DNA from: an uncultured Caryophanales bacterium
GTDB taxonomy: Bacteria > Bacillota_I > Bacilli_A > RFN20 > CAG-288
Assembly (NCBI GenBank): GCA_949287425.1
Contig: CASEGJ010000004.1
Coordinates: 389,727-453,726 of the forward strand
Direction of reading: 5' to 3'
DNA: 64,000 bases
The translations under genes and the position numbers were made by a program. This document shows, one piece after another, positions 1 through 64,000 of the stretch; the first letter of the stretch is position 1, and every line of letters begins with the position of its first letter. A model generated the notes under the pieces. The model did no database searches. It saw only the letters and a list, made by a program, of their open reading frames with translations, and had not been told where the DNA came from.

Positions 1-1525
1 GACCAGGGTAGGTCATTTCGTTTTCGATTTTTTCTTTGATATTTCTAGCTAAGATAAAAGAGTCTTGATCTGATATTTTATCAGGAATGACACTTACTCT
101 TACTTCACGGCCAGATTGCATAGCATAACAATTAGATACACCATCGAAAGACTTACATAAGGCTTCAAGTTTTTCAATTCTTTGGACGTAGTTTTCTAAA
201 GTTTCAGATCTAGCTCCAGGTCTAGCAGCTGATAAAGTATCGGCGGCTTGAACTAAAACAGAGATGACATATTTTTGAGCAACTTCACCATGGTGAGATT
301 CAATAGAATTGATGACGACATCATTTTCACCATATTTTTTAGCGAGTCTAGCGCCGACTTCAACATGGCTACCTTCTAATTCAAAATCGGCAGCTTTACC
401 TATGTCGTGAAATAATCCAGCTCTTTTAGCGAGATTTTGATCTAATCCTAATTCACTAGCCATAACACCGCATAAGATAGCAACTTGGATTGAATGGTCT
501 AAGACATTTTGACCATAAGAAGTACGATATTTCAATCTTCCTAAATAAGAGAGAAGCTCTTTGTTAACAGAAGGTATTCCAAGTTTATTAACTGTTTGTT
601 CACCGATTCTTCTAACATTATCTTCCATGTTCTTTTTAACTTTGGAATAGATTTCTTCAATTCTTCCAGGTTGAATTCTTCCATCTTTAATTAAATCATC
701 TAAAGTTTGTCTAGCTATCTCTCTTCTAATTGGATCAAAACATGAGACTGTAATAACTTCAGGAGTATCGTCAATTAAAATATCGACACCGAGAAGAGAT
801 TCTAAAGATTTAATGTTTCTACCTTCACGTCCGATGATTCTACCTTTCATTTCTTCACTAGGTAGACTTACTGTTGAAATAGTCTGTTCAGAAACGACAT
901 CTTGAGAATATTTACTTATAGCTAAAGAAATGATGTTTTTAGCTTTTTCATCACAACTAGATTCTATTTCATCCATTCTATTTTTCTCATATTTAGCTAT
1001 TTCAGAAGTCATTTTTTCTTCGACTCTTTTCATGATTTCTTCTCTAGCTTCAGCTGTTGACATCTTAGCGACAGATTGAAGTTTTTCAATGATAGAATCA
1101 AGGCTAGCTTGAACATCTTTCTGTTTTTTAATAAGTTCTTGACTTCTTGTTTCATAGTCAGCTTTAGCGGCATCTAAAGCATTTTCACGATTAGTAATTA
1201 ATTGGTCTCTTCTATCGATAGAAGCTTCTCTTTGATCTAATTTTCTTTCAGCTTCGATTGCGGCAGATTTTCTTTCTTTAGCTTCAGCTTCAGCTTTTAA
1301 AAGAATTTCATTTGAAGAGGTGCGAGCGTCTAATTTGGCGTTTGCTAGGATTTTGTCCGCTTTAATTTCAGCATCTTGAATGATTTTGTTCGCCTTATTT
1401 TGAGCTCTATCTTGATCTTTTTTATCTTTGATTTTTGGCCCTAAAAAATGCCAGGCCACAAAGAGGATAAGAGCAACTGCGACAACAATAAATAAAATGA
1501 GAAAAATTATCTCTAAATCAATCAT
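1..1525 (-). CDS. rny: Ribonuclease Y, 3' end cut by window edge
   Basis: Membrane-anchored endoribonuclease that starts bulk mRNA decay. My translation from the ATG at 1525 gives about 508 residues: an N-terminal membrane helix (IIFLILFIVVAVALILFVA), a long Lys/Glu/Ala-rich coiled coil to about residue 200, a KH domain (GRIIGREGRNIKSLE), and an HD domain with the metal-binding pair in AGLFHDIGKA. The family is about 520 residues, so only the last 10-15 residues are missing. A good ribosome site (AGAAAGGA) lies just upstream. The gene stands alone on the minus strand, with the repeat lipoprotein upstream ending in its own terminator. Identification is secure from domain order and motifs. Confidence 0.96.
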   Translation of the reverse strand, partial: MIDLEIIFLILFIVVAVALILFVAWHFLGPKIKDKKDQDRAQNKANKIIQDAEIKADKILANAKLDARTSSNEILLKAEAEAKERKSAAIEAERKLDQREASIDRRDQLITNRENALDAAKADYETRSQELIKKQKDVQASLDSIIEKLQSVAKMSTAEAREEIMKRVEEKMTSEIAKYEKNRMDEIESSCDEKAKNIISLAISKYSQDVVSEQTISTVSLPSEEMKGRIIGREGRNIKSLESLLGVDILIDDTPEVITVSCFDPIRREIARQTLDDLIKDGRIQPGRIEEIYSKVKKNMEDNVRRIGEQTVNKLGIPSVNKELLSYLGRLKYRTSYGQNVLDHSIQVAILCGVMASELGLDQNLAKRAGLFHDIGKAADFELEGSHVEVGARLAKKYGENDVVINSIESHHGEVAQKYVISVLVQAADTLSAARPGARSETLENYVQRIEKLEALCKSFDGVSNCYAMQSGREVRVSVIPDKISDQDSFILARNIKEKIENEMTYPG

Positions 1526-1751
1526 TTAAAATAATTCCTTTCTATAGGTTGAAATAAAATAATATTACATACAAACAAAAGGCTATTATTAGCCAAAATA
1601 TTGATTTATATATTAAAAATTATAATTATTTCGATATAAGTACATAAAGTACGATACTATTATAAAAAAATAAATAATAAAAGACAATAAAATAAGAAAG
1701 GTGGATAAAGCCGAAAAAAGGCTTTAATTACTAATAATTTTATTTTCCAAA

Positions 1752-1794
1752 CAAAAAAAGATTCTTACATCGAGTTAAATTGATATAAGAATCT
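1752..1794 (-). terminator. Rho-independent terminator of the repeat lipoprotein
   Basis: AGATTCTTA (1759-1767) pairs perfectly with TAAGAATCT (1786-1794), and the stem continues with ATCGA/TTGAT inside one mismatch. On the minus strand it is followed by a run of seven T. It lies just after the stop of the lipoprotein and separates it from rny. Confidence 0.9.
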
Positions 1795-1812
1795 AAGTTT
1801 TAATTGTAAATA

Positions 1813-3870
1813 CTATTCTTTTCTACCAGTGAAATTTGTAGTACCTATATCGCTGATAGTAAGTGTGCTAGTAGTAGCATCTCCACCCCAGCCATCTGAA
1901 TCCATAGTTATAGTATCTATATAACCGTCGTTAGAAAGAGTTAAATCCATTGAATAGATACTTTCACCTGTTCCAAATAAGATATAATCATAATCTTCTA
2001 AAGCAGAGTATTTAACGCTGTATTTTGTTCCATCAAATTCAAAATCTTTCGGATTAAGTTGAACTAAAGGTAGATACATTTTATTCATGTAAGCTCTATA
2101 GCATTCAAAATCGCTGTTGAAATATGGTTTATATGGTGTGTCATCGACATTTACTATTCCATCAGTCATATCGAAGAAATAGGCATAATCATTGACATAG
2201 ACATATCCACTAGATCCAAAATCGTTATAGTAATCTTTAAAGATAACTCTATCGCCATAATATTCTGTTCTAATAGTATCATCGTAATATTTGTAATTAA
2301 CAGTGTAGTTGTTACCTGCTTTTTTAATAGCGTCAACTAATTTTTGTTCATCTTGAGTATAATAGCCTTCTTCAAATGGCATTTTAACTACTTCAGAATC
2401 GCTATCGACAGTTATAGTAAATCTTTGTAAATCATCATTACCATCATTAAAAGTAAAATAACGCTCGATAATTAGTTTAGAAATTTTTCCATTTTCTAGT
2501 TGAAGTTCAACATTGCTTACATAAGTAGTTGGATTACCATAATAGAAAGAAGCAGCATCTCTTGCAATTAAATTTACCATCGCTTCAAAATCAGAGTAAT
2601 ATTCTTGTTTACCTTTATATGTTGTATCGTTAACTTTAGTAAACATTTTAGCTGATAGTTTTTGGAAGATATTTCCGCCTAAAGTTCTTTCTTCAAAAGA
2701 GTCATCTCTTTCAACAAAGGAATAATAAATACCATAAAGATCGATTCTATAAGCGATATCATTTGATTTAACAACATAGTTAGAAACTCCGCTAGATTGA
2801 CTTTTAAGATAAGCTTTGTTACCGTTAAATCTCAAATTATAGATACTTGAAGAAGGATTCCAATCGCTTTTATCTTTGTTGATAGTATCGTCAAAATAAT
2901 CTTCAAAAGTGTAGTTAGTAGAAACTTTTTGAGCGTTGATAGCCTGTTGTAATTCAGGATTAATACCTTCATTATCATCATTAGGTAATGTATATGGATC
3001 TACTTCGTGATAATTTTCTAAATCGTAAGTAGTAGGAGCAGTTGGCTTACTAGGATCATTTTCATTAGGAAGCTGTTCTAAAAAGTTAGGAACTTTTTCA
3101 GTTTCAAAATCTAAAGTTGTAGTTCCAACATCAGTAAAGGTAATTTCAACTGAATCTAAGCTACCATAATAATCGTCATAGAAATTGTTAATTTGTAAAT
3201 CTTTAACTTTTCCTGATTCGGTAGTTAAAATAACTTCTTCAGGTTCATCGACATAGAGCAATTTGTTAGCGATAGTAGCCAAAAATTCATCTTTAGCATA
3301 ATAAGTATTAGGAGCTTGTTTAGTAAACCATTCAGCTTGTAAAATAGAGCAGAAATAATCTTGGTCAATAACATCTTGTTTAGTATAGTAATTGCCATAA
3401 AAATCTTCGTATGGAGTTTCATCAAGTTGAACTACGCCATCTTTTAATTCAAAAAAATAAGCATAATCATTTTCATCAAACATAAATCCACTTGAGTTAT
3501 ATTCTGAGAAATAATCTTTATAGATGCCATCTTCTGTGCAAATGTGTTTGTAAGTTAATTCACCGCTATAATAGACATTAGCTGTGTAATTTAATCCCAT
3601 AGCATCTAAAGCTTCTTCTAATAATGGATCAGGTTTAGTTTGACTAGTTTCACTTGAAGAACTAGATGTTTCAGAAGTAGAACTAGTTGAACTAGAAGAA
3701 ATAGGAAGAGAAGAAGTTTCTTCCAAAGAAGTAGACGAACTTAGTTCAGTTTGACTAGAAGAATGACTAGTGTTACTTGAACTAGAGTTTGAATAGGTGG
3801 TTGTATCACATGCAATTAGTGAAAATGCACTAATACATACAACAACTGGAAAAACAATTTTCCTTTTCAT
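1813..3870 (-). CDS. Large lipoprotein with three repeated modules
   Basis: Predicted surface lipoprotein of 685 residues and unknown function. A signal peptide ends in a lipobox (SLIAC, Cys21). A Ser/Thr-rich linker runs to about residue 80. Three diverged modules of about 190-200 residues follow. Each opens with an N-Y-T motif (LNYTANV, TNYTFED, NNYTVNY). Modules 1 and 3 share an SSG-(F/Y)-x-(F/Y)-x-x-(N/D)-DYAYFF segment followed by DG(V/I)V and D(E/D)TPY, and both end in a D-(V/I)-GTT strand. The lipoprotein at 36846-38756 has related modules. The gene has its own promoter (3907-3935) and terminator, so it is monocistronic. The serine-run linker is common in lipoproteins of this window. 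No enzymatic motif is visible; binding or cell-wall attachment roles would be guesses. Confidence 0.85.
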   Translation of the reverse strand: MKRKIVFPVVVCISAFSLIACDTTTYSNSSSSNTSHSSSQTELSSSTSLEETSSLPISSSSTSSTSETSSSSSETSQTKPDPLLEEALDAMGLNYTANVYYSGELTYKHICTEDGIYKDYFSEYNSSGFMFDENDYAYFFELKDGVVQLDETPYEDFYGNYYTKQDVIDQDYFCSILQAEWFTKQAPNTYYAKDEFLATIANKLLYVDEPEEVILTTESGKVKDLQINNFYDDYYGSLDSVEITFTDVGTTTLDFETEKVPNFLEQLPNENDPSKPTAPTTYDLENYHEVDPYTLPNDDNEGINPELQQAINAQKVSTNYTFEDYFDDTINKDKSDWNPSSSIYNLRFNGNKAYLKSQSSGVSNYVVKSNDIAYRIDLYGIYYSFVERDDSFEERTLGGNIFQKLSAKMFTKVNDTTYKGKQEYYSDFEAMVNLIARDAASFYYGNPTTYVSNVELQLENGKISKLIIERYFTFNDGNDDLQRFTITVDSDSEVVKMPFEEGYYTQDEQKLVDAIKKAGNNYTVNYKYYDDTIRTEYYGDRVIFKDYYNDFGSSGYVYVNDYAYFFDMTDGIVNVDDTPYKPYFNSDFECYRAYMNKMYLPLVQLNPKDFEFDGTKYSVKYSALEDYDYILFGTGESIYSMDLTLSNDGYIDTITMDSDGWGGDATTSTLTISDIGTTNFTGRKE

Positions 3871-3906
3871 AATTGATATAATTTTCCTTTCGTAACTTAT
3901 GCTTTA

Positions 3907-3935
3907 ATTATAATGTTGAAAAAAACTATATTCAA
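3907..3935 (-). promoter_or_regulatory. Sigma-A promoter of the repeat lipoprotein
   Basis: On the minus strand TTGAAT (3930-3935) is separated by exactly 17 bases from TATAAT (3907-3912). The ribosome site GAAAGGA lies just before the ATG at 3870. Confidence 0.8.
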
Positions 3936-4031
3936 CAAAAAATTTCAGGCATTTTAATTTGCACAGATTAAATAGTTAAATACAAAAGATAAATTGGCAT
4001 TATTTTGTTATTTAAGTGTCATTAGTCGGCC

Positions 4032-4059
4032 TTGATTTTAACTAAAATTAAGCTATAAT
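4032..4059 (+). promoter_or_regulatory. ssrA promoter
   Basis: TTGATT (4032-4037) and TATAAT (4054-4059) are spaced by 16 bases. The mature tmRNA 5' end lies 21 bases after the -10 box, which fits a short leader removed by RNase P. Confidence 0.7.
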
Positions 4060-4079
4060 TATATAGCTAATAAGCATAT

Positions 4080-4480
4080 GGGAGTGTATGGTTTCGACAG
4101 GTAAAGAGGAATCATAAATGCAGCGGAGTGGTGAGCCTAACTTACCTAAGCACGATAAATGCCAAAAAGAATTTTATCCCTTTTGTGAAGGCCAACAATA
4201 TGATGGCCTGCGCTTGCTAGTTTCCTAGTAATCGACCATTGGATTTTAAAAATCCACACAAATGTCTAACAAATCTCGCTATTCTATTCGGAGATTGTTA
4301 GGCATAACCAAGAATAGATAGTTAAAGTTAAGATAACGTAACTTTAATGAAAATTAAGTTATCAGCTAGATGAGATTCTTTCGTCTATAAAGAGCTTATC
4401 TAGTAATAATATAGACTAAGCTGTAGTATTTGTGATGGAGCTTTATTTGGACAGGAGTTCAAATCTCCTCACTTCCACCA
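4080..4480 (+). ncRNA. ssrA: Transfer-messenger RNA (tmRNA)
   Basis: Ribosome-rescue RNA. The 5' end has the diagnostic stretch GTATGGTTTCGACAGG. The 3' end carries a tRNA-Ala-like T arm (GGAGTTCAAATCTCC) and an encoded CCA. The acceptor stem closes with seven pairs, GGGAGTG (4080-4086) with CACTTCC, including one G-U. The tag frame most likely starts at GCC 4161 and ends at TAG 4218-4220, giving AKKNFIPFVKANNMMACAC. The other two frames give a tag ending at an early TGA or an implausible peptide. The length of 401 nt is normal for a one-piece tmRNA. Confidence 0.95.
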
Positions 4481-4533
4481 TCTTATAACTAACATTTTGA
4501 TGCAATTAAAGGGTGTCAAAATTAGTGATATTT

Positions 4534-4556
4534 GTCCGAGAAATCGGGCATTTTTT
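4534..4556 (+). terminator. ssrA terminator
   Basis: GTCCGA (4534-4539) and TCGGGC (4544-4549) form a six-pair stem with a GAAA loop, followed by six T (4551-4556). Confidence 0.85.
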
Positions 4557-4619
4557 ATTATGTTGCGTTTTTCTAGTAGATATAAATTGGCTCGAAACTA
4601 CGGATTTTCTAATTTTAGT

Positions 4620-4670
4620 CCTACTAGACAAACGATAACCCTACTAGACAAACGTTAGGCTACTAGAATA
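4620..4670. repeat. Short tandem repeat with a CTACTAG core
   Basis: CCTACTAGACAAACG occurs at 4620-4634 and 4640-4654. A third partial copy, CTACTAGAAT, starts at 4660. The same core in inverse orientation, CTAGTAG, is at 4573-4579. The period is 20 and then 19 bases. Confidence 0.75.
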
Positions 4671-4842
4671 TTCAACTTAGCGAAAAATATAAATAATGGC
4701 GCCTTAAACCTCCCCAGGTAGGTCTTAAATAGTCCTTGGGGTACCGAGCAATGGGGACTCACGAAAAATACGGGATAAATATTTTGGAATTCTCGGTTTT
4801 TCAAAAAATATATGGGTTTTGTAGGGTTTTTGCTTCCAAATA

Positions 4843-5286
4843 TTATTGTTTATGAGCCAATTCATAGAGCTCTTTAATTTCTTTAGGTCTATATGAATCG
4901 ATATTGTTCTCAAGTTCTATTGTCGATCCAAGTTCCTTGGCCTTCGTATAGTACCATTCCTTGTATTTGAGCATCTGGAGGGCTTTCTTAAGCACTTTGA
5001 TTTGGTTCAACGTCTTTTCTTTTTGTTCTTTGAAGAAATTAAGCCTTTCATCGATAGTAGAATCACCTTGCTTGACCATCATGATAAAACGTTTTATGTC
5101 CTTCAGTTCGACGTTTGTCTTCTTGAGACATTCGATTATGAATATAGTTTCCATGTCTTGTTCGCTAAATTTTCTTATGCCGTTCTCTCGTTTGATGTCT
5201 GGAAGTAAACCTTCCTTGTCATAATAACGGATAGTGGATATTGAGATGTTGAATCTTTTGGAAATCTCACCGATCGTATATGTCAT
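4843..5286 (-). CDS. MerR-family transcriptional regulator
   Basis: DNA-binding regulator of 147 residues. The N-terminal winged helix-turn-helix is typical (TIGEISKRFNISISTIRYYDKEGLLP, residues 3-28, given here as a motif spanning the family signature IRYYxxxGLL). It is followed by a dimerisation coiled coil (about residues 75-110) and a short C-terminal effector region. It has no Cys cluster, so metal sensing by Cys is unlikely. It is transcribed away from the alpha/beta-hydrolase, and a MerR-type promoter with a 19-base spacer lies between them, which makes the hydrolase its probable target. The ribosome site AAAGGAG precedes the ATG. Codon use is richer in G+C than the neighbours, consistent with transfer. 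Confidence 0.93.
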   Translation of the reverse strand: MTYTIGEISKRFNISISTIRYYDKEGLLPDIKRENGIRKFSEQDMETIFIIECLKKTNVELKDIKRFIMMVKQGDSTIDERLNFFKEQKEKTLNQIKVLKKALQMLKYKEWYYTKAKELGSTIELENNIDSYRPKEIKELYELAHKQ

Positions 5287-5309
5287 TTTAAATTTCTCCT
5301 TTTTATGTA

Positions 5310-5340
5310 TTGACCTAAAGTTAGGTTTAGGGTTTATAAA
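5310..5340 (+). promoter_or_regulatory. MerR-type promoter and operator
   Basis: TTGACC (5310-5315) and TATAAA (5335-5340) are 19 bases apart, the overlong spacing typical of MerR-activated promoters. Two overlapping dyads sit in this interval: ACCTAA-AG-TTAGGT (5313-5326), which is perfect, and CCTAAA-N6-TTTAGG (5314-5331). The promoter points to the hydrolase. Confidence 0.75.
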
Positions 5341-5380
5341 TATATTAGCACATCAAGTGACTAGAAAGTGAGGAAAAATT

Positions 5381-6373
5381 ATAAATAAAAACGTTGTTTT
5401 GGAACAAGAGTGGGACAAGACTTTCAAGTTGGATGAGAATGTAAACCATGAGAAAGTCGTATTCCACAACAGATTCGGTATCGATTTGGTTGGTGATTTA
5501 TATTCGCCTAAAAACATTAACGAAGATAAATTACCTGCATTAGCAGTGTGTGGTCCATTCGGTGCGGTTAAAGAACAAGCCAGCGGATTATATGCGATGG
5601 AGATGGCAAAAAGAGGATTCATCACGCTTGCATTTGACCCTTCATACACTGGTGAAAGTGGTGGTTATCCTCGTTATAACGCATCGCCCGATATCAACAC
5701 TGAAGATTTTCAAGCAGCCGTAGATTTCTTATCGACATATGGGAAAGCAGATCCTGATCGCATCGGAATCATCGGCATATGCGGTTGGGGAGGATTGGCT
5801 TTGAATACTGCAAGCATCGACACGAGAATAAAAGTGACGATCGTCTCTACGATGTATGACATGAGTAGGATTGCCGCAAAAGGGTATTTTGATCAAAATG
5901 ACAGCGAGGTAGAGCGTCATAAAATAAGAGACACTTATAGTAATCTAAGAACAAAAATCTATGGAAGCGGTGATTATGGTAGAGCGGGAGGTTGTATTCC
6001 TTTACCAGTACCTGACGAAGTTCCTTTTTATGTCAAAGACTATAGTGAATACTACAAAGGACGTGCCTATCATCCTCGTTCGCTTAATTCTACGGATGGA
6101 TGGAATCTTATCGGAACTATGTCTTTCTTGAATGCGCCTATTCTTCAATACACGAATGAAATACGCTCGGCAGTCTTAATTATTCATGGCGAAAAAGCCC
6201 ATTCCTGCTATATGGGAAAAGAGGCCTTTGAGAACATGATGAAGGGAAATCCGAATCCAGAGAATAAAGAGTTATTAATTATTCCTGGTGCGGTTCATAC
6301 GGACCTTTACGACAACCTGGACATCATACCTTTCGACAAGATTGAGAACTTCCTTAGAACTAATTTAAAATAA
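5381..6373 (+). CDS. Alpha/beta-hydrolase, dienelactone-hydrolase-like, Cys nucleophile
   Basis: Probable hydrolase of about 330 residues; the substrate is not known. The nucleophile elbow reads GICGWGG, with Cys at about residue 128 counted from the TTG at 5399. The usual GxSxG serine is replaced by Cys, as in dienelactone hydrolases. A C-terminal AVHTDLYD supplies the likely catalytic His (about 300). The start is unclear. TTG 5399 lacks a ribosome site, while the good site GTGAGGA (5368-5374) is ideally spaced for an in-frame ATA at 5381, giving (M)NKNVVLEQ before the TTG start. No ATG exists before the upstream in-frame stop at 5369. The gene lies downstream of the MerR promoter and 21 bases before a small lipoprotein, so the two probably form a MerR-controlled unit. 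Confidence 0.85.
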   Translation: MNKNVVLEQEWDKTFKLDENVNHEKVVFHNRFGIDLVGDLYSPKNINEDKLPALAVCGPFGAVKEQASGLYAMEMAKRGFITLAFDPSYTGESGGYPRYNASPDINTEDFQAAVDFLSTYGKADPDRIGIIGICGWGGLALNTASIDTRIKVTIVSTMYDMSRIAAKGYFDQNDSEVERHKIRDTYSNLRTKIYGSGDYGRAGGCIPLPVPDEVPFYVKDYSEYYKGRAYHPRSLNSTDGWNLIGTMSFLNAPILQYTNEIRSAVLIIHGEKAHSCYMGKEAFENMMKGNPNPENKELLIIPGAVHTDLYDNLDIIPFDKIENFLRTNLK

Positions 6374-6394
6374 GTTTATCAGGAATGATATAAC

Positions 6395-6895
6395 ATGAAA
6401 GTTACACTTTTGATATTGCCAATCTTTTTGTTTGCAGCATGTTTGAGCTCTTGCAATAGCACTCAACCAACTACTAATGAAACCGGAAGTTCAACAAACG
6501 AAAATCAGGAAAGCGAGAATGAATCAAATGAGGATGAAAACGAAATGAAGTTAAAACTTGAGATTAAAGATTATGAATTCGATGTGACACTAGAAGAAAA
6601 CGACGCCTCGCACGAACTTGTCGAAATGGCAAGAAACGAACAGATAACAATCAATTTCGAGGATTACGGCGGTTTTGAGAAAGTCGGTCCTTTGGGAAGA
6701 AGTCTGACAACCAATAATACTCGTATCACGACGAAGCCAGGGGATATCGTTCTTTATCAAGGAAACCAAATCGTGGTGTTCTATGGATCGAACACCTGGA
6801 GTTATACGATGCTTGGGCATGTCGATGATTTGACTTATTGGGAAGAGGCATTAGGAAACGACGATGTCGTAGCGACCTTTACCTTATTGGAGTGA
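6395..6895 (+). CDS. Small lipoprotein with cyclophilin-like domain
   Basis: 166 residues. The signal peptide ends in a lipobox (CLSSC, Cys20), followed by an acidic Asn/Glu/Ser-rich linker to about residue 50. The rest (about 51-166) matches the cyclophilin-like beta-barrel family of small secreted proteins: conserved features include SHELVEMA, FEDYGGFEKVGPLG, PGDIVLYQGNQIVVFYG and WSYTMLGHVDD. It sits 21 bases after the hydrolase on the same strand. Its G+C-rich codons match the hydrolase and MerR genes, suggesting they arrived together. The function is unknown; family members are often found beside hydrolases and oxidoreductases. Confidence 0.82.
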   Translation: MKVTLLILPIFLFAACLSSCNSTQPTTNETGSSTNENQESENESNEDENEMKLKLEIKDYEFDVTLEENDASHELVEMARNEQITINFEDYGGFEKVGPLGRSLTTNNTRITTKPGDIVLYQGNQIVVFYGSNTWSYTMLGHVDDLTYWEEALGNDDVVATFTLLE

Positions 6896-6903
6896 CAAAA
6901 ATA

Positions 6904-7032
6904 ATGAATAGAGAAGAATATTTAAAATTAGTATGTGAAAAAGGATATGTTGATAGTGATGGCGAAGCGCAGCGTTTCATGGATGAATTTTCCTATCGTG
7001 CACAAAAAATAGTAAGTGTTTCGTTTTACTAG
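6904..7032 (+). pseudogene. Remnant of a sugar O-acetyltransferase, N-terminus only
   Basis: A frame starting at ATG 6904 encodes 42 residues. The segment with GEAQRFMDEFSYRAQKI resembles the N-terminal helices of bacterial hexapeptide sugar O-acetyltransferases (pattern S/GEEHRFMHELSQEALRI, from memory). The frame then diverges and stops at 7030-7032. The hexapeptide repeat body is absent downstream. It follows the cyclophilin-like lipoprotein by 8 bases, so it was probably the next gene of that unit before decay. Confidence 0.5.
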
Positions 7033-7319
7033 TAGGGGTGTCGTTTTGTATCAATCCGATAGCACAAAGGCATTATGACAATCGATGTCTGCCATTTTGA
7101 AAAGAGTGTGCAGACGTTTTCTTTTATATATATTTGTTGGCTTTGCGATTTTTAACGTTTACCTTATTATCAATACATCAAAATTTGAGGTCAAAATCAA
7201 TAAGACCAAAAAGCTTTGGAAGAGTACGCAAAAGAGTTTAAGCTATTTATTGATGTTAACACCAAAATCATCCAAGACTAGGATATTTTGGTGAAAAATG
7301 AAAGCCATCGCTTTTTTAA
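7033..7319 (+). pseudogene. Decayed coding remnants, unidentified
   Basis: No intact gene. Pieces in different frames look protein-like: one near 7085-7200 is hydrophobic (FLLYIFVGFAIFNVYLI), and one near 7210-7330 reads LEEYAKEFKLFIDVNTKIIQD, stop, DILVKNESHRFFNVL. A base insertion or deletion and a stop separate them. I cannot name the ancestral gene. Confidence 0.4.
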
Positions 7320-8614
7320 TGTCTTAAATATTTTGAGGAAATTGCAATTTTATTAGAGGGAGCACGTCGTGTAGGAAAGACGACAATTGCTACAAATTTT
7401 GCAAAAGAAAATTACAAATCCTGTATTTTTATAGATTTTTCTAACGTCTCTAAAAGTATTATTGATTTATTTGATGATTTGTCTAATTTAGATTTTTTCT
7501 TTTTAAAATTGCAGGCATTAACTTCGGTAAAACTATATGAAAGAGAATTTGCAATTATTTTTGATGAAATACAATTTTGTCCTAAAGCTAGACAAGCGAT
7601 AAAATATTTAGTTGGAGATGGTCGATATGACTATATCGAAACCGGATCATTAATAAGTATAAAGAAAAATGTTAAAGATATTCTAATTCCTTCAGAGGAA
7701 ATGAAGATTGATGTTTATCCTTTAGATTATGAAGAATTTTGTTGGGCTTGTAATATAGATTATTCAATATTTAAAGAAATTTTAAAATCTAATAAACCAT
7801 TAGGGAATTCAGTAAATAGAAAACTTATGAGAGATTTTAGACTTTATATGGCTATTGGAGGAATGCCACAGTCGATAGAAGCATTTTTAAACAAAAAAAC
7901 ATTTAACGAAATAGATGCAGTTAAAAAAGAAATAATTAACTTATACAAAGATGGTTTAGAAAGATTGATAATAGTGGTAGAATATCGATGATTTACGACG
8001 CAATTCCAAGCCAATTAGCGTTAAATAATAGAAAATTTTTATTAAGTAGAGCAGTGAATAAAAGACCAATAAATAAAGATTTAGAATTACTTTTTGATTT
8101 AATTGACTCAAAAACCGTATTAATTTGTTACAACGTAACTGAACCAAGTATCACACTTAATTTAACTAAGAATTTAAGTCGATTTAAATTGTATTTAAGC
8201 GATATAGGATTATTTACCACGATGCTATTTAATGATAAAAGCCTTATTGACGAGAATATTTATAACAAATTGCTAAGTGATAAATTAGATGCTAATTTGG
8301 GGTATTTATATGAAAATGCTTTAGCTCAAATTATAAAATCAAATGGCAGAGATTTATTTTATTATTCTTGGTATGAAAAAAATAACAAACATCCTTATGA
8401 AGTTGACTTCTTAATAAGTGATAAAAATAAAATAATCCCCATTGAGGTAAAATCAGGAAATATAAAGAGTCATAAATCATTAGATTTATTTGTTGAAAAG
8501 TATTCTCACATAATATCAAGGAAAATTTTATTTTCTCAAAAAGATATCTCCAATGATAAAATGATTGAAATTAAGCCGATTTATTTGTCTCCTTCATTAA
8601 TTAGTGATCTTTAA
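7320..8614 (+). pseudogene. DUF4143-type AAA ATPase, frameshifted and 5'-truncated
   Basis: Remnant of the AAA_14/DUF4143 family: ATPases of unknown role, sometimes associated with toxin-like or stress loci. The Walker A motif LLEGARRVGKTT (7350-7385), a Walker B-like AIIFDEIQF, and the C-terminal nuclease-like DUF4143 part with EVDFLI and IPIEVKSG are all visible. The open frame begins only after an in-frame stop at 7317-7319 with no ATG and lacks about 20-30 N-terminal residues. At about 7960 the frame breaks: adding one A to GAAAGATT would join LYKDGLE to KIDNSGRISMIYDAIPSQL, the expected family sequence. So one single-base deletion separates the parts 7320-7991 and 7988-8614. An assembly error in a short A run is possible. 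Confidence 0.85.
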
Positions 8615-9061
8615 AACGCTGCCCTATAATATAGATATATTGTTGGAATAATAGGGGGATTTTATTAAAAATATGTTGTTCATTTCGCTATAAGTGTGCG
8701 TAATATATTAAAAGCGTTGTATATAGGCATTTATTGAAAATCTTATGAAAGCGAACTCATTACTGAATGTGATGAAACAATATTCAATTTTAATTTAGAG
8801 GAAGCGATAGTTCATAAATGACTTTTTAGTTTTAAACTACGAATAAGCTATTCATTTTAATACCAAAAAAGCAATCAAAATGAATAATATAAAAAGATAA
8901 TAAATAAGGAAACAAAAGTGAACGTTAGTAGTCTTTTAATCGAAAAAAGTGAAAATAAAACTTTCAGATGACTTACCAGTATCATTTAATATGGCATAAA
9001 ATATGCTAAAATAAATAGATATTTTGAATGTTAAAGATAATCTAAATGAGGTAATAAATTT
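8615..9061. other. AT-rich gene-free stretch with one coding relic
   Basis: No intact gene. The frame 8744-8821 reads YESELITECDETIFNFNLEEAIVHK then TGA, in this window most likely a gene-end relic (here abbreviated by its ends, 25 residues). The rest is AT-rich and featureless except for the ribosome site (GAGGTAATAA) of the following glycosyltransferase. Confidence 0.45.
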
Positions 9062-9775
9062 ATGAAAATATCAGTGGTAATGATTTGTTACAATAGGGAA
9101 AAAACAATCTACAGCGCTCTTAGTTCTATTGCTAAACAATTGAATAATGATGATGAAATAATAGTAAGTGATGATAATTCTAGCGATCAGACAATAGATA
9201 TAGTTAAACAGCTTCAAAACGAATATCCTATTATTAAAATTTTTGAACACTCTAATTTAGGTATTGAAGAAAATATGAAGTTTGCTTTTTCTAAATGTCA
9301 AAATGAAATTGTTGTAATTGCTGATTCAGATGATATTTCTCTATTAGGGAGAATAGAAAAAATACGTTCTTGTTTTGAATCAAACTCCAAATTAGAGGTT
9401 ATATATCACAATGCTGAAATTATCGATGAAAATAATAATGTTACTTCTTTAAATTTCTTTGAGACTTTTAATCAAAAGTCTTCGTTGATAAATATGATGA
9501 TAAAAACGACGTTTTATGGAGCGTGCATGGCTTTTAAAACTTCATTTATTAATATGTATGCTAAAAACATTGTTGCTAATTCTATACCTTGGGATCGCTA
9601 TTTAGGTTTTATTGCTAAAGCTAGAAAAACTCTAATGTTTTTACCTGATGATAAATTGCTTCAATATAGACGTTGGCTAGATAACGCTTCAATAAAAAAG
9701 AAAAGCAGCTTGATTCAAAAATTCAAGGTCCGCTTTTCTTGGCTTAAGCTTTATATAAAATATCGCTTCAATTAA
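9062..9775 (+). CDS. Family 2 glycosyltransferase
   Basis: Inverting GT-A glycosyltransferase of 237 residues. The N-terminus is typical (SVVMICYNREKTIYSALSSI, residues 4-23), followed by the nucleotide-binding EIIVSDDNSSDQT (about 36-48) and the metal-binding ADSDD (about 88-92). At 237 residues it is shorter than most GT2 enzymes but has no visible break. It has no membrane segment, so it works in the cytoplasm or loosely at the membrane. The next gene, convergent and 14 bases away, is a sialyltransferase-like lipoprotein, so the two may belong to one surface-glycan locus. Substrate unknown. Confidence 0.9.
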   Translation: MKISVVMICYNREKTIYSALSSIAKQLNNDDEIIVSDDNSSDQTIDIVKQLQNEYPIIKIFEHSNLGIEENMKFAFSKCQNEIVVIADSDDISLLGRIEKIRSCFESNSKLEVIYHNAEIIDENNNVTSLNFFETFNQKSSLINMMIKTTFYGACMAFKTSFINMYAKNIVANSIPWDRYLGFIAKARKTLMFLPDDKLLQYRRWLDNASIKKKSSLIQKFKVRFSWLKLYIKYRFN

Positions 9776-9789
9776 ATAATGATTATCAA

Positions 9790-11316
9790 TTAATTTTTAG
9801 CAAGCTCATCAAAAACAAATGTAGTGTTTTCAAATAAGTTTAATACGCCTGAATAAGTTGAATTGTTATTTAATTCTTCTTCTGTTGAAAATAGGCAGAT
9901 AATTTGATTTTCTTTAGCTGAAAGAAAAGTGGTAGTTAAATATCCGCCAGTATAGACATCAGGATAGAAAGTTAACAAGATTTCAGCAGGAGTTGAGCCA
10001 GGTAATTCAACGATGTTATTTTTATTAAAATAGTCTACTCTTTCATCGTTAGATGGGTAAGCAGGATGACCTTTATAGAAAATATCATAAGTATCGCTGT
10101 AATTTTCGATAACAAAATTCATCGTTTGTTCAAAATTGTATTTATAGGAATCTTCAACTGAAGGGGAAGTGCCTAAAATTACTAAGTTAGGTTTACTAGA
10201 TTTTTCAAAAAGTTCAGCAACAGATTCTTCTTGACCATTATTAGACCATCTTGTACCAAAAAGATATTCAAATTTCGATTTTAAATTAGCATCCTTATTA
10301 AAAGTTTCATACATTTCTTGATATGAAAGTTTAGTTAAAGTTTTATCGATTAGTTCTTTTAATTGTTCATCTTGAGCGTTGTTAATTAAAGTAGCTTTAT
10401 CGTAAACATAGTAGTTGACGTTGTCTTTTATGCTAGCTAAAGCAAAGTTACCTTCAATATTGTTAATAGTATTGTAATTTGGGCGGCTATTTATGTTTTT
10501 TAAAACATCTTCTACGTTATTTTTATAAGTTAAATATTGATCGTAAGTTTTAAGATTTTCACTAAAAGCTGAGTTAGTTCAAATACCATCAGTTAAGAAA
10601 TTAACAGTAAAGTTATCTTCACTAAAATATTTAAACATATCTACAACCATATCAGTTTCATCAGCATCGCAAGTATAAAGATTAACTTTAACATCTGGTA
10701 AATCAGTTACTAAATCGCGAATAAACGTTCTAGTAGCTGGAAGGTCATTATTGTGGAAAGAATCAAAATCATTATTTTGATAGTTTTCTCTAATTCCAGG
10801 AACTAAATGCCAGTTAGAAGGAAGATAATCCCATTTATATGTACTACCTCTATCTAGGACAATATAAGATGGAATATCTTTTTGTAAAGCAAGGTAAGAA
10901 AAGATAGAAACTGGAGCAGTTGCACGTAAATAGCCGATGTTAATTTCAGCAACATCAAGAGTAAAATTGTTTTTTAAATAAGTTGTGTTATCAGTTTTGT
11001 TTTTAACTACTAAAGTGAATTTACCATGTCTAGGTAATTCAATTTCCATATCTTCTAAGACGTTATCAACACTTGAAATTAATTCATTATTGCTATTGTA
11101 AATTTCATATTTAGTATTTGATAGATTGATAGTACCAGTTAAACTGACATCTATTTTCAATGATTCATCTATCTGTTCAATAGTTAGATTTATATTTTGA
11201 TTAAAATCTTGATTAGAACTAGAAGAGCTAGATAAGCTTGTGGTTGGTTGTTGGTTATCGCAGCTTACTAAGCTAATAATAGCAAGTGGTAACAATAATA
11301 ATTTAGTAATTTTCAT
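9790..11316 (-). pseudogene. Sialyltransferase-like (GT80-like) lipoprotein split by an in-frame TGA
   Basis: One frame of 509 codons from ATG 11316 to the stop at 9790, interrupted only by TGA at 10579-10581. The N-terminus is a lipoprotein signal (lipobox LVSC, Cys19) with a serine-run linker. The C-terminal part resembles GT80 (PM0188/Photobacterium) sialyltransferases by eye: LVILGTSPS, then DIFYKGHPAYP, then VELPGSTPAEILLTFYPDVYTGGYLTTTFLSA and IICLFST correspond to FVFTGTT, DLFFKGHPG, a SFEVLMMTDMLPD...GIASSLYF segment and IVFTST. The GT80 catalytic Asp (in YVDHASLP) seems to be Arg here (YLRATAPV). TGA follows GI and precedes TNSAFSEN, where Trp would fit. No other stop or shift occurs on either side. 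The gene has its own promoter (11344-11372). It is either recently inactivated, translated as two pieces, or subject to readthrough. Confidence 0.75.
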
Positions 11317-11343
11317 TTTTTTATTTCTCCTAAAACGTTATAT

Positions 11344-11372
11344 ATATTATGTTATTTAATTGAAAAATTCAA
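11344..11372 (-). promoter_or_regulatory. Promoter of the sialyltransferase-like gene
   Basis: On the minus strand TTGAAT (11367-11372) and TAATAT (11344-11349) are 17 bases apart, with the ribosome site TAGGAGAAATAA next to the ATG at 11316. Confidence 0.65.
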
Positions 11373-11425
11373 GCGATTAGAAAGAGTGATAAAATATATT
11401 TGAAAACATAACTAGGAGAAACAAA

Positions 11426-12184
11426 ATGAAAGTATTGATTACTGGGGCTTCCTCAGGGTTAGGTAAACAGTTTGCTAAAATTTATTATTCAAAAGGCTGT
11501 GATTTAATTTTAGTTGCGAGAAATATCGATAAATTAAATAAATTGAAAAGAGAATTGGAATTAGAAAAAAGCAATTCTAAAATTGAAATAGTTAGTTTGG
11601 ATTTATCAAAAGAAGAAAATTGTGAAAACTTAGTTAATCGATATCGCGATGTTGATATTTTAATAAATAATGCTGGTTTTGGCGATTGTGGATATTTTGA
11701 TTCTACTAGTTTAGATAAAGAACTTTCTATGATAGATACAAATATTATCGCTTATCATATTTTAACTAAGTTATATTTAATTCAAATGGAAAAGAGAAAG
11801 TTTGGTAAGATATTAAATGTCGCATCTATCGCTGGTTTTCTTCCAGGTCCATTAATGGCAACTTATTATGCTAGTAAAAGTTATGTTGTTAGACTATCTG
11901 AAGGGGTTAATCAAGAGTTAAAAAAGAAAAAATCAAGCGTTAAAATAAGCATTTTATGTCCAGGACCAGTAAAAACTAACTTTAGTTCAGTAGCAAATGT
12001 AAAATTTAAATTAAAAGAGGCTGATAGTAGTAAGATTGCTAAATATACTATAAAGAAATTTGAAAAAGGAAAATTTTATATCGTTCCAAAATTTGAAATT
12101 AAGCTAGTAAGATTTTTAGCTAAATTAGTTCCAACTTCTTTAGTTAGTCAAGTTGTCTATAAAGTTCAAAGAAAGAAGCTGTAG
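11426..12184 (+). CDS. Short-chain dehydrogenase/reductase
   Basis: NAD(P)-dependent classical SDR of 252 residues. It shows the cofactor motif TGASSGLGK (residues 6-14), an Arg after strand 2 (VARN) that favours NADP, the NNAG motif (INNAGFGD, about 84), the catalytic Ser in VASIAGF and the YxxxK pair in YYASK (about 150). The substrate is not predictable. The ribosome site AACTAGGAGAAAC precedes the ATG. It is divergent from the sialyltransferase-like gene and stands alone. Confidence 0.93.
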   Translation: MKVLITGASSGLGKQFAKIYYSKGCDLILVARNIDKLNKLKRELELEKSNSKIEIVSLDLSKEENCENLVNRYRDVDILINNAGFGDCGYFDSTSLDKELSMIDTNIIAYHILTKLYLIQMEKRKFGKILNVASIAGFLPGPLMATYYASKSYVVRLSEGVNQELKKKKSSVKISILCPGPVKTNFSSVANVKFKLKEADSSKIAKYTIKKFEKGKFYIVPKFEIKLVRFLAKLVPTSLVSQVVYKVQRKKL

Positions 12185-12315
12185 ATATTTTATAATTAAG
12201 ATATTTATGGCGAATTAAAAACCGAAGCTAATTATTGTAAAAAATAGACGTTATATATTTTTTAATTGAAATTAAAGACAAAAAATGTTACTTTAGAAAT
12301 ATCGGAGGTATTTTT

Positions 12316-12696
12316 ATGAAAACCGCTGCAAAAGTGTTTTTAATCTTAGGTATGGTTTCGGCTGTTTCTACGTTTTATTATACTTGGTTTTTTGGAATTA
12401 TTTATACGTTATTATCTCTATTTATTGGAATTATGACTTATAGAAAACTTAATACAGCTTCATCTAAGCATGAAATAATAGGTTGGGGTATTGCAAGCTT
12501 GATAATTGTTAATATAATTGCTGGAATTTTAATTTTGTGTTTGAAAGATTCTGATTTTAATAACAGCTATGAAACTACTTCAATATCTGATTTAGAAACA
12601 AAGCTTAATGAGCTTGATAAATTAAGAAAAGTTGGCACAATTACTGAAGATGAATATCAGGAATTAAGAAAGAAATTACTTGGAGGTGAAAAATAA
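12316..12696 (+). CDS. Small membrane protein with SHOCT tail (first of a pair)
   Basis: 126 residues. It starts MKTAAKVFLILGMVSAV and has three likely membrane helices (about 5-25, 28-45, 55-80). The C-terminal motif, about residues 93-122 (LETKLNELDKLRKVGTITEDEY then ELRKKLL), is a SHOCT domain, a short helical element often on membrane and secreted proteins. The downstream gene is a paralogue starting with the same MKTAAKVF and overlapping by one base (TAATG). The role is unknown; SHOCT may mediate oligomerisation. Confidence 0.82.
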   Translation: MKTAAKVFLILGMVSAVSTFYYTWFFGIIYTLLSLFIGIMTYRKLNTASSKHEIIGWGIASLIIVNIIAGILILCLKDSDFNNSYETTSISDLETKLNELDKLRKVGTITEDEYQELRKKLLGGEK

Positions 12697-13169
12697 TGAA
12701 AACTGCAGCTAAAGTCTTTATTGTTTTGTCTATTATATGTTTTTCAATAGCGCTGCTAATTTTAATAATTTCATTAGCAGTAATATTTGCTACTATACAA
12801 GATCCTAGCATTAATCAATCTGAAATTCAGATGGTAATTAACACTTATGTTGCATTTATAATTATTTTAAGCATTTTATTGATAGCTAGTATTGTTATTG
12901 CTGTTTTTACTTTTAAAGCTTTAAATAGAGGTATGAGTAAAAATCAAGCAATATTATATGGTTTGTTAAATTTACTTTTAGTCAATGTTATTTCAGGAAT
13001 ATTGATTTTAGTAATGGATACTGAAGAAGATGTAAATGGCATTTCTAAATCTAAAAATTTAAGTAGCGATTTAACCGAATTAAATAGCTTATATGAAAAA
13101 GGAATGATTACTGAAGAAGAATATAATGATTTAAAAAAGAAATTAATTGAGAAAAATATTTTAAAATAA
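12696..13169 (+). CDS. Small membrane protein with SHOCT tail (second of a pair)
   Basis: 157 residues, a paralogue of the gene just upstream. It has the identical start MKTAAKVF, three predicted membrane helices (about 8-35, 50-75, 86-110) and a C-terminal SHOCT domain (LNSLYEKGMITEEEYNDLKK). Its ATG overlaps the TAA of the first gene by one base, with GGAGGTG as ribosome site, so translation is coupled. Ratio control or a hetero-oligomer is a reasonable inference. Confidence 0.82.
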   Translation: MKTAAKVFIVLSIICFSIALLILIISLAVIFATIQDPSINQSEIQMVINTYVAFIIILSILLIASIVIAVFTFKALNRGMSKNQAILYGLLNLLLVNVISGILILVMDTEEDVNGISKSKNLSSDLTELNSLYEKGMITEEEYNDLKKKLIEKNILK

Positions 13170-13178
13170 CATTTTATT

Positions 13179-14390
13179 ATGCAAAAGCTGTTTCAAGATA
13201 TATTGGATAATTATCTTTTGTTGCCAAAGTTAGTTAGTAATTCTTCAGATGTTTACGATAAATTAACGAGGCTTTTACCTAATGAAATTAGCAAGATTTT
13301 AAATAGGAACGATTTAATAGTTAAAGGTTCTATTGGTCAAGGCGTTAAGTCATTTAACCCGTGGATTTCTATTTTAAATAAAAATATCGCTATTAGTACT
13401 CAAGATGGTTTATATATATGCTATCTATTTAGAAAAGATATGCGTGGCTTTTACCTTGTTTTGATGCAAGGAATCACTTATTTTACTAGTGCATATAAAT
13501 CTAACAAGTACAAAGCTGCTAAGTTAGTCGGTGATTATTTTTTAAAAGAAATTGCGGATTTACACCAATTTTCTAACAAGCCAATTGATTTAAATACTGA
13601 TTCTAACCGCGGAAAAGGGTATGAAAAAACTACTATAATTTCTAAATATTATCCTTCAAACAAATTTAGTGAAGATGAATTGATTCACGATTTAGAGACT
13701 CTTACAAATATATATGATGAGATAGTTAGCTATTTTTCATATTCTAATTATGAAGATATTGTTAAAGAAGTCCTCGCATATGAAGATAGTTATAACAATC
13801 CTAAATTTAACGTTGATAAAGCTAGTAAATTAATTAAAGATGTTTTAGATGAAAATGGGGTTTTTCCCAATGATTTTAATAGAAAATTAATTCAAGTTGT
13901 CCCTAAAATAGATAGAACTTACAAGTTTAGAAGATTGACAAATCCACTATTAAATAAAATAGATTATTTAAAGAAATGTAAAGAGGACCTCCGCGTTGGT
14001 TTATTAGGTGAAAAATTGATTCTTTCTTATGAAAAAGAAAGGTTAATTAAATCTAATTTAGCTAATTATGCCGATAAAATTGAATGGGTATCTTCTCGTT
14101 CAGATTCGTTTGGTTTTGATATAAAATCTTTCGATTTAATTGATTCTAAACCAACACCTATTCAAATAGAAGTAAAGTCAACTTCATGTAAATACGATAT
14201 AGAATTTCCAGTTTCTAAAAGTGAAGTTAATAAATCTAAAGAATTATCAAAAACTTACTTTGTTTATAGGTTATATAATATCAATTCAACAGATGTTAAA
14301 TTTTATCGAGTTAAAGGAGCGATAGAAGATAATTTTGAATTAGATCCAATTACATATTTAGCTAGATATAGAGGTCTTATTAATAAATAA
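13179..14390 (+). CDS. McrB N-terminal domain fused to DUF3883 nuclease-like domain
   Basis: 403 residues. The N-terminal part (about 1-190) matches the DUF3578/McrB_N fold that reads modified DNA in type IV restriction: VKGSIGQGVKSFNPWISIL (48-66), STQDGLYICYLFRKDMRGFYL and LMQGIT. The C-terminal part (about 265-390) is DUF3883 (NO VEIN type), a PD-(D/E)XK-like domain with GE (LLGEKLILSYE), GFDI (Asp314) and IEVKST (Glu331, Lys333). It has no McrB GTPase. Family knowledge suggests a modification-dependent restriction or DNA-targeting protein; activity is inference. It starts 9 bases after the SHOCT gene without a clear ribosome site and ends in a strong terminator. Confidence 0.82.
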   Translation: MQKLFQDILDNYLLLPKLVSNSSDVYDKLTRLLPNEISKILNRNDLIVKGSIGQGVKSFNPWISILNKNIAISTQDGLYICYLFRKDMRGFYLVLMQGITYFTSAYKSNKYKAAKLVGDYFLKEIADLHQFSNKPIDLNTDSNRGKGYEKTTIISKYYPSNKFSEDELIHDLETLTNIYDEIVSYFSYSNYEDIVKEVLAYEDSYNNPKFNVDKASKLIKDVLDENGVFPNDFNRKLIQVVPKIDRTYKFRRLTNPLLNKIDYLKKCKEDLRVGLLGEKLILSYEKERLIKSNLANYADKIEWVSSRSDSFGFDIKSFDLIDSKPTPIQIEVKSTSCKYDIEFPVSKSEVNKSKELSKTYFVYRLYNINSTDVKFYRVKGAIEDNFELDPITYLARYRGLINK

Positions 14391-14416
14391 GATTTTTAAA
14401 AGAACATATTTAAGCG

Positions 14417-14446
14417 ACTTTAATTTTGCAAAATTAAAGTTTTTTT
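14417..14446 (+). terminator. Terminator after the McrB_N-DUF3883 gene
   Basis: A perfect 11-base inverted repeat ACTTTAATTTT / AAAATTAAAGT with a 2-base gap (14428-14429) is followed by a T run to 14446. Confidence 0.9.
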
Positions 14447-14536
14447 ATGAATACAATTGACAAATTTAAATGGGGGGTCTTTTCTTATGATTTTAAAAAA
14501 AGTATAAATAACCTATAATAATTTTAGGTGATATTT

Positions 14537-16015
14537 ATGAAATATATTTTAGTAATTGACCAAGGAACAACATCAACTAGAGCTATTTTATACGATAATA
14601 AGTGCAATTTAATTTATAAATCACAACAGGATTTTAAACAATATTATCCTAAAGTAGGTTATGTTGAACACGATCCTAAAGAAATCGTTCAAACTGTTAG
14701 AAAAGTTATATCTGATGTTGTAAATCAAACTAATATCGGCTATGACGAAATTCAATGTATTGGAATTACTAATCAAAGGGAAACAATAGTCGCTTTTGAT
14801 AAAAAAGATGGACGACCATTATATAATGGGATTGTTTGGCAATGTCGTAGAAGTCAAGACTATTGTAAACAATTAGAAAAAGATGGTTGCAATGATTTGA
14901 TTTATTCAAAAACAGGTTTGAAAATCGATCCGTATTTTTCAGCAACTAAAATAAAATGGCTTTTTGATAATGTTAAAGAAGTTGCTGAACTCGCCAAAAA
15001 AGGTGAATTAGGCTTAGGTACGATAGATACATATTTAATGTATATTCTTTCTAAAGGAAAAATATATGCTAGCGATTATACTAACGCTTCAAGAACCATG
15101 TTATTTAATATTCACAGTTTAACTTGGGATAAGCAATTATGCGATTTATTTAATATACCGATAGATATTTTACCTATTGTTAAACCTTCAGGTTCATATT
15201 TTGGATTAACTAGTAAAGATATTATTGGAATGGAGGTGCCAATTACTGGTGTAAGTGGAGATCAGCAAGCTTCATTATTTGGACAACTTTGCCTAGATAA
15301 TTCTAAAGTCAAAGTGACATATGGAACAGGATGTTTTTTATTAATGAATACTGAAAGTGAATTAATTAATAGCAAAAGCGGATTGCTAACTACTTTAGCG
15401 TGTTCGTTAGATAATAAACCTAATTACGCTTTAGAAGGAAGTGTATTTATGGGAGGGGGATTGATATCTTGGTTAAAAGATGAATTAGGTTTAATTTCTA
15501 ATGTTAGTGAATCTGAAAAACTTTCCTTAGAAGTAAAAGATTCTAACAATGTAGTAATTGTACCAGCCTTTGTTGGTTTAGGAGCTCCATATTGGAATTC
15601 TAGTTCAAGAGGAATAATAACCGGATTAACTAGAGGCGTTAATAAAAGCCATATTGTTAGAGCCTGTTTAGAAGCTATTGCTTATCAAGTTTACGATGTA
15701 ATTAAAGCGATGGAAAAAGACACTTTATCTTCATTAAAAGAAATTAGAGTTGATGGTGGAGCTAGTCAAAATAATTTTTTGATGCAATTTCAAGCTGATT
15801 TATTAAACATGAATATAATTAGGCCGTTAGATTTTGAACTTACTAGTAAAGGAGCTGCTTATCTTTCAGGAATTACTTCTAATTTATTTACATTAAAGGA
15901 AATAAAAAGCCTTCCAGTTCCTAGCACAAATTTCATTTCAAAAATCGATGCTAGTAAACAAGAAGAGCTTATTAAAAAATGGCAACAGGCATTAAAATTA
16001 GCCTTAGCTTATTAA
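14537..16015 (+). CDS. glpK: Glycerol kinase
   Basis: Phosphorylates glycerol to glycerol-3-phosphate with ATP, feeding glycolysis and lipid synthesis. FGGY family, 492 residues, full length. The N-terminal phosphate motif is DQGTTSTRA (about 8-16), followed by ITNQRET, IVWQCRR and YTNASRT; the C-terminal half has GGGLISWLKD, GLGAPYW and RVDGGASQNNFLMQFQADLL. I chose ATG 14537 because the ribosome site TAGGTGA covers the alternative GTG at 14528. A TATAAT at 14514-14519 could be the -10 box. No glpF or glpD is adjacent. The 3' end overlaps the convergent transporter by 4 bases. Confidence 0.97.
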   Translation: MKYILVIDQGTTSTRAILYDNKCNLIYKSQQDFKQYYPKVGYVEHDPKEIVQTVRKVISDVVNQTNIGYDEIQCIGITNQRETIVAFDKKDGRPLYNGIVWQCRRSQDYCKQLEKDGCNDLIYSKTGLKIDPYFSATKIKWLFDNVKEVAELAKKGELGLGTIDTYLMYILSKGKIYASDYTNASRTMLFNIHSLTWDKQLCDLFNIPIDILPIVKPSGSYFGLTSKDIIGMEVPITGVSGDQQASLFGQLCLDNSKVKVTYGTGCFLLMNTESELINSKSGLLTTLACSLDNKPNYALEGSVFMGGGLISWLKDELGLISNVSESEKLSLEVKDSNNVVIVPAFVGLGAPYWNSSSRGIITGLTRGVNKSHIVRACLEAIAYQVYDVIKAMEKDTLSSLKEIRVDGGASQNNFLMQFQADLLNMNIIRPLDFELTSKGAAYLSGITSNLFTLKEIKSLPVPSTNFISKIDASKQEELIKKWQQALKLALAY

Positions 16016-17052
16016 AGCAAAGCCATTGATCTTAAAACGACAATAAATCCAAAGATAGTTATAATAGAAAATAGGGAAGTCCAAACGACTAGTTGACTTG
16101 CTAGTTTACCATCGTTATTCATTTGTTCAGCCATAATAGCGCTAGAAACAGCGACAGGTGAAGCAAATAAAGCGATTAGCGCAGGATAGACAGATTCATC
16201 GAAGTTTATTAAATTGGTATATTTAGAAAGAATAATTGCTCCGCCAATACCAATCAATGGAACGATTAAGACTCTTGATAAAGTTCCACCAATAATTGGT
16301 TTAAGCATGCCTTTAACAGTTGAGAAATCAAACATACCACCTAAAACAACTAAAGCTAGTGGAGAAGCAATATTAGCTAAATCAGTAACGCATTTAAAAA
16401 ACAATTTACAATCTCTTTCTAAAGAGAAAACTAAGCTGCCATCGCTATTAGTAGGAATAGCATATCTAATTCCTAAAACGACTAAACCGATAACAACACC
16501 GATAATTAGCGGGTTAGTAACAACGCCTTTTAAAGTTTTTAAAAGGTGTTTACCTAAAGAGGTTTTTTCGTTTTCATTTTGATTAGTGTCAAACATAGTT
16601 AAAGATATAACAGCTAAGACATTAAAGGTTGGAATTGAAAAAGCAGAAAGTAAAGCGGCGATAGCTTGACCATTAGTTCCACCTAATGAAGTAGCTAAAG
16701 AAACGCCGATTATTGCGTAATTGGAACGAAATACACATTGTAAAATAACTCCTTTTTGTCTTGGGTCTTTAACAAAGAATTTACAACATAAAGCACCGAT
16801 AACAAAAGCGAGAATAATACATATTTCAGAATAGAGAACAACACTCCAATCTATGCTTTCAAAAGATTCGATAGAGTAGACGTTATAAAATAGTAAACAA
16901 GGTAAACAGACATTGAAAACAAAAGAGTTTCCGACTTTTAAAAAGCCATCTGTTAAAAAGTGAATTCTTTTTAAAATGTAGCCTAATAAAATTAATAAAA
17001 TGATAGGTAAGATAGCATCAAGCGCAAATTTAAACGTATCTAATATTTCCAT
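16012..17052 (-). CDS. AEC-family (auxin efflux carrier-like) membrane transporter
   Basis: 346 residues from ATG 17052 (TTG 17064 is an alternative; neither has a close ribosome site, and AAAGGAGAAG lies about 30 bases upstream). About ten hydrophobic helices in two inverted halves, with the AEC signatures LPIILLILLGYILKR near the N-terminus, NVCLPCLLFYNV, and SNYAIIGVSLA in the first half. Bacterial members export or import small organic acids such as malate; the substrate here is unknown. It converges on glpK, so co-transcription with it is not possible. Confidence 0.88.
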   Translation of the reverse strand: MEILDTFKFALDAILPIILLILLGYILKRIHFLTDGFLKVGNSFVFNVCLPCLLFYNVYSIESFESIDWSVVLYSEICIILAFVIGALCCKFFVKDPRQKGVILQCVFRSNYAIIGVSLATSLGGTNGQAIAALLSAFSIPTFNVLAVISLTMFDTNQNENEKTSLGKHLLKTLKGVVTNPLIIGVVIGLVVLGIRYAIPTNSDGSLVFSLERDCKLFFKCVTDLANIASPLALVVLGGMFDFSTVKGMLKPIIGGTLSRVLIVPLIGIGGAIILSKYTNLINFDESVYPALIALFASPVAVSSAIMAEQMNNDGKLASQLVVWTSLFSIITIFGFIVVLRSMALL

Positions 17053-17155
17053 AAAATTTAACAACTAAGAACAATTGAGTCTAGTTAACTTCTCCTTTCA
17101 AGAAATAATTTTAAATATTTCGCAATAGAAAATTAATATTAAAATATAAAAAAAG

Positions 17156-17183
17156 TGTTTCATTTTGAAACATGTTATATAAT
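17156..17183 (+). promoter_or_regulatory. Palindrome and -10 box of a likely leaderless transcript
   Basis: TGTTTCA-TTT-TGAAACA (17156-17172) is a perfect 7+7 palindrome directly before TATAAT (17178-17183). The ATG at 17190 is 6 bases after the -10 box, where transcription is expected to start. No good -35 box is visible, so an activator bound to the palindrome is plausible. Confidence 0.6.
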
Positions 17184-17189
17184 ATTGGT

Positions 17190-18836
17190 ATGAAAATGCT
17201 AATAGTTTCCTCGTATAAAGAGATGGATGAATTGATTTTGAAGTTAAGTAAAGAGATAGGAGATGAAATAATCTATTTACCTGGATATAAATTAACTAAA
17301 TCAGAACTAGTTGAAAAGATAAATAAGCTCAATATCGATATCGTATTAGCTAGAGGTGGAAATTATCTTTATATTAAAGAGAAAATACTAGTTCCGATAG
17401 TAAATATTGAAGTTTCTATTTACGATTTAATAGAAGATATCGATTTATCTGATATTTCAAATTCGCTATTAATAGGATTTTCTAATATTACTAAAGATGC
17501 TAAAAAATTAGCTGAACAGACTAGTTACAAGTTTAATATTTTAACGATAGATAAAACGGAAGAAATAATTCAGAAAATAGAATATATTAAAAGTTTTAAA
17601 CACATTTATTCAGATTTAAATACATATAGATTTTTAAAAGAAAATAAGATTGATTCTAAAATAATAACAACCTCGTATTTTTCTTTAAAAGAAGCGTATC
17701 TAAAAGCGAAAGATGTTTTAATTTCTTTAAAAAACACTCTGTTAAAAGAAAAGATACTCGATGCATATTTAGCTGATGAAAAATTAAACGTATATTTATA
17801 TAGGCAAAATAAATTGTTTATTAAAAGAATAACTTTCGATTTTAAAATTGCGGAGATAGATGAATTTATAAAAAAGAATTTAAAAAGTTTATTAAATAAA
17901 AAAGACACAGAATTTACCATTCATTTTGAAAATTATTTAATTGATATTTACAACATGTTTTTTACTTTGGATAAAGAGAAGTTTGTCGCTATTAAAACAA
18001 GGTATATTTTATCTAAAAAGCTCAAATTTTTGCCACAAAATAACATTGACAATTACTTTGTAAGTTTAAAAACTAAGAAAGAATTAGAAAAATGTTATTT
18101 GACGTCTTTTCCAATTGAAATGATAACTTCAGATTTTGAATACGCTAAATATTTATTAGATTTAATGAATAAAAATTTTAAGTTGAATTCTGAGGTTTTG
18201 ATATTTAATGGTTCAAATTTAAATGAAGAAAAAAATCTAAAGTATCTTTTTTCAAATTCATCACCTTTATTATTTTCAAAAAGAATTATTTGTATTCTCG
18301 ATGTTGATCAAATTAATTTGGATAATTTAAATAAAATATTAAATTTTATTTATCAAGGGAGTTTATATCTTGTAAATAAGATTGTATTTATTAACTTAAA
18401 AGACTCTAAAAGTTTAAATAATTCGAGATTTCCAATTGAAAAAATATATCTTGAAGATTTTAATTCTTCCATTAATAAAAAGGAAATTATTAGAGAAAAG
18501 CTCGATAATTATAAATTAAAACTAACTAATCAGGAAATAAATTATCTTGAAAATTTCAATTTTAGCCAAGGTCAAACTGAATTAAATAAAATACTTTTTG
18601 AATTGTCTGAAATAGAAAATGTTTCGATAGCTGATATCAAACAAATTTGTTTATCATATGAAGAAAAGACACCGATTGAAAGTATAGATACTAGAAATTT
18701 AGATATGGATAAAGTAAAATTTAAAAATGTAATTCAAGCTTTAAGACTCGCTAAAGGAAATAAATCACAGGCAGCAAGAATTTTAAAAATAGGCCGAACA
18801 AGCTTATATAGAATTTTAAAAAACAATGATGTATAA
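17190..18836 (+). CDS. PrpR_N-type regulator with Fis HTH and degenerate AAA region
   Basis: 548 residues from ATG 17190; an upstream ATG at 17172 lies before the -10 box and is unlikely. Residues 1-160 match the PrpR N-terminal sensor domain (DIVLARGGNYLYIKEK, VPIVNIEVSIYDLI). The C-terminus is a Fis-type HTH (VIQALRLAKGNKSQAARILK then GRTSLYRIL). The middle (about 310-450) lies where a sigma-54 activator ATPase should be, but Walker A (GExGTGK) and GAFTGA are absent. It therefore probably does not drive sigma-54 polymerase. The GNAT gene overlaps its 3' end. Target genes are unknown; the promoter palindrome suggests self-control. Confidence 0.8.
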   Translation: MKMLIVSSYKEMDELILKLSKEIGDEIIYLPGYKLTKSELVEKINKLNIDIVLARGGNYLYIKEKILVPIVNIEVSIYDLIEDIDLSDISNSLLIGFSNITKDAKKLAEQTSYKFNILTIDKTEEIIQKIEYIKSFKHIYSDLNTYRFLKENKIDSKIITTSYFSLKEAYLKAKDVLISLKNTLLKEKILDAYLADEKLNVYLYRQNKLFIKRITFDFKIAEIDEFIKKNLKSLLNKKDTEFTIHFENYLIDIYNMFFTLDKEKFVAIKTRYILSKKLKFLPQNNIDNYFVSLKTKKELEKCYLTSFPIEMITSDFEYAKYLLDLMNKNFKLNSEVLIFNGSNLNEEKNLKYLFSNSSPLLFSKRIICILDVDQINLDNLNKILNFIYQGSLYLVNKIVFINLKDSKSLNNSRFPIEKIYLEDFNSSINKKEIIREKLDNYKLKLTNQEINYLENFNFSQGQTELNKILFELSEIENVSIADIKQICLSYEEKTPIESIDTRNLDMDKVKFKNVIQALRLAKGNKSQAARILKIGRTSLYRILKNNDV

Positions 18837-19311
18837 GTTATTTCAAGCAAATAATGACGATTTAACTAAACTGATAGATATAATTCGTCAAAGAATCAAA
18901 TGGATGGATGAAAATTCTATTTCCCAGTGGAATAAAACGAATTATTTAGATATTTTTGATTTAAATTATTTTAATATGATGCAGCAAGAAGGAAAATTGT
19001 ATCTAGTTAAATGCGATGGAAAAATTGTCGGCTCAGTTGTTTTTCTTCTAAATGATGATAGATGGTTAGATAAATCAAAAAGTTTGTATATTCATAATTT
19101 AGTAAGTGATTTAGCTTATAAAGGCGTAGGGAAATTTATTATTGATTCATCTTGCAAATTTGCTAAGAAAAATCACTTGGTTTCACTTAGATTAGATTCA
19201 GATATACATAATAAAAAATTGCTAGAGTATTATCAGAGTTTAGGCTTTGAAATAAAAGGAAAATGCCAAGTGGGAAATTATTGCGGCTTTTTACAAGAAA
19301 AGAAAGTTTAA
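18826..19311 (+). CDS. GNAT-family N-acetyltransferase
   Basis: 161 residues. A GNAT fold is indicated by KIVGSVVFLLNDD (beta 4 region), IHNLVSDLAYKGVGKFIIDS (acetyl-CoA loop with a G-V-G-K pattern) and LRLDSDIHNKKLLEYYQSLGFEIKGKCQVGNY (motif B and the GFE strand). The substrate is unknown. It starts 11 bases inside the end of the preceding regulator gene, so the two are translationally coupled. Either ATG 18826 or ATG 18829 can be the start. Confidence 0.88.
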   Translation: MMYKLFQANNDDLTKLIDIIRQRIKWMDENSISQWNKTNYLDIFDLNYFNMMQQEGKLYLVKCDGKIVGSVVFLLNDDRWLDKSKSLYIHNLVSDLAYKGVGKFIIDSSCKFAKKNHLVSLRLDSDIHNKKLLEYYQSLGFEIKGKCQVGNYCGFLQEKKV

Positions 19312-19347
19312 ATGTGTTAAAATTTATTTATTCAAAGGAGGAAAATA

Positions 19348-21117
19348 ATGAGATATACATGGGATTTAACCGACATTTATAAAAATGAAGAGGAATTTAA
19401 TTCAGATTTTGAAGCTTTGAAAAAATTAATTCCTAATTTTGCTAATTATCAAGGCAAATTAAACGATGAAAATGTTTTAATGGCTTATTTAACTTCCGAA
19501 AGAGAAGTAGAAAGATTGTTAAATAAGTTATATACATATGCTGCAAGTAAAGCTGATTTGGATAGAAGAGATATTCAAGCTAATTCTATCGAAGCAAAAG
19601 TTGAAGCTAGTTTAAGAGAGCTAATTTCTATAACTAGCTATGCTGATCCTGAATTACTAAGTTTAGGTAAAGCGAAAATTGATGAATTTTTAAATAAACA
19701 CCCTGAATTTAACGACTATAGTTTTATTTTCACTAAGTTATTTAACGGGGAAAAACACGTTTTAACTCCTGATAAAGAAAAGATTCTTTCTTATTATAAT
19801 GGCGTAAGCGGAGTTGCTAGTAATCTATATTCAACTTTATCTGTATCAGATTATATTTCAAATACCGTTAAATTATCTAATGGAGACAATTTAGAAGTTA
19901 ACGTTTCTAATTGGACTTCCTTAATTGAAGAAGCTTCTTCTGCTGAAGATAGAAAAATAATTTTTGGAGGCTTATATAAATATTTTGATTTACACAAAAA
20001 TACTTATGCTGAAATTTATTCATTAGGCTTACAAGCTCAGTTAGCTAACACTAAATCAAGAGGTTATTCTTCTATTGTTGAATCTCATCTTGAATCTAAT
20101 CAAATTCCAGTTAGCGTTTATGAAAATTTAGTTGAAGTTGCTTCTAAAAATTCTGCTCCGTTAAAAGAATATTATAAAATTAGGGCTAAAGCTTTAGGTT
20201 TAAAACATCATCGCTCTTATGATCGTTTCCTTCAACTTGCTAAATCAAATAAGAATATTACTTATGAAGAAGGTTTAGATTTATTTTATAAATCCATTGA
20301 AAGATTCCCATTAGATTTTCAAAATAAGGCTAGGGAAGTTAGCAAAGAAGGTAGAATTGATGTTTATCCTTCTGAAGGAAAAAGAACAGGGGCTTATTCA
20401 AATGGTGGAGGTGGAGTAAAACCTCATATCCTGTTAAACTTCTTAGGTAAACTTGATGATGCTTTTACTATTGCTCATGAATCTGGACATTCAATTCACA
20501 CTTTATATTCAATGGAAACTCAGCCGTTATTAAAGCAAAACTATACTATTTTTGTTGCAGAAATTGCTTCGACATTTAATGAACACAATTTGTTAGACTA
20601 TTTGTTAAAACAAGATAATCTTTCAAAAGAAGACAAAATATCGTTACTACAAAAATCTATCGATGAGATTGCTTCTACTTTCTATCGTCAAACTCTATTT
20701 GCTCAATACGAGTTAGAAATTTCAAAATTAGTTGAAGAAAATCAGCCTATAAATTATGAAGTTTTATCAAATAAAATGGCCGAATTATATATGACTTATT
20801 ATGGAATTGATATTAAGGAAGAAATTTATAAGCCATTAGTTTGGGCTTATATTCCTCATTTGTTCTATTCTCCATTTTACGTATATCAATACGCTACTTC
20901 TTTTGCGGCTTCTTTAGAAATCTATAGTCAAGTAAATAGCAATGTTGAAGGGGCATTTGATAGATATATTTCACTATTAAAAAGCGGTGGAAGTGATTAT
21001 CCAATTAATGAAGTTAAACAAGCAGGTGTCGATTTAACTACTAAAGAACCATTCTTAGCTGTTGTTAGAAGAATGGAAAAACTAGTTAAAGAACTTAAAG
21101 AATTGTTAGGCTATTAA
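19348..21117 (+). CDS. pepF: Oligoendopeptidase F
   Basis: Cytoplasmic M3B zinc metallopeptidase that cleaves short peptides. 589 residues, full length. The HExxH motif is AHESGHSIHTLYS (about residue 378), with the third ligand in EIASTFNEHNLLDYLL (Glu). The N-terminal helical domain and the C-terminal YYGIDI...PHLFYSPFYVYQYATSF region are typical. AAAGGAGGAAAAT precedes the ATG, a strong ribosome site. It ends in a strong bidirectional terminator shared with the convergent HIT gene. Confidence 0.97.
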   Translation: MRYTWDLTDIYKNEEEFNSDFEALKKLIPNFANYQGKLNDENVLMAYLTSEREVERLLNKLYTYAASKADLDRRDIQANSIEAKVEASLRELISITSYADPELLSLGKAKIDEFLNKHPEFNDYSFIFTKLFNGEKHVLTPDKEKILSYYNGVSGVASNLYSTLSVSDYISNTVKLSNGDNLEVNVSNWTSLIEEASSAEDRKIIFGGLYKYFDLHKNTYAEIYSLGLQAQLANTKSRGYSSIVESHLESNQIPVSVYENLVEVASKNSAPLKEYYKIRAKALGLKHHRSYDRFLQLAKSNKNITYEEGLDLFYKSIERFPLDFQNKAREVSKEGRIDVYPSEGKRTGAYSNGGGGVKPHILLNFLGKLDDAFTIAHESGHSIHTLYSMETQPLLKQNYTIFVAEIASTFNEHNLLDYLLKQDNLSKEDKISLLQKSIDEIASTFYRQTLFAQYELEISKLVEENQPINYEVLSNKMAELYMTYYGIDIKEEIYKPLVWAYIPHLFYSPFYVYQYATSFAASLEIYSQVNSNVEGAFDRYISLLKSGGSDYPINEVKQAGVDLTTKEPFLAVVRRMEKLVKELKELLGY

Positions 21118-21120
21118 TAA

Positions 21121-21168
21121 AAAAAGTGCTATAAATTCTAACTTATTAATAGAGTTATAGCACTTTTT
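21121..21168. terminator. Bidirectional terminator between pepF and HIT genes
   Basis: AAAAAGTGCTATAA (21121-21134) pairs perfectly with TTATAGCACTTTTT (21155-21168), giving T runs on both strands for the convergent genes. Confidence 0.9.
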
Positions 21169-21184
21169 AATTGGTAAAATTTAG

Positions 21185-21625
21185 TTATTTTTCAAGATAT
21201 TTTAAGATTTCATCACCGATTTTTTGAAGTTCAGCTTCATCTTGAATCTTGTTTCTATTTGGATCCATGGCGAAAGTTGAACCCCATTCAAAGCTATCTT
21301 CATGATATTTTGGTACTAAATGGAAGTGAAGGTGATGCATAGTATCCCCATAAGCTCCAAAATTAATCTTATCAGGATTAAAAGCTTTGTGAATAGCCTT
21401 AGCTACGTTTTTAATATCTTTCATGTAATCTAGTAAATCAGTATCGGAAAGTTGACTGATATCATCAACGTGATCTTTATAGGCGACAATGACTCTACCT
21501 TTATGAGATTGTTCTTTAAAAACATAGACAGTTGAAGCTTTTAAATCAGCAATACGATATCCGAATTTCCCATATAATTCTGGATTTTCATCTTTCATAC
21601 AATAAGCGCAATTTTTTTCTAACAT
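21185..21625 (-). CDS. HIT-family nucleotide-binding protein
   Basis: 146 residues from ATG 21625, chosen because AAAGGAG lies 5 bases upstream; the earlier ATG at 21664 lacks a site. The histidine-triad motif HHLHFHLVPKYH binds the alpha-phosphate. An N-terminal CAYC pair may be half of a zinc site. The likely role is hydrolysis of nucleoside phosphoramidates or dinucleotides (Hint-like); the family is common and not very specific. Monocistronic. Confidence 0.92.
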   Translation of the reverse strand: MLEKNCAYCMKDENPELYGKFGYRIADLKASTVYVFKEQSHKGRVIVAYKDHVDDISQLSDTDLLDYMKDIKNVAKAIHKAFNPDKINFGAYGDTMHHLHFHLVPKYHEDSFEWGSTFAMDPNRNKIQDEAELQKIGDEILKYLEK

Positions 21626-21792
21626 AGAAATCTCCTTTAATAATATTATTTTATCACTTAACATGCTGGTCTTATATATGACAAGTTTTTAAATTAGGTT
21701 AATCTAACTATAAAACTACCGTTAAATTTTATATAATATTAACGCTTAGTTTGACTTATAAAATAGCTAACTAAATTGGAGTAAGTAAAATT

Positions 21793-23571
21793 ATGGAAAA
21801 GAAAAAAGACAATAAAAAAATTTCTCTTTTTAAAAGATTTATTTCCTATTATGGACCATATAAAAAATTATTTTGTCTAGATATGATAGCTTCGTTTTTT
21901 ATTTCCGCTATCGCTATGGTTTATCCAATCGTTACTAGATATATGTTAAAAACATACATTCCAAATAAGGATATAATGATGATAGTTATTTTATCGATAG
22001 TTATTTTAGCTTTATATATTATAAGAATGTTATTGAGATATTTCGTTCAATATAAAGGCCATGTAATGGGAACTATGATGCAGGCAAACATGAGAAAAGA
22101 TATGTTTTCTCACCTGCAAAAGTTGCCTTTTAAATATTATGATAATCACGAGACTGGCAGAATTATGTCGAGAATGACTAACGATTTACAAGATGTTTCT
22201 GAACTAGCTCATCACGGCCCAGAAAATTTCTTTATTTCAGGATTTATGTTAGTGGCGACATTTGTTTATTTAATGACGTTAAACGTCTATTTGACACTTA
22301 TAATTTTTGCAGTTGTCCCCGTTGTAATTTTTATTGTTGCTAAGATTAAACACGGTATGGCACAAGCGTTTATGGAATCGAGAAAATCTATAGCAAGTAT
22401 CAATGCTTCAATGGAAAATTCCATTACTGGAATTAGAGTGACAAAGGCTTTCGACAATTCAAAAGAAGAAGAAAAGAAATTTGCAGTTTCTAATCAATCT
22501 TTTTTGCAGGCAAAATCAAAAGCATATAAAGCTATGGGTAAATTTCAATCTTCTACTAGCTTTGTAACTGATTTATTTAACCTTATTGTTTTATGTGCCG
22601 GCGCTTTATTTATGGCATATGGGATTATCACTTATGATGTATTAGCGGCTTTTATCGTTTCTATTAACTTATTTATCAATCCGTTAACGACCTTAATTAA
22701 CTTTACTGAACAATTTCAAGATGGTGTAACTGGTTTTAAAAGATTTTGTCAGGTTATGGATGAAGATATTGAAAAAGATGCACCTAACGCTAAAGAATTA
22801 ACTGATATTAAAGGTAAAATTGAATTTAAAAATGTCAATTTTCACTATTCTATTGATAAACAGGTTATTCAAAACATCAATTTGACTATTAATCCAGGTG
22901 AAAAAATTGCTTTAGTTGGTCCTTCTGGTGGTGGTAAAACTACTATTTGTCATCTTCTCCCGCGCTTTTATAAGATTGATAGTGGGGAAATTTTAATTGA
23001 CGGGAATAATATTAACGATTTAACTATGGCTTCACTAAGGCAAAATATCGGCATAGTTCAACAAGATGTCTTTTTGTTTAATGGAACGATTAAAGAAAAT
23101 ATCTTATATGGAAATCTAAATGCCAGCGATGAAGAAGTAATTCAAGCTAGTAAAAAAGCGAGATTATATGATTATATTATGGAATTACCGGAACAATTTA
23201 TGACTGAAGTAGGTGAAAGAGGCGTTAGACTTTCTGGTGGTCAAAAACAAAGGTTAGCTATCGCTAGAGTCTTTTTAAAAAATCCAAAGATATTAATTTT
23301 AGATGAAGCTACTTCAGCATTAGATAATTCAACTGAAGCTTTAATTCAAGCGGCTTTAGATGAACTTTGTAAAGGGAGAACTACTATCGTAGTTGCTCAT
23401 AGGTTATCAACAATTAAATCCGCTAATGAAATTGCAGTTATTTCCCATGGTAAAATTCTTGAAAAAGGAACCCATAATGAGCTTCTTTCTTTGAAAAATG
23501 GAATCTATAAAAAACTATATTACGCTCAGTTTAGAACTGATGAATCTTTAGAAAGGTTAAATTTAGATTAA
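21793..23571 (+). CDS. ABC exporter, fused permease and ATPase
   Basis: 592 residues of the MsbA/LmrA type. The N-terminal part (about 20-310) has six membrane helices and the coupling-helix region (TRYMLKTYIPNKD onward, DMFSHLQKLPFKYYDNHETGRIMSRMTND). The ATPase has Walker A GPSGGGKTT (about 379), Q-loop QQDVFLFNG, signature LSGGQKQR, Walker B ILILDEATSALD and the H-switch VVAHRLST. It probably works as a homodimer, or with another half. Cargo cannot be predicted. The next gene starts 1 base after its stop, so an unknown 440-residue protein is probably co-produced. Confidence 0.93.
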   Translation: MEKKKDNKKISLFKRFISYYGPYKKLFCLDMIASFFISAIAMVYPIVTRYMLKTYIPNKDIMMIVILSIVILALYIIRMLLRYFVQYKGHVMGTMMQANMRKDMFSHLQKLPFKYYDNHETGRIMSRMTNDLQDVSELAHHGPENFFISGFMLVATFVYLMTLNVYLTLIIFAVVPVVIFIVAKIKHGMAQAFMESRKSIASINASMENSITGIRVTKAFDNSKEEEKKFAVSNQSFLQAKSKAYKAMGKFQSSTSFVTDLFNLIVLCAGALFMAYGIITYDVLAAFIVSINLFINPLTTLINFTEQFQDGVTGFKRFCQVMDEDIEKDAPNAKELTDIKGKIEFKNVNFHYSIDKQVIQNINLTINPGEKIALVGPSGGGKTTICHLLPRFYKIDSGEILIDGNNINDLTMASLRQNIGIVQQDVFLFNGTIKENILYGNLNASDEEVIQASKKARLYDYIMELPEQFMTEVGERGVRLSGGQKQRLAIARVFLKNPKILILDEATSALDNSTEALIQAALDELCKGRTTIVVAHRLSTIKSANEIAVISHGKILEKGTHNELLSLKNGIYKKLYYAQFRTDESLERLNLD

Positions 23572-23572
23572 T

Positions 23573-24895
23573 ATGGCTAAACTAGGTATTTTAAATAAAG
23601 ATGTTTTATCAATATATCACAAAGTCAAATTGGATTTAGCTTATTTAAGTAAGTTAAAAGGTAAAAGAGAGCTTCCTTACTTAGATAAAATGATGTATTC
23701 GGTTTATCTTGTTAGCCTTCCTTTTTTAGAAGATATAATTTCTAATTCTAGTTTTTCTTATGTTAATTTATTGAGAATGAAGATGATTTTAACTGGGTTA
23801 AGTTTAGCTAATTTAAATCGCAATATTGAATTTACTAGATACAATATTCCTTTATTTGAGTCCTCATATGATTTAATTAATTATAGGTTTTATCATAATT
23901 ATAGATTAAATAAAATAGATAAACCTAAGCTTAACCTTTCTTATAAAATAGCTCAGAAAAATTTTCAAATTATGGCTAAGCTAGATAAATTACATACAAA
24001 ATATAGCTCATTAACTGATTTAATTAACGCTAATATTCCTATTTTGTTAGGTAGAAATTTACTTGATACTATTAAAGTTGAATTAGGTTATCAATATAAG
24101 CTGATTTATGAAAATATAGATAGTTTTTTAAATTTAATAGATTATTCTAATTTAGATTCTAAATATTTTTATGTCTATCAAACTATGATAGTTAATCTTC
24201 TAATTACTGCTAGTAGGCAATTTAAATTAGACAATCAATTAACTAGAACGCATAAAGTTAAAAAAGATTATTCTAAATATTTAAATTATCTTTCAAATAT
24301 TGAAAGTGTTTATAATAAGCTTCTTATTAAAATATCTACAAAATATAAAGGAAGTTTTTTAGAGGGTTATTTTAACCAATATTTAGGCTTAAAAAAGTCG
24401 ATAGAAATAGATTTAAATTATCAAAATGAAATAGATTTATATTTGATATATAAATTGAACCTCGAAATGATAGTTAACCTCTCTAGTCTTATTGACTTTA
24501 ATTTATCTTTAATTAAATTCCCAGACCAAGATATTATTTCCGCATATAAAAAAGAAACATCGTTAGTTAAAACAAATCCAAATATCTACAAATATAGTTT
24601 CAATGAACTTTTAGATGTTTGTCTAAAAAATCATCTTAATTTTAATTTTAAAAATTATTTAAATTTATCAAATAAGCAGTATATTATTTTCAATTATCAA
24701 AAAGCTGATGTCGTATCTAATTTAAATGGTTATATGTTTTACGCAGAGAAAAATTTCTATCAGTTTGATTTTTTGAATTTTGATATTTTAGATAGAATTA
24801 ATTTGGATTTAATAAAATCGATAAATCAGAGAATAGAAGGAATAAATCTTCAAAATGAAATCGATGAATTGGATAATCTAATAAAGATGCAATAA
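23573..24895 (+). CDS. Unknown protein coupled to the ABC exporter
   Basis: 440 residues, not recognised. Rich in Leu, Asn, Tyr, Lys, Ile and Ser, with no signal peptide, membrane helix, Cys cluster or nucleotide motif visible. Predicted mainly helical (LINANIPILLGRNLLDTIKV, MIVNLLITASRQFKLDN). The ATG follows the exporter stop by one base, so translation is probably by reinitiation. This close linkage suggests a role with the exporter. No terminator is seen before the convergent sirtuin gene. Confidence 0.75.
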   Translation: MAKLGILNKDVLSIYHKVKLDLAYLSKLKGKRELPYLDKMMYSVYLVSLPFLEDIISNSSFSYVNLLRMKMILTGLSLANLNRNIEFTRYNIPLFESSYDLINYRFYHNYRLNKIDKPKLNLSYKIAQKNFQIMAKLDKLHTKYSSLTDLINANIPILLGRNLLDTIKVELGYQYKLIYENIDSFLNLIDYSNLDSKYFYVYQTMIVNLLITASRQFKLDNQLTRTHKVKKDYSKYLNYLSNIESVYNKLLIKISTKYKGSFLEGYFNQYLGLKKSIEIDLNYQNEIDLYLIYKLNLEMIVNLSSLIDFNLSLIKFPDQDIISAYKKETSLVKTNPNIYKYSFNELLDVCLKNHLNFNFKNYLNLSNKQYIIFNYQKADVVSNLNGYMFYAEKNFYQFDFLNFDILDRINLDLIKSINQRIEGINLQNEIDELDNLIKMQ

Positions 24896-24905
24896 ATAAG
24901 TTTAT

Positions 24906-25628
24906 TTAGAATTCCAGCTTAGAAAAGACTTCACCTATTTTATTGTTAATATATAAGAAATCTTTCAATGGATTGTCGTTTAGATTTATTAAGATTTTGT
25001 TTTTTCCATTAAAATAATCTATAAATGAAGCGGCAGGATAGACTTTTAAAGAAGTACCACCTACTATAAGTAAATCGGCGCTAGAGATGCTGTTGATGGC
25101 TTTTGTAATTGAATTGTAATTCAAACTTTCTCCATATAAAACTACATCGGGTTTAATTATTCCGTTGCATTTATCGCATCTTGGAATTCCAATTGAATTT
25201 TTGACATAGCTACTAGAAAATTCTTTATGGCAATTTAAACAGTGATTAATATGGATGCTACCGTGAAGTTCAATGACATTTTTACTTCCAGCAAGCTGAT
25301 GTAAACCATCGATATTTTGAGTGATAATTGTCAAATCTTTTTTCTTTTCCAATTGGGCTAATTTGATATGGCACATATTTGGTTTAGCATCTAAAAACAT
25401 CATTTTTGATTTGTAGAATTCATAAAATTTATCTGTATGTGCATAAAAATATCTACCAGAGACAATTTCTTCCGCAGATAAATTGTTAGTGAAAATTCCA
25501 CTAGCTGAACGAAAATCTGGAATGTTAGATTCAGTAGATACTCCAGCCCCTCCAAAAAAGACGATTTTATTCGCTTCGAGAATCATCTTGTTTAATACTT
25601 TAATACTTTCAATTGTTTTTTCATCCAT
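24906..25628 (-). CDS. cobB: Sir2-family NAD-dependent protein deacylase
   Basis: 240 residues, typical length. The NAD-binding GAGVSTESNIPDFRS (about 25-40), the catalytic TQNIDGLHQLAGS and ELHGS, and a zinc ribbon CLNCH / CDKC (about 125-155) are all present, with GTSLKVYPAASF at the C-terminal Rossmann part. It removes acyl groups from lysines using NAD. The symbol is by family; npdA or srtN are alternatives. Convergent with the unknown gene and divergent from the alaS leader. Confidence 0.93.
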   Translation of the reverse strand: MDEKTIESIKVLNKMILEANKIVFFGGAGVSTESNIPDFRSASGIFTNNLSAEEIVSGRYFYAHTDKFYEFYKSKMMFLDAKPNMCHIKLAQLEKKKDLTIITQNIDGLHQLAGSKNVIELHGSIHINHCLNCHKEFSSSYVKNSIGIPRCDKCNGIIKPDVVLYGESLNYNSITKAINSISSADLLIVGGTSLKVYPAASFIDYFNGKNKILINLNDNPLKDFLYINNKIGEVFSKLEF

Positions 25629-25690
25629 AAATTTATCCTCAATTAATTATAACCCTTGAAATATTTAATTAGTATTCATAAAATAATATT

Positions 25691-25840
25691 GTCCTGTTTG
25701 AAAGTGAAAGAAGGGAATTTTCCTAAGCCACTCACCTAGGGACCATTAATCGTGTTAGATTGTAATTAAGGGCACTGAAAAAGTGAATTAGGATGGTACC
25801 GCGGATTTATTTCGTTCCTAAATCATAAGTGCTTTTTTAT
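25691..25840 (+). promoter_or_regulatory. T-box riboswitch of alaS (probably alanine, specifier GCC)
   Basis: The T-box AGGATGGTACCGCGG is at 25790-25804 and would form the antiterminator with TTCCTAA (25815 onward), while GCACT/AGTGC and GATTTA/TAAATC followed by a T run (25833-25838) form the competing terminator. Stem I is short: GTCC (25691) with GGAC, GTGA with TCAC, and an inner hairpin AGGGA/TTCCT. The likely specifier codon is GCC at 25727-25729 in the inner loop. Uncharged tRNA-Ala should allow read-through into alaS. Confidence 0.88.
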
Positions 25841-25860
25841 TTGCTTAAAGGAGAAAATAT

Positions 25861-28464
25861 ATGAGAAAAATGTCTTCTGATGAAATTAGAGATACTTGGT
25901 TGAAGTTTTTTGTATCTAAAGGTCATCATATTGAACCTTCTGCTAATTTAATTCCTCAAAACGATCCTACTTTGCTTTGGATTAATGCTGGTGTAGCGGC
26001 ATTAAAAAAATATTTTGATGGCAGTTTAAGACCAGAATATAGAAGGTTAGTTAACGCGCAAAAATGCATAAGAACTAACGATATTGAAAATGTCGGTCAC
26101 ACTTCTAGACATCATACTTTTTTTGAAATGTTAGGTAATTTTTCTATCGGCGATTATTTTAGAAATGAAGTCATACCTTGGGCGTGCGAACTTCTCTTAG
26201 ATGAAAAATGGTTTGCTCTTCCTAAAGAGAAACTATATATAACTTATTATCCAGATGATTTAGATACTAAAAATCTTTGGATTAAAAACGGTATGTTAGA
26301 AGATCACCTTATTCCATTAAAATCAAATTTCTGGGAAATAGGTGAAGGCCCAGGTGGCCCAGATACTGAAATTTATTTTGATAGAGGCGAAAAATACGAT
26401 AGAGAAAATAAAGGTGTCGAATTAATTTATAACGATGAAGATAACGATCGTTATATTGAAATATGGAATATTGTCTTTTCTCAATACAATTGTCAACCTG
26501 GTGTTTTACCAAGAAATCAATATAAAGAGTTGCCACATAAAAACATCGATACAGGAGCTGGATTAGAAAGATTTGCATGTATACTTCAAGGTGTCGAAAC
26601 TAATTTTGATACTGACTTATTTATACCGATTATTAAAGCGATTGAAGCTAAAGCCAACGTTTCTTATCAAGATAATAAACTTGCTTATAGAGTCATAGCC
26701 GATCATATTAGATCAGTTACTTTCGCTTTGGCTGATGGAGCGTATTTTTCTAATGAAGGAAGAGGATATGTTTTAAGAAGGTTAGTTAGAAGAGCGATTA
26801 GATATGCTAATAAGTTAAATTTACCTATCGGAAGCTTATCTAGTTTAGTCGAAGTTGTCTGTAAGACAATGTCTCATTATTATTCATATTTATACTCACA
26901 ACAAGAAAAAGTCTCTAAGATGATTCTTTTTGAAGAAGAGAAATTTTCTAAAACGTTAAAACAAGGTGAAAATCTTTTAAATAGCTATTTGTCTTCTAGT
27001 GATTTTTTAGATGGAAAAGACGCTTTCTTACTATATGATACATATGGCTTTCCTTTTGAATTAACTCTTGAAATCGCTTCTGAAAAAGGCAAGAAGGTCG
27101 ATGTTGATGGTTATAAAAAAGCTATGGAAGAACAAAAACAAAAAGCTAGAGCAGCTAGAGGTAAACTTGAATCTTTCAAAGCTCAAGATAAAGACCTTAT
27201 GGAATTTAATTTACCTAGTGAATTTATTTATGAAGATGAAATTTTAGAAAGCAAAGTCATAGGTATTTTTAAAGATGGCAAGCAAGTTGAAAGCATAGAT
27301 GATTATGGCGATATCGTTTTTGATAAAACTAACTTCTATGCTGAAAGTGGTGGTCAAGTTAATGATATCGGTGAAATTAAAAATGAATCTACAAACTTAA
27401 AAGTAAATATGGTTATTCCTTCACCAAACAAACAAAACTTACATCACGTTGAAGTTTTATATGGTCAAGTAAATCTAGGTGATAAGTTTACTTTAATGCC
27501 TGATTTTAATAGACGTCAATTAATTAGAAGAAACCATTCATCCGCTCATTTATTTCAAGCAGCACTACAGCAAATCGTCTCTAAAGATTGTCATCAAGCG
27601 GGTTCATATGAAGATGATAAAGTTATGAGGTTTGACTTTACTTTAAATAGGAAATTGACAGATGAGGAAATCGATAAGATTGAAAAACAAGTCAACTTAT
27701 GGATAGCTAGTAAAATTCCACAAGAAACTAAAGTTATGGATTTAAAAGAGGCGGAAAAATTAAATGCTATGCATTTATTTAATGAGAAATATTCTTCTAA
27801 AGTCAGAGTTGTTTCATTTGGGGATGTTTCTAAAGAATTCTGTGGAGGAACTCATGTTAATAACAGCCAAGATATAGGTGTATTTGTTATTGGAAGTGAG
27901 CAATCTATCGCTAGCGGAATTAGAAGAGTAACTTGTTATACATCTATTAACGCTTACGAATATATGAAAAATAAAGATTTGGAATTGAAAGATATCGCTA
28001 GAAGTTTAAATGTCAAATCCGATAGAGAAATCTTAGCTAAATTGTCCGCTTTGAATTCAGAAAAAGAAGAATTGAATAAACAAATTGAACTTTTACAAGG
28101 TAAGATTGTTTCAAATTATATTCAAGAAGTTAAATCTAATAAACAGATAATTAATAACAAAGATGTATATTTAGCTAAAGTTAGCAACTTTACTCATACG
28201 CAAATTGTCGATTTAATTCAAGGAATTATATCTTCACCTAATTCAGCAATTTTAGTACTAAACATCAAAGAAAATAAATCTGAAATTGGAGTTGGATTAA
28301 GCAAAGATTTGATTTCAAACACTTTGAAAGCAGGAATGCTAGTTAAATTAGTTGCTAGTAAATTAAATGGTTCAGGTGGTGGAAAACCTGATATGGCATT
28401 TGGAGGCTTTTCTAACACTTCAAATCTCGAAATAGCTTATAATTGTTTTAAGGAGAATATTTGA
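25861..28464 (+). CDS. alaS: Alanyl-tRNA synthetase
   Basis: 867 residues, full length. Class II motifs: motif 2 around FFEMLGNFSIGDYF, motif 3 in EGRGYVLRRLVRRAIRY. The editing domain has the zinc residues HSSAH (about 565) and CGGTH (about 665). The C-Ala domain ends with LNGSGGGKPDMAFGG. It is led by an alanine-type T-box. The stop TGA (28462-28464) overlaps the ruvX ATG by one base, the conserved alaS-ruvX order of Firmicutes. Confidence 0.98.
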   Translation: MRKMSSDEIRDTWLKFFVSKGHHIEPSANLIPQNDPTLLWINAGVAALKKYFDGSLRPEYRRLVNAQKCIRTNDIENVGHTSRHHTFFEMLGNFSIGDYFRNEVIPWACELLLDEKWFALPKEKLYITYYPDDLDTKNLWIKNGMLEDHLIPLKSNFWEIGEGPGGPDTEIYFDRGEKYDRENKGVELIYNDEDNDRYIEIWNIVFSQYNCQPGVLPRNQYKELPHKNIDTGAGLERFACILQGVETNFDTDLFIPIIKAIEAKANVSYQDNKLAYRVIADHIRSVTFALADGAYFSNEGRGYVLRRLVRRAIRYANKLNLPIGSLSSLVEVVCKTMSHYYSYLYSQQEKVSKMILFEEEKFSKTLKQGENLLNSYLSSSDFLDGKDAFLLYDTYGFPFELTLEIASEKGKKVDVDGYKKAMEEQKQKARAARGKLESFKAQDKDLMEFNLPSEFIYEDEILESKVIGIFKDGKQVESIDDYGDIVFDKTNFYAESGGQVNDIGEIKNESTNLKVNMVIPSPNKQNLHHVEVLYGQVNLGDKFTLMPDFNRRQLIRRNHSSAHLFQAALQQIVSKDCHQAGSYEDDKVMRFDFTLNRKLTDEEIDKIEKQVNLWIASKIPQETKVMDLKEAEKLNAMHLFNEKYSSKVRVVSFGDVSKEFCGGTHVNNSQDIGVFVIGSEQSIASGIRRVTCYTSINAYEYMKNKDLELKDIARSLNVKSDREILAKLSALNSEKEELNKQIELLQGKIVSNYIQEVKSNKQIINNKDVYLAKVSNFTHTQIVDLIQGIISSPNSAILVLNIKENKSEIGVGLSKDLISNTLKAGMLVKLVASKLNGSGGGKPDMAFGGFSNTSNLEIAYNCFKENI

Positions 28465-28880
28465 TGCGCGCATTAGGTTTAGATTTAGGAACAAAGACAT
28501 TAGGAATAGCGATATCTAGAACTGGAATTATCTCTTCAGGATATGAAGAATTCCGCTTTGACGATCCAACTTGGCAAATTCCTTTACAAGAAGTTGAAAG
28601 AATAGTTAAACTAGAAAAGATAGATCATATCGCATTAGGCTTACCTTTGAATATGGATGGAAGTGAATCTGAAATGTCGACGAATTGCAGAAATTTTGCT
28701 AAGTTAATTTTAAAAAAATGTCCAGATATTAAAGTTAGTCTTATTGATGAAAGATGGTCGACAAAACAAGCTACTAGAAGTATGTTGGAAGCTGATCTTT
28801 CTAGAAATAAAAGGAAGAAAATCGTCGATAAAATGGCTGCTATTATTATTTTAGATACTTTTTTGGAAAGGGGATATTAA
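28464..28880 (+). CDS. ruvX: Holliday junction resolvase-like RuvX (YqgF)
   Basis: 138 residues from ATG 28464 (the ribosome site AAGGAG lies upstream). RNase H-like fold with the acidic motif GLDLGTKTLGIA (residues 4-15), a central LGLPLNMDG, and ERWSTKQATRSML with Asp in the final VDKMAAIIILD. Family proteins act in 16S rRNA 5' end processing or recombination. The stop of alaS overlaps its start and the DUF1292 gene starts 1 base after its stop, so the three form an operon. Confidence 0.95.
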   Translation: MRALGLDLGTKTLGIAISRTGIISSGYEEFRFDDPTWQIPLQEVERIVKLEKIDHIALGLPLNMDGSESEMSTNCRNFAKLILKKCPDIKVSLIDERWSTKQATRSMLEADLSRNKRKKIVDKMAAIIILDTFLERGY

Positions 28881-28881
28881 A

Positions 28882-29277
28882 ATGGCACAAGAAAAAGAAT
28901 ATATTACTTTAATCGATGAAAATAACAAGGAAATTCAATTTGAACTTTTATTTTCATTTAATAGTCAAGAATACAATACCCGTTATTTATTTGTTGTTGA
29001 TCCAAGTGATGAAACAGGAAATTCGGCTTTAGTTTTTAAAATGGATGAGAATGGTAATGTTACAACTGTTGATGATAGTTCATCTTCAGAAACTGATTAT
29101 ATAAATAAAATATTTGACGATTATCAAAATGGTATTTTAAATCCTGTTGAAGATGAACATTGCGAAGATGAAGATTGTTCAAAACACCATCATCATTGTG
29201 GACATGATTGCACATGTACAACTGGAGATTGTTCAGATTGTTCACAGGTCGATTGTCCTGACAGTAATTGCAAATAA
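28882..29277 (+). CDS. DUF1292 protein with Cys/His-rich tail
   Basis: 131 residues. The first 70 or so match the DUF1292 (YrzB) family: EYITLIDENNKEIQFELLFSF and RYLFVVDPSD. Family members are usually short and end in a few acidic residues. Here the acidic end (about 88-131) carries 9 Cys and 6 His (patterns HC, DC, KHHHHC, GHDC, CTC, GDC), a likely metal-binding tail. It follows ruvX with 1 base between, as in other Firmicutes. Function of DUF1292 is unknown; the tail may bind zinc or copper. Confidence 0.85.
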   Translation: MAQEKEYITLIDENNKEIQFELLFSFNSQEYNTRYLFVVDPSDETGNSALVFKMDENGNVTTVDDSSSSETDYINKIFDDYQNGILNPVEDEHCEDEDCSKHHHHCGHDCTCTTGDCSDCSQVDCPDSNCK

Positions 29278-29333
29278 GATTGCTAAATTTTTATTAATAG
29301 AGTATAATAATTCGGAATAAGGAGAAATGTCAA

Positions 29334-29561
29334 ATGTTAAAATGGTTTAATTCTCAATCTAGATTAATTCAAATCATCTTATTATTGATTCCTGTTGTTA
29401 ACTGGGTCGTTGAAATTTTAGTAAGATGGTCTAAATTTTTCAAAGAAAAGGGCTTAATTAGCTTAATCATCGCCATTGTTGTTACCTTCTTTGGCCTTTT
29501 TGTCGGTTGGTTAGACTTAATTTGGTGTTTATTATTTAAACATTTATTCTTAGCTGCTTAA
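29334..29561 (+). CDS. Small membrane protein, 75 residues
   Basis: Two hydrophobic helices (about 13-32 and 42-62) joined by a basic loop (RWSKFFKEKG). The first is preceded by MLKWFNSQSRL. The ribosome site AAGGAG is well placed. It lies 56 bases after the DUF1292 gene and ends with a strong terminator, so it may be the last gene of the alaS operon. Unknown function; the topology is only a guess. Confidence 0.75.
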   Translation: MLKWFNSQSRLIQIILLLIPVVNWVVEILVRWSKFFKEKGLISLIIAIVVTFFGLFVGWLDLIWCLLFKHLFLAA

Positions 29562-29584
29562 TTTAATAAGTAATTTAGATTGAG

Positions 29585-29613
29585 GGGACTTTAATTATTA
29601 AAGTCCCTTTTTT
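29585..29613 (+). terminator. Terminator of the alaS operon
   Basis: GGGACTTTAA (29585-29594) and TTAAAGTCCC (29598-29607) form a perfect 10-pair stem with a 3-base loop and a T run to 29613. Confidence 0.95.
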
Positions 29614-29627
29614 AAAAAGAGGGAAGT

Positions 29628-30392
29628 ATGAAAATAGCATCTTTTAATGTTAATGGAATCCGCGCGATTATTAAAAAAGATTTTTTAGAAGATTTTAAAA
29701 AATTAGACGCTGACATTTTAGTAATTGAAGAAACTAAATATACTGATCAAGGCGATAATAAATTTCCTTTTGAACAGGAAGGTTATTATTTGTATTGGAC
29801 TAATTCTGAAGTGAAAAAAGGTTATTCTGGTGTAGCTATATATTCAAAAATAAAGCCATTATCTATTCACTATGGTTTAGAAGATAATAAATACGATGAT
29901 GAAGGTAGAGTAATTACTCTTGAATTTGAAAAATTTTATTTAGTCGGCTGTTATGTCCCTAATTCAGGTGAAGAGTTAAAACGCCTTGATTTTAGAATGC
30001 AGTTTGAAGATGATTTGTTAAAATATCTTAAGGATTTAGACGATAAAAAGCCTGTAATATATACTGGGGATTTAAATGTCGCTCACATGCCTATCGATTT
30101 AAAAAATCCTCAATCAAACACTAGATCTGCTGGTTATACAATAGAAGAAAGAAACGCTTTTACTAGATTGTTAGATAACGGGTTTATCGATACTTTTAGA
30201 TATTTATATCCTGATACTGTTAAATATTCTTGGTGGTCATATCGCTTTAGAGCTAGAGAAAAAGGTATAGGTTGGAGAATCGATTATTTTGTCGTCTCAA
30301 AAAGGATAATTTCACTAGTGAAAGATTCTGAAATTAGAAATGATATTTACGGCTCAGATCATTGCCCAATAACCCTTTTAATTGATTTATAA
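29628..30392 (+). CDS. xth: Exodeoxyribonuclease III / AP endonuclease
   Basis: 254 residues, ExoIII (EEP) family. Motifs: MKIASFNVNGIRA (N-terminal Asn), EETKY (metal Glu), GCYVPNSG, GDLNVAH (Asp/Asn), and the C-terminal RIDYFVVS and GSDHCPITLLI (catalytic His). It repairs abasic sites in DNA and removes 3' blocks. It is monocistronic up to the nadK gene, whose longer possible start would overlap it; a ribosome site argues for the shorter nadK. Confidence 0.97.
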   Translation: MKIASFNVNGIRAIIKKDFLEDFKKLDADILVIEETKYTDQGDNKFPFEQEGYYLYWTNSEVKKGYSGVAIYSKIKPLSIHYGLEDNKYDDEGRVITLEFEKFYLVGCYVPNSGEELKRLDFRMQFEDDLLKYLKDLDDKKPVIYTGDLNVAHMPIDLKNPQSNTRSAGYTIEERNAFTRLLDNGFIDTFRYLYPDTVKYSWWSYRFRAREKGIGWRIDYFVVSKRIISLVKDSEIRNDIYGSDHCPITLLIDL

Positions 30393-30426
30393 ACTTGTTA
30401 AAATAAATCTAAGAAAGGTGCATATT

Positions 30427-31200
30427 ATGTTTAAGTTTTCTATTGCAGTTAAACCTAATGTTCAAGATGGTGATAAGTTATATTCACTGATAAAAAATTA
30501 TTTTTTAGCTAAAGGAAATCAATATTCTGAAGAAAATCCTGATATTGTTTTTTGTGTCGGCGGAGATGGAACTTTATTAAATGCCATTAAAAATAATTTT
30601 GGTAAAAAAGCTTCATATATGATGATAAATGCTGGTACTTTGGGCTTTTTTAGAGAATATGATCTTGACCAAATGGATCAGTTTTTTACTGAATTTGACT
30701 ATGATAAACTTCAATATGAAACCCATAATTTCTTAGAAATTAGCGATATATATGGCAATAAAGCTTACGCTTGCAACGAATTTATTTGGGCTTCACCAAT
30801 TTCTACATTGGATTTAAATATCTTCGTTAATCACAAGTATTTTATGACTGTTAAAGGTAGTGGAATTTGTATTGCGACTGCTTTTGGTTCAACTGGTTAT
30901 AATCATTCTTTAGGAGGTTCTTTGTTAGTTGGTAATTCTGGGAAGGTTTTATCTTTAATTGCTCCAATTAGAAATAAAGCTATTCACCCATTAATTAATT
31001 CGTTAGTTTTACTTGATGAAGATGAATTAACTATCGAAATGAGAAATCACGTCCCTTGTTATATTTCAGCTGATATGCGTCAACTTCCTAATTTGAAAGG
31101 TGTAAAATTCAATATTAAAAGTTCAAAAGAGACTTTCTCTTTGGCTCATTCTACTGTTTTTGATAACTATACTAGAATTAGAAGGTCGTTTGTCGATTAA
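30427..31200 (+). CDS. nadK: NAD kinase
   Basis: 257 residues from ATG 30427, chosen by the ribosome site AAGAAAGGTG. Signatures: GGDGT (in VFCVGGDGTLLNAI, residues 38-51), NAGTLGFF, the NE motif (ACNEFIW) and a TAFGSTGYNHSLGGS glycine-rich segment. It phosphorylates NAD to NADP. It converges with the maf gene. Confidence 0.97.
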   Translation: MFKFSIAVKPNVQDGDKLYSLIKNYFLAKGNQYSEENPDIVFCVGGDGTLLNAIKNNFGKKASYMMINAGTLGFFREYDLDQMDQFFTEFDYDKLQYETHNFLEISDIYGNKAYACNEFIWASPISTLDLNIFVNHKYFMTVKGSGICIATAFGSTGYNHSLGGSLLVGNSGKVLSLIAPIRNKAIHPLINSLVLLDEDELTIEMRNHVPCYISADMRQLPNLKGVKFNIKSSKETFSLAHSTVFDNYTRIRRSFVD

Positions 31201-31760
31201 ATTAGTTTAAGATATTTTAGACTTTCTTTCAATTCATTACTTGGTAAACCTTTGATGTTATCAAAACTACCTTGAATAATTTTATAGGTAAAATATCCTT
31301 TATCTTGTATTCCATATCCTCCTGCTTTATCAAATGGGGATTTTGTTTTTATATAATCTTCAATAGCTTGATTGTCTTTAAAAGATATAGTTAATAAAGA
31401 TTTTACTTTATTAGAAATAACTTTGTTGGAATTTAAAAAGATTACATAGCTAGTAACAACTTCGTGTATTTGATTGTTTAAGTTAGTTAGCATATTAAGC
31501 GCTTCTATTTCATCTTTAGGCTTATTGAATATTTTAGAATTGTAAATTACAGTTGTATCTGCAGATAAGACGTAATCAGTTGGATACGAATTAGAAATAT
31601 CTAAACCTTTTTGATAAGCGATTAAATAGGAAAGATCTTCTAGGTTATTAGAAGTAATTTTTCTTTCATCTATGTTGCTAGGAACGATTAAAAAATCTTT
31701 TTTATAAATTGATTTTAATATTTCAATTCGTCTAGGAGATTTACTTGCTAAAATTAACAT
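31197..31760 (-). CDS. maf: Maf-family nucleotide pyrophosphatase
   Basis: 187 residues. Starts with the Maf signature ILASKSPRRIEIL (residues 3-15), then SNIDE, then VLSADTTVIYN (catalytic Asp). It hydrolyses non-canonical or excess nucleoside triphosphates, such as dTTP and UTP in the Bacillus homologue. It begins 4 bases after the stop of RNase J, so the two form one transcript. The convergent nadK overlaps its end by 4 bases. Confidence 0.95.
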   Translation of the reverse strand: MLILASKSPRRIEILKSIYKKDFLIVPSNIDERKITSNNLEDLSYLIAYQKGLDISNSYPTDYVLSADTTVIYNSKIFNKPKDEIEALNMLTNLNNQIHEVVTSYVIFLNSNKVISNKVKSLLTISFKDNQAIEDYIKTKSPFDKAGGYGIQDKGYFTYKIIQGSFDNIKGLPSNELKESLKYLKLI

Positions 31761-31764
31761 TTTA

Positions 31765-33444
31765 TTAATAGGTGATAGTTTGAGTGACTACGACTGGATT
31801 TCTATGTGTAATTTTATAAAAATATCTAGCGACGTAGTTAGTAGCGAAATCTTTTAAGACTTCTATATTAGTGTTTTGACTGAATTTATTAACTATTTCC
31901 TTAGCTAGGAGAGATTTTAAATCTTTAACATAGCTAGAATCAGAATTAATATAGTATGAGAAACCTTTAGTATCTATAGTGATTTTATTTTCAAGTAAGC
32001 TGTCATTATGAAAAATAAGCAGCAAGCTAACTAGTCCATTAGTAGATAATAAAGATCTATCTTTAATAACGTTAGTTGAAATACCAAAAGATTCTGTTGT
32101 ATCGCAATATTCGACATCAGTGAAAATTCTTTCTCCATATCTGCATTTGTGATTTTCTAAAATTACGCTATCGCCATTAGCGCAAACAAAGGTGTTTTCA
32201 CTAGGCAATCCACATTCTTTGGCAATATCAGCGTGAAGTTTAAGCATGTGATATTCACCGTGAATTGGCATAAAATATTTAGGCTTAATAAGTTTTTGCA
32301 TCAAGCGTAATTCCTGTTTGCAAGGGTGGCCTGAAGCGTGCAATCTATTTGATGATGAGTTAGTTAAAACGTTAGCCCCTTCTCTAGTAAGTTGGTTTAT
32401 TACTTTGTTGATAGCGGTAGTATTTCCAGGAATAGGAGATGATGAAAAGATAACAGTATCGCCAAAGTTAATTTTAACTCTATGCTGATTAAAAGCGATT
32501 CTTGATAAAGCGGCTAAGCTTTCACCTTGTGAACCAGTGCATAAAATTAAGACTTCACTTGGGTTCATCTTTTTAATAGCTTCTAAATTATTTATAAAAT
32601 AGTTATCGGGAATTTTAATAAAACCATATTCTCTAGCTGCTTGGATATTTGATTCCATCGAGCGACCTAAGATAGCAATCTTTCTTTCATATTTAATTGC
32701 AGTAGCCAAAATTTGTTGAATTCTAGAAATGTTAGATGAAAAAGTAGAAATTATGATTCTACCTTCTGCTTGTCTAAAGACCTCATTAAGAGAATTGACA
32801 ACTGATTTTTCAGAAGGAGTATATCCTTCTTTTTCGGCATTAGTTGAATCAGCTAATAATAAATCAACACCATTAGCTCCGCATTTTGCTAATCCAGATA
32901 AATCAAAATCAAAATCGACAGGAGTTAAATCTACTTTAAAATCACCAGTGTGGAGAATATTCCCGTGAGGTGTTTCAATTTTAATAGCATATGAATCAGG
33001 AATAGAATGGGTAACATGGAAAAATTTAAAAGTAAAATCATTAATTTTAATGACGGAATTTGAATCGTATTCAACAAGTTTAACGTTTGGCTTAGATTTC
33101 ATTTCTTCCAATTTATGTTTAATTAAGCCAAGAGCTAGTTTTGGAGCGTAGATTACCGGAATTTGAACTCTATTTAATAAGAAAGGAATTCCACCGATGT
33201 GGTCTTCATGGCCGTGAGTGATAAAAAGAGCCTTAAAGCGAGATCCAGCATCTTTTACATGCGAATAATCAGGAATAATATAGTTAATTCCAGGTAAATC
33301 AGGTGTAGCAAATAAAACGCCAGCATCAATTAAAATTTGAGTAGAATCATTTTCTATACAATATGTGTTTTTACCGACTTCACCTAGCCCACCTAAAGCG
33401 ACAATTTTAATGGGGGAATTATCGATATTGTTTCTTTCATCCAT
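31765..33444 (-). CDS. rnj: Ribonuclease J
   Basis: 559 residues, metallo-beta-lactamase / beta-CASP ribonuclease with 5' exo- and endonuclease activity. The metal motif is THGHEDHIGG (about 80), then LHTGDFKVD and ADSTNAEKEG; the beta-CASP motifs are STFSSNISR, SSSPIPGN and MPIHGEYHML. The usual C-terminal domain is there. Only one RNase J gene appears in this window, so A versus B is not decided. Together with RNase Y it covers the RNA decay set typical of Bacilli. Confidence 0.97.
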   Translation of the reverse strand: MDERNNIDNSPIKIVALGGLGEVGKNTYCIENDSTQILIDAGVLFATPDLPGINYIIPDYSHVKDAGSRFKALFITHGHEDHIGGIPFLLNRVQIPVIYAPKLALGLIKHKLEEMKSKPNVKLVEYDSNSVIKINDFTFKFFHVTHSIPDSYAIKIETPHGNILHTGDFKVDLTPVDFDFDLSGLAKCGANGVDLLLADSTNAEKEGYTPSEKSVVNSLNEVFRQAEGRIIISTFSSNISRIQQILATAIKYERKIAILGRSMESNIQAAREYGFIKIPDNYFINNLEAIKKMNPSEVLILCTGSQGESLAALSRIAFNQHRVKINFGDTVIFSSSPIPGNTTAINKVINQLTREGANVLTNSSSNRLHASGHPCKQELRLMQKLIKPKYFMPIHGEYHMLKLHADIAKECGLPSENTFVCANGDSVILENHKCRYGERIFTDVEYCDTTESFGISTNVIKDRSLLSTNGLVSLLLIFHNDSLLENKITIDTKGFSYYINSDSSYVKDLKSLLAKEIVNKFSQNTNIEVLKDFATNYVARYFYKITHRNPVVVTQTITY

Positions 33445-33573
33445 AATATATGCTCCTTAAAAAATTAAAATTCCACGTTTTAAAATTAGAATTGCATCCA
33501 AGTAAAATTTTTAATTTAAATATTTCTTAAATATATTACATTAATGATCTTTAAAAGTCAAAGAAAATTAGTT

Positions 33574-34116
33574 TTAGATGGCTATAGCACCTTCAGGAAC
33601 ATAAAGTGGGTTCTTTTTGTTAATTCTATCATAATATAAAATACCATCAAGATGGTCATATTCATGCTGTAAACAAATTGCTAAATAACCATAAGCAGTT
33701 ATTTCAACATCTTTTTTAGTTAAAACATCGTAAGCTTGTAAAACTACTTTGTTGTATCTTAAAACTACACCAGGATGTTTATTAGGAACAGAAAGACAAG
33801 CTTCACCACCATCTAGATATGCTTGTTTAACTGAAGTGCGGAGAATTTTTGGATTAAGTAAGCCATATTGATATAGTGATTTACCATCGTTAAGATAGAT
33901 AGCAAATCCGCGTTTATTAATTCCAATTTGAGGTAAGGCTAAACCGACACCAGGTTCTACGTCTTTATGAAGTTTGCAAAATTCTTCATCTTGAGAATTT
34001 TTTAAATATTCAACCATATCAGTTAATAATTTATGGTCTTGTTCAGTATATGGTTTATCAAAATCTTCGCATTTTTTTCTTAAACTAGGGTTTGAATCTA
34101 ATACAATTTTAAACAT
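33574..34116 (-). CDS. def: Peptide deformylase
   Basis: 180 residues from ATG 34116, chosen by GAGGAAAAAT upstream (a longer start at 34146 lacks a site). Removes formyl from new proteins. The zinc ligands are in CLQHEYDHLDG (HExxH pattern) and the Cys is in EACLSVP, the family's EGCLS with Ala for Gly. Motif 1 is GVGLALPQIG. Type 2 (Gram-positive) features include an insertion after motif 1. Divergent from the ylbF gene. Confidence 0.96.
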   Translation of the reverse strand: MFKIVLDSNPSLRKKCEDFDKPYTEQDHKLLTDMVEYLKNSQDEEFCKLHKDVEPGVGLALPQIGINKRGFAIYLNDGKSLYQYGLLNPKILRTSVKQAYLDGGEACLSVPNKHPGVVLRYNKVVLQAYDVLTKKDVEITAYGYLAICLQHEYDHLDGILYYDRINKKNPLYVPEGAIAI

Positions 34117-34171
34117 ATTTTTCCTCTTCGTTTGTAAGTATAACAAAAAAACAATTATAATAACAAAGAAT

Positions 34172-34510
34172 ATGAACGCTTTAGAAGATAAAATAACTGA
34201 AAATATCTATAAATATATCGAGGATTTTAAACAATCTAATGAATATGTAGAGTGGAAAAAATTAGATAATCAGATTTATTTAGATAATTCTCTTAGACCA
34301 TTATTAGAAGAAAAACAAGAGATGGAAAAAAGGTTTAGAAATTTAGATAGTTCAAGTGTAGAATTTCAAAACCTCTATAAGGATTATTTATCTTTAATTG
34401 ATAGAATTAATTTAGTTCCTGTTGTTCAAAAATACAATCAAGCTAGTTTAGAAATAAAGAAAATAAAAAATATTTTAGAAAGAGAATTATTTATCAAAAT
34501 ATATGAATAG
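34172..34510 (+). CDS. ylbF: YlbF-family regulator
   Basis: 112 residues, helical, with no membrane segment. The composition and heptad-like pattern (YVEWKKLDNQIYLDNSLRPL, KQEMEKRFRNLDSSSVEFQN) match the YlbF/YmcA family, whose Bacillus members form the RicAFT complex controlling RNase Y processing. The ylbF-rsmD-coaD gene order is that of B. subtilis, which supports the call. The rsmD start overlaps its last codons. No clear ribosome site at the start. Confidence 0.8.
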   Translation: MNALEDKITENIYKYIEDFKQSNEYVEWKKLDNQIYLDNSLRPLLEEKQEMEKRFRNLDSSSVEFQNLYKDYLSLIDRINLVPVVQKYNQASLEIKKIKNILERELFIKIYE

Positions 34511-35048
34511 AGTAAGGATAATTAGCGGAATATATCGTTCGAGATTGCTTAGTTTACCTAAGTTAGATAAAAATATCAGGCCGACTCAAGATAAAATTAG
34601 AGGAAGCGTGTTTTCAAGTATTGGCGATATAACTGACTTTATAGTTTTGGATCTTTTTGCTGGAACAGGGGCATATGGGTTTGAATCTATTTCTAGAAAT
34701 GCTAAATTTGCGTATTTTAACGATATTAATAAAGATTGTTGTCAAGCGATAAAAAAATCGGCTTCTTTATTAAATTGCCTAGATAAAGTTAAAATTTTTA
34801 ATTTAGATTATTTGACCTTATTAACTAAAATGAAAGGTGTTAAATTCGATTTAATTTTTTTAGATCCACCTTATAAAGATGAAGTTAATTTGAAGATTAT
34901 AAACTTTATTTTAGATAAAGATATGCTATCGAAAAATGGAATAATAGTAGCTGAACAAGAAATAGAATTAGCTCAGATTGAAAATTTAGAATTGAAACAA
35001 TACAAATATTCATATAAAAGAGTCGGTATTTATAGAAAGGTCAATTAA
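34503..35048 (+). CDS. rsmD: 16S rRNA (guanine966-N2)-methyltransferase RsmD
   Basis: 181 residues. MRIISGxxR start (VRIISGIYRSR), then RPTQDKIRGSVFSSIG, LDLFAGTGAYGFESISR (SAM motif I) and the catalytic DPPY (FDLIFLDPPYKDE). Methylates G966 in 16S rRNA. The start lies 8 bases inside the ylbF gene, the coaD start is 3 bases after its stop. Confidence 0.96.
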   Translation: MNRVRIISGIYRSRLLSLPKLDKNIRPTQDKIRGSVFSSIGDITDFIVLDLFAGTGAYGFESISRNAKFAYFNDINKDCCQAIKKSASLLNCLDKVKIFNLDYLTLLTKMKGVKFDLIFLDPPYKDEVNLKIINFILDKDMLSKNGIIVAEQEIELAQIENLELKQYKYSYKRVGIYRKVN

Positions 35049-35050
35049 TT

Positions 35051-35542
35051 ATGAGAAAAGCTTGTTATCCTGGATCGTTTGATCCAATTACCAATGGACA
35101 TCTTGATATAGCTATTAGAGCTAGCAATATCTTCGATGAGGTTTATATTATCGTATCTGAAAATATCGATAAAGGTAAGTATATGTTTACTCTAGAAGAA
35201 AGAATGCAGATGTGCAAACAAACTTTTAAAGATTACAAAAATATCAAAGTGGTTCCTGGGAAAGGTTTAACTGCTTATCAAGCTAAAGAATTAGACTGTC
35301 AAGCTATTATAAGAGGCTTAAGAATGGTTTCTGATTACGAATATGAAGTTCAATTTGCCGCCATTAATGAATATTTAGAAAAAGATATCGATATGGTATT
35401 TTTAATGGCTAGAAAGGAATTTTCATTTATTTCATCAACTAGAGTTAGGGAAATTTATCAATACCATGGTGAAATATCTCATCTTGTTCCTAAACCAGTT
35501 TTAGAGATGTTTAAAAAGAAAAAAATTGAATATTTCAATTAA
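35051..35542 (+). CDS. coaD: Phosphopantetheine adenylyltransferase
   Basis: 163 residues. Fourth step of CoA synthesis. It shows the nucleotidyltransferase motif PGSFDPITNGHLDI (residues 7-20), RGLRMVSDYEYEVQFA and the FISSTRVRE segment (ISSTxxR). Third gene of the ylbF-rsmD-coaD operon. A weak bidirectional hairpin (35588-35610) follows. Confidence 0.98.
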   Translation: MRKACYPGSFDPITNGHLDIAIRASNIFDEVYIIVSENIDKGKYMFTLEERMQMCKQTFKDYKNIKVVPGKGLTAYQAKELDCQAIIRGLRMVSDYEYEVQFAAINEYLEKDIDMVFLMARKEFSFISSTRVREIYQYHGEISHLVPKPVLEMFKKKKIEYFN

Positions 35543-35587
35543 TCGATTTGAATAATTATCAATATATTGAAAGAGAGTTAAAAGTAA

Positions 35588-35612
35588 AAGAGCTGTAGTT
35601 AGCAGCTCTTAT
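35588..35612. terminator. Bidirectional hairpin after coaD
   Basis: AAGAGCTG (35588-35595) and CAGCTCTT (35603-35610) pair perfectly around a 7-base loop. The T run is short on the plus strand (TATTT) and longer on the minus strand. It lies between convergent genes. Confidence 0.7.
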
Positions 35613-35616
35613 TTAG

Positions 35617-36420
35617 TTATTCACTAACGATAGAAGTTTCAAAGAATTTAGTAAGACCTAATTCATATTGAGTGATGCTATCGACATCGCTTCCTTCACC
35701 TTCAGTATAATTGATAGTTAGATATATTTTAGCAATGTGGAAGTTGAAGTTTTCATCTAATTCAGGATCGGATGGAGTAGCTAATGTTGAGAAAGTAGCG
35801 ATAGCAGGATCGATTAATTCACTAGGTCTAAACCACATTAATGTACCATTAGGAATGGTATCATCGCTATTGAAGGAGTTAGTTTGTGTGACTTCGTTAC
35901 TACCACCTTTTTCAGACTGATTTTTCCACCAGTTGTAGACATTTTGATTTGGGTTAGTGTTGTTATTGTTAGCAGCTCTAGAAATGTCTTGAATCTGCTC
36001 AGTGGTAATTTTGAAATAATTGTACCAGTTTTCATCAGAGTTGTAAGTTGCTTTGTTAGCTTCAGTAACATCAGTTTGTAAATAATAGATTTTTACAGGG
36101 TCTTCAGTTTCACTAGAATATCTTTCGATAGCTTTTTGTAATTCTGATTCGCTAGTTCCAGGTAAGGCAGTTTGGAAATAAACGGCAAATTCATCACCGC
36201 TAGCATCGAGATTTTCAATTTTTGAAATCATTTCAGAGTAGGTGATACGATTGTTTTCAAAATATTTAGAACGATTAGCTTCGCTAACAGCAGCTGTAAT
36301 TCCACTAGTTATAGGACTGATACATAAAACAACAGCAACGACTATACCAACAAGAATAACAACTTGGAACCAAGCTGTTGATTTAATCCATTCCCAAATT
36401 CTATCATAGACTTTCTTCAT
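35617..36420 (-). CDS. Membrane-anchored protein of unknown function
   Basis: 267 residues. One N-terminal helix (about 20-44, VVILVGIVVAVVLCISPI) after a basic/aromatic start, then a soluble, probably extracellular domain. A segment at about 60-120 (SKIENLDASGDEFAVYFQTALPG, then VKIYYLQTDV, then EANKATY) has the look of a thioredoxin-like fold, but no CxxC is present. The rest is Asn/Ser-rich. Good ribosome site AAAAGGAGATAAAAC. Not recognised otherwise; the thioredoxin-like reading is a weak inference. Confidence 0.7.
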   Translation of the reverse strand: MKKVYDRIWEWIKSTAWFQVVILVGIVVAVVLCISPITSGITAAVSEANRSKYFENNRITYSEMISKIENLDASGDEFAVYFQTALPGTSESELQKAIERYSSETEDPVKIYYLQTDVTEANKATYNSDENWYNYFKITTEQIQDISRAANNNNTNPNQNVYNWWKNQSEKGGSNEVTQTNSFNSDDTIPNGTLMWFRPSELIDPAIATFSTLATPSDPELDENFNFHIAKIYLTINYTEGEGSDVDSITQYELGLTKFFETSIVSE

Positions 36421-36845
36421 GTTTTATCTCCTTTTAATATATATATTAAATAAAAGCAATTAATTGCAATCTTTAGTATAGTAACATTAAATAAGTCTAT
36501 CTTCAATAAAAAATTGCTGTAATATATTTATTAATTTTAGGTAATTAAAGATGCTGTCACTTAGTTTACGATGGTTTAGTTAGTTAATGTGTGAAATTGA
36601 AATTTAGTTGATTTAATTTCATTTTTTGTAAATTTATGTGCTGCAAGCATAAAAATTCAAAAAATAGAACTAGTAAAAATAAAAATAATATTTTTTTATA
36701 TACATATATACAATAAGAACAACTATTTTTCGGTTTACGACTTATCTGTCAATTTTGTTAAAAATTTTTTCTAAAAAATTATGTTGACTTAATTGCGACT
36801 TGGTGTTTTATTAATATTAATCATTTTTGAAAGGAAAACTAAATC
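36421..36845. other. AT-rich divergent promoter region
   Basis: 425 bases between two divergent genes, without a gene. It contains a ribosome site for each flanking gene, a TATACT (minus strand, about 36476) that may serve the membrane protein, and near the plus-strand gene TTGACT (36784-36789) followed 19 bases later by TATTAA (36809-36814) as a weak promoter candidate. Confidence 0.45.
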
Positions 36846-38756
36846 ATGAAACGCAAACTTATTTTTCCATTAAGTTTAGCCTTAATGGGTGTAATTAGTT
36901 TGGTAGGTTGTAACACTAGTGAATTGACTTCGTCATCTGTACAGGTTTCTTCTCAGACAACTGATGTTACTAGTAGCTCACCTATTCAAACTATTTCTTC
37001 AAATTCAGATTCTGAATCAGAATCTACTCCATCAACTAGTTCGCTTGACACTTTAACTATTAAAGATGTCATTAAAGTAACTGTTGATAAAATTCCTGAA
37101 TTGAAAGTTAAACAGACAATTGATTTAACAAATTACGTTCACTGTTTAACATCCTCAAATCAAGAAGTACCTTTAGATAATATTCTTGCTAATATTAGCG
37201 TTAGTCAGGCTAGCAATGAAACTGACACAGGTATTATTGGAGGGTATAATCTTGATAATCAATTAGAATTAACTGCTTTATATGAAGGTAAAGTTACTAT
37301 TGATGTAAATGTTAAAGTCTCAGTTACTAAAACTATTTCAGCTAGTGTAACAACAAATATTGTTTCAAATGATGAAATAGCTCAAATAGTCGATAATTTT
37401 GAAACTTTAAGCGATAACTATACTGTTACTATGGGAGAATATATCGGTGTTAGAACAGAAAAATATTTCGCTTCAAACGATTCAGGCTATGTATGTTTAG
37501 ATGATGGTAAACTTTATAAATTTACCAGTGATGATATTTTACAAGGAACCAATTTTAATGTTTTACCAACTGTTGAAGCAGAAGATGGTTTATCTGCTAT
37601 TCAAGAAACAGTTCCAAGTATGGATATTACTTCAACTAGCTTAATTTATGAACCGATGTTTGAAATGAATGATTTGGAAGGTGAATATGCTATCGTTGAT
37701 TCTAATAACATCACAAGTTTAATGAATGTTTTAGACTTGGGTAGTGTTATTCAAATGCAAGATGGCTATTATATACCATATGAATTAAGTATTGTTAGTT
37801 ATACTCAAACAAGTTTAACTATGAATTTGTTTTTGTTAAATATTTCGACATATAGTTTAATTTATCTTAAAACTCCAATTGTAGTTAGCAATATTGGAAC
37901 TACTAGTTTGGACTATTTAGATGAATATATCGATTCTAAAGTAATTCCTAGTTATACACCTACTAGTTTAAGTCAAAGGTTTGCAGAAATTAATCAGGCG
38001 ATGAATTATACTATTTCTGCAACAGGTGCTTTTTATGAATTAGGTAGCGATAATCAGATTGCTATTACAGATTTACCAAATCAATCACAAATGGCTGATT
38101 TATATTTAGCCGCTACTAGTCCGAGAAAATTTATGTTTACTGAGGATGGTGAATGGGTTGAATCTTATTGGTATGATGATTATACAGGTTCGTTTGAAAA
38201 GAGCAATTACGGTTATTTAAATCACGTCGATGGATATGTTTGCAATTTTACTATGGAAAATGGTGTTGCAAAAATTGGTAGTAAAGAAACCGATTATTAT
38301 TTCCAAGAAGTCCCAGCCCCATTTTACGATGAATATGGATTGAATTTATCTATAATTACTGATGAAGTCTTTGAAGGAGCAAATTTAGTTCAAGATGATA
38401 ACAATCCTAATTTATATCACTATGAATGCATTAATGATGAAAATATATCAGACTATTGGTATGACAATTCTTTTGGTGGACACATGCTTGAATTAACATA
38501 TCAAGATCTGTATACGATTTTTGCTGATAATTCTCAAGGGACACCTATAATCTACGATTTAACTATGGATATTGAAATAGTAGGCGAAGAAATTCATTAT
38601 GATATTACTATTCCATTAAATATTAATGGAACCGATATTGTCGATTTTAAAATCGAAGGCAAAATTGCTGATGTCGGCACTACTATTATCAATGGCTTAG
38701 AAGATATTTTAGACGATGAACCTAGTGCTGGTTCTAGTTGGGATGATTGGTATTAA
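36846..38756 (+). CDS. Large lipoprotein with two modules shared with 1813-3870
   Basis: 636 residues. Lipoprotein signal (lipobox SLVGC, Cys22), Ser/Thr-rich linker to about residue 70, an Ig-like segment (about 75-175; TVDKIPELKVKQTIDLTNYV, YEGKVTIDVNVKVS), then two modules of about 200 residues. They begin SDNYTVTMGEY and AMNYTISATGA, contain GYVCLDDGKLYKF and GYVCNFTMENG, and end in VVSNIGTTSLDYL and IADVGTTIING. The N-Y-T start and the D/N-(V/I)-GTT end link them to the other lipoprotein. It is followed by its own terminator. No enzyme motif; surface role likely. Confidence 0.85.
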   Translation: MKRKLIFPLSLALMGVISLVGCNTSELTSSSVQVSSQTTDVTSSSPIQTISSNSDSESESTPSTSSLDTLTIKDVIKVTVDKIPELKVKQTIDLTNYVHCLTSSNQEVPLDNILANISVSQASNETDTGIIGGYNLDNQLELTALYEGKVTIDVNVKVSVTKTISASVTTNIVSNDEIAQIVDNFETLSDNYTVTMGEYIGVRTEKYFASNDSGYVCLDDGKLYKFTSDDILQGTNFNVLPTVEAEDGLSAIQETVPSMDITSTSLIYEPMFEMNDLEGEYAIVDSNNITSLMNVLDLGSVIQMQDGYYIPYELSIVSYTQTSLTMNLFLLNISTYSLIYLKTPIVVSNIGTTSLDYLDEYIDSKVIPSYTPTSLSQRFAEINQAMNYTISATGAFYELGSDNQIAITDLPNQSQMADLYLAATSPRKFMFTEDGEWVESYWYDDYTGSFEKSNYGYLNHVDGYVCNFTMENGVAKIGSKETDYYFQEVPAPFYDEYGLNLSIITDEVFEGANLVQDDNNPNLYHYECINDENISDYWYDNSFGGHMLELTYQDLYTIFADNSQGTPIIYDLTMDIEIVGEEIHYDITIPLNINGTDIVDFKIEGKIADVGTTIINGLEDILDDEPSAGSSWDDWY

Positions 38757-38765
38757 TTAAAGAAT

Positions 38766-38813
38766 AGAACCACTTTTAAGATGTAGATACAAACTTAATT
38801 GTGGTTCTTTTTT
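38766..38813 (+). terminator. Terminator of the second repeat lipoprotein
   Basis: AGAACCAC (38766-38773) pairs with GTGGTTCT (38801-38808), followed by a T run to 38813; a shorter inner stem is possible. Confidence 0.88.
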
Positions 38814-38918
38814 AGTTGTGTAAAAAGTTAAAATAACATATCAGGTAGATTTTATAATCTAAATATTTTTATTTTTATTGTTAATAGTTATAATTAGTTG
38901 AAATTGTTAGGAGTTAAC

Positions 38919-39938
38919 ATGATATATTTTAAAAACGACTATATTGAAGGATGTGCAGAAGAAATTTTAAATGAATTAAATAAGACTAATTTTGAAAAGA
39001 GTGTTGGTTATGGCGAAGATGAATATACTAAAAAAGCTATCGGGTTAATAAAAAAAGAAATTGGCAATAGTGAAGTTGATGTTCATTTTTTAGTAGGTGG
39101 AACTCAAACTAATTTATGCGCTATTTCAATTTTAAAACCATATGAAGCTGTAATTTGTGTCGATAGTGGGCATATTAATGTTCATGAATGTGGTGCGATT
39201 GAACATTCAGGACACGCTATTAGAACAATTGAAAACATAAATGGAAAAATCGATATAAAGAAATTGGTTGAATTGCTAGATAACACTTCTTCATTCCACA
39301 TGGTTAAACCGAAAATGGTATATATATCAAATTCAACTGAATTAGGGACTATTTACTCTAAAAAAGAACTAATTAAATTGAGAGAAGTCTGTGATAAATA
39401 CAACTTGTATTTATATATTGATGGAGCTAGATTAGGTTCAGCATTGACTTCTAAATCTAACGATTTAACTTTAAAAGATATCAATAGATATGCGGATATG
39501 TTTTATATTGGCGGAACTAAAAATGGCGCCTTGTTTGGTGAAGCTTTAGTTATTTCTAACCCTGAAATAAAGCCTTATTTTAAATATATTATGAAGCAAA
39601 ATGGCGCGATATTAGCTAAAGGTAGATTGCTAGGTATTCAATTTAAACAGCTATTTACTGATAATTTATTTTATAGGTTGGCTAAGCATGAAAATGAAGT
39701 TGCTTTAAAATTAAAAGAAGTTTTTATCAAACACGGAATTAAATTTTACATTGAAAGTGATACTAATCAGCAATTTGTCTATTTTCCAAAAGAGAAATAT
39801 TTAAAAATTGAAGATAAAGTTGTCTGTGAAATTCAAAAAGAAGAAGGTGAATACTACATTGTTAGATTTGTCACATCTTTTTCTAGTAAATTTGAAGATG
39901 TTGAAGCTTTTGATGCTATCTTAACTCAACTAGATTAA
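38919..39938 (+). CDS. ltaE: Threonine aldolase / beta-eliminating lyase family
   Basis: 339 residues from ATG 38919 (ribosome site TTAGGAGTT; the TTG at 38898 has none). PLP-dependent fold type I enzyme cleaving L-allo-threonine/threonine to glycine and acetaldehyde. Motifs: VGGTQTNLCAI (phosphate-binding), DSGHINVHECGA, YIDGARLGSAL (Asp), FYIGGTKNGALFGEALV with the Schiff-base Lys in GTKNG. Specificity (threonine versus other beta-hydroxy amino acids) cannot be read from sequence. Monocistronic, convergent to a tRNA. Confidence 0.93.
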   Translation: MIYFKNDYIEGCAEEILNELNKTNFEKSVGYGEDEYTKKAIGLIKKEIGNSEVDVHFLVGGTQTNLCAISILKPYEAVICVDSGHINVHECGAIEHSGHAIRTIENINGKIDIKKLVELLDNTSSFHMVKPKMVYISNSTELGTIYSKKELIKLREVCDKYNLYLYIDGARLGSALTSKSNDLTLKDINRYADMFYIGGTKNGALFGEALVISNPEIKPYFKYIMKQNGAILAKGRLLGIQFKQLFTDNLFYRLAKHENEVALKLKEVFIKHGIKFYIESDTNQQFVYFPKEKYLKIEDKVVCEIQKEEGEYYIVRFVTSFSSKFEDVEAFDAILTQLD

Positions 39939-39948
39939 AAAAATAAAT

Positions 39949-39971
39949 AAAAAAACTTCCTTACTAGGAAG
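39949..39971 (-). terminator. Terminator of tRNA-Thr
   Basis: On the minus strand CTTCC/GGAAG arms (39956-39960 and 39967-39971) with a 6-base loop are followed by seven T. Confidence 0.85.
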
Positions 39972-39977
39972 AATGAC

Positions 39978-40051
39978 TGGTGCCTCGTGCCAGAATCGAA
40001 CTAGCGATTGATCCTTACCATGGATCCGTTATACCACTTAACTAACAAGGC
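39978..40051 (-). tRNA. tRNA-Thr (anticodon GGT)
   Basis: 74 bases with an encoded CCA. Acceptor GCCTTGT pairs with ACGAGGC (one G-U). The anticodon arm is GATCC-ATGGTAA-GGATC, so the anticodon is GGT. The T arm contains GTTCGATTC. It reads ACC/ACT threonine codons. It has its own promoter and terminator. Confidence 0.95.
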
Positions 40052-40068
40052 GACTAACAGCATGTATA

Positions 40069-40097
40069 ATATTAAACTAGTCGCGGTAATTTGTCAA
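40069..40097 (-). promoter_or_regulatory. Promoter of tRNA-Thr
   Basis: Minus-strand TTGACA (40092-40097) and TAATAT (40069-40074) are 17 bases apart, 18 bases upstream of the mature tRNA 5' end. Confidence 0.8.
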
Positions 40098-40245
40098 CAA
40101 TATAAAACAAATTTATTGTTTAATTCTCGATAAATAAATTTAGCATGGTATAGCAAGCTAAATTTAATTAAAAAAGCACGAGATTTTAATAGTTAAAACA
40201 ATAGTTCATAATTTGCTATTTACTTGAAAAATAGTATAAAATAAA

Positions 40246-40398
40246 GGTGCCTAGATGGCAATGCGTTTCCTACAGTTTATCATCGGGAACGGATAAGATT
40301 GATGGTGTTGAAAGCTAATCTTAGAATTAGGATCCTAAAGTCAATTTTGATGTGCCCACCTTATTATAAGGGAAGATGACACGCTATCTAGGCCTTTA
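40246..40398 (+). ncRNA. ssrS: Probable 6S RNA
   Basis: About 150 bases with no ORF and a strong closing stem: GCCTAGATGGC (about 40249) with GCTATCTAGGC (about 40383-40393). The 5' part GATGGCAATGCG then TTTCCTACAG and the 3' part GTGCCCACCT, then TTATTATAAGG, then GGGAAGATGACACGC resemble the two halves of bacterial 6S RNA by memory (E. coli CACCUU...AAGGG and the GAUG...GCAAGCG start). Inside, hairpins form at UUAUC/GAUAA, AGAUU/AAUCU, UUAG/CUAA and CCUUA/UAAGG. A -10 box TATAAA (40235-40240) with TTGCTA 16 bases upstream would start it at about 40246. It lies just before the tkt gene. No riboswitch consensus was recognised. A covariance search is needed to be sure. Confidence 0.65.
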
Positions 40399-40426
40399 TT
40401 GTTAATAATAGAACGGGGTAAAAAAT

Positions 40427-42415
40427 ATGAAATACGACAATCTTTGTGTTAGCTGTATTAGAAGTTTATGTTTAGATGCAACTAATAAAGCCAATTCTGG
40501 CCATCCTGGGATGGCATTATCTTCAGCCCCAATACTTTATACTTTATACACTAGACATCTAATTAGTGATCCTAGTCATCCTAATTGGGTAAATAGGGAT
40601 CGCTTTATTCTTTCTGCTGGTCACGCTTCAATTTTGCTATATACTATTTTGCATTTATCTGGATTTGGAGTTAGTAAAGATGATTTAAAATCTTTTAGAA
40701 AACTAGGTTCAAAAACTCCAGGTCATCCTGAATATGGAAAAACTCCAGGTGTCGATAATACTTCTGGACCATTAGGGCAAGGTTTAGCTCAAGCAGTCGG
40801 TGTTGCTTTAGCTGAGAATATGCTTTCTAAAATGTATGTTGAAGGTGAAAAGTTATTTAATCATTATACCTATTGTTTAGTAGGTGATGGTTGTTTACAA
40901 GAAGGTGTCGCTAACGAAGCAATCGCTTTTGCTGGAACAAACAAATTAAATAAATTGATCGTTTTTTATGATTGTAACGATGTAACTTTAGATGGAAAAT
41001 TATCTGATTCTTCTAACGAAGATATGGCTTTGAGATTTAAAGCTGCTAATTGGAATGTCATTTTAGTAAACGATGGTAACGATTGTGATGAAATTGATAA
41101 GGCTATTCAACAAGCTAAATTGGAAAAAGAAAAGCCTAGTTTAATTATCGTTAAAACTATTATAGGTTATGGTACTCCTTATCAAGGTACTAATAAAGTT
41201 CACGGTGCTCCTATTGGAATTGAAGCTAGTGAAGAAGCTAAAAAATTCTATCATTATGATTATGAGCCTTTTGAAGTTCCTGATGAAGTTTATTTAACCT
41301 TTAAATCTTCTATTACTAATAGAGGTAATATCGCGTTTAGCGATTATGTTAAAACTTATCAAGAATATAAACTCGCTCATTTAGAAGAAGCAAAATATAT
41401 TGAAACAACTATTGAAAATGACGTTTCTAGTTTGCTAATTAAAGATATTGATTCTTTAATAGTTGAAGAAGATGAAGCCACTAGAGTAGCTTTTTCACAT
41501 ATTTTAAATTTAGAAGCTAAACATTTGAGAAATTTGGTAGGTGGAGCTGCTGATGTCGCCTCTTCAATTAAGACGATTATCAATGATGAAAAAAGTTATT
41601 CTCCAAGTTGTCAAACTGGTAGAAATATCAATTATGGCGTAAGAGAATTTGCTATGGCTTGTATTCAAAATGGACTTTTACTCCATAAAGGATTGCGCAG
41701 TTTATGCGGTACTTTCTTTGTCTTTTCCGATTATTTAAAACCTGCTATTAGAATGGCGGCATTATCTAAATTACCAGCTATTTATATCTTTTCTCACGAT
41801 AGTATCTATGTAGGTGAAGATGGTCCAACTCACCAGCCAGTTGAGCATTTAGCTATGTTACGTTCTATTCCAAATGTCAATGTTATTCGTCCATGTGATA
41901 CTAGGGAAACTTTTGCGAGTTTTAAATTGGCTTTAGAATCTACATCTACTCCTACTTGTTTAATTTTATCGCGTCAAAAAATTTCACAAGTACCTAATAC
42001 TAATTATTTAGGTGTTAAAAAAGGTGGTTATATAGTTTCTAAAGAAAAAGAAAAATTGGATTTTACTTTAATAGCTACTGGTTCAGAAGTAAGTTTAGCT
42101 TTAGCCACTCAAAGATTGCTTTTAGAAGATGGAATAGATACTAGAGTAGTTTCTATGCCTTCATTTTATAACTTTGATAGATTATCTGAAGCTGAGCAAA
42201 ATGAAATTTTAGGTCCATCGTATTCTAGAAGAATCTTTATTGAAGCTCTATCTTCTTATGGATTATATAAATATAGCAAATATGTTTTTGCTCAAAATGA
42301 ATTTGGCTTATCGAGTTCTGGAAAAGAAGTAGCGGCTTATTTTGGATTTACTAGTTCAAATTTAAAACAAGTTATTGAAAATTACATAGAAAAAGAAAAC
42401 AAAATAGATGACTAA
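40427..42415 (+). CDS. tkt: Transketolase
   Basis: 662 residues, full length. Thiamine-diphosphate enzyme of the pentose phosphate pathway. N-terminal TPP domain: NSGHPGMALSSAPI, SAGHASILLYTILHLSG, PGHPEYGKTPGVDNTSGPLGQG and GDGCLQEGVANEA (TPP motif GDG). Pyrimidine domain: RNINYGVREFAM and HDSIYVGEDGPTHQPVEHLA. C-terminal Rossmann-like part follows. The pseudouridine synthase gene starts 8 bases inside its 3' end. The upstream ncRNA may share its transcript. Confidence 0.98.
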   Translation: MKYDNLCVSCIRSLCLDATNKANSGHPGMALSSAPILYTLYTRHLISDPSHPNWVNRDRFILSAGHASILLYTILHLSGFGVSKDDLKSFRKLGSKTPGHPEYGKTPGVDNTSGPLGQGLAQAVGVALAENMLSKMYVEGEKLFNHYTYCLVGDGCLQEGVANEAIAFAGTNKLNKLIVFYDCNDVTLDGKLSDSSNEDMALRFKAANWNVILVNDGNDCDEIDKAIQQAKLEKEKPSLIIVKTIIGYGTPYQGTNKVHGAPIGIEASEEAKKFYHYDYEPFEVPDEVYLTFKSSITNRGNIAFSDYVKTYQEYKLAHLEEAKYIETTIENDVSSLLIKDIDSLIVEEDEATRVAFSHILNLEAKHLRNLVGGAADVASSIKTIINDEKSYSPSCQTGRNINYGVREFAMACIQNGLLLHKGLRSLCGTFFVFSDYLKPAIRMAALSKLPAIYIFSHDSIYVGEDGPTHQPVEHLAMLRSIPNVNVIRPCDTRETFASFKLALESTSTPTCLILSRQKISQVPNTNYLGVKKGGYIVSKEKEKLDFTLIATGSEVSLALATQRLLLEDGIDTRVVSMPSFYNFDRLSEAEQNEILGPSYSRRIFIEALSSYGLYKYSKYVFAQNEFGLSSSGKEVAAYFGFTSSNLKQVIENYIEKENKIDD

Positions 42416-43028
42416 ATCGTTAGATATCGTTTTTGAAGATGATGATATTATTGTTATCAATAAGCCATCTAATTTACTTACTATCGCTACAAGCTTACAA
42501 AAAGTAGAGACTCTTTATCATTTTGTCAGTAATTATGTAAAACAAAGATATGGTAAAAATAGCAAGATTTTTATCGTACATAGATTAGATAAAATGACAT
42601 CGGGTTTAGTAGTTTTCGCTAAATCTTATCAAGTTAAATTAGCTTTACAAAATATTTTTGAACAAGGAAAAGTAACTAGAAAATATCACGCTATAGTTAC
42701 TGATAAACCTAAATTTGAAAATGGTGAAATTATAAATTATTTAATTCAAGATAAGTTTGGTAATGTTTTTATTTCAAATAAGAACAATAAAAATGCCAAA
42801 AAAGCAATAACTAGATATAGAGTGATAGAAAAAAATAATCTCGGATATCTTTTAGATATTGAAATATTAACAGGAAGAAAAAATCAAATAAGAATAGGCT
42901 TAGCAAATTTATCGTGTCCGATTCTTGGTGATAGTAAATTCGGTGGAAAAAAAGCCAGGAAATTATATTTAAACGCTTATTTTCTTTCTTTAGCAGCTTT
43001 TAAAAAAGAATATGTTTTCAAAATCTAG
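42408..43028 (+). CDS. RluA-family pseudouridine synthase
   Basis: 206 residues, without an S4 domain at the N-terminus. It begins in the catalytic core: VFEDDDIIVINKPSNLLT, VHRLDKMTSGLVVFAKS (with the catalytic Asp in HRLD), KYHAIV, and the family LTGRKNQIRIGLANLSCPILGD (GRKNQIR, normally GRTHQIR). Acts on rRNA or tRNA; target unknown. Starts inside the tkt 3' end, so it is coupled to tkt. Confidence 0.92.
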   Translation: MTKSLDIVFEDDDIIVINKPSNLLTIATSLQKVETLYHFVSNYVKQRYGKNSKIFIVHRLDKMTSGLVVFAKSYQVKLALQNIFEQGKVTRKYHAIVTDKPKFENGEIINYLIQDKFGNVFISNKNNKNAKKAITRYRVIEKNNLGYLLDIEILTGRKNQIRIGLANLSCPILGDSKFGGKKARKLYLNAYFLSLAAFKKEYVFKI

Positions 43029-43102
43029 TCAAAAACTATACTTTGTATATTTTATAAAATGACAAATTTGTTACAATAAATTTGTAGAAATAGAGGTGAA
43101 TT

Positions 43103-44398
43103 ATGATTATTGTCTTTGTAATGGATTCATATGGCTTATTAAATAATGGGACTAGCGCGACTGCTCAACGCTTTGCAAGTGAATTAGTTAAATTAGGTCA
43201 TACAGTTAGAATTTTAGGGGTTGAATCAGAAAAATATGAATCGGACCCTAATTATTATGGATTGAAAAAGTTTTTGTTACCTGTTTTTCAACCTTTAGTT
43301 GATTCTCAAGGTTTCTCATTTTGCCGTTGGGATGATATACCTAAAATTACTAGTGCGTTAACTAATGCAGATGTAGTTCATTTATTTTTGCCATTTCCAT
43401 TAGAAAATCAAGTTAGATTGATTGCTCAAGAAATGAACATCGCTGTTACAGGAGCTTTTCATCTTCAGCCTGAAAATATCACATATACTATTTATTTAGG
43501 TAAAAGCAGAATAGTTAATAACGCTTTATACAAATTTTTCTATATATATTTTTATCGTCATATTCGCCATATTCATACGCCTTCAAAGATGATAGCTGAT
43601 CAACTTGTTAAGCACAAATACAAAAACTGCGTATTTCATCCAATTTCTAATGGGGTCTCGGATTTATTTAGGCCTATTAAAGTAAGTAGGCCTAAAGAAT
43701 TGGAAGGGAAATATTTAATTTTAATGATAGGTCGTCTTTCTAGGGAAAAAAGACAAGATTTAATTATTAAGGCTATTGCTAAAAGTAAATACAATTCAAA
43801 AATTCAACTGATTTTATGCGGCCAAGGACCTTATTATGAAAAGTTAGTTAAGCTTTCACAAAAGCATTTAGTTAATCCTGTTTTAATTAGATTTGTTAAA
43901 CAAGAAGAATTGTTAAATATCATTAATTATTCTGATTTATATATCCATGCTTCTGATGCTGAATCTGAAGCAATTGCGTGTATTGAAGCCTTTTCTTGTG
44001 GATTAGTTCCAATTATTTCTAATTCTCCTAACTCAGCTACCAATCAGTTTGTCGTTGATGATAGATGCTTATTTAAACATGGTGATCCTTCTTCATTAGC
44101 ATCAAGAATAGATTATTTTATCGAGCATAATGATGTTAAAGAAGAACTATCTAAAAAATATATTGAACATTCTAAAGATTATCGCTTACTCGCTCAAGTT
44201 AAAAAGTTAGAAGAAGTATTTAAAATCGCTTATAAAGAACATGAAGAAGGTAAAGATATTCCTAAATTAAAAGAATCTAAAATTGATACTTGGAAATTAA
44301 ATAGATTAAAAAAGATATTGAAAAAGAAATTTAATTTCGATATTGAAGACTTTGCTAAAGTCGAAAGAAAAGATATAGATATAAATAAAAAACAATAG
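43103..44398 (+). CDS. Family 4 glycosyltransferase
   Basis: 431 residues, GT-B fold. N-terminal SYGLLNNGTSATAQRFASEL (acceptor side), central VFHPISNGVSDLFRPI, and the C-terminal donor part LILMIGRLSREKRQDLIIKAI, then ILCGQGPYYEKL, then the E-x7-E motif in SDAESEAIACIEAFSCGLVPI. Homologues in Bacilli and Mollicutes include diacylglycerol glucosyl-transferases; specificity here is inference. The tail (400-431) is Lys-rich (LKKILKKKFNF), possibly for membrane attachment. Ribosome site AGAGGTGAA. Convergent to mreB. Confidence 0.92.
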   Translation: MIIVFVMDSYGLLNNGTSATAQRFASELVKLGHTVRILGVESEKYESDPNYYGLKKFLLPVFQPLVDSQGFSFCRWDDIPKITSALTNADVVHLFLPFPLENQVRLIAQEMNIAVTGAFHLQPENITYTIYLGKSRIVNNALYKFFYIYFYRHIRHIHTPSKMIADQLVKHKYKNCVFHPISNGVSDLFRPIKVSRPKELEGKYLILMIGRLSREKRQDLIIKAIAKSKYNSKIQLILCGQGPYYEKLVKLSQKHLVNPVLIRFVKQEELLNIINYSDLYIHASDAESEAIACIEAFSCGLVPIISNSPNSATNQFVVDDRCLFKHGDPSSLASRIDYFIEHNDVKEELSKKYIEHSKDYRLLAQVKKLEEVFKIAYKEHEEGKDIPKLKESKIDTWKLNRLKKILKKKFNFDIEDFAKVERKDIDINKKQ

Positions 44399-44406
44399 TC
44401 TAAATA

Positions 44407-45414
44407 TTACTGATTATTAGCGTCTATATAATCTTGAATAAATTGTTGGCTAGCCTGAATTAAACCATTGACTGTCGATTCTAATGGATAAGCTGAAATA
44501 TGAATCGGTAAAGATAGTTTTGTTTGGAAATATTCTCTAGTTCCATTTAACAAACACCCTCCACCAGAAATAGTAATTCCAGAATGAATAATATCAGAAG
44601 CGATTTCTGGAGGGGTGGTTTCTAATGTATCAATAATTAAATTTACGATATTATCATAAACTTTGATTAAAACTTCGGATATTTCATTGGTCGAAATAAC
44701 TATAGATTTAGGTAGGCCAGTTATAACATCTTTTCCGTTAACTTCTAATAGTGAATTGTCAAAATCAGATAATAACGTACCTATTTTCATTTTTATATAC
44801 TCGCTAGTCTTATTGCCAATAAGAAGGTGATGTTTGGTTCTAATATATCTAGTTATCGCTTCATCAAGACTGTTACCAGCAATATTACTACCTCTAGATA
44901 TAACGATTTTTCCCATTGTCAAAGCGGTAATATTAGTAGTAGAACCGCCGATATCAACTAACATAGATCCTTTAGTAGAATATATATCTATTCCTGAACC
45001 GATAGCGCTAGCTTTAGCAGCATCAGCTAAAAATATATTTTTGCCTTTAAGCATACTAGCGACATCTAACAAAGCTTCTTTTTCCACTTCAGTTATATTT
45101 GATGGAACTGAAAAAATAACATTGTATCTTCTAAAACTTTTATCTAGATGTATTGTTTCTAAAGCTTTTTTCAAATATGAATAACAGGCGAATTTACTAG
45201 AGATAACCCCTGATACTATCGGTTGAACTAATTCCATATTAAGTGGAACTTTTCCGATTAATTTATGAGCTAAGTAACCTATTTCAACTATTTTTTTATC
45301 TTTTTTATTCCAAATTAAACAAGTAGGTTCATCATATAAAAGCTGTTCAGAATTTGATGATTTAATTCTAGTGTTATTTGTTCCTAGATCAATACCGATA
45401 ACTTTTTTTGCCAT
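44407..45414 (-). CDS. mreB: MreB-family actin-like cell shape protein
   Basis: 335 residues. Actin-fold ATPase with GIDLGTNNTRI (phosphate 1, residues 7-17), a connecting VVFSVPSN-like NVIFSVPSNIT, LVDIGGSTTNI (phosphate 2) and ITISGGGCLL (adenosine motif). It polymerises on the membrane to guide cell-wall synthesis. The presence of MreB argues for a wall-bearing or shape-defined cell. MreB, Mbl and MreBH cannot be separated by sequence here. No mreC or mreD beside it. Monocistronic, next to typA. Confidence 0.94.
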   Translation of the reverse strand: MAKKVIGIDLGTNNTRIKSSNSEQLLYDEPTCLIWNKKDKKIVEIGYLAHKLIGKVPLNMELVQPIVSGVISSKFACYSYLKKALETIHLDKSFRRYNVIFSVPSNITEVEKEALLDVASMLKGKNIFLADAAKASAIGSGIDIYSTKGSMLVDIGGSTTNITALTMGKIVISRGSNIAGNSLDEAITRYIRTKHHLLIGNKTSEYIKMKIGTLLSDFDNSLLEVNGKDVITGLPKSIVISTNEISEVLIKVYDNIVNLIIDTLETTPPEIASDIIHSGITISGGGCLLNGTREYFQTKLSLPIHISAYPLESTVNGLIQASQQFIQDYIDANNQ

Positions 45415-45451
45415 AATTTACATTAATAATAATAACATAAAATTAACTTAT

Positions 45452-45482
45452 TCAAAAACAAAAGCGCTAATTTGTAGCGCTT
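45452..45482 (-). terminator. Terminator overlapping the typA stop codon
   Basis: AAGCGCTA (45462-45469) and TAGCGCTT (45475-45482) pair perfectly. On the minus strand they are followed by TTTTGTTTTT. The first two bases of the typA TAA are part of the stem. Confidence 0.9.
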
Positions 45483-47304
45483 AGTTATCTTTATGATGTG
45501 CTTCGTATTTCTTTCTGTTAGCAGTATCGAGAATCTTTTTACACATTCTAATATGATTAGGGGTAATTTCAACAAGTTCATCAGTGTTGATATAATCAAG
45601 ACAAGCTTCTAATGACATTCTTCTAGGTGCTTTTAATACTACTGTATTATCCTTATTTGAAGAACGTTGATTACCTAGGGATTTTTGTTTAGTTACTGTA
45701 ACAGTTAAATCCATGTTGTATTTATTTTCACCAACGATCATTCCTTCGTAAACTTCAACACCTGGGCCAATAAACATCGTGCCTCTTTCTTCAGTGTATT
45801 TTAAAGCGTAAGCAGTTGATTTACCTGTATCGACACTAACTAAAACACCGACGCTTCTTTCTCCAAGTTTAGCATTTACCATAGGTCTATATTCTTTAAA
45901 AGAGTGGTTAGCGACACCATATCCACCAGTCATTGTCATAAATGGAGTGTTAAATGAAAGTAAACCACGGCTAGGAATAACATAGTTTAATCTAGTTAAG
46001 CCATTGTTTGATTCCATTGAAACTAGTTCAGAAGAACGTCTACCAACCATATCCATAACCGCTCCAACATATTGATCTGGAACATCGATTTGTAAATCTT
46101 CGAATGGTTCATTATCAACACCATCGATCTTTTTAATGATGACTTCAGGTTTAGAAACTTGTAATTCAAATCCTTCTCTACGCATGTTTTCAATTAAGAT
46201 AGATAGATGAAGTTCACCTCTACCAACGACGATAAACGATTCAGTTGAAGGAATATTAGTATATCTTAACGAGACATCTCTTTGGCATTCTTTATAAAGT
46301 CTTTCTTCAATTTTTTTGCCAGATAACAATTTTCCATCTTGACCAGAGAATGGGGAATGATTGGCTGAAAAAGTCATTTTTAATGTCGGTTCATCGATTC
46401 TTAATCTTGGAAGAGGCTGAATGTGATCTTTAATACAGATAGTTTCACCGACATTGATATCAGCTAGACCACCGACTGCGACAATATCACCAGCATAAGC
46501 TTCTTGTAATTCAATTTTATTTAAGCCTAAAAAACCGTAGAGTTTGGTGATTTTAAATGGTTTTAACGAACCATCAAGTCTAGCACAAATTACATCTTCA
46601 CCGACTTTAATAGTGCCTTGTTCAATTCTACCAATACCAATTCTACCGACATAATCGTTGTAATCAAGCAAAGAAGGTTGAAATTGTAATGGAGCTTGAT
46701 AATTAGATTTAGGGGCAGGAATATATTTGATAATTGTATCAAAGACAGGATCCATACCTTCTTTTTGAGTTTCTAAATCTGCTGAATAAGATGATGTTCC
46801 TTTTAAAGCAGAAGTATAGACAACAGGGAAATCTAGCATATCGTCATCAGCACCAAGTTCAATAAAAAGATTTAATACTTGATCAAGAGTAGCTTGAATA
46901 TTGGCGTGAGGTCTATCGACTTTATTAATAACTACAATTGGTTTAAGGTGAGATTCGAAAGCTTTTTTCAAAACGAAACGGGTTTGAGGCATAGTTCCTT
47001 CAAAAGCATCGACAACTAAAACAACGCCATCGACCATATTCATGATTCTTTCAACTTCACCAGCAAAGTCTGCGTGTCCTGGAGTATCGACAATATTAAT
47101 TCGATAATCTTTATAGTTAATAGCAGTGGTTTTAGATAATATCGTAATACCTCTTTCATGCTCTAAAGCGTTTGAATCCATGACATCGATATCGACACTT
47201 TGATTGTCTCTAAAAGTGCCAGAATATTTTAATAATTGACCAACTAAGGTAGTTTTTCCATGGTCAACATGGGCGATAATAGCAACGTTTCTAATTTCTT
47301 TCAT
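45481..47304 (-). CDS. typA: Translational GTPase TypA/BipA
   Basis: 607 residues, full length. G motifs: [10 protein letters not shown] (G1, 10-19), DxxxxERGITI ([14 protein letters not shown]), [12 protein letters not shown] (G3) and NKVDRPHA (G4). The C-terminal BipA domain is normal. Ribosome-associated GTPase for assembly and stress. It sits upstream of its own terminator, which overlaps the stop codon. Confidence 0.98.
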
Positions 47305-47482
47305 TTTTAAACCCCTTTATATAACTATTGTTTTTTAACAATCAAAAAAATTATAGCATTAAATATATATTATTTATATTTAAAATTGATTAACGGCACT
47401 TAGTAAGTGCTTACAATATGTGAAAACTTGCAAAATACGAGGCGGATAATTTATATTAGATAGTTGAAAAGAGGATATAAAC

Positions 47483-48352
47483 ATGAAAATTTGTATTGTA
47501 GTAGATGATAATGCAGGCTATACAAAAAAAGAGACAGAAAACACTAATATCTTTGTTGTAAAGATGCCTATTTTAATAAATAACGAGATTTTTTATGAAA
47601 GAGAAAATATAACTTATGAAGAGTTTTTTAGTAAGTTAGCTGATGATAAAAACAATGTAAAAACTTCTCAGCCATCACCAGGTGAAATCATCTCATTATG
47701 GTCAAACCTTTTAGAAGAATATGAACAAGTCATTCATATTCCTATGTCAAGTGGTCTTTCAGAATCTTGTAATACCGCTAAAGGCTTAGCCCAAGATCCT
47801 GAATTTGCTAATAGAGTATTTGTAGTTGATAATCACAGAATCTCAGTTACAATTAAAGATTCTGTTAGAGATGCTCAAAAATTGATTAACGAAGGTAAAA
47901 CTGGTGCTGAAATTAAACAAATTTTGGAGCAAAATGCGTTTAATTCTACGATTTATATTATGGTTGATACCTTAAAATATCTTAAAAGAGGTGGAAGAAT
48001 TACTCCTGCCACTGCTGCTTTAGGTACTTTATTTAGAGTTAAACCAGTATTGTCGATTTTTGGTGAGAAACTCGATTCTTATTCAAATAAAGCTATGGGT
48101 TTAAAAAAAGCTAAACAAATCATGATAAACGCTGTTGAAAATGATATTAAAACTAAATTTAAAGACGTTGCTAAAGATAAATTAGCTTTTGGTATCGCTT
48201 ACACTTACGATGAAGAAGCGGCTAATTTATGGAAAAAAGAAATTGAAGAACATTTCAATGTAAAAGATATTGAAATGAATCCACTTTCATTATCAGTAGC
48301 TACTCATATTGGCCCAGGAGCTTTAGCTGTAACTTTAACTGAGGTCTTATAA
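47483..48352 (+). CDS. DegV-family fatty-acid-binding protein
   Basis: 289 residues. DegV fold: TSQPSPGEIISLW, HIPMSSGLSESCNTA (lipid-binding Ser/Thr), KYLKRGGRITPATAALGTLF and RVKPVLSIFGEK. Homologues are the FakB subunit that presents fatty acids to the FakA kinase for phospholipid synthesis; no fakA is in this window. Ribosome site AAGAGGAT. A terminator follows at 48368-48405. Confidence 0.94.
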   Translation: MKICIVVDDNAGYTKKETENTNIFVVKMPILINNEIFYERENITYEEFFSKLADDKNNVKTSQPSPGEIISLWSNLLEEYEQVIHIPMSSGLSESCNTAKGLAQDPEFANRVFVVDNHRISVTIKDSVRDAQKLINEGKTGAEIKQILEQNAFNSTIYIMVDTLKYLKRGGRITPATAALGTLFRVKPVLSIFGEKLDSYSNKAMGLKKAKQIMINAVENDIKTKFKDVAKDKLAFGIAYTYDEEAANLWKKEIEEHFNVKDIEMNPLSLSVATHIGPGALAVTLTEVL

Positions 48353-48367
48353 AATTAACATGTATTT

Positions 48368-48405
48368 ACCCCTAGTCCTAGATAAGTTAGGAAAGGGGTA
48401 TTTTT
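48368..48405 (+). terminator. Terminator after degV
   Basis: ACCCC (48368-48372) with GGGGT (48395-48399), and TCCTA with TAGGA inside, give a stable two-part stem followed by ATTTTT. Confidence 0.8.
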
Positions 48406-48438
48406 AATGAAAATGATTGAAAATTTAAAGGAGAAATT

Positions 48439-48921
48439 ATGTCTGAAGAACTACAAGAATATTTTCGTTTAGTAAAAAATGATCCTAATCAAAGGGATAA
48501 TCAAATGATTGAATATATCGATAGTATGGTCAATATTCATGAAAGTCAATTCAATAGTCTAATTAATCCAAAATATAATTTATCATTGTTAACTATTTTA
48601 CTTTCATATGCAGAAAGATTGTCATACTTAGATAAAAACAGAGCTAACTATGAAACTTATTCTGTTTTTGCAGACTTATTAGAAGTTAAAAAGATTAAAC
48701 AAAGTCAATATGAAGAAAATATGAAAAAATGCTATCTACAAGAAAACAAACCTATAACTTCAATATTCAATATGATTGTTGAATTATCTAAAGATATTTT
48801 AAATCCAATTTTCAGAGTCAATTTAATTTTATTTTCAATTGGAATATTTAAAGATGAAGGGGAAATTACTTCTAAACAAAAACAGTTCATCGCTGAACTG
48901 TTTAAGAAACTACAAATTTAG
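48439..48921 (+). CDS. Hypothetical protein, 160 residues
   Basis: No clear family. Helical, no membrane segment. The C-terminal part (NPIFRVNLILFSIGIFKDEGEITSKQKQFI) vaguely recalls a TerB-like helical repeat (DGEIS pattern), but the N-terminal half does not help. The ribosome site AAAGGAGAAAT is good and it lies after a terminator, so it may be made alone. Confidence 0.65.
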   Translation: MSEELQEYFRLVKNDPNQRDNQMIEYIDSMVNIHESQFNSLINPKYNLSLLTILLSYAERLSYLDKNRANYETYSVFADLLEVKKIKQSQYEENMKKCYLQENKPITSIFNMIVELSKDILNPIFRVNLILFSIGIFKDEGEITSKQKQFIAELFKKLQI

Positions 48922-48925
48922 AAAA

Positions 48926-50149
48926 CTAGAATTTAGCTAGCTTTGCTGGCTTTTTTCTTTCTAATGAATATTTGAAATAATCATCGACTTCTTGTAAAGT
49001 ATCAAATTTAGCCATGGCAAAGTAATCACCTAGACCATCGGCTAAAACTGGAGGATTATCGTCAACATAACAAATATTTAAATAATATTTTTTTCTAATA
49101 TCATTCATAGAATGTATATAACTGCCGTTGTATCTTCTTCCAACATAAGCACAATAATAATGAGGATATTGAGTATATTCTCTATTTTCGTTAAAGGCAA
49201 TTATATCTGCCCAAATTTGATAGATATCTACTGAATAAGCAAAGTCAATCATATCAGGGGTATATCCACCTGGAGCGCGCATGTTAACTTCTAAACCATA
49301 AATATCACCTTTTTTACCTAGTTTAGAGTCTTTTATTAAACGGAAGAATTCTAAATGGAAGAATCTAGATTTTGCCCCAAAAGCGTGTAGAATTCGCTGG
49401 GCTGAATTAAGTAAATCAGTTGGAATAGTTTTAGAAGTATAATAGTAAACATCGGTATATTCAACAACTATATCCATAATAGGCAATGGAAAAACATGGT
49501 GAGTAGGAAAAATTATGTTTCCATTTGAATCGCAAACACCATCAAGAGAAATCAATTCACCATCTATATATTCTTCCATAATATAAGGGCGATCTCTAAA
49601 TTCAGTTTCCTTTTTTATTAAAAAATCTTCTAATTGTTGATCGTTAGAAATTTTATATGTGAAAGAAGATCCAACACCATCATCAGGTTTAACAATAACT
49701 GGATAACCAACCTCTTTAATAAAATCTAAGCATCCTTGTTTAGATTCAACTAGATGCCATCTAGCGGTTTTTACATTGGCTAATTCATATTTTTGCTTCA
49801 TTAATGATTTGTGACGGAAAAACTTAATTTGATCTAATTTAGGACCAGTTTTGATGTTGAAATCTTCTCTTAATTTAGCATCATCTTGTAGCCAAAATTC
49901 ATTGTTGGATTCTAAAAAATCAATTCGGCCATGTTTAGAAATAAAATAGGCGACGGCGCGATATTTTTCATCGTAGTTTTTTAAATCGTGGACGAAGTAG
50001 TAATCATCAAGAGATTCTTTAACTTGATTAGGTAAGCTTTCATATGGCATATCGGCAATGCCAAATACTTTAACGCCATTTTTTCTCAAAGCTTTACAGA
50101 AACGATAGTAATTAAATGGAAAATGCGGTGATACAAAAACAAAATTCAT
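48926..50149 (-). CDS. ATP-grasp carboxylate-amine ligase-like protein
   Basis: 407 residues from ATG 50149 (GAGGTTT is upstream, ATG 50167 has no site). It has an ATP-grasp core: GYPVIVKPDDGVGSS (nucleotide-binding strand), YIMEEYIDGELISLDGV (second strand, KP/EEYIxG type), and the metal part GLEVNMRAPGG (Glu, Asn). It joins carboxylates to amines with ATP; the substrate is unknown. Divergent from the six-gene operon. Confidence 0.9.
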   Translation of the reverse strand: MNFVFVSPHFPFNYYRFCKALRKNGVKVFGIADMPYESLPNQVKESLDDYYFVHDLKNYDEKYRAVAYFISKHGRIDFLESNNEFWLQDDAKLREDFNIKTGPKLDQIKFFRHKSLMKQKYELANVKTARWHLVESKQGCLDFIKEVGYPVIVKPDDGVGSSFTYKISNDQQLEDFLIKKETEFRDRPYIMEEYIDGELISLDGVCDSNGNIIFPTHHVFPLPIMDIVVEYTDVYYYTSKTIPTDLLNSAQRILHAFGAKSRFFHLEFFRLIKDSKLGKKGDIYGLEVNMRAPGGYTPDMIDFAYSVDIYQIWADIIAFNENREYTQYPHYYCAYVGRRYNGSYIHSMNDIRKKYYLNICYVDDNPPVLADGLGDYFAMAKFDTLQEVDDYFKYSLERKKPAKLAKF

Positions 50150-50307
50150 ACGTAATTTAAACCTCATTAATATTGTATATTAAAAAAAATAGATTTCAAG
50201 GAAATAGAAAATATAAGCGGTTTCTTTTAATTGGAAAATTAATTTATAAAAAAATTATAAAAATTGAAAACTTTTTAGATATATCTAAGTGAAAGGAGAG
50301 TTCAATT

Positions 50308-50691
50308 ATGAACGAAAAAATTTTTGAAAGTTATAGTTTTAAAGAAAAAGAGGAGAAATTGATAGAAGTGTCGAAAGAATACTTTAAAAATGTGCAAAAG
50401 TTAATTAAAAATAACGACATTAGTTTGAAATCAATTTCGACTAATCCAAGAGAATTTCCCGTTATTGATTTATCAAATATATCATCAAAATTTGTTTCAA
50501 AAGAAGTAAAGTTTGTTTTTTGTGTAAACTTTGCAATTGCTAGTTTGACTAGACAAGAATCCACAATATTAAATAATGATTTCTTTTTCCCAAAAGATAA
50601 AAAATGGTGGATGGGAATTTATTCACAATCTAGTTATTATCGTTTTAAAGCTAGAGCAGTAAATAAATTCTTAGAGGTTTTAGATATATGA
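50308..50691 (+). CDS. Sigma-region-4-like protein, first gene of a small operon
   Basis: 127 residues. The C-terminal third reads like a sigma-70 region 4 or phage ArpU-type DNA-binding unit: ASLTRQESTILNNDFFF then KDKKWWMGIYSQSSYYRFKA (recognition helix pattern) then RAVNKFLEVL. A Mollicutes family known as MG284/MPN403 shows the same WW...S-S-YYR pattern (from memory). Probably a regulator, perhaps of this operon. AAAGGAGAG precedes the ATG. Its TGA stop (ATATGA) overlaps the next gene's ATG. Confidence 0.7.
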   Translation: MNEKIFESYSFKEKEEKLIEVSKEYFKNVQKLIKNNDISLKSISTNPREFPVIDLSNISSKFVSKEVKFVFCVNFAIASLTRQESTILNNDFFFPKDKKWWMGIYSQSSYYRFKARAVNKFLEVLDI

Positions 50692-51488
50692 TTAAAAAAC
50701 CATTATTAATTGGTTTAGCGTTATTAAATTTATTTAATATAACTAATAAAGACGATTTGGAAATTATATTAAATAATGCTAGGTTAAATGATGATGGTTA
50801 TATATTAAATTTAACAATTAAATCAAGCGATAAACTCGATTTAAATATACAATTTAACAAAGTTACCATTTATTCAAATAGCATTGATAAATTAGCCAAT
50901 ATTGATGTTTTAATTCCTAATCAATTTGGCGAATTAAATTATACTGGTTATTCTAATTTGGAATTTTTTTATAAGACTATTGAGGAAGAAAGCTATCATA
51001 AAATTACTAGCAACATTTCAATACTTGGGTTAAAAGATTTGGATTTTACCATAGAAAATGGTAGTGTTTCCATTGATTTTGTATTAAATAACAAAATTAG
51101 TTATTTAAAAAAAGAATATGAATTTATCAATATGGTGCCTTTAATTCCAATTGATACTAATATTGAATCATCTAAGATAACTAGTTTAGTTAAGTTTGAA
51201 ACAAGTGATATTTCATATCTTGATTTTTATTTATATTTAAATGAGAAGAAATATATGTTAAAAAAGCAAATTAGTAAAGATGATAAAGGAAATATATATA
51301 AAATTGATCTTTTACTTGTTAATCCTATATCAAAATTAAAAAAGGATGAAAATGACGCATATATTATTGGAATGTATTCATACAAATTTGAGTATTCATT
51401 TCGATATAACATTGAAATTAAACCAGTAGAAGTATTTGATTCAGAATATTCTAATTATTTTTATACTTGGAGTATACAAGATGTTTAA
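50688..51488 (+). CDS. Secreted protein of unknown function (operon gene 2)
   Basis: 266 residues. The N-terminus (MIKKPLLIGLALLNLFNI) looks like a short signal peptide without a lipobox Cys, then NTKDD. The rest is polar, rich in Asn, Ile, Leu, Asp and Lys and probably beta-rich, no Cys. Starts within the previous gene's stop (ATGA). Unrecognised. The next gene overlaps its 3' end by 8 bases. Confidence 0.7.
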   Translation: MIKKPLLIGLALLNLFNITNKDDLEIILNNARLNDDGYILNLTIKSSDKLDLNIQFNKVTIYSNSIDKLANIDVLIPNQFGELNYTGYSNLEFFYKTIEEESYHKITSNISILGLKDLDFTIENGSVSIDFVLNNKISYLKKEYEFINMVPLIPIDTNIESSKITSLVKFETSDISYLDFYLYLNEKKYMLKKQISKDDKGNIYKIDLLLVNPISKLKKDENDAYIIGMYSYKFEYSFRYNIEIKPVEVFDSEYSNYFYTWSIQDV

Positions 51489-51846
51489 GCTAGTTAGTTT
51501 AATAGTGATGCTACTATCTTTTGTAAGTGCCAAAAATTTAGAATATAGTAAATTCCAGCAGGTAAAATATCTTGTTTATACTGAGTTTCAATATTTAGTT
51601 AGACAACAGACATATTATTTAACAAGTTTTGAAACACCGATGATTAATTATACGAAATTAGCTGATGATTTTATGAAGTTTATCAGCGATTATAACATAT
51701 CAATTATAAAAGTTAATTATATAAATAACGGAGGGTATATTTATCCAATTTACGTAAATAAACTGGAATATATTCTTTCATATCAAATTTGTTTTATTAA
51801 TGAAGATTTCAAGATTAATGTCGAAATAAATAGAAAGGAAAAATAA
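51481..51846 (+). CDS. Small secreted protein (operon gene 3)
   Basis: 121 residues from ATG 51481, which lies 8 bases before the end of gene 2. N-terminal hydrophobic segment MFKLVSLIVMLLSFVSA (cleavage-like AKN follows), then a Tyr-rich body (KYLVYTEFQYLVRQQTYYLT, NNGGYIYPIYVNKLEY). Length and hydrophobic start recall pilin-like or TadE-like proteins. Unknown. Its stop overlaps gene 4 (TAATG). Confidence 0.65.
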   Translation: MFKLVSLIVMLLSFVSAKNLEYSKFQQVKYLVYTEFQYLVRQQTYYLTSFETPMINYTKLADDFMKFISDYNISIIKVNYINNGGYIYPIYVNKLEYILSYQICFINEDFKINVEINRKEK

Positions 51847-52490
51847 TGAAAAATAAATTTATATTACCATTAGGTATCTATGTTGTAGTTTCAAGTTTAT
51901 CAGCATTATTAGTTTTGACAAATTATATTATTGGATTGGCAGTTTTTGTAATAGAATTAATTTTAGCTATTTTAATATATAAATGTTTTACAAATATTGA
52001 TAAAAAGATTAAACATGAACAGGATTCTTCAATATTTCGTTTGAAGCTATTAGAAAGCTATTCAATCAATCATTCTCTTGAATATAGTTTAGATAGTCTC
52101 CAAGCTTATATGAAAGATAGCAGTTTGGATTTTGAATTTAAAGATATTTTATTAGATCACAGTTTATTAAATAGATTAGCAAGTAATTTTAATTCACAAG
52201 CAGTTGAGAAATTGTTTAATGAAAATAAATTAGGCAATATCGAACAATGTATAAAATTAGAAAGAGAATATTTAGATAAATTAGATAGGAATAATTATAT
52301 TTCAAAAATAATTACAAATTTATATCAATTATCCATATTGTTAGGTATTGTTCTTTCAATTCGAATTATTTTTGGCGATGAATTGTTAAATTACAATTCG
52401 TTAGTGTTTATAAGTGTCTTTTTATTGGTTTTGATTTTACCGATGATTTTAATATGCGTTAGTTCAATTAGAAAGGAGAAAGAATTATGA
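51846..52490 (+). CDS. Membrane protein with TadB-like topology (operon gene 4)
   Basis: 214 residues. Two N-terminal helices (about 5-50), a polar helical region (about 55-150, HSLEYSLDSLQAYMKDSSLD then LLDHSLLNRLAS), then two C-terminal helices (about 155-205, LSILLGIVLSIRIIF, LVFISVFLLVLILPMILICV). This is the plan of T2SSF-type platform proteins such as TadB/TadC of Tad pili. Similarity is by topology only; sequence evidence is weak. The ATG overlaps the previous stop (TAATG). Confidence 0.65.
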   Translation: MKNKFILPLGIYVVVSSLSALLVLTNYIIGLAVFVIELILAILIYKCFTNIDKKIKHEQDSSIFRLKLLESYSINHSLEYSLDSLQAYMKDSSLDFEFKDILLDHSLLNRLASNFNSQAVEKLFNENKLGNIEQCIKLEREYLDKLDRNNYISKIITNLYQLSILLGIVLSIRIIFGDELLNYNSLVFISVFLLVLILPMILICVSSIRKEKEL

Positions 52491-53158
52491 AATTTGATTT
52501 TAAAACGATAAAAGAAAAATTCTTTCATAAAAGTAGCGATGAAAATGAGTTACCAAAGGAAGTGAAAAAGGCTTCAAACAATAAATTGAATTATATATGT
52601 ATAGGCGTACTAATAGTGGGTATAATTTTAACTTTTGCTAGTTATTTTCTATATAAAGATATGTATATTTCGGTAATTGTCATAATGATATTTATCTTTA
52701 TCTCAAGCTTCATATATTATTTATCAACTTTAAAAATCAACAAATTAAATAATGATCCAGAATTAAAAATCAAAAAGCAATTTGTATGTGAGATTTTGTC
52801 CAACTATTTAATGACAAATCAATATCTCGATTCACTTAAATATGCATATGAACATATGGATACATCATCATTTAAAGACAATTTATCAAAAATTGATTTT
52901 CAGGATGTAAATTCGATTAAAACATTTTCTTTAAAAAGTGAAAATGATGAATATTTTGCTTTTGATAAACAACTGGAAGAAGTAATTTTACTCCCATTAA
53001 GTTTAAAAGGAACTAAGCAATTAGAATGTTTTATTAAACAGGCTAAGATGTTTTTAGATATTAAGCTAGAAAAAAATGCATCTGAAGCGATTGTTAATGT
53101 TAATTTAATTATCTTTGCCTGTTTTTATATAACGTTTATTTTAATGATGGTATTATGA
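52487..53158 (+). CDS. Membrane protein with TadC-like topology (operon gene 5)
   Basis: 223 residues. A charged N-terminus (1-35) precedes two helices (about 38-60 and 65-83), then a polar helical domain (about 90-195, CEILSNYLMTNQYLDSLKYA, EVILLPLSLKGTKQLECFI) and one C-terminal helix (about 203-223). It looks like a diverged partner of gene 4, as TadB and TadC usually form a pair. Starts inside gene 4 (ATGA) and its TGA overlaps the next ATG. Confidence 0.65.
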   Translation: MKFDFKTIKEKFFHKSSDENELPKEVKKASNNKLNYICIGVLIVGIILTFASYFLYKDMYISVIVIMIFIFISSFIYYLSTLKINKLNNDPELKIKKQFVCEILSNYLMTNQYLDSLKYAYEHMDTSSFKDNLSKIDFQDVNSIKTFSLKSENDEYFAFDKQLEEVILLPLSLKGTKQLECFIKQAKMFLDIKLEKNASEAIVNVNLIIFACFYITFILMMVL

Positions 53159-53454
53159 TAAAAAAGTTTGTATTAACTGGCATAATTAGTTTTGTTATAG
53201 CAAGTTTTTCATATCAATCTAAAATTTTAGATTTAAAAGAAAGATTAATATATATTTCTTCGCAAGTAGAAACTTATTACAAAGCTAATAAAAATATATA
53301 TGAAATACTCGATGACGATGAAATGTTTTATTATGAGTTAGATGTTGTGAATAATAGAGTTAACTATGTTGTTTCAAAACGAATTTCTAGTTTTTTCTAT
53401 ACCGATGTAGTTTATGAGATATCTAGCTATTTTTTCTATAAGGCCAATAATTAA
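53155..53454 (+). CDS. Small membrane-anchored protein (operon gene 6)
   Basis: 99 residues. One N-terminal helix MIKKFVLTGIISFVIASFSY, then a polar tail with YISSQVETYYKANKNIYEIL and many Tyr. It recalls pilin-like small proteins, but no processing site is evident. Coupled to gene 5 by ATGA. It is the last gene before tyrS, which follows after 60 bases. Confidence 0.65.
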   Translation: MIKKFVLTGIISFVIASFSYQSKILDLKERLIYISSQVETYYKANKNIYEILDDDEMFYYELDVVNNRVNYVVSKRISSFFYTDVVYEISSYFFYKANN

Positions 53455-53514
53455 ATTTATTTGATATATAAATTTAATAATAGTATCATATACCTAGTTG
53501 TTTGGAGGTTTAAT

Positions 53515-54774
53515 ATGAAAAGCATTGTTCAAGATCTAGTAGATAGAGGTTTGTTAGATAATTTTTCAAATCGTGAAAAAGTCGAAAAGTTATTGGAGAC
53601 TAAACAAACTATTTATTGCGGTTTTGACCCATCAGCTAAGTCGTTGCAACTTGGAAATTTTGTTATGATTACAATTTTACAAAGATTGCAGAAAGCAGGT
53701 CATAGAATTATTGCTATTATCGGTGGTGGAACTGGTATGATTGGTGATCCTTCTGGCAAAAAATCTGAAAGACAATTTTTAGACGCTAAAAAGGTTGAAG
53801 AAAATGTTGAATCTATCAAAAAACAACTTTCAAAATTTTTAGATTTTTCCAATCCAAATAAAGGTATTTTATTAAATAATGGCGATTGGTGGGGAAAAAT
53901 TTCTGTTATTGATTATCTACGTGATTATGGTAAGTCATTTTCCGTTAATTACATGTTGAATAAAGAAATTGTCGCTTCAAGATTAGAAGTAGGCATTTCA
54001 TATACTGAATTTTCATACATGATTTTACAGGCTGGTGATTTTTATAGATTACACACTCAGTATGGCTGTAATTTACAAATTGGTGGTGGTGATCAATGGG
54101 GAAATTTAACTTCTTCATTAGAATTAATTAGGAAAAAAGAACCAAACGCTCCTGCTGAAGTCTTTTCTATTAAATTAATTACTGATTCTGAAGGAAAGAA
54201 ATTTGGTAAATCAGAAAAAGGTGCTTTATATTTAGATGCTTCAATGTGTTCTCCATATTATATTTATCAATATTTTATTAATGTTTCCGATCAAGATGTC
54301 GGTCGTTATATGAAAATATTTGATGATAGACCATTAGAAGAAATTCAAATTGATATCGATGAACACTTAAAAAATCCTGGTTTAAGATTAGGTCAAAAGA
54401 AACTTGCTTATTTAATAATTAGTAAAATTCATTCCTCAAAAGTTGCTGATGAAATGGTTAAAATGTCTAACGCATTATTTACTGGTGATTTTAATTCATT
54501 AAGAGAAGAACAAATCCTTGAAGTTGCAGATGGTTTAGCTAACTATGTTCCTGAAACTGATTCGATAGGCTTATTAGATGCTATGGTTAATTTAAAGTTA
54601 GCATCATCGAAAAGAGAAGCAAGAACATTTATTGAGTCTAACGCTGTAAAAGTTAATGGAAATTCTGTTAGTGATGTTAGCTATTATTTATCATCTAAAA
54701 ACGGTTTGTATGGGCATTTATTTTTAATAAAAAGAGGTAAAAAGAATTACGGTTTATTAAATTTCAAAAAATAA
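53515..54774 (+). CDS. tyrS: Tyrosyl-tRNA synthetase
   Basis: 419 residues from ATG 53515 (TTGGAGGTT upstream). Class Ic: CGFDPSAKSLQLGNFVMI (HIGH region, here QLGN at 45-48), IIGGGTGMIGDPSGK, QIGGGDQWGN (tyrosine binding), KFGKSEKG (KMSKS type) and a C-terminal S4-like domain (MVNLKLASSKREARTFIES, AVKVNGNSV). It charges tRNA-Tyr. The first His of HIGH is Gln here; see findings. Directly follows the small operon, but has its own ribosome site. A terminator follows. Confidence 0.96.
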   Translation: MKSIVQDLVDRGLLDNFSNREKVEKLLETKQTIYCGFDPSAKSLQLGNFVMITILQRLQKAGHRIIAIIGGGTGMIGDPSGKKSERQFLDAKKVEENVESIKKQLSKFLDFSNPNKGILLNNGDWWGKISVIDYLRDYGKSFSVNYMLNKEIVASRLEVGISYTEFSYMILQAGDFYRLHTQYGCNLQIGGGDQWGNLTSSLELIRKKEPNAPAEVFSIKLITDSEGKKFGKSEKGALYLDASMCSPYYIYQYFINVSDQDVGRYMKIFDDRPLEEIQIDIDEHLKNPGLRLGQKKLAYLIISKIHSSKVADEMVKMSNALFTGDFNSLREEQILEVADGLANYVPETDSIGLLDAMVNLKLASSKREARTFIESNAVKVNGNSVSDVSYYLSSKNGLYGHLFLIKRGKKNYGLLNFKK

Positions 54775-54784
54775 TAAGTTAATT

Positions 54785-54808
54785 AGCTGCTAATAATAGC
54801 AGCTTTTT
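54785..54808 (+). terminator. Terminator of tyrS
   Basis: AGCTGCTA (54785-54792) pairs with TAGCAGCT (54797-54804) with a 4-base loop and a T run. Confidence 0.88.
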
Positions 54809-54827
54809 GCTTGTCAAAATAAACTTT

Positions 54828-54869
54828 TTAGCACTCTACACTTGAAAGTGCTAAAAAGTCAGGTATAAT
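54828..54869 (+). promoter_or_regulatory. CIRCE operator and promoter of clpB
   Basis: TTAGCACTC (54828-54836), nine bases, then AAGTGCTAA (54846-54854) is a CIRCE element with one mismatch (A for G in the second arm). TTGAAA (54842-54847) and TATAAT (54864-54869) are 16 bases apart, so the operator covers the -35 box. HrcA repression of clpB is expected. Confidence 0.92.
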
Positions 54870-54897
54870 ATTAAGGTAGATTAGAAAGGAGAAAATT

Positions 54898-57456
54898 ATG
54901 GCTGAACAAAAATATACACAAAAAGTTATTCAAGTGATTAATTCTGCAAACGATATTGCAAAATCTAATTCTAATCCTAGTGTCGATGTTCCTCATTTGC
55001 TTAGAGCTATCTTCGATGTTGATTCGTCACTATATGTGAAAATTCTTGAACGTTTAAATATCGATACTAAGCTTGTATCTCAAACTATTGACGGCTTTTT
55101 AAATCAAATAGTTAAATCTTCAAGTAATGAAGAAGTTTATCCATCAGTCGATTTTAAAAATATTATTTTTAATGCTACAAAATACCAAAAAGAATTTGAC
55201 GATGATTATCTTTCAATTGAACATTTGCTTTTAGCTCAATTTGATTCTAAGAATTCTTTAGTTAAAAAACTCTTAGAAATTCCTAGTTACACAAAAGAAA
55301 ATTTCTTAAAAGTAATAAAGGATTTGCGTGGAAATCAAAAAGTAACTAGCGATAATCCTGAAGATACTTACGATGTTTTAAATAAGTATGGTAGAGACTT
55401 GGTTGAAGAAGTCGCCAAAGGCCATGTTGATCCAGTTATTGGACGTGATGAAGAAATTAGAAGAATTATTCAAATTCTTTCAAGGAAGACTAAAAATAAT
55501 CCTGTTTTAATCGGTGAACCTGGTGTTGGTAAAACCGCTGTTGTTGAAGGTTTAGCGTGGAGGATTTTTAAAGGTGATGTTCCTGTTTCTTTGAAGGATA
55601 AAACGATATTTGAACTTGATTTAGGGTCATTAATTGCTGGTGCTAAATATAGAGGTGAATTTGAAGAAAGATTGAAAGCTACACTTAATGAAGTAAAAAA
55701 ATCAGAAGGTAGAATAATCTTATTTATCGATGAAATTCACATGTTAATTGGAGCTGGTAGAACAGATGGTGCCATGGATGCAGCTAATTTGTTAAAACCT
55801 ATGTTAGCTAGAGGTGAGTTGCATTGTATCGGTGCTACTACATTAGATGAATATAGAAAATACATTGAAAAAGATCCTGCTTTTGAAAGAAGAATGCAAA
55901 AAGTTTTAGTCGATGAATCTAGCTTAGAAGATACTATTACTATTTTAAGAGGTATTAAATCTAGTTATGAACAACATCATGGTGTTCAAATTACTGATGA
56001 TGCTTTAATCGCCGCAGCTAGTTTATCTAAAAGGTATATAACAGATCGTCATTTGCCTGATAAAGCTATCGATCTAATCGATGAAGCCTGTGCAAAAGTT
56101 AGAATGCAAATTGATTCTATGCCAGATGAACTTGATGAAGTAAATAGGAAATTAATGCAGTTAGAAATTGAAAAAGTTTCATTAAAAAACGATGAAAGTG
56201 AATCTGCAAAATCCAGAATTGAAGAAATTAGTAAAGAAATTTCCAATTATCAAACTCGTAAAGATGAATTGACATTGCAGTGGCAAAATGAAAAGAAAGC
56301 TTTAGAAGATATTAAAGTTTATCAACAAAAATTGACTCAAGCAAAATTGAACCTTGAAAAAGCGATGAACGATGCTAATTATAATGAAGCGGCTAGATTA
56401 CAAAATTTTGAGATTCCTAGTTTGCAACAAAAGATTGCTTCTTTAAAATCCAAAGAAGGAAAGCAACAAATTCTCAATGAGGTAGTAACTGATGAAACAG
56501 TCGCTAACGTCGTTTCTTCTTGGACAGGAATACCTGTTTCTAAACTTACTCAATCTGAATCTTCAAAAATTTTAAATTTGAAATCTGAATTAGAAAAAAG
56601 AGTAGTTGGTCAAGATGAAGCTTTAAGCTTAGTTAGCGATGCTATTATCAGATCTCGTGCTGGAATTAATGACGAACATAGACCACTAGGATCATTTATG
56701 TTTTTAGGTCCTACTGGCGTTGGTAAAACCGAAGTTGCTAAAGCTTTGGCAGAACAGCTTTTTGATTCAGAAGATCAAATTATTAGAATTGATATGTCAG
56801 AATATATGGAAAAATTCTCCGTATCAAGATTACTAGGAGCACCTCCAGGTTATGTAGGTTATGATCAAGGTGGTCAATTGACAGAAGCAGTTAGAAGAAA
56901 ACCATATTCAATAGTGCTTTTAGATGAAATTGAAAAAGCTAATCCAGATGTCTTTGATATTTTACTTCAAGTTCTTGATGATGGTAGATTAACTGATTCT
57001 CAAGGAAGAACGGTTGATTTTTCAAATACCATTTTGATTATGACATCTAATATTGGTTCTGAATTTCTTTTAGAAGGTAATACTATCGAAAATAGAAATA
57101 AAGTTACTGAATTACTTAAAACTAAATTCAAACCTGAATTCTTAAATAGAATCGATGAAATTATTATGTTTAATTCTCTTACTAAAGATGTCGTTAATAA
57201 GATAGTTGAAAAGTTCTTAAATATCTTACAAGGTCATTTGAAAAATAGAGAAATTAAATTTGAATATTCATATAAAGCGGTAGAAAAGATTGCTAAAGAT
57301 TCTTATGATCCAGTCTATGGAGCAAGACCAATTAGAAGATATATTCAAAAATATATTGAAACTCCATTAGCTAGTGAAATTATTCAAGGTAAGATATCTA
57401 GTTTTTGTTACTTAGATGTCAATAATGACGAGTTCGTATTTAAAAATAGTAAATAA
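54898..57456 (+). CDS. clpB: ATP-dependent disaggregase ClpB
   Basis: 852 residues. N-domain (1-150), NBD1 with Walker [11 protein letters not shown] (about 200) and [11 protein letters not shown], a coiled-coil middle domain (about 400-520, [20 protein letters not shown]) and NBD2 with [10 protein letters not shown] (about 602), [18 protein letters not shown] and the arginine-finger [10 protein letters not shown]. The middle domain identifies ClpB rather than ClpC or ClpA. Controlled by a CIRCE operator. Followed by a strong terminator. Confidence 0.97.
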
Positions 57457-57461
57457 TTATT

Positions 57462-57487
57462 AGGCGCCAAATTTATTGGCGCCTTTT
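57462..57487 (+). terminator. Terminator of clpB
   Basis: AGGCGCCA (57462-57469) and TGGCGCCT (57477-57484) pair perfectly, loop 7, followed by T. Confidence 0.9.
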
Positions 57488-57498
57488 GATAAAAATCT

Positions 57499-57527
57499 TT
57501 GACATTATTTAGTTTTTCATTTACAAT
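57499..57527 (+). promoter_or_regulatory. Promoter of tRNA-His
   Basis: TTGACA (57499-57504) and TACAAT (57522-57527) are spaced by 17 bases, 19 bases before the tRNA. Confidence 0.85.
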
Positions 57528-57545
57528 AATATTCGCTGTTGATAT

Positions 57546-57621
57546 GGCGAATGTGGTGAAGTGGTAACACACCCGGCTGTGAACCGGTCATGCGCGAGTT
57601 CGATCCTCGTCATTCGCCCCA
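57546..57621 (+). tRNA. tRNA-His (anticodon GTG)
   Basis: 76 bases with encoded CCA. The extra G at -1 (57546) pairs with C73, and GCGAATG pairs with CATTCGC, the hallmark of tRNA-His. The anticodon loop is CTGTGAA, anticodon GTG. It has its own promoter and terminator. Confidence 0.96.
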
Positions 57622-57641
57622 GTGAATTTGTAACTCAATTG

Positions 57642-57665
57642 TCCCTTGGTTAAGGGATTTTTTTG
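57642..57665 (+). terminator. Terminator of tRNA-His
   Basis: TCCCTT (57642-57647), loop GGTT, AAGGGA (57652-57657), then seven or more T. Confidence 0.9.
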
Positions 57666-58081
57666 TTAAATAATTTTTTTATTTTAAGATAAAATTTTGT
57701 TAAAAATTGACTATTTGTAACACTTAATTTTCGAATTTATATATAAATTTATATATATTTTAATTGGTTTATTAACTATCTTTTTATGTTATATAAGATA
57801 TCAGAATTGTCATGCTATTATCATTAAATAATATAGATTTAAAAGTATATCTAATATTTATATTAGACTTTGGAAACTATTTATAACTGATTAAATCTAG
57901 TGTATCAGCTAGTTTAAATTTATCTTAGTTTACTTTTTTCAAAATAATACAAGTATATAGGAAAATGTTTTTATGCAAACTATATTTATTTAAAAATTTA
58001 AATGTTTGTTAGATGTAAATTGATTATTAATTGCAGGGCTTTGTCTAAATATCATTTGGGCTATTTTCGAAAATAAGCATT
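57666..58081. other. AT-rich gene-free stretch
   Basis: About 416 bases after the tRNA-His terminator with no gene, no long repeat and no RNA structure that I recognise. Several TATAAT-like words occur as expected from base composition. Confidence 0.5.
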
Positions 58082-58123
58082 AAAAAAGGTTCATATCATT
58101 TTTTGATGAATGTGATATGAACC
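58082..58123 (-). terminator. Terminator of the M18 aminopeptidase gene
   Basis: GGTTCATATCA (58088-58098) pairs perfectly over 11 bases with TGATATGAACC (58113-58123). On the minus strand a run of six T follows. Confidence 0.92.
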
Positions 58124-58133
58124 TAGAATATAA

Positions 58134-59498
58134 TTAAATTTTTAAGAAAGCTAGATAGCCTTTATATGCTTCATAGACATCAGCTTTTGAAACGATTTCC
58201 ATAGGAGCATGCATATTTAACACTCCAATTCCAGCATCGATTACATCCATATTGTAATTGCCTAGTATGTAAGCTATAGTTCCACCACCCCCTGCATCGA
58301 CTTTGCCTAGTTCTGCAGTTTGATAGTTGACATTGTCTTTTTCCATAGCGGCAAATACTTGAGCGATAAATTCAGCTGAAGCATCGTTAGAACCTGATTT
58401 ACCACCTGAACCAGTATATTTATTAAAGACGATACCTTCAGAAATTTTACAGGCGTTTTTCATATCGTTAACTGAATCATATAATGGGTCAATTCCAGCT
58501 GAAACATCACTCGAGAGCATTTTTGAATTTGTCAAACAAACTCTTGCAGAATATAACGCATCTTTTTTACCTAAGCTGTGACAGATATCAGCGATGGCAT
58601 TTTCAAAGAAAAGAGAGTGAGCACCAGTAGCACCTATTGAACCAACTTCTTCTTTATCTGTTAATAAGCAACAGAGAGTTCTTTTTTGAGGCTTTGAATC
58701 TATTAAGGCAGTTAAAGATGTATAGGCACAAACTTTATCATCGTGACCATAACCAGCTATCATAGAACGATCTAATCCATAGTCTTTGGTTTTCATAGCT
58801 GGAACGACTTCTAATTCAGCGCTTAATAAATCTTCTTCATTAATGTGATATTCATCTAATAAAATCTTTAAAACGTTTTGCTTGACAGGATTTTTCTCTT
58901 TATCAGGTAGTGGGATATTAGCGATAGTTAAATCTAAATTTTCACCTTCAATAGCTTGAGCTAATGTTTTTGACATTTGTTGTTTAGATAAGTGAATGAG
59001 TAAATCACCTATACCAAATACAGGGTCATTATCGTTATCTCCGATATGAATTTCTAATTCAGTACCATCTTTTAAGCATACTATACCATGGATAGCTAAA
59101 GCGCGAGCGGTCCATTGATATTTTTTAATTCCACCATAATAATGTGTATCAAGCAAAGCAAAGCCATCTTTTTCGTAAAGAGGAGATTGTTTAATATCTA
59201 ATCTAGGTGAATCGATATGAGCGCCTAAAATAAGTAGGCCAGATGTGATATCTTCACTTCCTAAAATAAAAGCCGCTAAAGATTTTTTCTTGTTGACGAT
59301 ATAAAATTTATCACCTGGTTTATATTGTTTAGCAATGGTAAATTCTTCAAAACCATGTTGTTTTAATAAAGCAATACTATTTTTAACAAACAATCTTTCT
59401 GTTTTAGAGTTAGTTAAAAATTCTTTGTAGTTTTCAGCATACTTGAATATTTCATCTTTTTGATCATTACGCTGTAACCAAACGTTTTTTCTATACAT
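58134..59498 (-). CDS. M18-family aminopeptidase
   Basis: 454 residues. Zinc aminopeptidase with HIDSPRLDIKQSPLY (first His/Asp ligands, about 95), the central DKEEVGSIGATGA (Glu base, Glu ligand) and a C-terminal MHAPMEIVSKADV (His ligand). TAELGKVDAGGGGTIAYILG is the expected active-site segment. Removes N-terminal residues from peptides in the cytoplasm; residue preference (Asp/Glu in DAPs versus Lys/Leu) cannot be fixed from sequence. Ribosome site AGAAAGGAATT. Monocistronic with a strong terminator. Confidence 0.95.
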   Translation of the reverse strand: MYRKNVWLQRNDQKDEIFKYAENYKEFLTNSKTERLFVKNSIALLKQHGFEEFTIAKQYKPGDKFYIVNKKKSLAAFILGSEDITSGLLILGAHIDSPRLDIKQSPLYEKDGFALLDTHYYGGIKKYQWTARALAIHGIVCLKDGTELEIHIGDNDNDPVFGIGDLLIHLSKQQMSKTLAQAIEGENLDLTIANIPLPDKEKNPVKQNVLKILLDEYHINEEDLLSAELEVVPAMKTKDYGLDRSMIAGYGHDDKVCAYTSLTALIDSKPQKRTLCCLLTDKEEVGSIGATGAHSLFFENAIADICHSLGKKDALYSARVCLTNSKMLSSDVSAGIDPLYDSVNDMKNACKISEGIVFNKYTGSGGKSGSNDASAEFIAQVFAAMEKDNVNYQTAELGKVDAGGGGTIAYILGNYNMDVIDAGIGVLNMHAPMEIVSKADVYEAYKGYLAFLKI

Positions 59499-59690
59499 GT
59501 TAATAAAAATTCCTTTCTAGAGTAAATGATACTTAAAATTTTATCTTTTTTCCATTTAAAAGCTCAAAAAGATTATAAATCTTAGCTATATAATTTAAAA
59601 TGTAAATAAATATGTGTTTTAAACGACTTTTTAAATTATATCTTTTGATATTTTATCGATAATTTTTTAAAATAATAGAAAGGAACGAAT

Positions 59691-60350
59691 ATGAAGAAAA
59701 TCGACGATAAGTATTTTATAAAAAAAGAGGGTGTAAATTACAATTTAAGTATTGAGGATAGTTTAAATGAAGGTGAAAAGATTCTTTGGAAATCTAAGCC
59801 ATATAGGAAATCATTTATATTGTCATCAGTTTTTAAATTTGCGCTGTTTGGAATTATTTGGTTGGGTTTTGATGCTTTTTTTATTGTAATGATTGTTAGA
59901 TTTGCCAGCCAATTGCCGTGGTTTGTTTATATATTTTTTGCAATATTTTTTATGATACATCTATTTCCAGTTTGGTTATGGATTGCTAATATAATTAGTG
60001 CTAGCAGGCGCCAAAAAATGGAAGAATATGCTTTTACTAGTACAAGAATTATAGTAAAAAAAGGCTTTATTGGTGCCAATATAGAAAGCTATTTCTATTC
60101 TTCAATTACTAGTGTTAATCTTAAAATTGGCTTAGTAGAAAGAATGTGTAAAGTAGGAGATATTTATATAGTTGCTCAAAATCAAAAAGTAATTTTAGAA
60201 GATATTAAAGATCCTTATTTTATCTATTCTAAATTGCAAAAAATTGCTAACGATATTAAAAGTGATATTATTTATCCAAATTCTTTAAGACCTAAAGAAA
60301 ATCACGGATATAAGACAAGTTATAAAATTGATGATGATTTTAATAAATAA
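59691..60350 (+). CDS. Membrane protein with bacterial PH domain
   Basis: 219 residues. GEKILWKSKPYR (about 27-38) is a typical start of bPH_2/YdbS-like proteins. Two membrane helices (about 45-70 and 78-103) are followed by a PH-like part (EYAFTSTRIIVKKGFIG and SYFYSSITSVNLKIGLVER, about 115-150). The C-terminal 30 residues are polar and charged. Unknown function; family members occur in envelope proteins. Ribosome site AGAAAGGAACGA. Confidence 0.85.
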   Translation: MKKIDDKYFIKKEGVNYNLSIEDSLNEGEKILWKSKPYRKSFILSSVFKFALFGIIWLGFDAFFIVMIVRFASQLPWFVYIFFAIFFMIHLFPVWLWIANIISASRRQKMEEYAFTSTRIIVKKGFIGANIESYFYSSITSVNLKIGLVERMCKVGDIYIVAQNQKVILEDIKDPYFIYSKLQKIANDIKSDIIYPNSLRPKENHGYKTSYKIDDDFNK

Positions 60351-60392
60351 GATATATTAATTGTTAAATAAATACATCAATTTGGAGGGAAT

Positions 60393-61535
60393 ATGGAAAT
60401 ATATTTTTACATATTAATTGGATTAGTAATTTTACTTTTGATTTTGTTAATAATTGTGACTTTAATTATTTTAGGTAAGAATAAGCAAAATAACACTGCT
60501 AAAAACAAATTAGACATTGCAAATATTACTAGTCAAATTAAATCTAGTGTTGATAATTCTAATGAAGTTCTTCAAAAGGTTAATAATGCAAATTACACCA
60601 ATTATCAGACCAATTTAAAAGAAATAAAAGAAAATTTTGATTCATCAATCGCTAATTTAAATAAAAATGTCAATCAAAACATTCAATCTTCTGTTTCGCA
60701 GATTTTTGAATCTAATTTTAGATTGGTAACGCAAAAGCTCAATGATGTCAATCAAGTCATCAATCAAATACAAAATGTAACTAACGATATTGTTAGTTTA
60801 AATAAAATTTTGTCTAACAATAAAAATAGGGGCGTTTTTGGTGAAGTGTTGCTCAAGCAAATTGTCAGTGATGTTTTGACAACTAACCAGTATAAAGAAA
60901 ACGTTATAACTGTACCTAATTCACATAATTTTGTAGAAATGGCAGTACTAATTCCTAATTCTAGCAATCAAATAGTCTATCTTCCAATAGATTCTAAATT
61001 TCCATTAGATGCATACACAAAATTAGTCGATGCTTATTCTTCGAATGATAAACATTTAATCGAAGGTGCGAAAAAGGAATTTATATTGCGTATAGCTAGT
61101 TTTGCTAAAGATATTCGTCTGAAATATATTCAAGTTCCATATACTATGCAATTTGGAATTATGTTTTTGCCTATTGAAAGTTGTTATTTGGAAGTTTGTA
61201 AATTAAATATCAGTGAAGAAATATATAGGAAATACCAAGTTATAATAGCTGGGCCAACTAGCTTATTAGCTTTGTTAAATTCTTTGGCGCTTGGTTTTTC
61301 AAGTTATGAAATTCAAAAAAGAAGCGACGATGTTAGAAAAGCACTTTATAATTTTAAATCTGAATTTGAAAAGATGAAGAAAAATTATGAAGAAGTGTCA
61401 AATTATTTAGATAAAGCTAAATTGAGTTTTGAAAATTTAATAGGAGTTAGAACAAGACAGATGGAAAGATTGGTAAACAAATATGATTCTAATATTTCTA
61501 ATTTTGAAAACGACAAAAATAGTGATAAAATTTAA
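60393..61535 (+). CDS. rmuC: DNA recombination protein RmuC
   Basis: 380 residues. N-terminal membrane helix (about 5-28), Asn/Gln-rich coiled coil (about 35-140), then the RmuC nuclease-like domain: NKNRGVFGEVLLKQIVSDVL, VYLPIDSKFPLDAY, YTMQFGIMFLPIESCYLEV and GPTSLLALLNSLALGF. It limits inversions and repairs DNA in other bacteria. It lies 42 bases after the bPH gene; cardiolipin synthase follows after 34 bases, so they may be one operon. Confidence 0.94.
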   Translation: MEIYFYILIGLVILLLILLIIVTLIILGKNKQNNTAKNKLDIANITSQIKSSVDNSNEVLQKVNNANYTNYQTNLKEIKENFDSSIANLNKNVNQNIQSSVSQIFESNFRLVTQKLNDVNQVINQIQNVTNDIVSLNKILSNNKNRGVFGEVLLKQIVSDVLTTNQYKENVITVPNSHNFVEMAVLIPNSSNQIVYLPIDSKFPLDAYTKLVDAYSSNDKHLIEGAKKEFILRIASFAKDIRLKYIQVPYTMQFGIMFLPIESCYLEVCKLNISEEIYRKYQVIIAGPTSLLALLNSLALGFSSYEIQKRSDDVRKALYNFKSEFEKMKKNYEEVSNYLDKAKLSFENLIGVRTRQMERLVNKYDSNISNFENDKNSDKI

Positions 61536-61569
61536 AGTACACTTTAGTTGTTAGGTGTTAAATAATTGT

Positions 61570-63102
61570 ATGAGACGATTTTTTAAGGGACTATTTTCTC
61601 GTCCGGGAATTACTGCTATCACATTATTAATTACGTTTGCAATATTAGGAACGCTTCTTTTTTATACTGATAAGTATTTTTGGATAATAATATTTTTCTC
61701 GGCTATTTTATCGATTATATGCTCGATTTACATTATGACTAAAGATGAGATTCCTGAATATAAATTGCCGTGGATATTATTGGTTTTATTTGTTCCTGTT
61801 TTTGGAATTCTCATTTATTTGTTATATGGTAGAACTATACTTCCAAAAAAAGAAAAAGAAAAATATATTGAACATTTAAATAGAAAAATTGATTATATAA
61901 AATCAGGTGATGATATTGAAAAATTAAAAGGTGATTTAAGTGTATATAATCAGTTTTATTACCTTTCAAAAGCGACTTGTTCTCCAATATTTTCAGGAAA
62001 TAAGATTAAATATTATCCAATTGGCGATGATTTTTATGAAGACTATTTAGAAGATTTATCCAAAGCTGAAAAATATATTTTCATTGAATATTTTATTATT
62101 GGCGAAGGTTATTTTTGGTCAAAAATATACAAAATTCTTTTAGAAAAAGTAAAACAAGGTGTAGATGTTAGAATAATTTATGATGATTTTGGCTCTATTG
62201 TTTCAGTTCCGGTAAATTTTTATAGACTTTTAAATAAGCAGGGGATAAAAACTATTTGTTTTAATAGATTTAAACCGATATGCTCATCTATTTTTAACAA
62301 TAGAGATCATAGAAAAATTACTGTTATCGATGGCAAAGTCTCATATACTGGAGGATTGAATCTTTCTGATGAATATATTAATAAAGAAAGTAGATTTGGC
62401 GTGTGGAAAGATTCTGCTTTAAGAATTGAAGGACCAGCTTGCGATGGATTTTTAGCTTTGTTTTTGTCTATGTTTGATAGTGGAAAATTAGATGTTATTC
62501 ACGAATATGAAAAATTTATTTTTCCTAAAAAAGAGCGTTTTGAAAATGAGCAAGGTTATATTTTACCTTATGGAGATGGTCCAAGAATCGTCTACGCAGA
62601 TTACATCGCTAAAAACGTTTTTTTAAACGCTATAAATTCCGCTAAGAAATCAATTCAAATTTCAAGTCCATATTTAATATGCGATTACGAATTGTTAAAT
62701 TCACTTGTCAATGCTAAAAAGCGCGGTGTTAAAATTGATTTTTTAATTCCTGGAATTCCTGATAAAAAAATCATTTATTGGTTGACGTTAACTAATGCTA
62801 GAAAATTGTTTTTAAATGGAATTAATGTATATAAATATCAGGAGGGATTTAACCACGCTAAAAATGTTTTAGTTGATGATGAAATAGCAATTTGTGGTTC
62901 GATAAATTTTGATTATAGATCGTTAGCTCACAATTTTGAATGTGGGGTTTTGATGTATAAAACTAGTTGCATTCAAGATATGAAAAAAGATTTTGATGAA
63001 ACCTTTTCTAAATCAAAGTTGATGGTAAAAAAAGACTTTATAAATAATTTTGTCTTGAGATTTTTTATCGCGTTGATAAATATTTTTTCACCGATGTTAT
63101 AA
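61570..63102 (+). CDS. cls: Cardiolipin synthase
   Basis: 510 residues from ATG 61570 (GTG 61555 overlaps the ribosome-like TTAGGTG). Two N-terminal membrane helices, then the PLDNc-type linker (EYKLPWILLVLFVPVFGILIYLLYG), and two phospholipase D HxK motifs: NNRDHRKITVIDGKVSYTGG (about 255) and FNHAKNVLVDDEIAICGS (about 425). Joins two phosphatidylglycerols to cardiolipin. Full length for the family. Confidence 0.95.
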   Translation: MRRFFKGLFSRPGITAITLLITFAILGTLLFYTDKYFWIIIFFSAILSIICSIYIMTKDEIPEYKLPWILLVLFVPVFGILIYLLYGRTILPKKEKEKYIEHLNRKIDYIKSGDDIEKLKGDLSVYNQFYYLSKATCSPIFSGNKIKYYPIGDDFYEDYLEDLSKAEKYIFIEYFIIGEGYFWSKIYKILLEKVKQGVDVRIIYDDFGSIVSVPVNFYRLLNKQGIKTICFNRFKPICSSIFNNRDHRKITVIDGKVSYTGGLNLSDEYINKESRFGVWKDSALRIEGPACDGFLALFLSMFDSGKLDVIHEYEKFIFPKKERFENEQGYILPYGDGPRIVYADYIAKNVFLNAINSAKKSIQISSPYLICDYELLNSLVNAKKRGVKIDFLIPGIPDKKIIYWLTLTNARKLFLNGINVYKYQEGFNHAKNVLVDDEIAICGSINFDYRSLAHNFECGVLMYKTSCIQDMKKDFDETFSKSKLMVKKDFINNFVLRFFIALINIFSPML

Positions 63103-63172
63103 ATATATATATTTACTAAATTAAATGGTATACTAATAAAGATTGTTTGAAGATGTAAACAAGGAGGGAAAT

Positions 63173-64000
63173 ATGGAAGAAAATAAGAAAGTCAATTCAA
63201 AAGATAGCAAAGATGTTCTTCTTAGTGATAAGGAGAATGAATTGGTCGATTCATTGATAGATGAAACTACTAAGCCAAGTCAAGTTGATGAAACTAATCC
63301 TAGTAGTGAAAATCAAAGTGATTTAGAAGGTGAAGTTGATAAAACTCAGCAGGCTTTAGATGAAGTTAGTCAATCGCCTGCTGCTAAAGAAAATCAACTT
63401 GATCCTAACATTTTAGATAATACAAGTGATGTTATTTATGTTAGTTTACCTAAATATGAAGGCGAAAATATCGAACAAGATGTCGAAGCGAAAAGAAAGC
63501 AATTTAGAAAGTTAGTTGTTAAATCTAATCGCTATTCTAAATATGGAATGATTGCTGTATTTGTCTTGATTATAGTTTCATTTGTTTTAGGATTTACTTT
63601 ACCTGAAAATATAAAGTGGTTAACTTATATCTTTATTGCTTTAGCTATTGTCTTATTAGTTTTAATGTTTATTTTAACTAGAAGAGAACAAAAAGGAATT
63701 TCTTTAGAAGTTACAAATTATGTCAGTGATGTTATTAGTTTAGTCGATAGCTTCGTATTTGATAATCCTCGTTTTGAAGATGTCACTTATTCTGTTAAAG
63801 ATAAATTGCAATTAGATGATATTGTTCAAGCGCATTATTTTGATACTATTAATAAATTTAATTCTAGAAATGTCGTTAAAGCAAAATTAAACGGCAAAGA
63901 ATTTAAAGTTGGTGAAATCGCTTGTGTCAATCCTTTCCAGGCAACTTCTACTCAAGAAGCTAACGCTAAGAAAAAGCCAGATATTTCCTATGGTATTTTT
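63173..64000 (+). CDS. Unknown membrane protein, cut by window end
   Basis: At least 276 residues. ATG 63173 follows the strong site AAGGAGGG; TATACT (63129-63134) with an extended TGG is a likely -10. The acidic, Ser/Asp/Glu-rich N-terminal 110 residues precede two membrane helices (about 124-145 and 150-170), then a soluble domain (about 175 onward: LEVTNYVSDVISLVDSFVFD, GKEFKVGEIACVNPF). The shape of a large acidic cytoplasmic segment followed by membrane helices is unusual. Not recognised. The end lies beyond the window. Confidence 0.75.
   Translation, partial: MEENKKVNSKDSKDVLLSDKENELVDSLIDETTKPSQVDETNPSSENQSDLEGEVDKTQQALDEVSQSPAAKENQLDPNILDNTSDVIYVSLPKYEGENIEQDVEAKRKQFRKLVVKSNRYSKYGMIAVFVLIIVSFVLGFTLPENIKWLTYIFIALAIVLLVLMFILTRREQKGISLEVTNYVSDVISLVDSFVFDNPRFEDVTYSVKDKLQLDDIVQAHYFDTINKFNSRNVVKAKLNGKEFKVGEIACVNPFQATSTQEANAKKKPDISYGIF

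Follow-up and report, generated by a model that had tools for sequence, protein, structure and literature searches.

A one-chain MrcB_N-NOV_C protein of an uncultured Caryophanales bacterium is a predicted modification-dependent nuclease

The protein P0001, encoded in a window of 64,000 nucleotides (the whole stretch of DNA that was analysed) from an uncultured Caryophanales bacterium, joins a modified-base reader of the McrB type (MrcB_N) to a PD-(D/E)XK-like domain (NOV_C) on one chain. We consider it probable that P0001 is a type IV restriction endonuclease, directed at modified DNA and working without NTP. The reader is recognised by Pfam, predicted fold, a McrB-N profile match and a conserved base pocket, and the nuclease, with an intact putative active site, from sequence and model only. 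The MrcB_N-NOV_C architecture is already known, widespread and little tested, and P0001 adds a member to it.

Results

The open reading frame of P0001 is intact from ATG to stop and free of frameshifts (Table 1). Both domains exceeded the curated Pfam cut-offs (25 bits for MrcB_N and 22 bits for NOV_C): MrcB_N (PF12102, DUF3578) scored 137 bits (E 6.6e-40) and NOV_C (PF13020, DUF3883) 46 bits (E 4.5e-12). No AAA+ or GTPase domain was detected in the protein by Pfam, so that a fusion of the two domains lacking a GTPase, as proposed by the first-pass annotation, is borne out. A search of NCBIfam with P0001 gave zero matches. Among the PADLOC models, PDC-S36 matched residues 222-396 (E 3.3e-32; model positions 109-278 of 280), and PD-T4-1 matched residues 102-396, not over its full length (E 1e-12). 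Membership of P0001 in PD-T4-1 was rejected, as a true member (L070) matches the model with E 1.8e-88 and the N-terminal part of P0001 is MrcB_N.

Table 1. Features of the P0001 gene and its surroundings in the window
Feature	Position	Strand	Remark
MrcB_N-NOV_C fusion gene (P0001)	13179..14390	+	403 aa; predicted single-protein modification-dependent nuclease
MrcB_N/DUF3578 modified-base reader domain, residues 17-183	13227..13727	+	Pfam and predicted structure
Predicted flipped-base pocket W62, Y79, L83	13362..13427	+	Profile alignment to McrB and conservation
Low-confidence linker joining the two domains, residues 204-265	13788..13973	+	pLDDT <50
NOV_C/DUF3883 PD-(D/E)XK-like nuclease domain, residues 277-376	14007..14306	+	Pfam and predicted fold
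Putative active-site residues E278, D314, E331, K333	14010..14177	+	Invariance across relatives
Two SHOCT-domain membrane proteins	12316..13169 (12316-12696, 12696-13169)	+	Directly upstream of the P0001 gene
Glycosyltransferase-type ORF	9062-9775		Farther upstream of the P0001 gene

AlphaFold2 yielded a full-protein model of moderate quality (pLDDT 69, pTM 0.51) with a disordered linker. The alignments used for structure prediction held only seven sequences, because viral-contig scans returned no relatives, whether the query was P0001 or the Listeria, Lactobacillus or Staphylococcus protein. With VIA-align, residues 1-192 of the model matched the N-terminal domain of E. coli McrB (Z 11.1, 144 aligned residues, 3.3 A), while residues ~263-387 of the full-protein model resembled the SPARDA nuclease, Hjc, I-Ssp6803I and HinP1I (Z 8.0-9.8). 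When the C-terminal domain was modelled alone, the prediction was better than that of the full protein (pLDDT 83, pTM 0.75). Its top matches were the SPARDA nuclease (Z 9.9), I-Ssp6803I (8.5), Hjc (8.4) and HinP1I (8.3), followed by the Eco15I N-domain, SwaI, DpnI and EcoRV, and the first 14 matches (Z 9.9 to ~7) were nuclease folds. Foldseek E-values were weak, the best being 4.7e-3 for the whole protein and 2.7e-2 for the C-terminal domain. A phmmer search of the single P0001 sequence against the PDB gave no match, and a profile of the C-terminal domain found no convincing sequence relative there; the nuclease assignment therefore draws on Pfam, conserved residues and fold. In the model, a long helix bearing E278 is followed by a first strand that starts with D314 and by a second that carries E331-x-K333, and this modelled order of elements is the usual one of PD-(D/E)XK enzymes. 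Structure prediction, by which the first-pass annotation could have been refuted, did not refute it: the predicted C-terminal domain adopts the PD-(D/E)XK fold, and its key residues sit on the elements where they are expected.

The four putative active-site residues are invariant in an alignment of 11 sequences comprising P0001 and ten relatives that are 34-57% identical to it; Asp314, Glu331 and Lys333, already picked out from the sequence in the first pass, were found at exactly these positions. All four residues are unchanged also in distant relatives from Listeria, Lactobacillus, Staphylococcus and a Vibrio phage, and they are invariant across seven NOV_C domains, four of which have other N-termini.

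In the reader domain, the McrB-N profile match (3SSC, E 0.0019) pairs McrB residue W49, which we take to line the pocket, with W62, and further Y64 with Y79, L68 with L83 and Y41 with Q54. The three residues aligned with the flipped-base pocket (W62, Y79, L83) are kept in all close relatives of the 11-sequence alignment, and the G-x-G...PW motif around the pocket is conserved. In the distant relatives listed above, W62 and L83 are kept and Y79 varies, the position being Asn or Asp in the Listeria and Loigolactobacillus proteins. In McrB, Y64 and L68 contact the methyl group, and the non-conserved Y41 occupies the space vacated by the flipped base; the substitutions Y41A and Y41Q reduce binding, and the pocket does not accommodate a glucosylated base (PMC3874153).

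The distribution of P0001 is patchy, with a match in none of four same-genus genomes and in 16 of 98 relatives. Order-wide, 39 of 279 genomes were matched (E 1e-10), ~20 of them with the two-domain protein and the remainder with NOV_C (or MrcB_N) in other contexts. Another family contains relatives with ~56-58% identity, a pattern suggestive of lateral transfer. In the same-genus genomes, the glycerol kinase homologue (49-53% identical) lies in a different neighbourhood and no empty site could be demonstrated.

In plasmid and phage records, the pair of MrcB_N and NOV_C was found in Listeria, Limosilactobacillus, Loigolactobacillus, Staphylococcus aureus and a Vibrio phage, and Pfam confirmed both domains for the Listeria, Staphylococcus and Vibrio phage proteins as well as for one viral contig. 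The novelty that the first-pass annotation had implied for this pair is therefore lost: the two-domain protein is found widely, and its gene has probably been catalogued before as putatively type IV. On a Limosilactobacillus reuteri plasmid (L022:4162-5262), DUF3578 and DUF3883 are annotated as two adjacent genes, representing a split gene or a frameshift. The Listeria copy is flanked by a PTS operon and a PLP aminotransferase, and we read its site as the lmo0301-lmo0305 immigration control region. This region carries an 'mcrB-like type IV' gene in 540 of 872 L. monocytogenes strains (61.9%; PMC10059834). From the location, not from a named sequence, we infer that this gene encodes the MrcB_N-NOV_C protein.

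Other copies also lie in surroundings of a defence type. The Loigolactobacillus plasmid copy is part of an R-M cluster, where it adjoins an HsdS-type gene and an Mrr-like type IV fragment; the viral-contig copy adjoins a predicted HNH nuclease, and further copies lie near type I R-M or SNF2-helicase genes. Together with the Listeria site, these settings are in line with the assumption that the domain pair belongs to defence. A PADLOC survey found 150 families near 18 homologues and 79 in control regions taken from these genomes, a difference that is suggestive only, since the control held a Wadjet locus and generic matches and a single protein was often matched by several families.

Within the window, P0001 has the neighbours described earlier, namely SHOCT-domain membrane proteins directly upstream and a glycosyltransferase-type ORF beyond, and no recognised defence gene is found among the immediate neighbours of P0001. 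Nothing indicates that the SHOCT proteins are part of the system, and the gene lists read for the homologues showed no recognisable SHOCT-domain membrane protein next to them. The same accessory stretch contains an apparently degraded ATPase gene (window 7341-8614), which extends over the overlapping ORFs 7479-7991 and 7988-8614.

NOV_C is combined with a variety of N-terminal regions. The PD-T4-1 member L070 matches its model over nearly the full length and contains NOV_C according to Pfam, and by these matches PD-T4-1 ends in a NOV_C domain. The PD-T4 systems come from a selection against T4, and their ability to lower plaquing was confirmed (PMC9519451); DUF3883 has been called a novel REase domain (PMC3710099). 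In a Vibrio phage, NOV_C is fused to DUF3427, another restriction-associated domain. NUDIX-NOV_C proteins of 457-466 aa, with an N-terminal region lacking assignment, were found at L099:3316-4686 and likewise in L100, L101 and L103-L105, and a NOV_C protein of the PDC-S36 type occurs on resistance plasmids. One such protein of 378 aa (L169:4308-5444) lies beside ISCfr1, IS26 and resistance genes. More than 1,000 plasmid records, mostly enterobacterial, match P0001.

C5 methyltransferases are present in 9 of 20 carriers of the two-domain protein and in 88 of the 259 genomes elsewhere (Fisher p 0.34). They are not depleted, and the idea that carriers avoid C5 methyltransferases was rejected, as the carriers are at the background rate. 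A simple attack on any 5mC-containing DNA is consequently unlikely, and P0001 probably has a more restricted target than 5mC in general. In the host genome itself no C5 cytosine methyltransferase was matched, and reading the ORF list by eye revealed none next to the P0001 gene. The host genome assembly, which is ~94% complete, contains neither McrC (PF10117) nor a second MrcB_N. The lack of matches to McrC and to C5 methyltransferases in the host genome fits a modification-dependent reading.

Discussion

P0001 shares its reader fold with the N-terminal domain of E. coli McrB (PDB 3SSC, 6GCD), including the counterparts of the pocket residues W49, Y64 and L68. In contrast to McrBC, no AAA+ GTPase is joined to the reader and no McrC partner is present; instead, the nuclease is located on the reader's own chain. 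The Listeria monocytogenes homologue WP_014600457 (L019), encoded between lmo0301- and lmo0305-type flanks, has the same two domains, both above the Pfam cut-offs, with 28-29% identity to P0001 and Asn in place of the pocket Tyr. PD-T4-1 and PDC-S36, which are single proteins in PADLOC, share the C-terminal NOV_C with P0001, whereas their N-terminal part differs and gives no MrcB_N match. The EVE-HNH enzyme VcaM4I, the SRA-HNH enzyme TagI and the GIY-YIG enzyme CMoRE likewise combine a modified-base reader and a nuclease on one chain; they belong to other reader and nuclease families and their activity has been studied, whereas P0001 is known from sequence and model (PMC7897488, PMC6212794, PMC12923530). 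For the MrcB_N-NOV_C architecture, no activity data were found in the open-licence literature.

We propose that the N-terminal domain would flip and inspect a base in the manner of E. coli McrB-N and would accept a small modification, for example 5mC, 5hmC or 4mC. The C-terminal domain, held on the flexible linker, would then cut the bound phage or plasmid DNA nearby through a PD-(D/E)XK active site formed by E278, D314, E331 and K333. It would probably act as a dimer or at two sites; a double-strand break probably requires two copies. The first-pass idea of a one-protein modification-dependent restriction factor is partly supported, by the predicted fold and by the defence-type settings of the relatives, and its implied novelty is not upheld. 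If active, P0001 would be a small one-chain enzyme with a McrB reader, suited to cutting or mapping modified cytosine without GTP. Activity would also assign a function to the widespread NOV_C/DUF3883 domain, and would probably explain the 'mcrB-like' gene of ~62% of the surveyed Listeria monocytogenes strains.

Several observations sit less easily with a type IV enzyme. McrB Tyr41 corresponds to Gln54 in P0001, and Y41Q weakens binding by McrB (PMC3874153); Tyr79 is replaced in the Listeria and Loigolactobacillus relatives, and the Foldseek E-values are weak. P0001 could instead be a defence nuclease whose McrB-like domain senses a cue other than methyl- or hydroxymethylcytosine, such as another modified base, a DNA structure or a specific sequence, and it would then not be type IV in the McrBC sense. 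The substitutions at the Y41 and Y79 positions favour this explanation, as do the undepleted C5 methyltransferases of the carriers, one of which is encoded ~2 kb away in L077, and the PD-T4-1 and PDC-S36 type proteins, which have NOV_C without MrcB_N. We nevertheless regard it as fairly unlikely, given that W62, L83 and the G-x-G...PW motif are conserved and that the nearest solved folds are those of McrB-N bound to modified cytosine DNA.

Dependence on a partner, for instance a MazG-like/SLFN-g3 helicase module encoded at another genomic site, would mean that P0001 is not a one-protein, NTP-independent enzyme. SLFN-g3 helicase and MazG-like genes do adjoin NOV_C genes in several relatives (L001, L083, L099, L105), and the host genome has a MazG-SLFN pair on another contig. 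The module is, however, absent from most loci, the annotation around the Listeria, Staphylococcus and Vibrio phage copies names no such partner, and other fused reader-nuclease enzymes (Mrr and PvuRts1I in the table of PMC3874153) work without NTP, all of which makes a partner improbable. It is still harder to regard P0001 as a dead or non-defensive DNA-binding protein, with a NOV_C domain that has lost its activity or has a role in some other DNA transaction. Broken relatives do exist, the copy in G081 being split in two frames and that in L014 frameshifted, and the window gene adjoins unrelated membrane proteins, but the window ORF is intact and the putative catalytic residues are invariant, so that we give this explanation hardly any credence. 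The plant NO VEIN protein, from which the name of the NOV_C domain derives, is not known as a restriction factor.

Beyond the type IV reading of P0001, NOV_C genes show a possible link to nucleotide metabolism. A 106-aa MazG-like protein, which resembles mammalian dCTP pyrophosphatase 1 (E 3.9e-17), is encoded no more than 5 kb from a NOV_C gene at 11 of 35 loci, in several at a distance of 5-78 bp, and is absent from 186 kb of control sequence. Order-wide, 9 of the 24 genomes containing both genes have them within 5 kb (binomial p ~1e-12 at an assumed chance rate of 1%), in loci that are phylogenetically non-independent and partly near-duplicates. A NUDIX domain is found inside the NOV_C protein in six loci and directly upstream in three. 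Loci where NUDIX and the dCTP-pyrophosphatase-like MazG are fused to a NOV_C nuclease or lie next to it include L001:2522-6223, L083, L085, L099, L105, L091 and L093, and an SLFN-g3 helicase often joins them.

DCTPP1 hydrolyses 5-methyl and 5-formyl dCTP in vitro (PMC7162842). NOV_C nucleases with exchangeable N-terminal readers might be coupled to NUDIX/MazG enzymes that destroy modified dNTPs, a pool-cleaning form of restriction of which the window protein, with neither a NUDIX nor a MazG gene adjacent, would be the stand-alone form. By this scheme, host DNA would never bear the target mark of the nuclease; alternatively, phage-made modified dNTPs would be removed as a second line. If functional, the link would bear on the question of how a cell with a nuclease against modified DNA avoids marking its own. 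We hold such a coupling to be rather doubtful. The same MazG pairs with SLFN-g3 helicases in 18 of 30 such loci, and only 2 of them have a NOV_C gene in their 1.5-kb flanks, so that shared defence islands could explain the proximity of MazG and NOV_C. In the host genome, the MazG-like gene beside an SLFN-g3 helicase is located at G000:C1:42477-44665 (L136).

Follow-up and report, generated by a model that had tools for sequence, protein, structure and literature searches.

A Tad-like platform operon without a motor gene in an uncultured relative of mycoplasmas: a candidate static surface scaffold

Motor, platform and pilin are the defining parts of a type IV filament machine. What purpose could an operon serve in which a platform-like gene pair and pilin-like small proteins are packed together with no motor gene beside them? 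The question is raised by positions 50308-53454 of the window, by which we mean the whole stretch of 64,000 nucleotides of DNA analysed here, whose host is an uncultured relative of mycoplasmas. An earlier note on this DNA had proposed a pilus-like surface system with an unlinked or missing motor, and we find that these two options can be told apart by comparison with related genomes.

The six genes and the platform pair

The six open reading frames were confirmed, all on the forward strand. Gene 1 (50308..50691) follows a 140-base gap, is preceded by a good ribosome-binding site, AAAGGAG, and meets gene 2 (50688..51488) in an ATGA at 50688. Genes 2 and 3 (51481..51846) share 8 bases (51481-51488), gene 3 joins gene 4 (51846..52490) through a TAATG at 51846, and the junctions of gene 4 with gene 5 (52487..53158) and of gene 5 with gene 6 (53155..53454) are ATGA-type overlaps at 52487 and 53155. 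The description of six genes that overlap or touch at every junction is thereby upheld. The start of gene 3 is most likely the ATG at 51481; its mechanical reading frame begins further upstream, at a TTG. After gene 6 lies tyrS, which starts at 53515 and has its own ribosome-binding site, GGAGG. Three further species of the genus (L035, L036, L037) show the identical tight six-gene order ending at tyrS, and genes 2-6 are about 15-29% identical between them and the window. As order, packing and the tyrS end recur in three other species, the layout is not a product of chance.

Searches of the six proteins against Pfam and NCBIfam gave a credible match for gene 1 only, to MPN403_MG284_C (NF045770; 8.7e-19, 67.2 bits against a curated cut-off of 37.3), which places it in the MG284/MPN403 family of small proteins. 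Its C-terminal part is HTH-like (WWxxxYSxSxYYRxK) and is matched weakly by ArpU (0.026), which fits the earlier view of gene 1 as sigma-region-4-like, and gene 1 probably controls transcription of the operon. Gene 2 encodes 266 aa with a signal-like N-terminus. Genes 3 (121 aa) and 6 (99 aa) each have a single N-terminal hydrophobic segment, a helix followed by a soluble domain (a small one in gene 6), which is a minor-pilin-like layout. Gene 4 has four hydrophobic segments, near positions 6, 27, 159 and 187 of the protein, and gene 5 has them near 37, 61 and 205, so that the hydrophobic segments are as first described. Matches of gene 5 or 4 to DUF2207, MgtE and antiporters were taken as membrane-helix noise.

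Genes 4 and 5 had been likened to TadB and TadC from their topology, and profile comparison supports this likeness, directly for gene 5 and via gene 5 for gene 4. By jackhmmer, both fall into the same families as their counterparts g4 and g5 in motor-bearing operons of relatives; hhalign scored the window's gene 4 family against motor-bearing g4 at 96.8% (E 2.7e-10) and its gene 5 family against motor-bearing g5 at 95.7%, and the gene 4 and gene 5 families detect each other (97%). Using as reference the true PilC proteins from separate type IV pilus loci of relatives, the window's gene 5 family matched PilC at 74.7% (E 2.6e-5) and motor-bearing g5 at 91.7% (E 7.6e-7), while unrelated control pairs mostly gave E 0.08-0.8, with one at 0.007; an HMM of the operon's g5 matched PilC at 4e-9 and 6e-12. 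The Pfam model PF00482 was matched by 7 of 31 members of the g5 family, the best at 1.1e-4, those shown in full lying below the cut-off; the window's proteins stayed below the curated cut-off too, and PF00482 had no match anywhere in the window's genome. It is because of the profile-profile evidence that we assign the platform proteins to T2SSF: judged from their sequences, gene 5 is a member of the T2SSF superfamily, and gene 4 would be tied to it through gene 5 only. AlphaFold2 predicts an all-helical fold for gene 4 (pLDDT 78, pTM 0.68), and a Foldseek search with this model returned no T2SSF match. Interferon and designed proteins, which came up in PDB profile searches with genes 4 and 5, were taken as chance matches.

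The remaining genes are linked to the operon of relatives to different degrees. For gene 6, hhalign gives a chain from the window's family to a second motorless family, f3 (78%), and from f3 to the full operon (97%). The model of a motor-bearing homologue of gene 6 comprises a helix (2-48), a short helix and a three-stranded sheet (pLDDT 90), a predicted fold with the general layout of a pilin, in keeping with the pilin-like character first given to gene 6; Foldseek matched this model to no solved pilin, and gene 6 has no family match either. Comparison of gene 2 with g2 of other families gave 0.6-13% by hhalign, by which homology is not established, and gene 3 against g3 gave a weak 12%. For the window's family, position is thus the only link of genes 2 and 3 to the full operon: gene 2 is the counterpart, in position and size, of a g2 of ~340 aa, and gene 3 the positional counterpart of g3.

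A motor-bearing operon in relatives

We read 58 neighbourhoods of gene 1 homologues from the same order, the window included. Twenty-seven of them carry a gene for a CpaF/VirB11-type ATPase between genes 3 and 4, and the full operon runs MG284-like gene, g2, g3, ATPase, g4, g5, g6 and, usually, a last gene, p7. The ATPase is a soluble protein of ~350 aa; the copy in L072 matches T2SSE at 1.5e-22, and the family profile finds GspE2 (6e-34) and CpaF (1e-29) in the PDB as well as VirB11 and FlaI structures. The p7 protein (for example L072:3894-4088 and its homologues), which ends most full operons, has ~60 aa, begins MSEIKGQLLGIxLVxxIFG and looks like a small pilin. It matched none of the Pfam pilins; its start, KG|QLLG, we take to resemble archaeal prepilin cleavage sites. 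Two tandem matches to the p7 gene were seen in one motor-bearing relative, at G043:C3:114069-114418.

The A24 prepilin peptidase (PF01478) is absent from the window's genome and from 93 of 98 relatives, including most of those with the ATPase, and no TadZ/CpaE ATPase was recognised adjoining the operons in the 58 neighbourhoods. The comparison thus brings to light a compact Tad-like operon that is widespread in an order of uncultured Bacilli and seems to lack a prepilin peptidase; the named tyrS neighbours that have the operon are likewise uncultured Bacilli, e.g., Bacillales bacterium UBA7642. The suggestion of an undescribed mollicute-related apparatus is fair for this full operon, as a search of the open-access literature found no description of MG284 or of such an operon. 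Mycoplasma-like genomes keep only a three-gene MG284 cluster with the same layout.

Loss of the motor and the fate of the remaining parts

The ATPase gene of motor-bearing relatives sits at the gene 3/4 point, where the window has the TAATG (51843..51849, forward strand) and no remnant. Neither Pfam nor the operon's own ATPase profile found a T2SSE ATPase in the window's operon or genome; one weak T2SSE match, at C4:319813, is an ABC transporter. The absence of an adjacent CpaF-type ATPase or prepilin peptidase, noted at the outset, therefore holds genome-wide in these profile searches. Among the searched genomes of the window's family no T2SSE ATPase was found except in G002, a member of the window's genus in which a distinct type IV pilus locus encodes PilB, PilC and a prepilin peptidase (L151, G002:C3:88500-104500). 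A weak match of the ATPase profile in G010 covers only the Walker-A region around the ATP-binding loop. By HMM, 19 neighbourhoods, the window included, have the platform without the ATPase. Both the window's family and f3 are without the ATPase in the operon or elsewhere in the genome, and without p7, whose profile finds nothing in the window's genome at E up to 1. No secretin adjoins the window's operon; secretins are confined to diderms and not expected in Bacilli.

Gene 4 itself bears on where the motor went. A motif GGx[IFVL] is present in 29 of 30 motor-bearing gene 4 proteins and, outside membrane segments, in 0 of 19 motorless ones, the window's among them, in which this stretch has diverged or been deleted; a pattern search found four GG strings in motorless gene 4, which lie, as we read them, in membrane helices. 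We read the motif as similar in kind to GExSGxL, known from T2SSF proteins; that it has been lost speaks against a motor working in trans. By these comparisons the motor has been lost, not unlinked or moved, so that the first proposal stands as to a missing motor, which the full operon in relatives makes plain, and fails as to an unlinked one. In a single-gene tree of TypA both motorless families form clades, compatible with one or two losses of the motor.

Signs of constraint and signs of decay occur side by side among the motorless operons. In f3, two genera gave dN/dS values of 0.11-0.33 and 0.12-0.24 for genes 2-6, the L049/L060 pair being counted without its rows -1 and 5. These values indicate purifying selection on the f3 proteins; the measurement covers f3 only, the window's genus being too divergent. 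Selection on motorless parts can thus be demonstrated in one family. In the same family g4 and g5 appear fused (L063, L069, L077, L049, L060) into a protein of 290-377 aa whose second half is without the N-terminal helices. One genus of the window's family is without genes 2 and 3 (L040, L041, L043), f4 has shrunken remnants of g4 and g5, and gene 1 alone is left in some f3 and f2 genomes and in G030. The smallest version consists of the MG284 gene, g4, g5 and g6 (L040, L041, L163).

We lean, by a little, toward the view that the window's operon encodes a static scaffold descended from a Tad-like operon that lost its motor and p7. The ancestor would have been a compact Tad-like type IV filament operon of the kind widespread in this order of uncultured Bacilli. 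The window's family would then have lost the ATPase and p7, while the platform and the membrane-anchored pilin-like proteins stayed. We infer that the products of genes 4 and 5 would provide a passive scaffold in the membrane for the assembly of the single-helix proteins 3 and 6, which in turn may display the secreted protein 2 on the cell's outside. The result would be a static, membrane-anchored minor-pilin complex, a stub resembling a tip complex of minor pilins that stays primed and does not go on to extension, and it could be used for attachment or sensing. Selection on the parts in motorless f3 suggests such a stationary surface structure and not a working pilus. For Caulobacter, a model joins CpaG/H and the minor pilins CpaJ/K/L in one complex at the base, prior to extension (PMC13170226), and this assembly of platform and minor pilins is a point in favour of the proposed scaffold. 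More tentatively, and with confidence that falls somewhat short of even, we propose the general case in which a filament platform of the type IV kind would have done away for good with its ATPase and major pilin and would be kept by selection, in two or more families of uncultured Bacilli, as a surface scaffold that needs no ATP. A lineage in which the motor vanishes while platform and minor pilins are kept would offer a natural test of what a platform does alone.

The main rival, which we regard as rather unlikely, is slow decay, i.e., that the operon is a relic being lost as the ATPase and p7 already were. The graded losses, from genes 2 and 3 missing in one genus through the f3 fusion and the f4 shrinkage to gene 1 left alone in some f3 and f2 genomes, are what ongoing decay would give, and the fast divergence of genes 2-6 within the window's genus points the same way. 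Relics would, however, hardly be expected to give the low dN/dS of the motorless f3 operons. Likewise, the frames are unbroken in all four species of the window's genus that have the operon, although identity is about 20%, and the tight coupling at the junctions has been retained.

Two other explanations appear improbable to us. The operon could belong to a working pilus or secretion system whose ATPase is encoded elsewhere or is very divergent; G002, of the same genus, does have a separate type IV pilus including PilB and the peptidase, and the window's genome is 94% complete, so that an ATPase gene could fall in a gap. An assembly gap is nevertheless unlikely, because the ATPase is absent alike in about 20 genomes. 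Across the family neither Pfam nor the ATPase profile built from the operon finds one, and the GG motif, p7 and the prepilin peptidase are missing as well; with p7 and the peptidase absent, a working pilus is not supported. Reuse of the platform pair outside filaments, e.g., as a small membrane complex in lipid or envelope stress, we rate just as low. It would suit the smallest version of the operon, with its four genes, but the pilin-like gene 6 stays in nearly all operons with a full platform, and no other enzyme joins the operon.

Known filament systems and the MG284 family

With the Tad or type IVc pilus the window shares two adjoining single-domain platform genes and small minor-pilin-like proteins, and its relatives also have a CpaF/VirB11-class ATPase just upstream of the platform genes. 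The window's operon differs in that it is led by an MG284-family gene, in that g2 and g3 match no Tad family, and in that it has no motor, no major pilin (searched for with the p7 profile) and no prepilin peptidase, for which reason it is not a Tad pilus. The tad locus of Bulleidia extructa is likewise a Tad-type system in related Bacilli and in a reduced genome; in contrast to the window's operon it has 13 genes, with tadV, pilins and an ATPase, and is described as horizontally acquired, and the passages covered here mention no MG284-family gene (PMC12786226). Type IV pili, type II secretion and Com systems (PilB, PilC, GspF, ComGA/GB) have the T2SSF superfamily platform in common with the window, but in them a single PilC-type protein contains two T2SSF repeats, and an A24 peptidase is present. 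Systems of this kind are carried separately by G002, G030, G064 and G083.

Homologues of gene 1 occur in 63 of 98 relatives and the family is present across several families of Bacilli; in the neighbourhoods read outside the order, none of the homologues is followed by platform genes. In Mycoplasma-like genomes (L139:5823-8115, L142, L143, L144, L146) the MG284 gene is followed first by a protein of ~370 aa that is DUF5443 or resembles MHO_1580, then by a one-helix protein classed as DUF5452 or MHO_1590; some of these clusters continue with acpP. The cluster MG284-MG285-MG286 of Mycoplasma resembles genes 1-3 in order, in its one-helix third protein and in its overlapping junctions; unlike the window it has no platform or motor genes, and profile comparison of MG285 and MG286 with genes 2 and 3 found no homology, so that the likeness is one of layout only. 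This unexplained cluster may deserve study as a possible remote trace of the operon.

Small proteins at L155:5127-5483, L158:1226-1576 and L162:1946-2320 stand at the head of operons in which the MG284 HMM has no match; they resemble strongly diverged homologues of gene 1. In another family of Bacilli (f25; L117, L113, L119), an MG284-family gene stands directly before a ptsI-like (PEP-phosphotransferase-like) gene, which indicates that the MG284 family is not tied to pilus genes.
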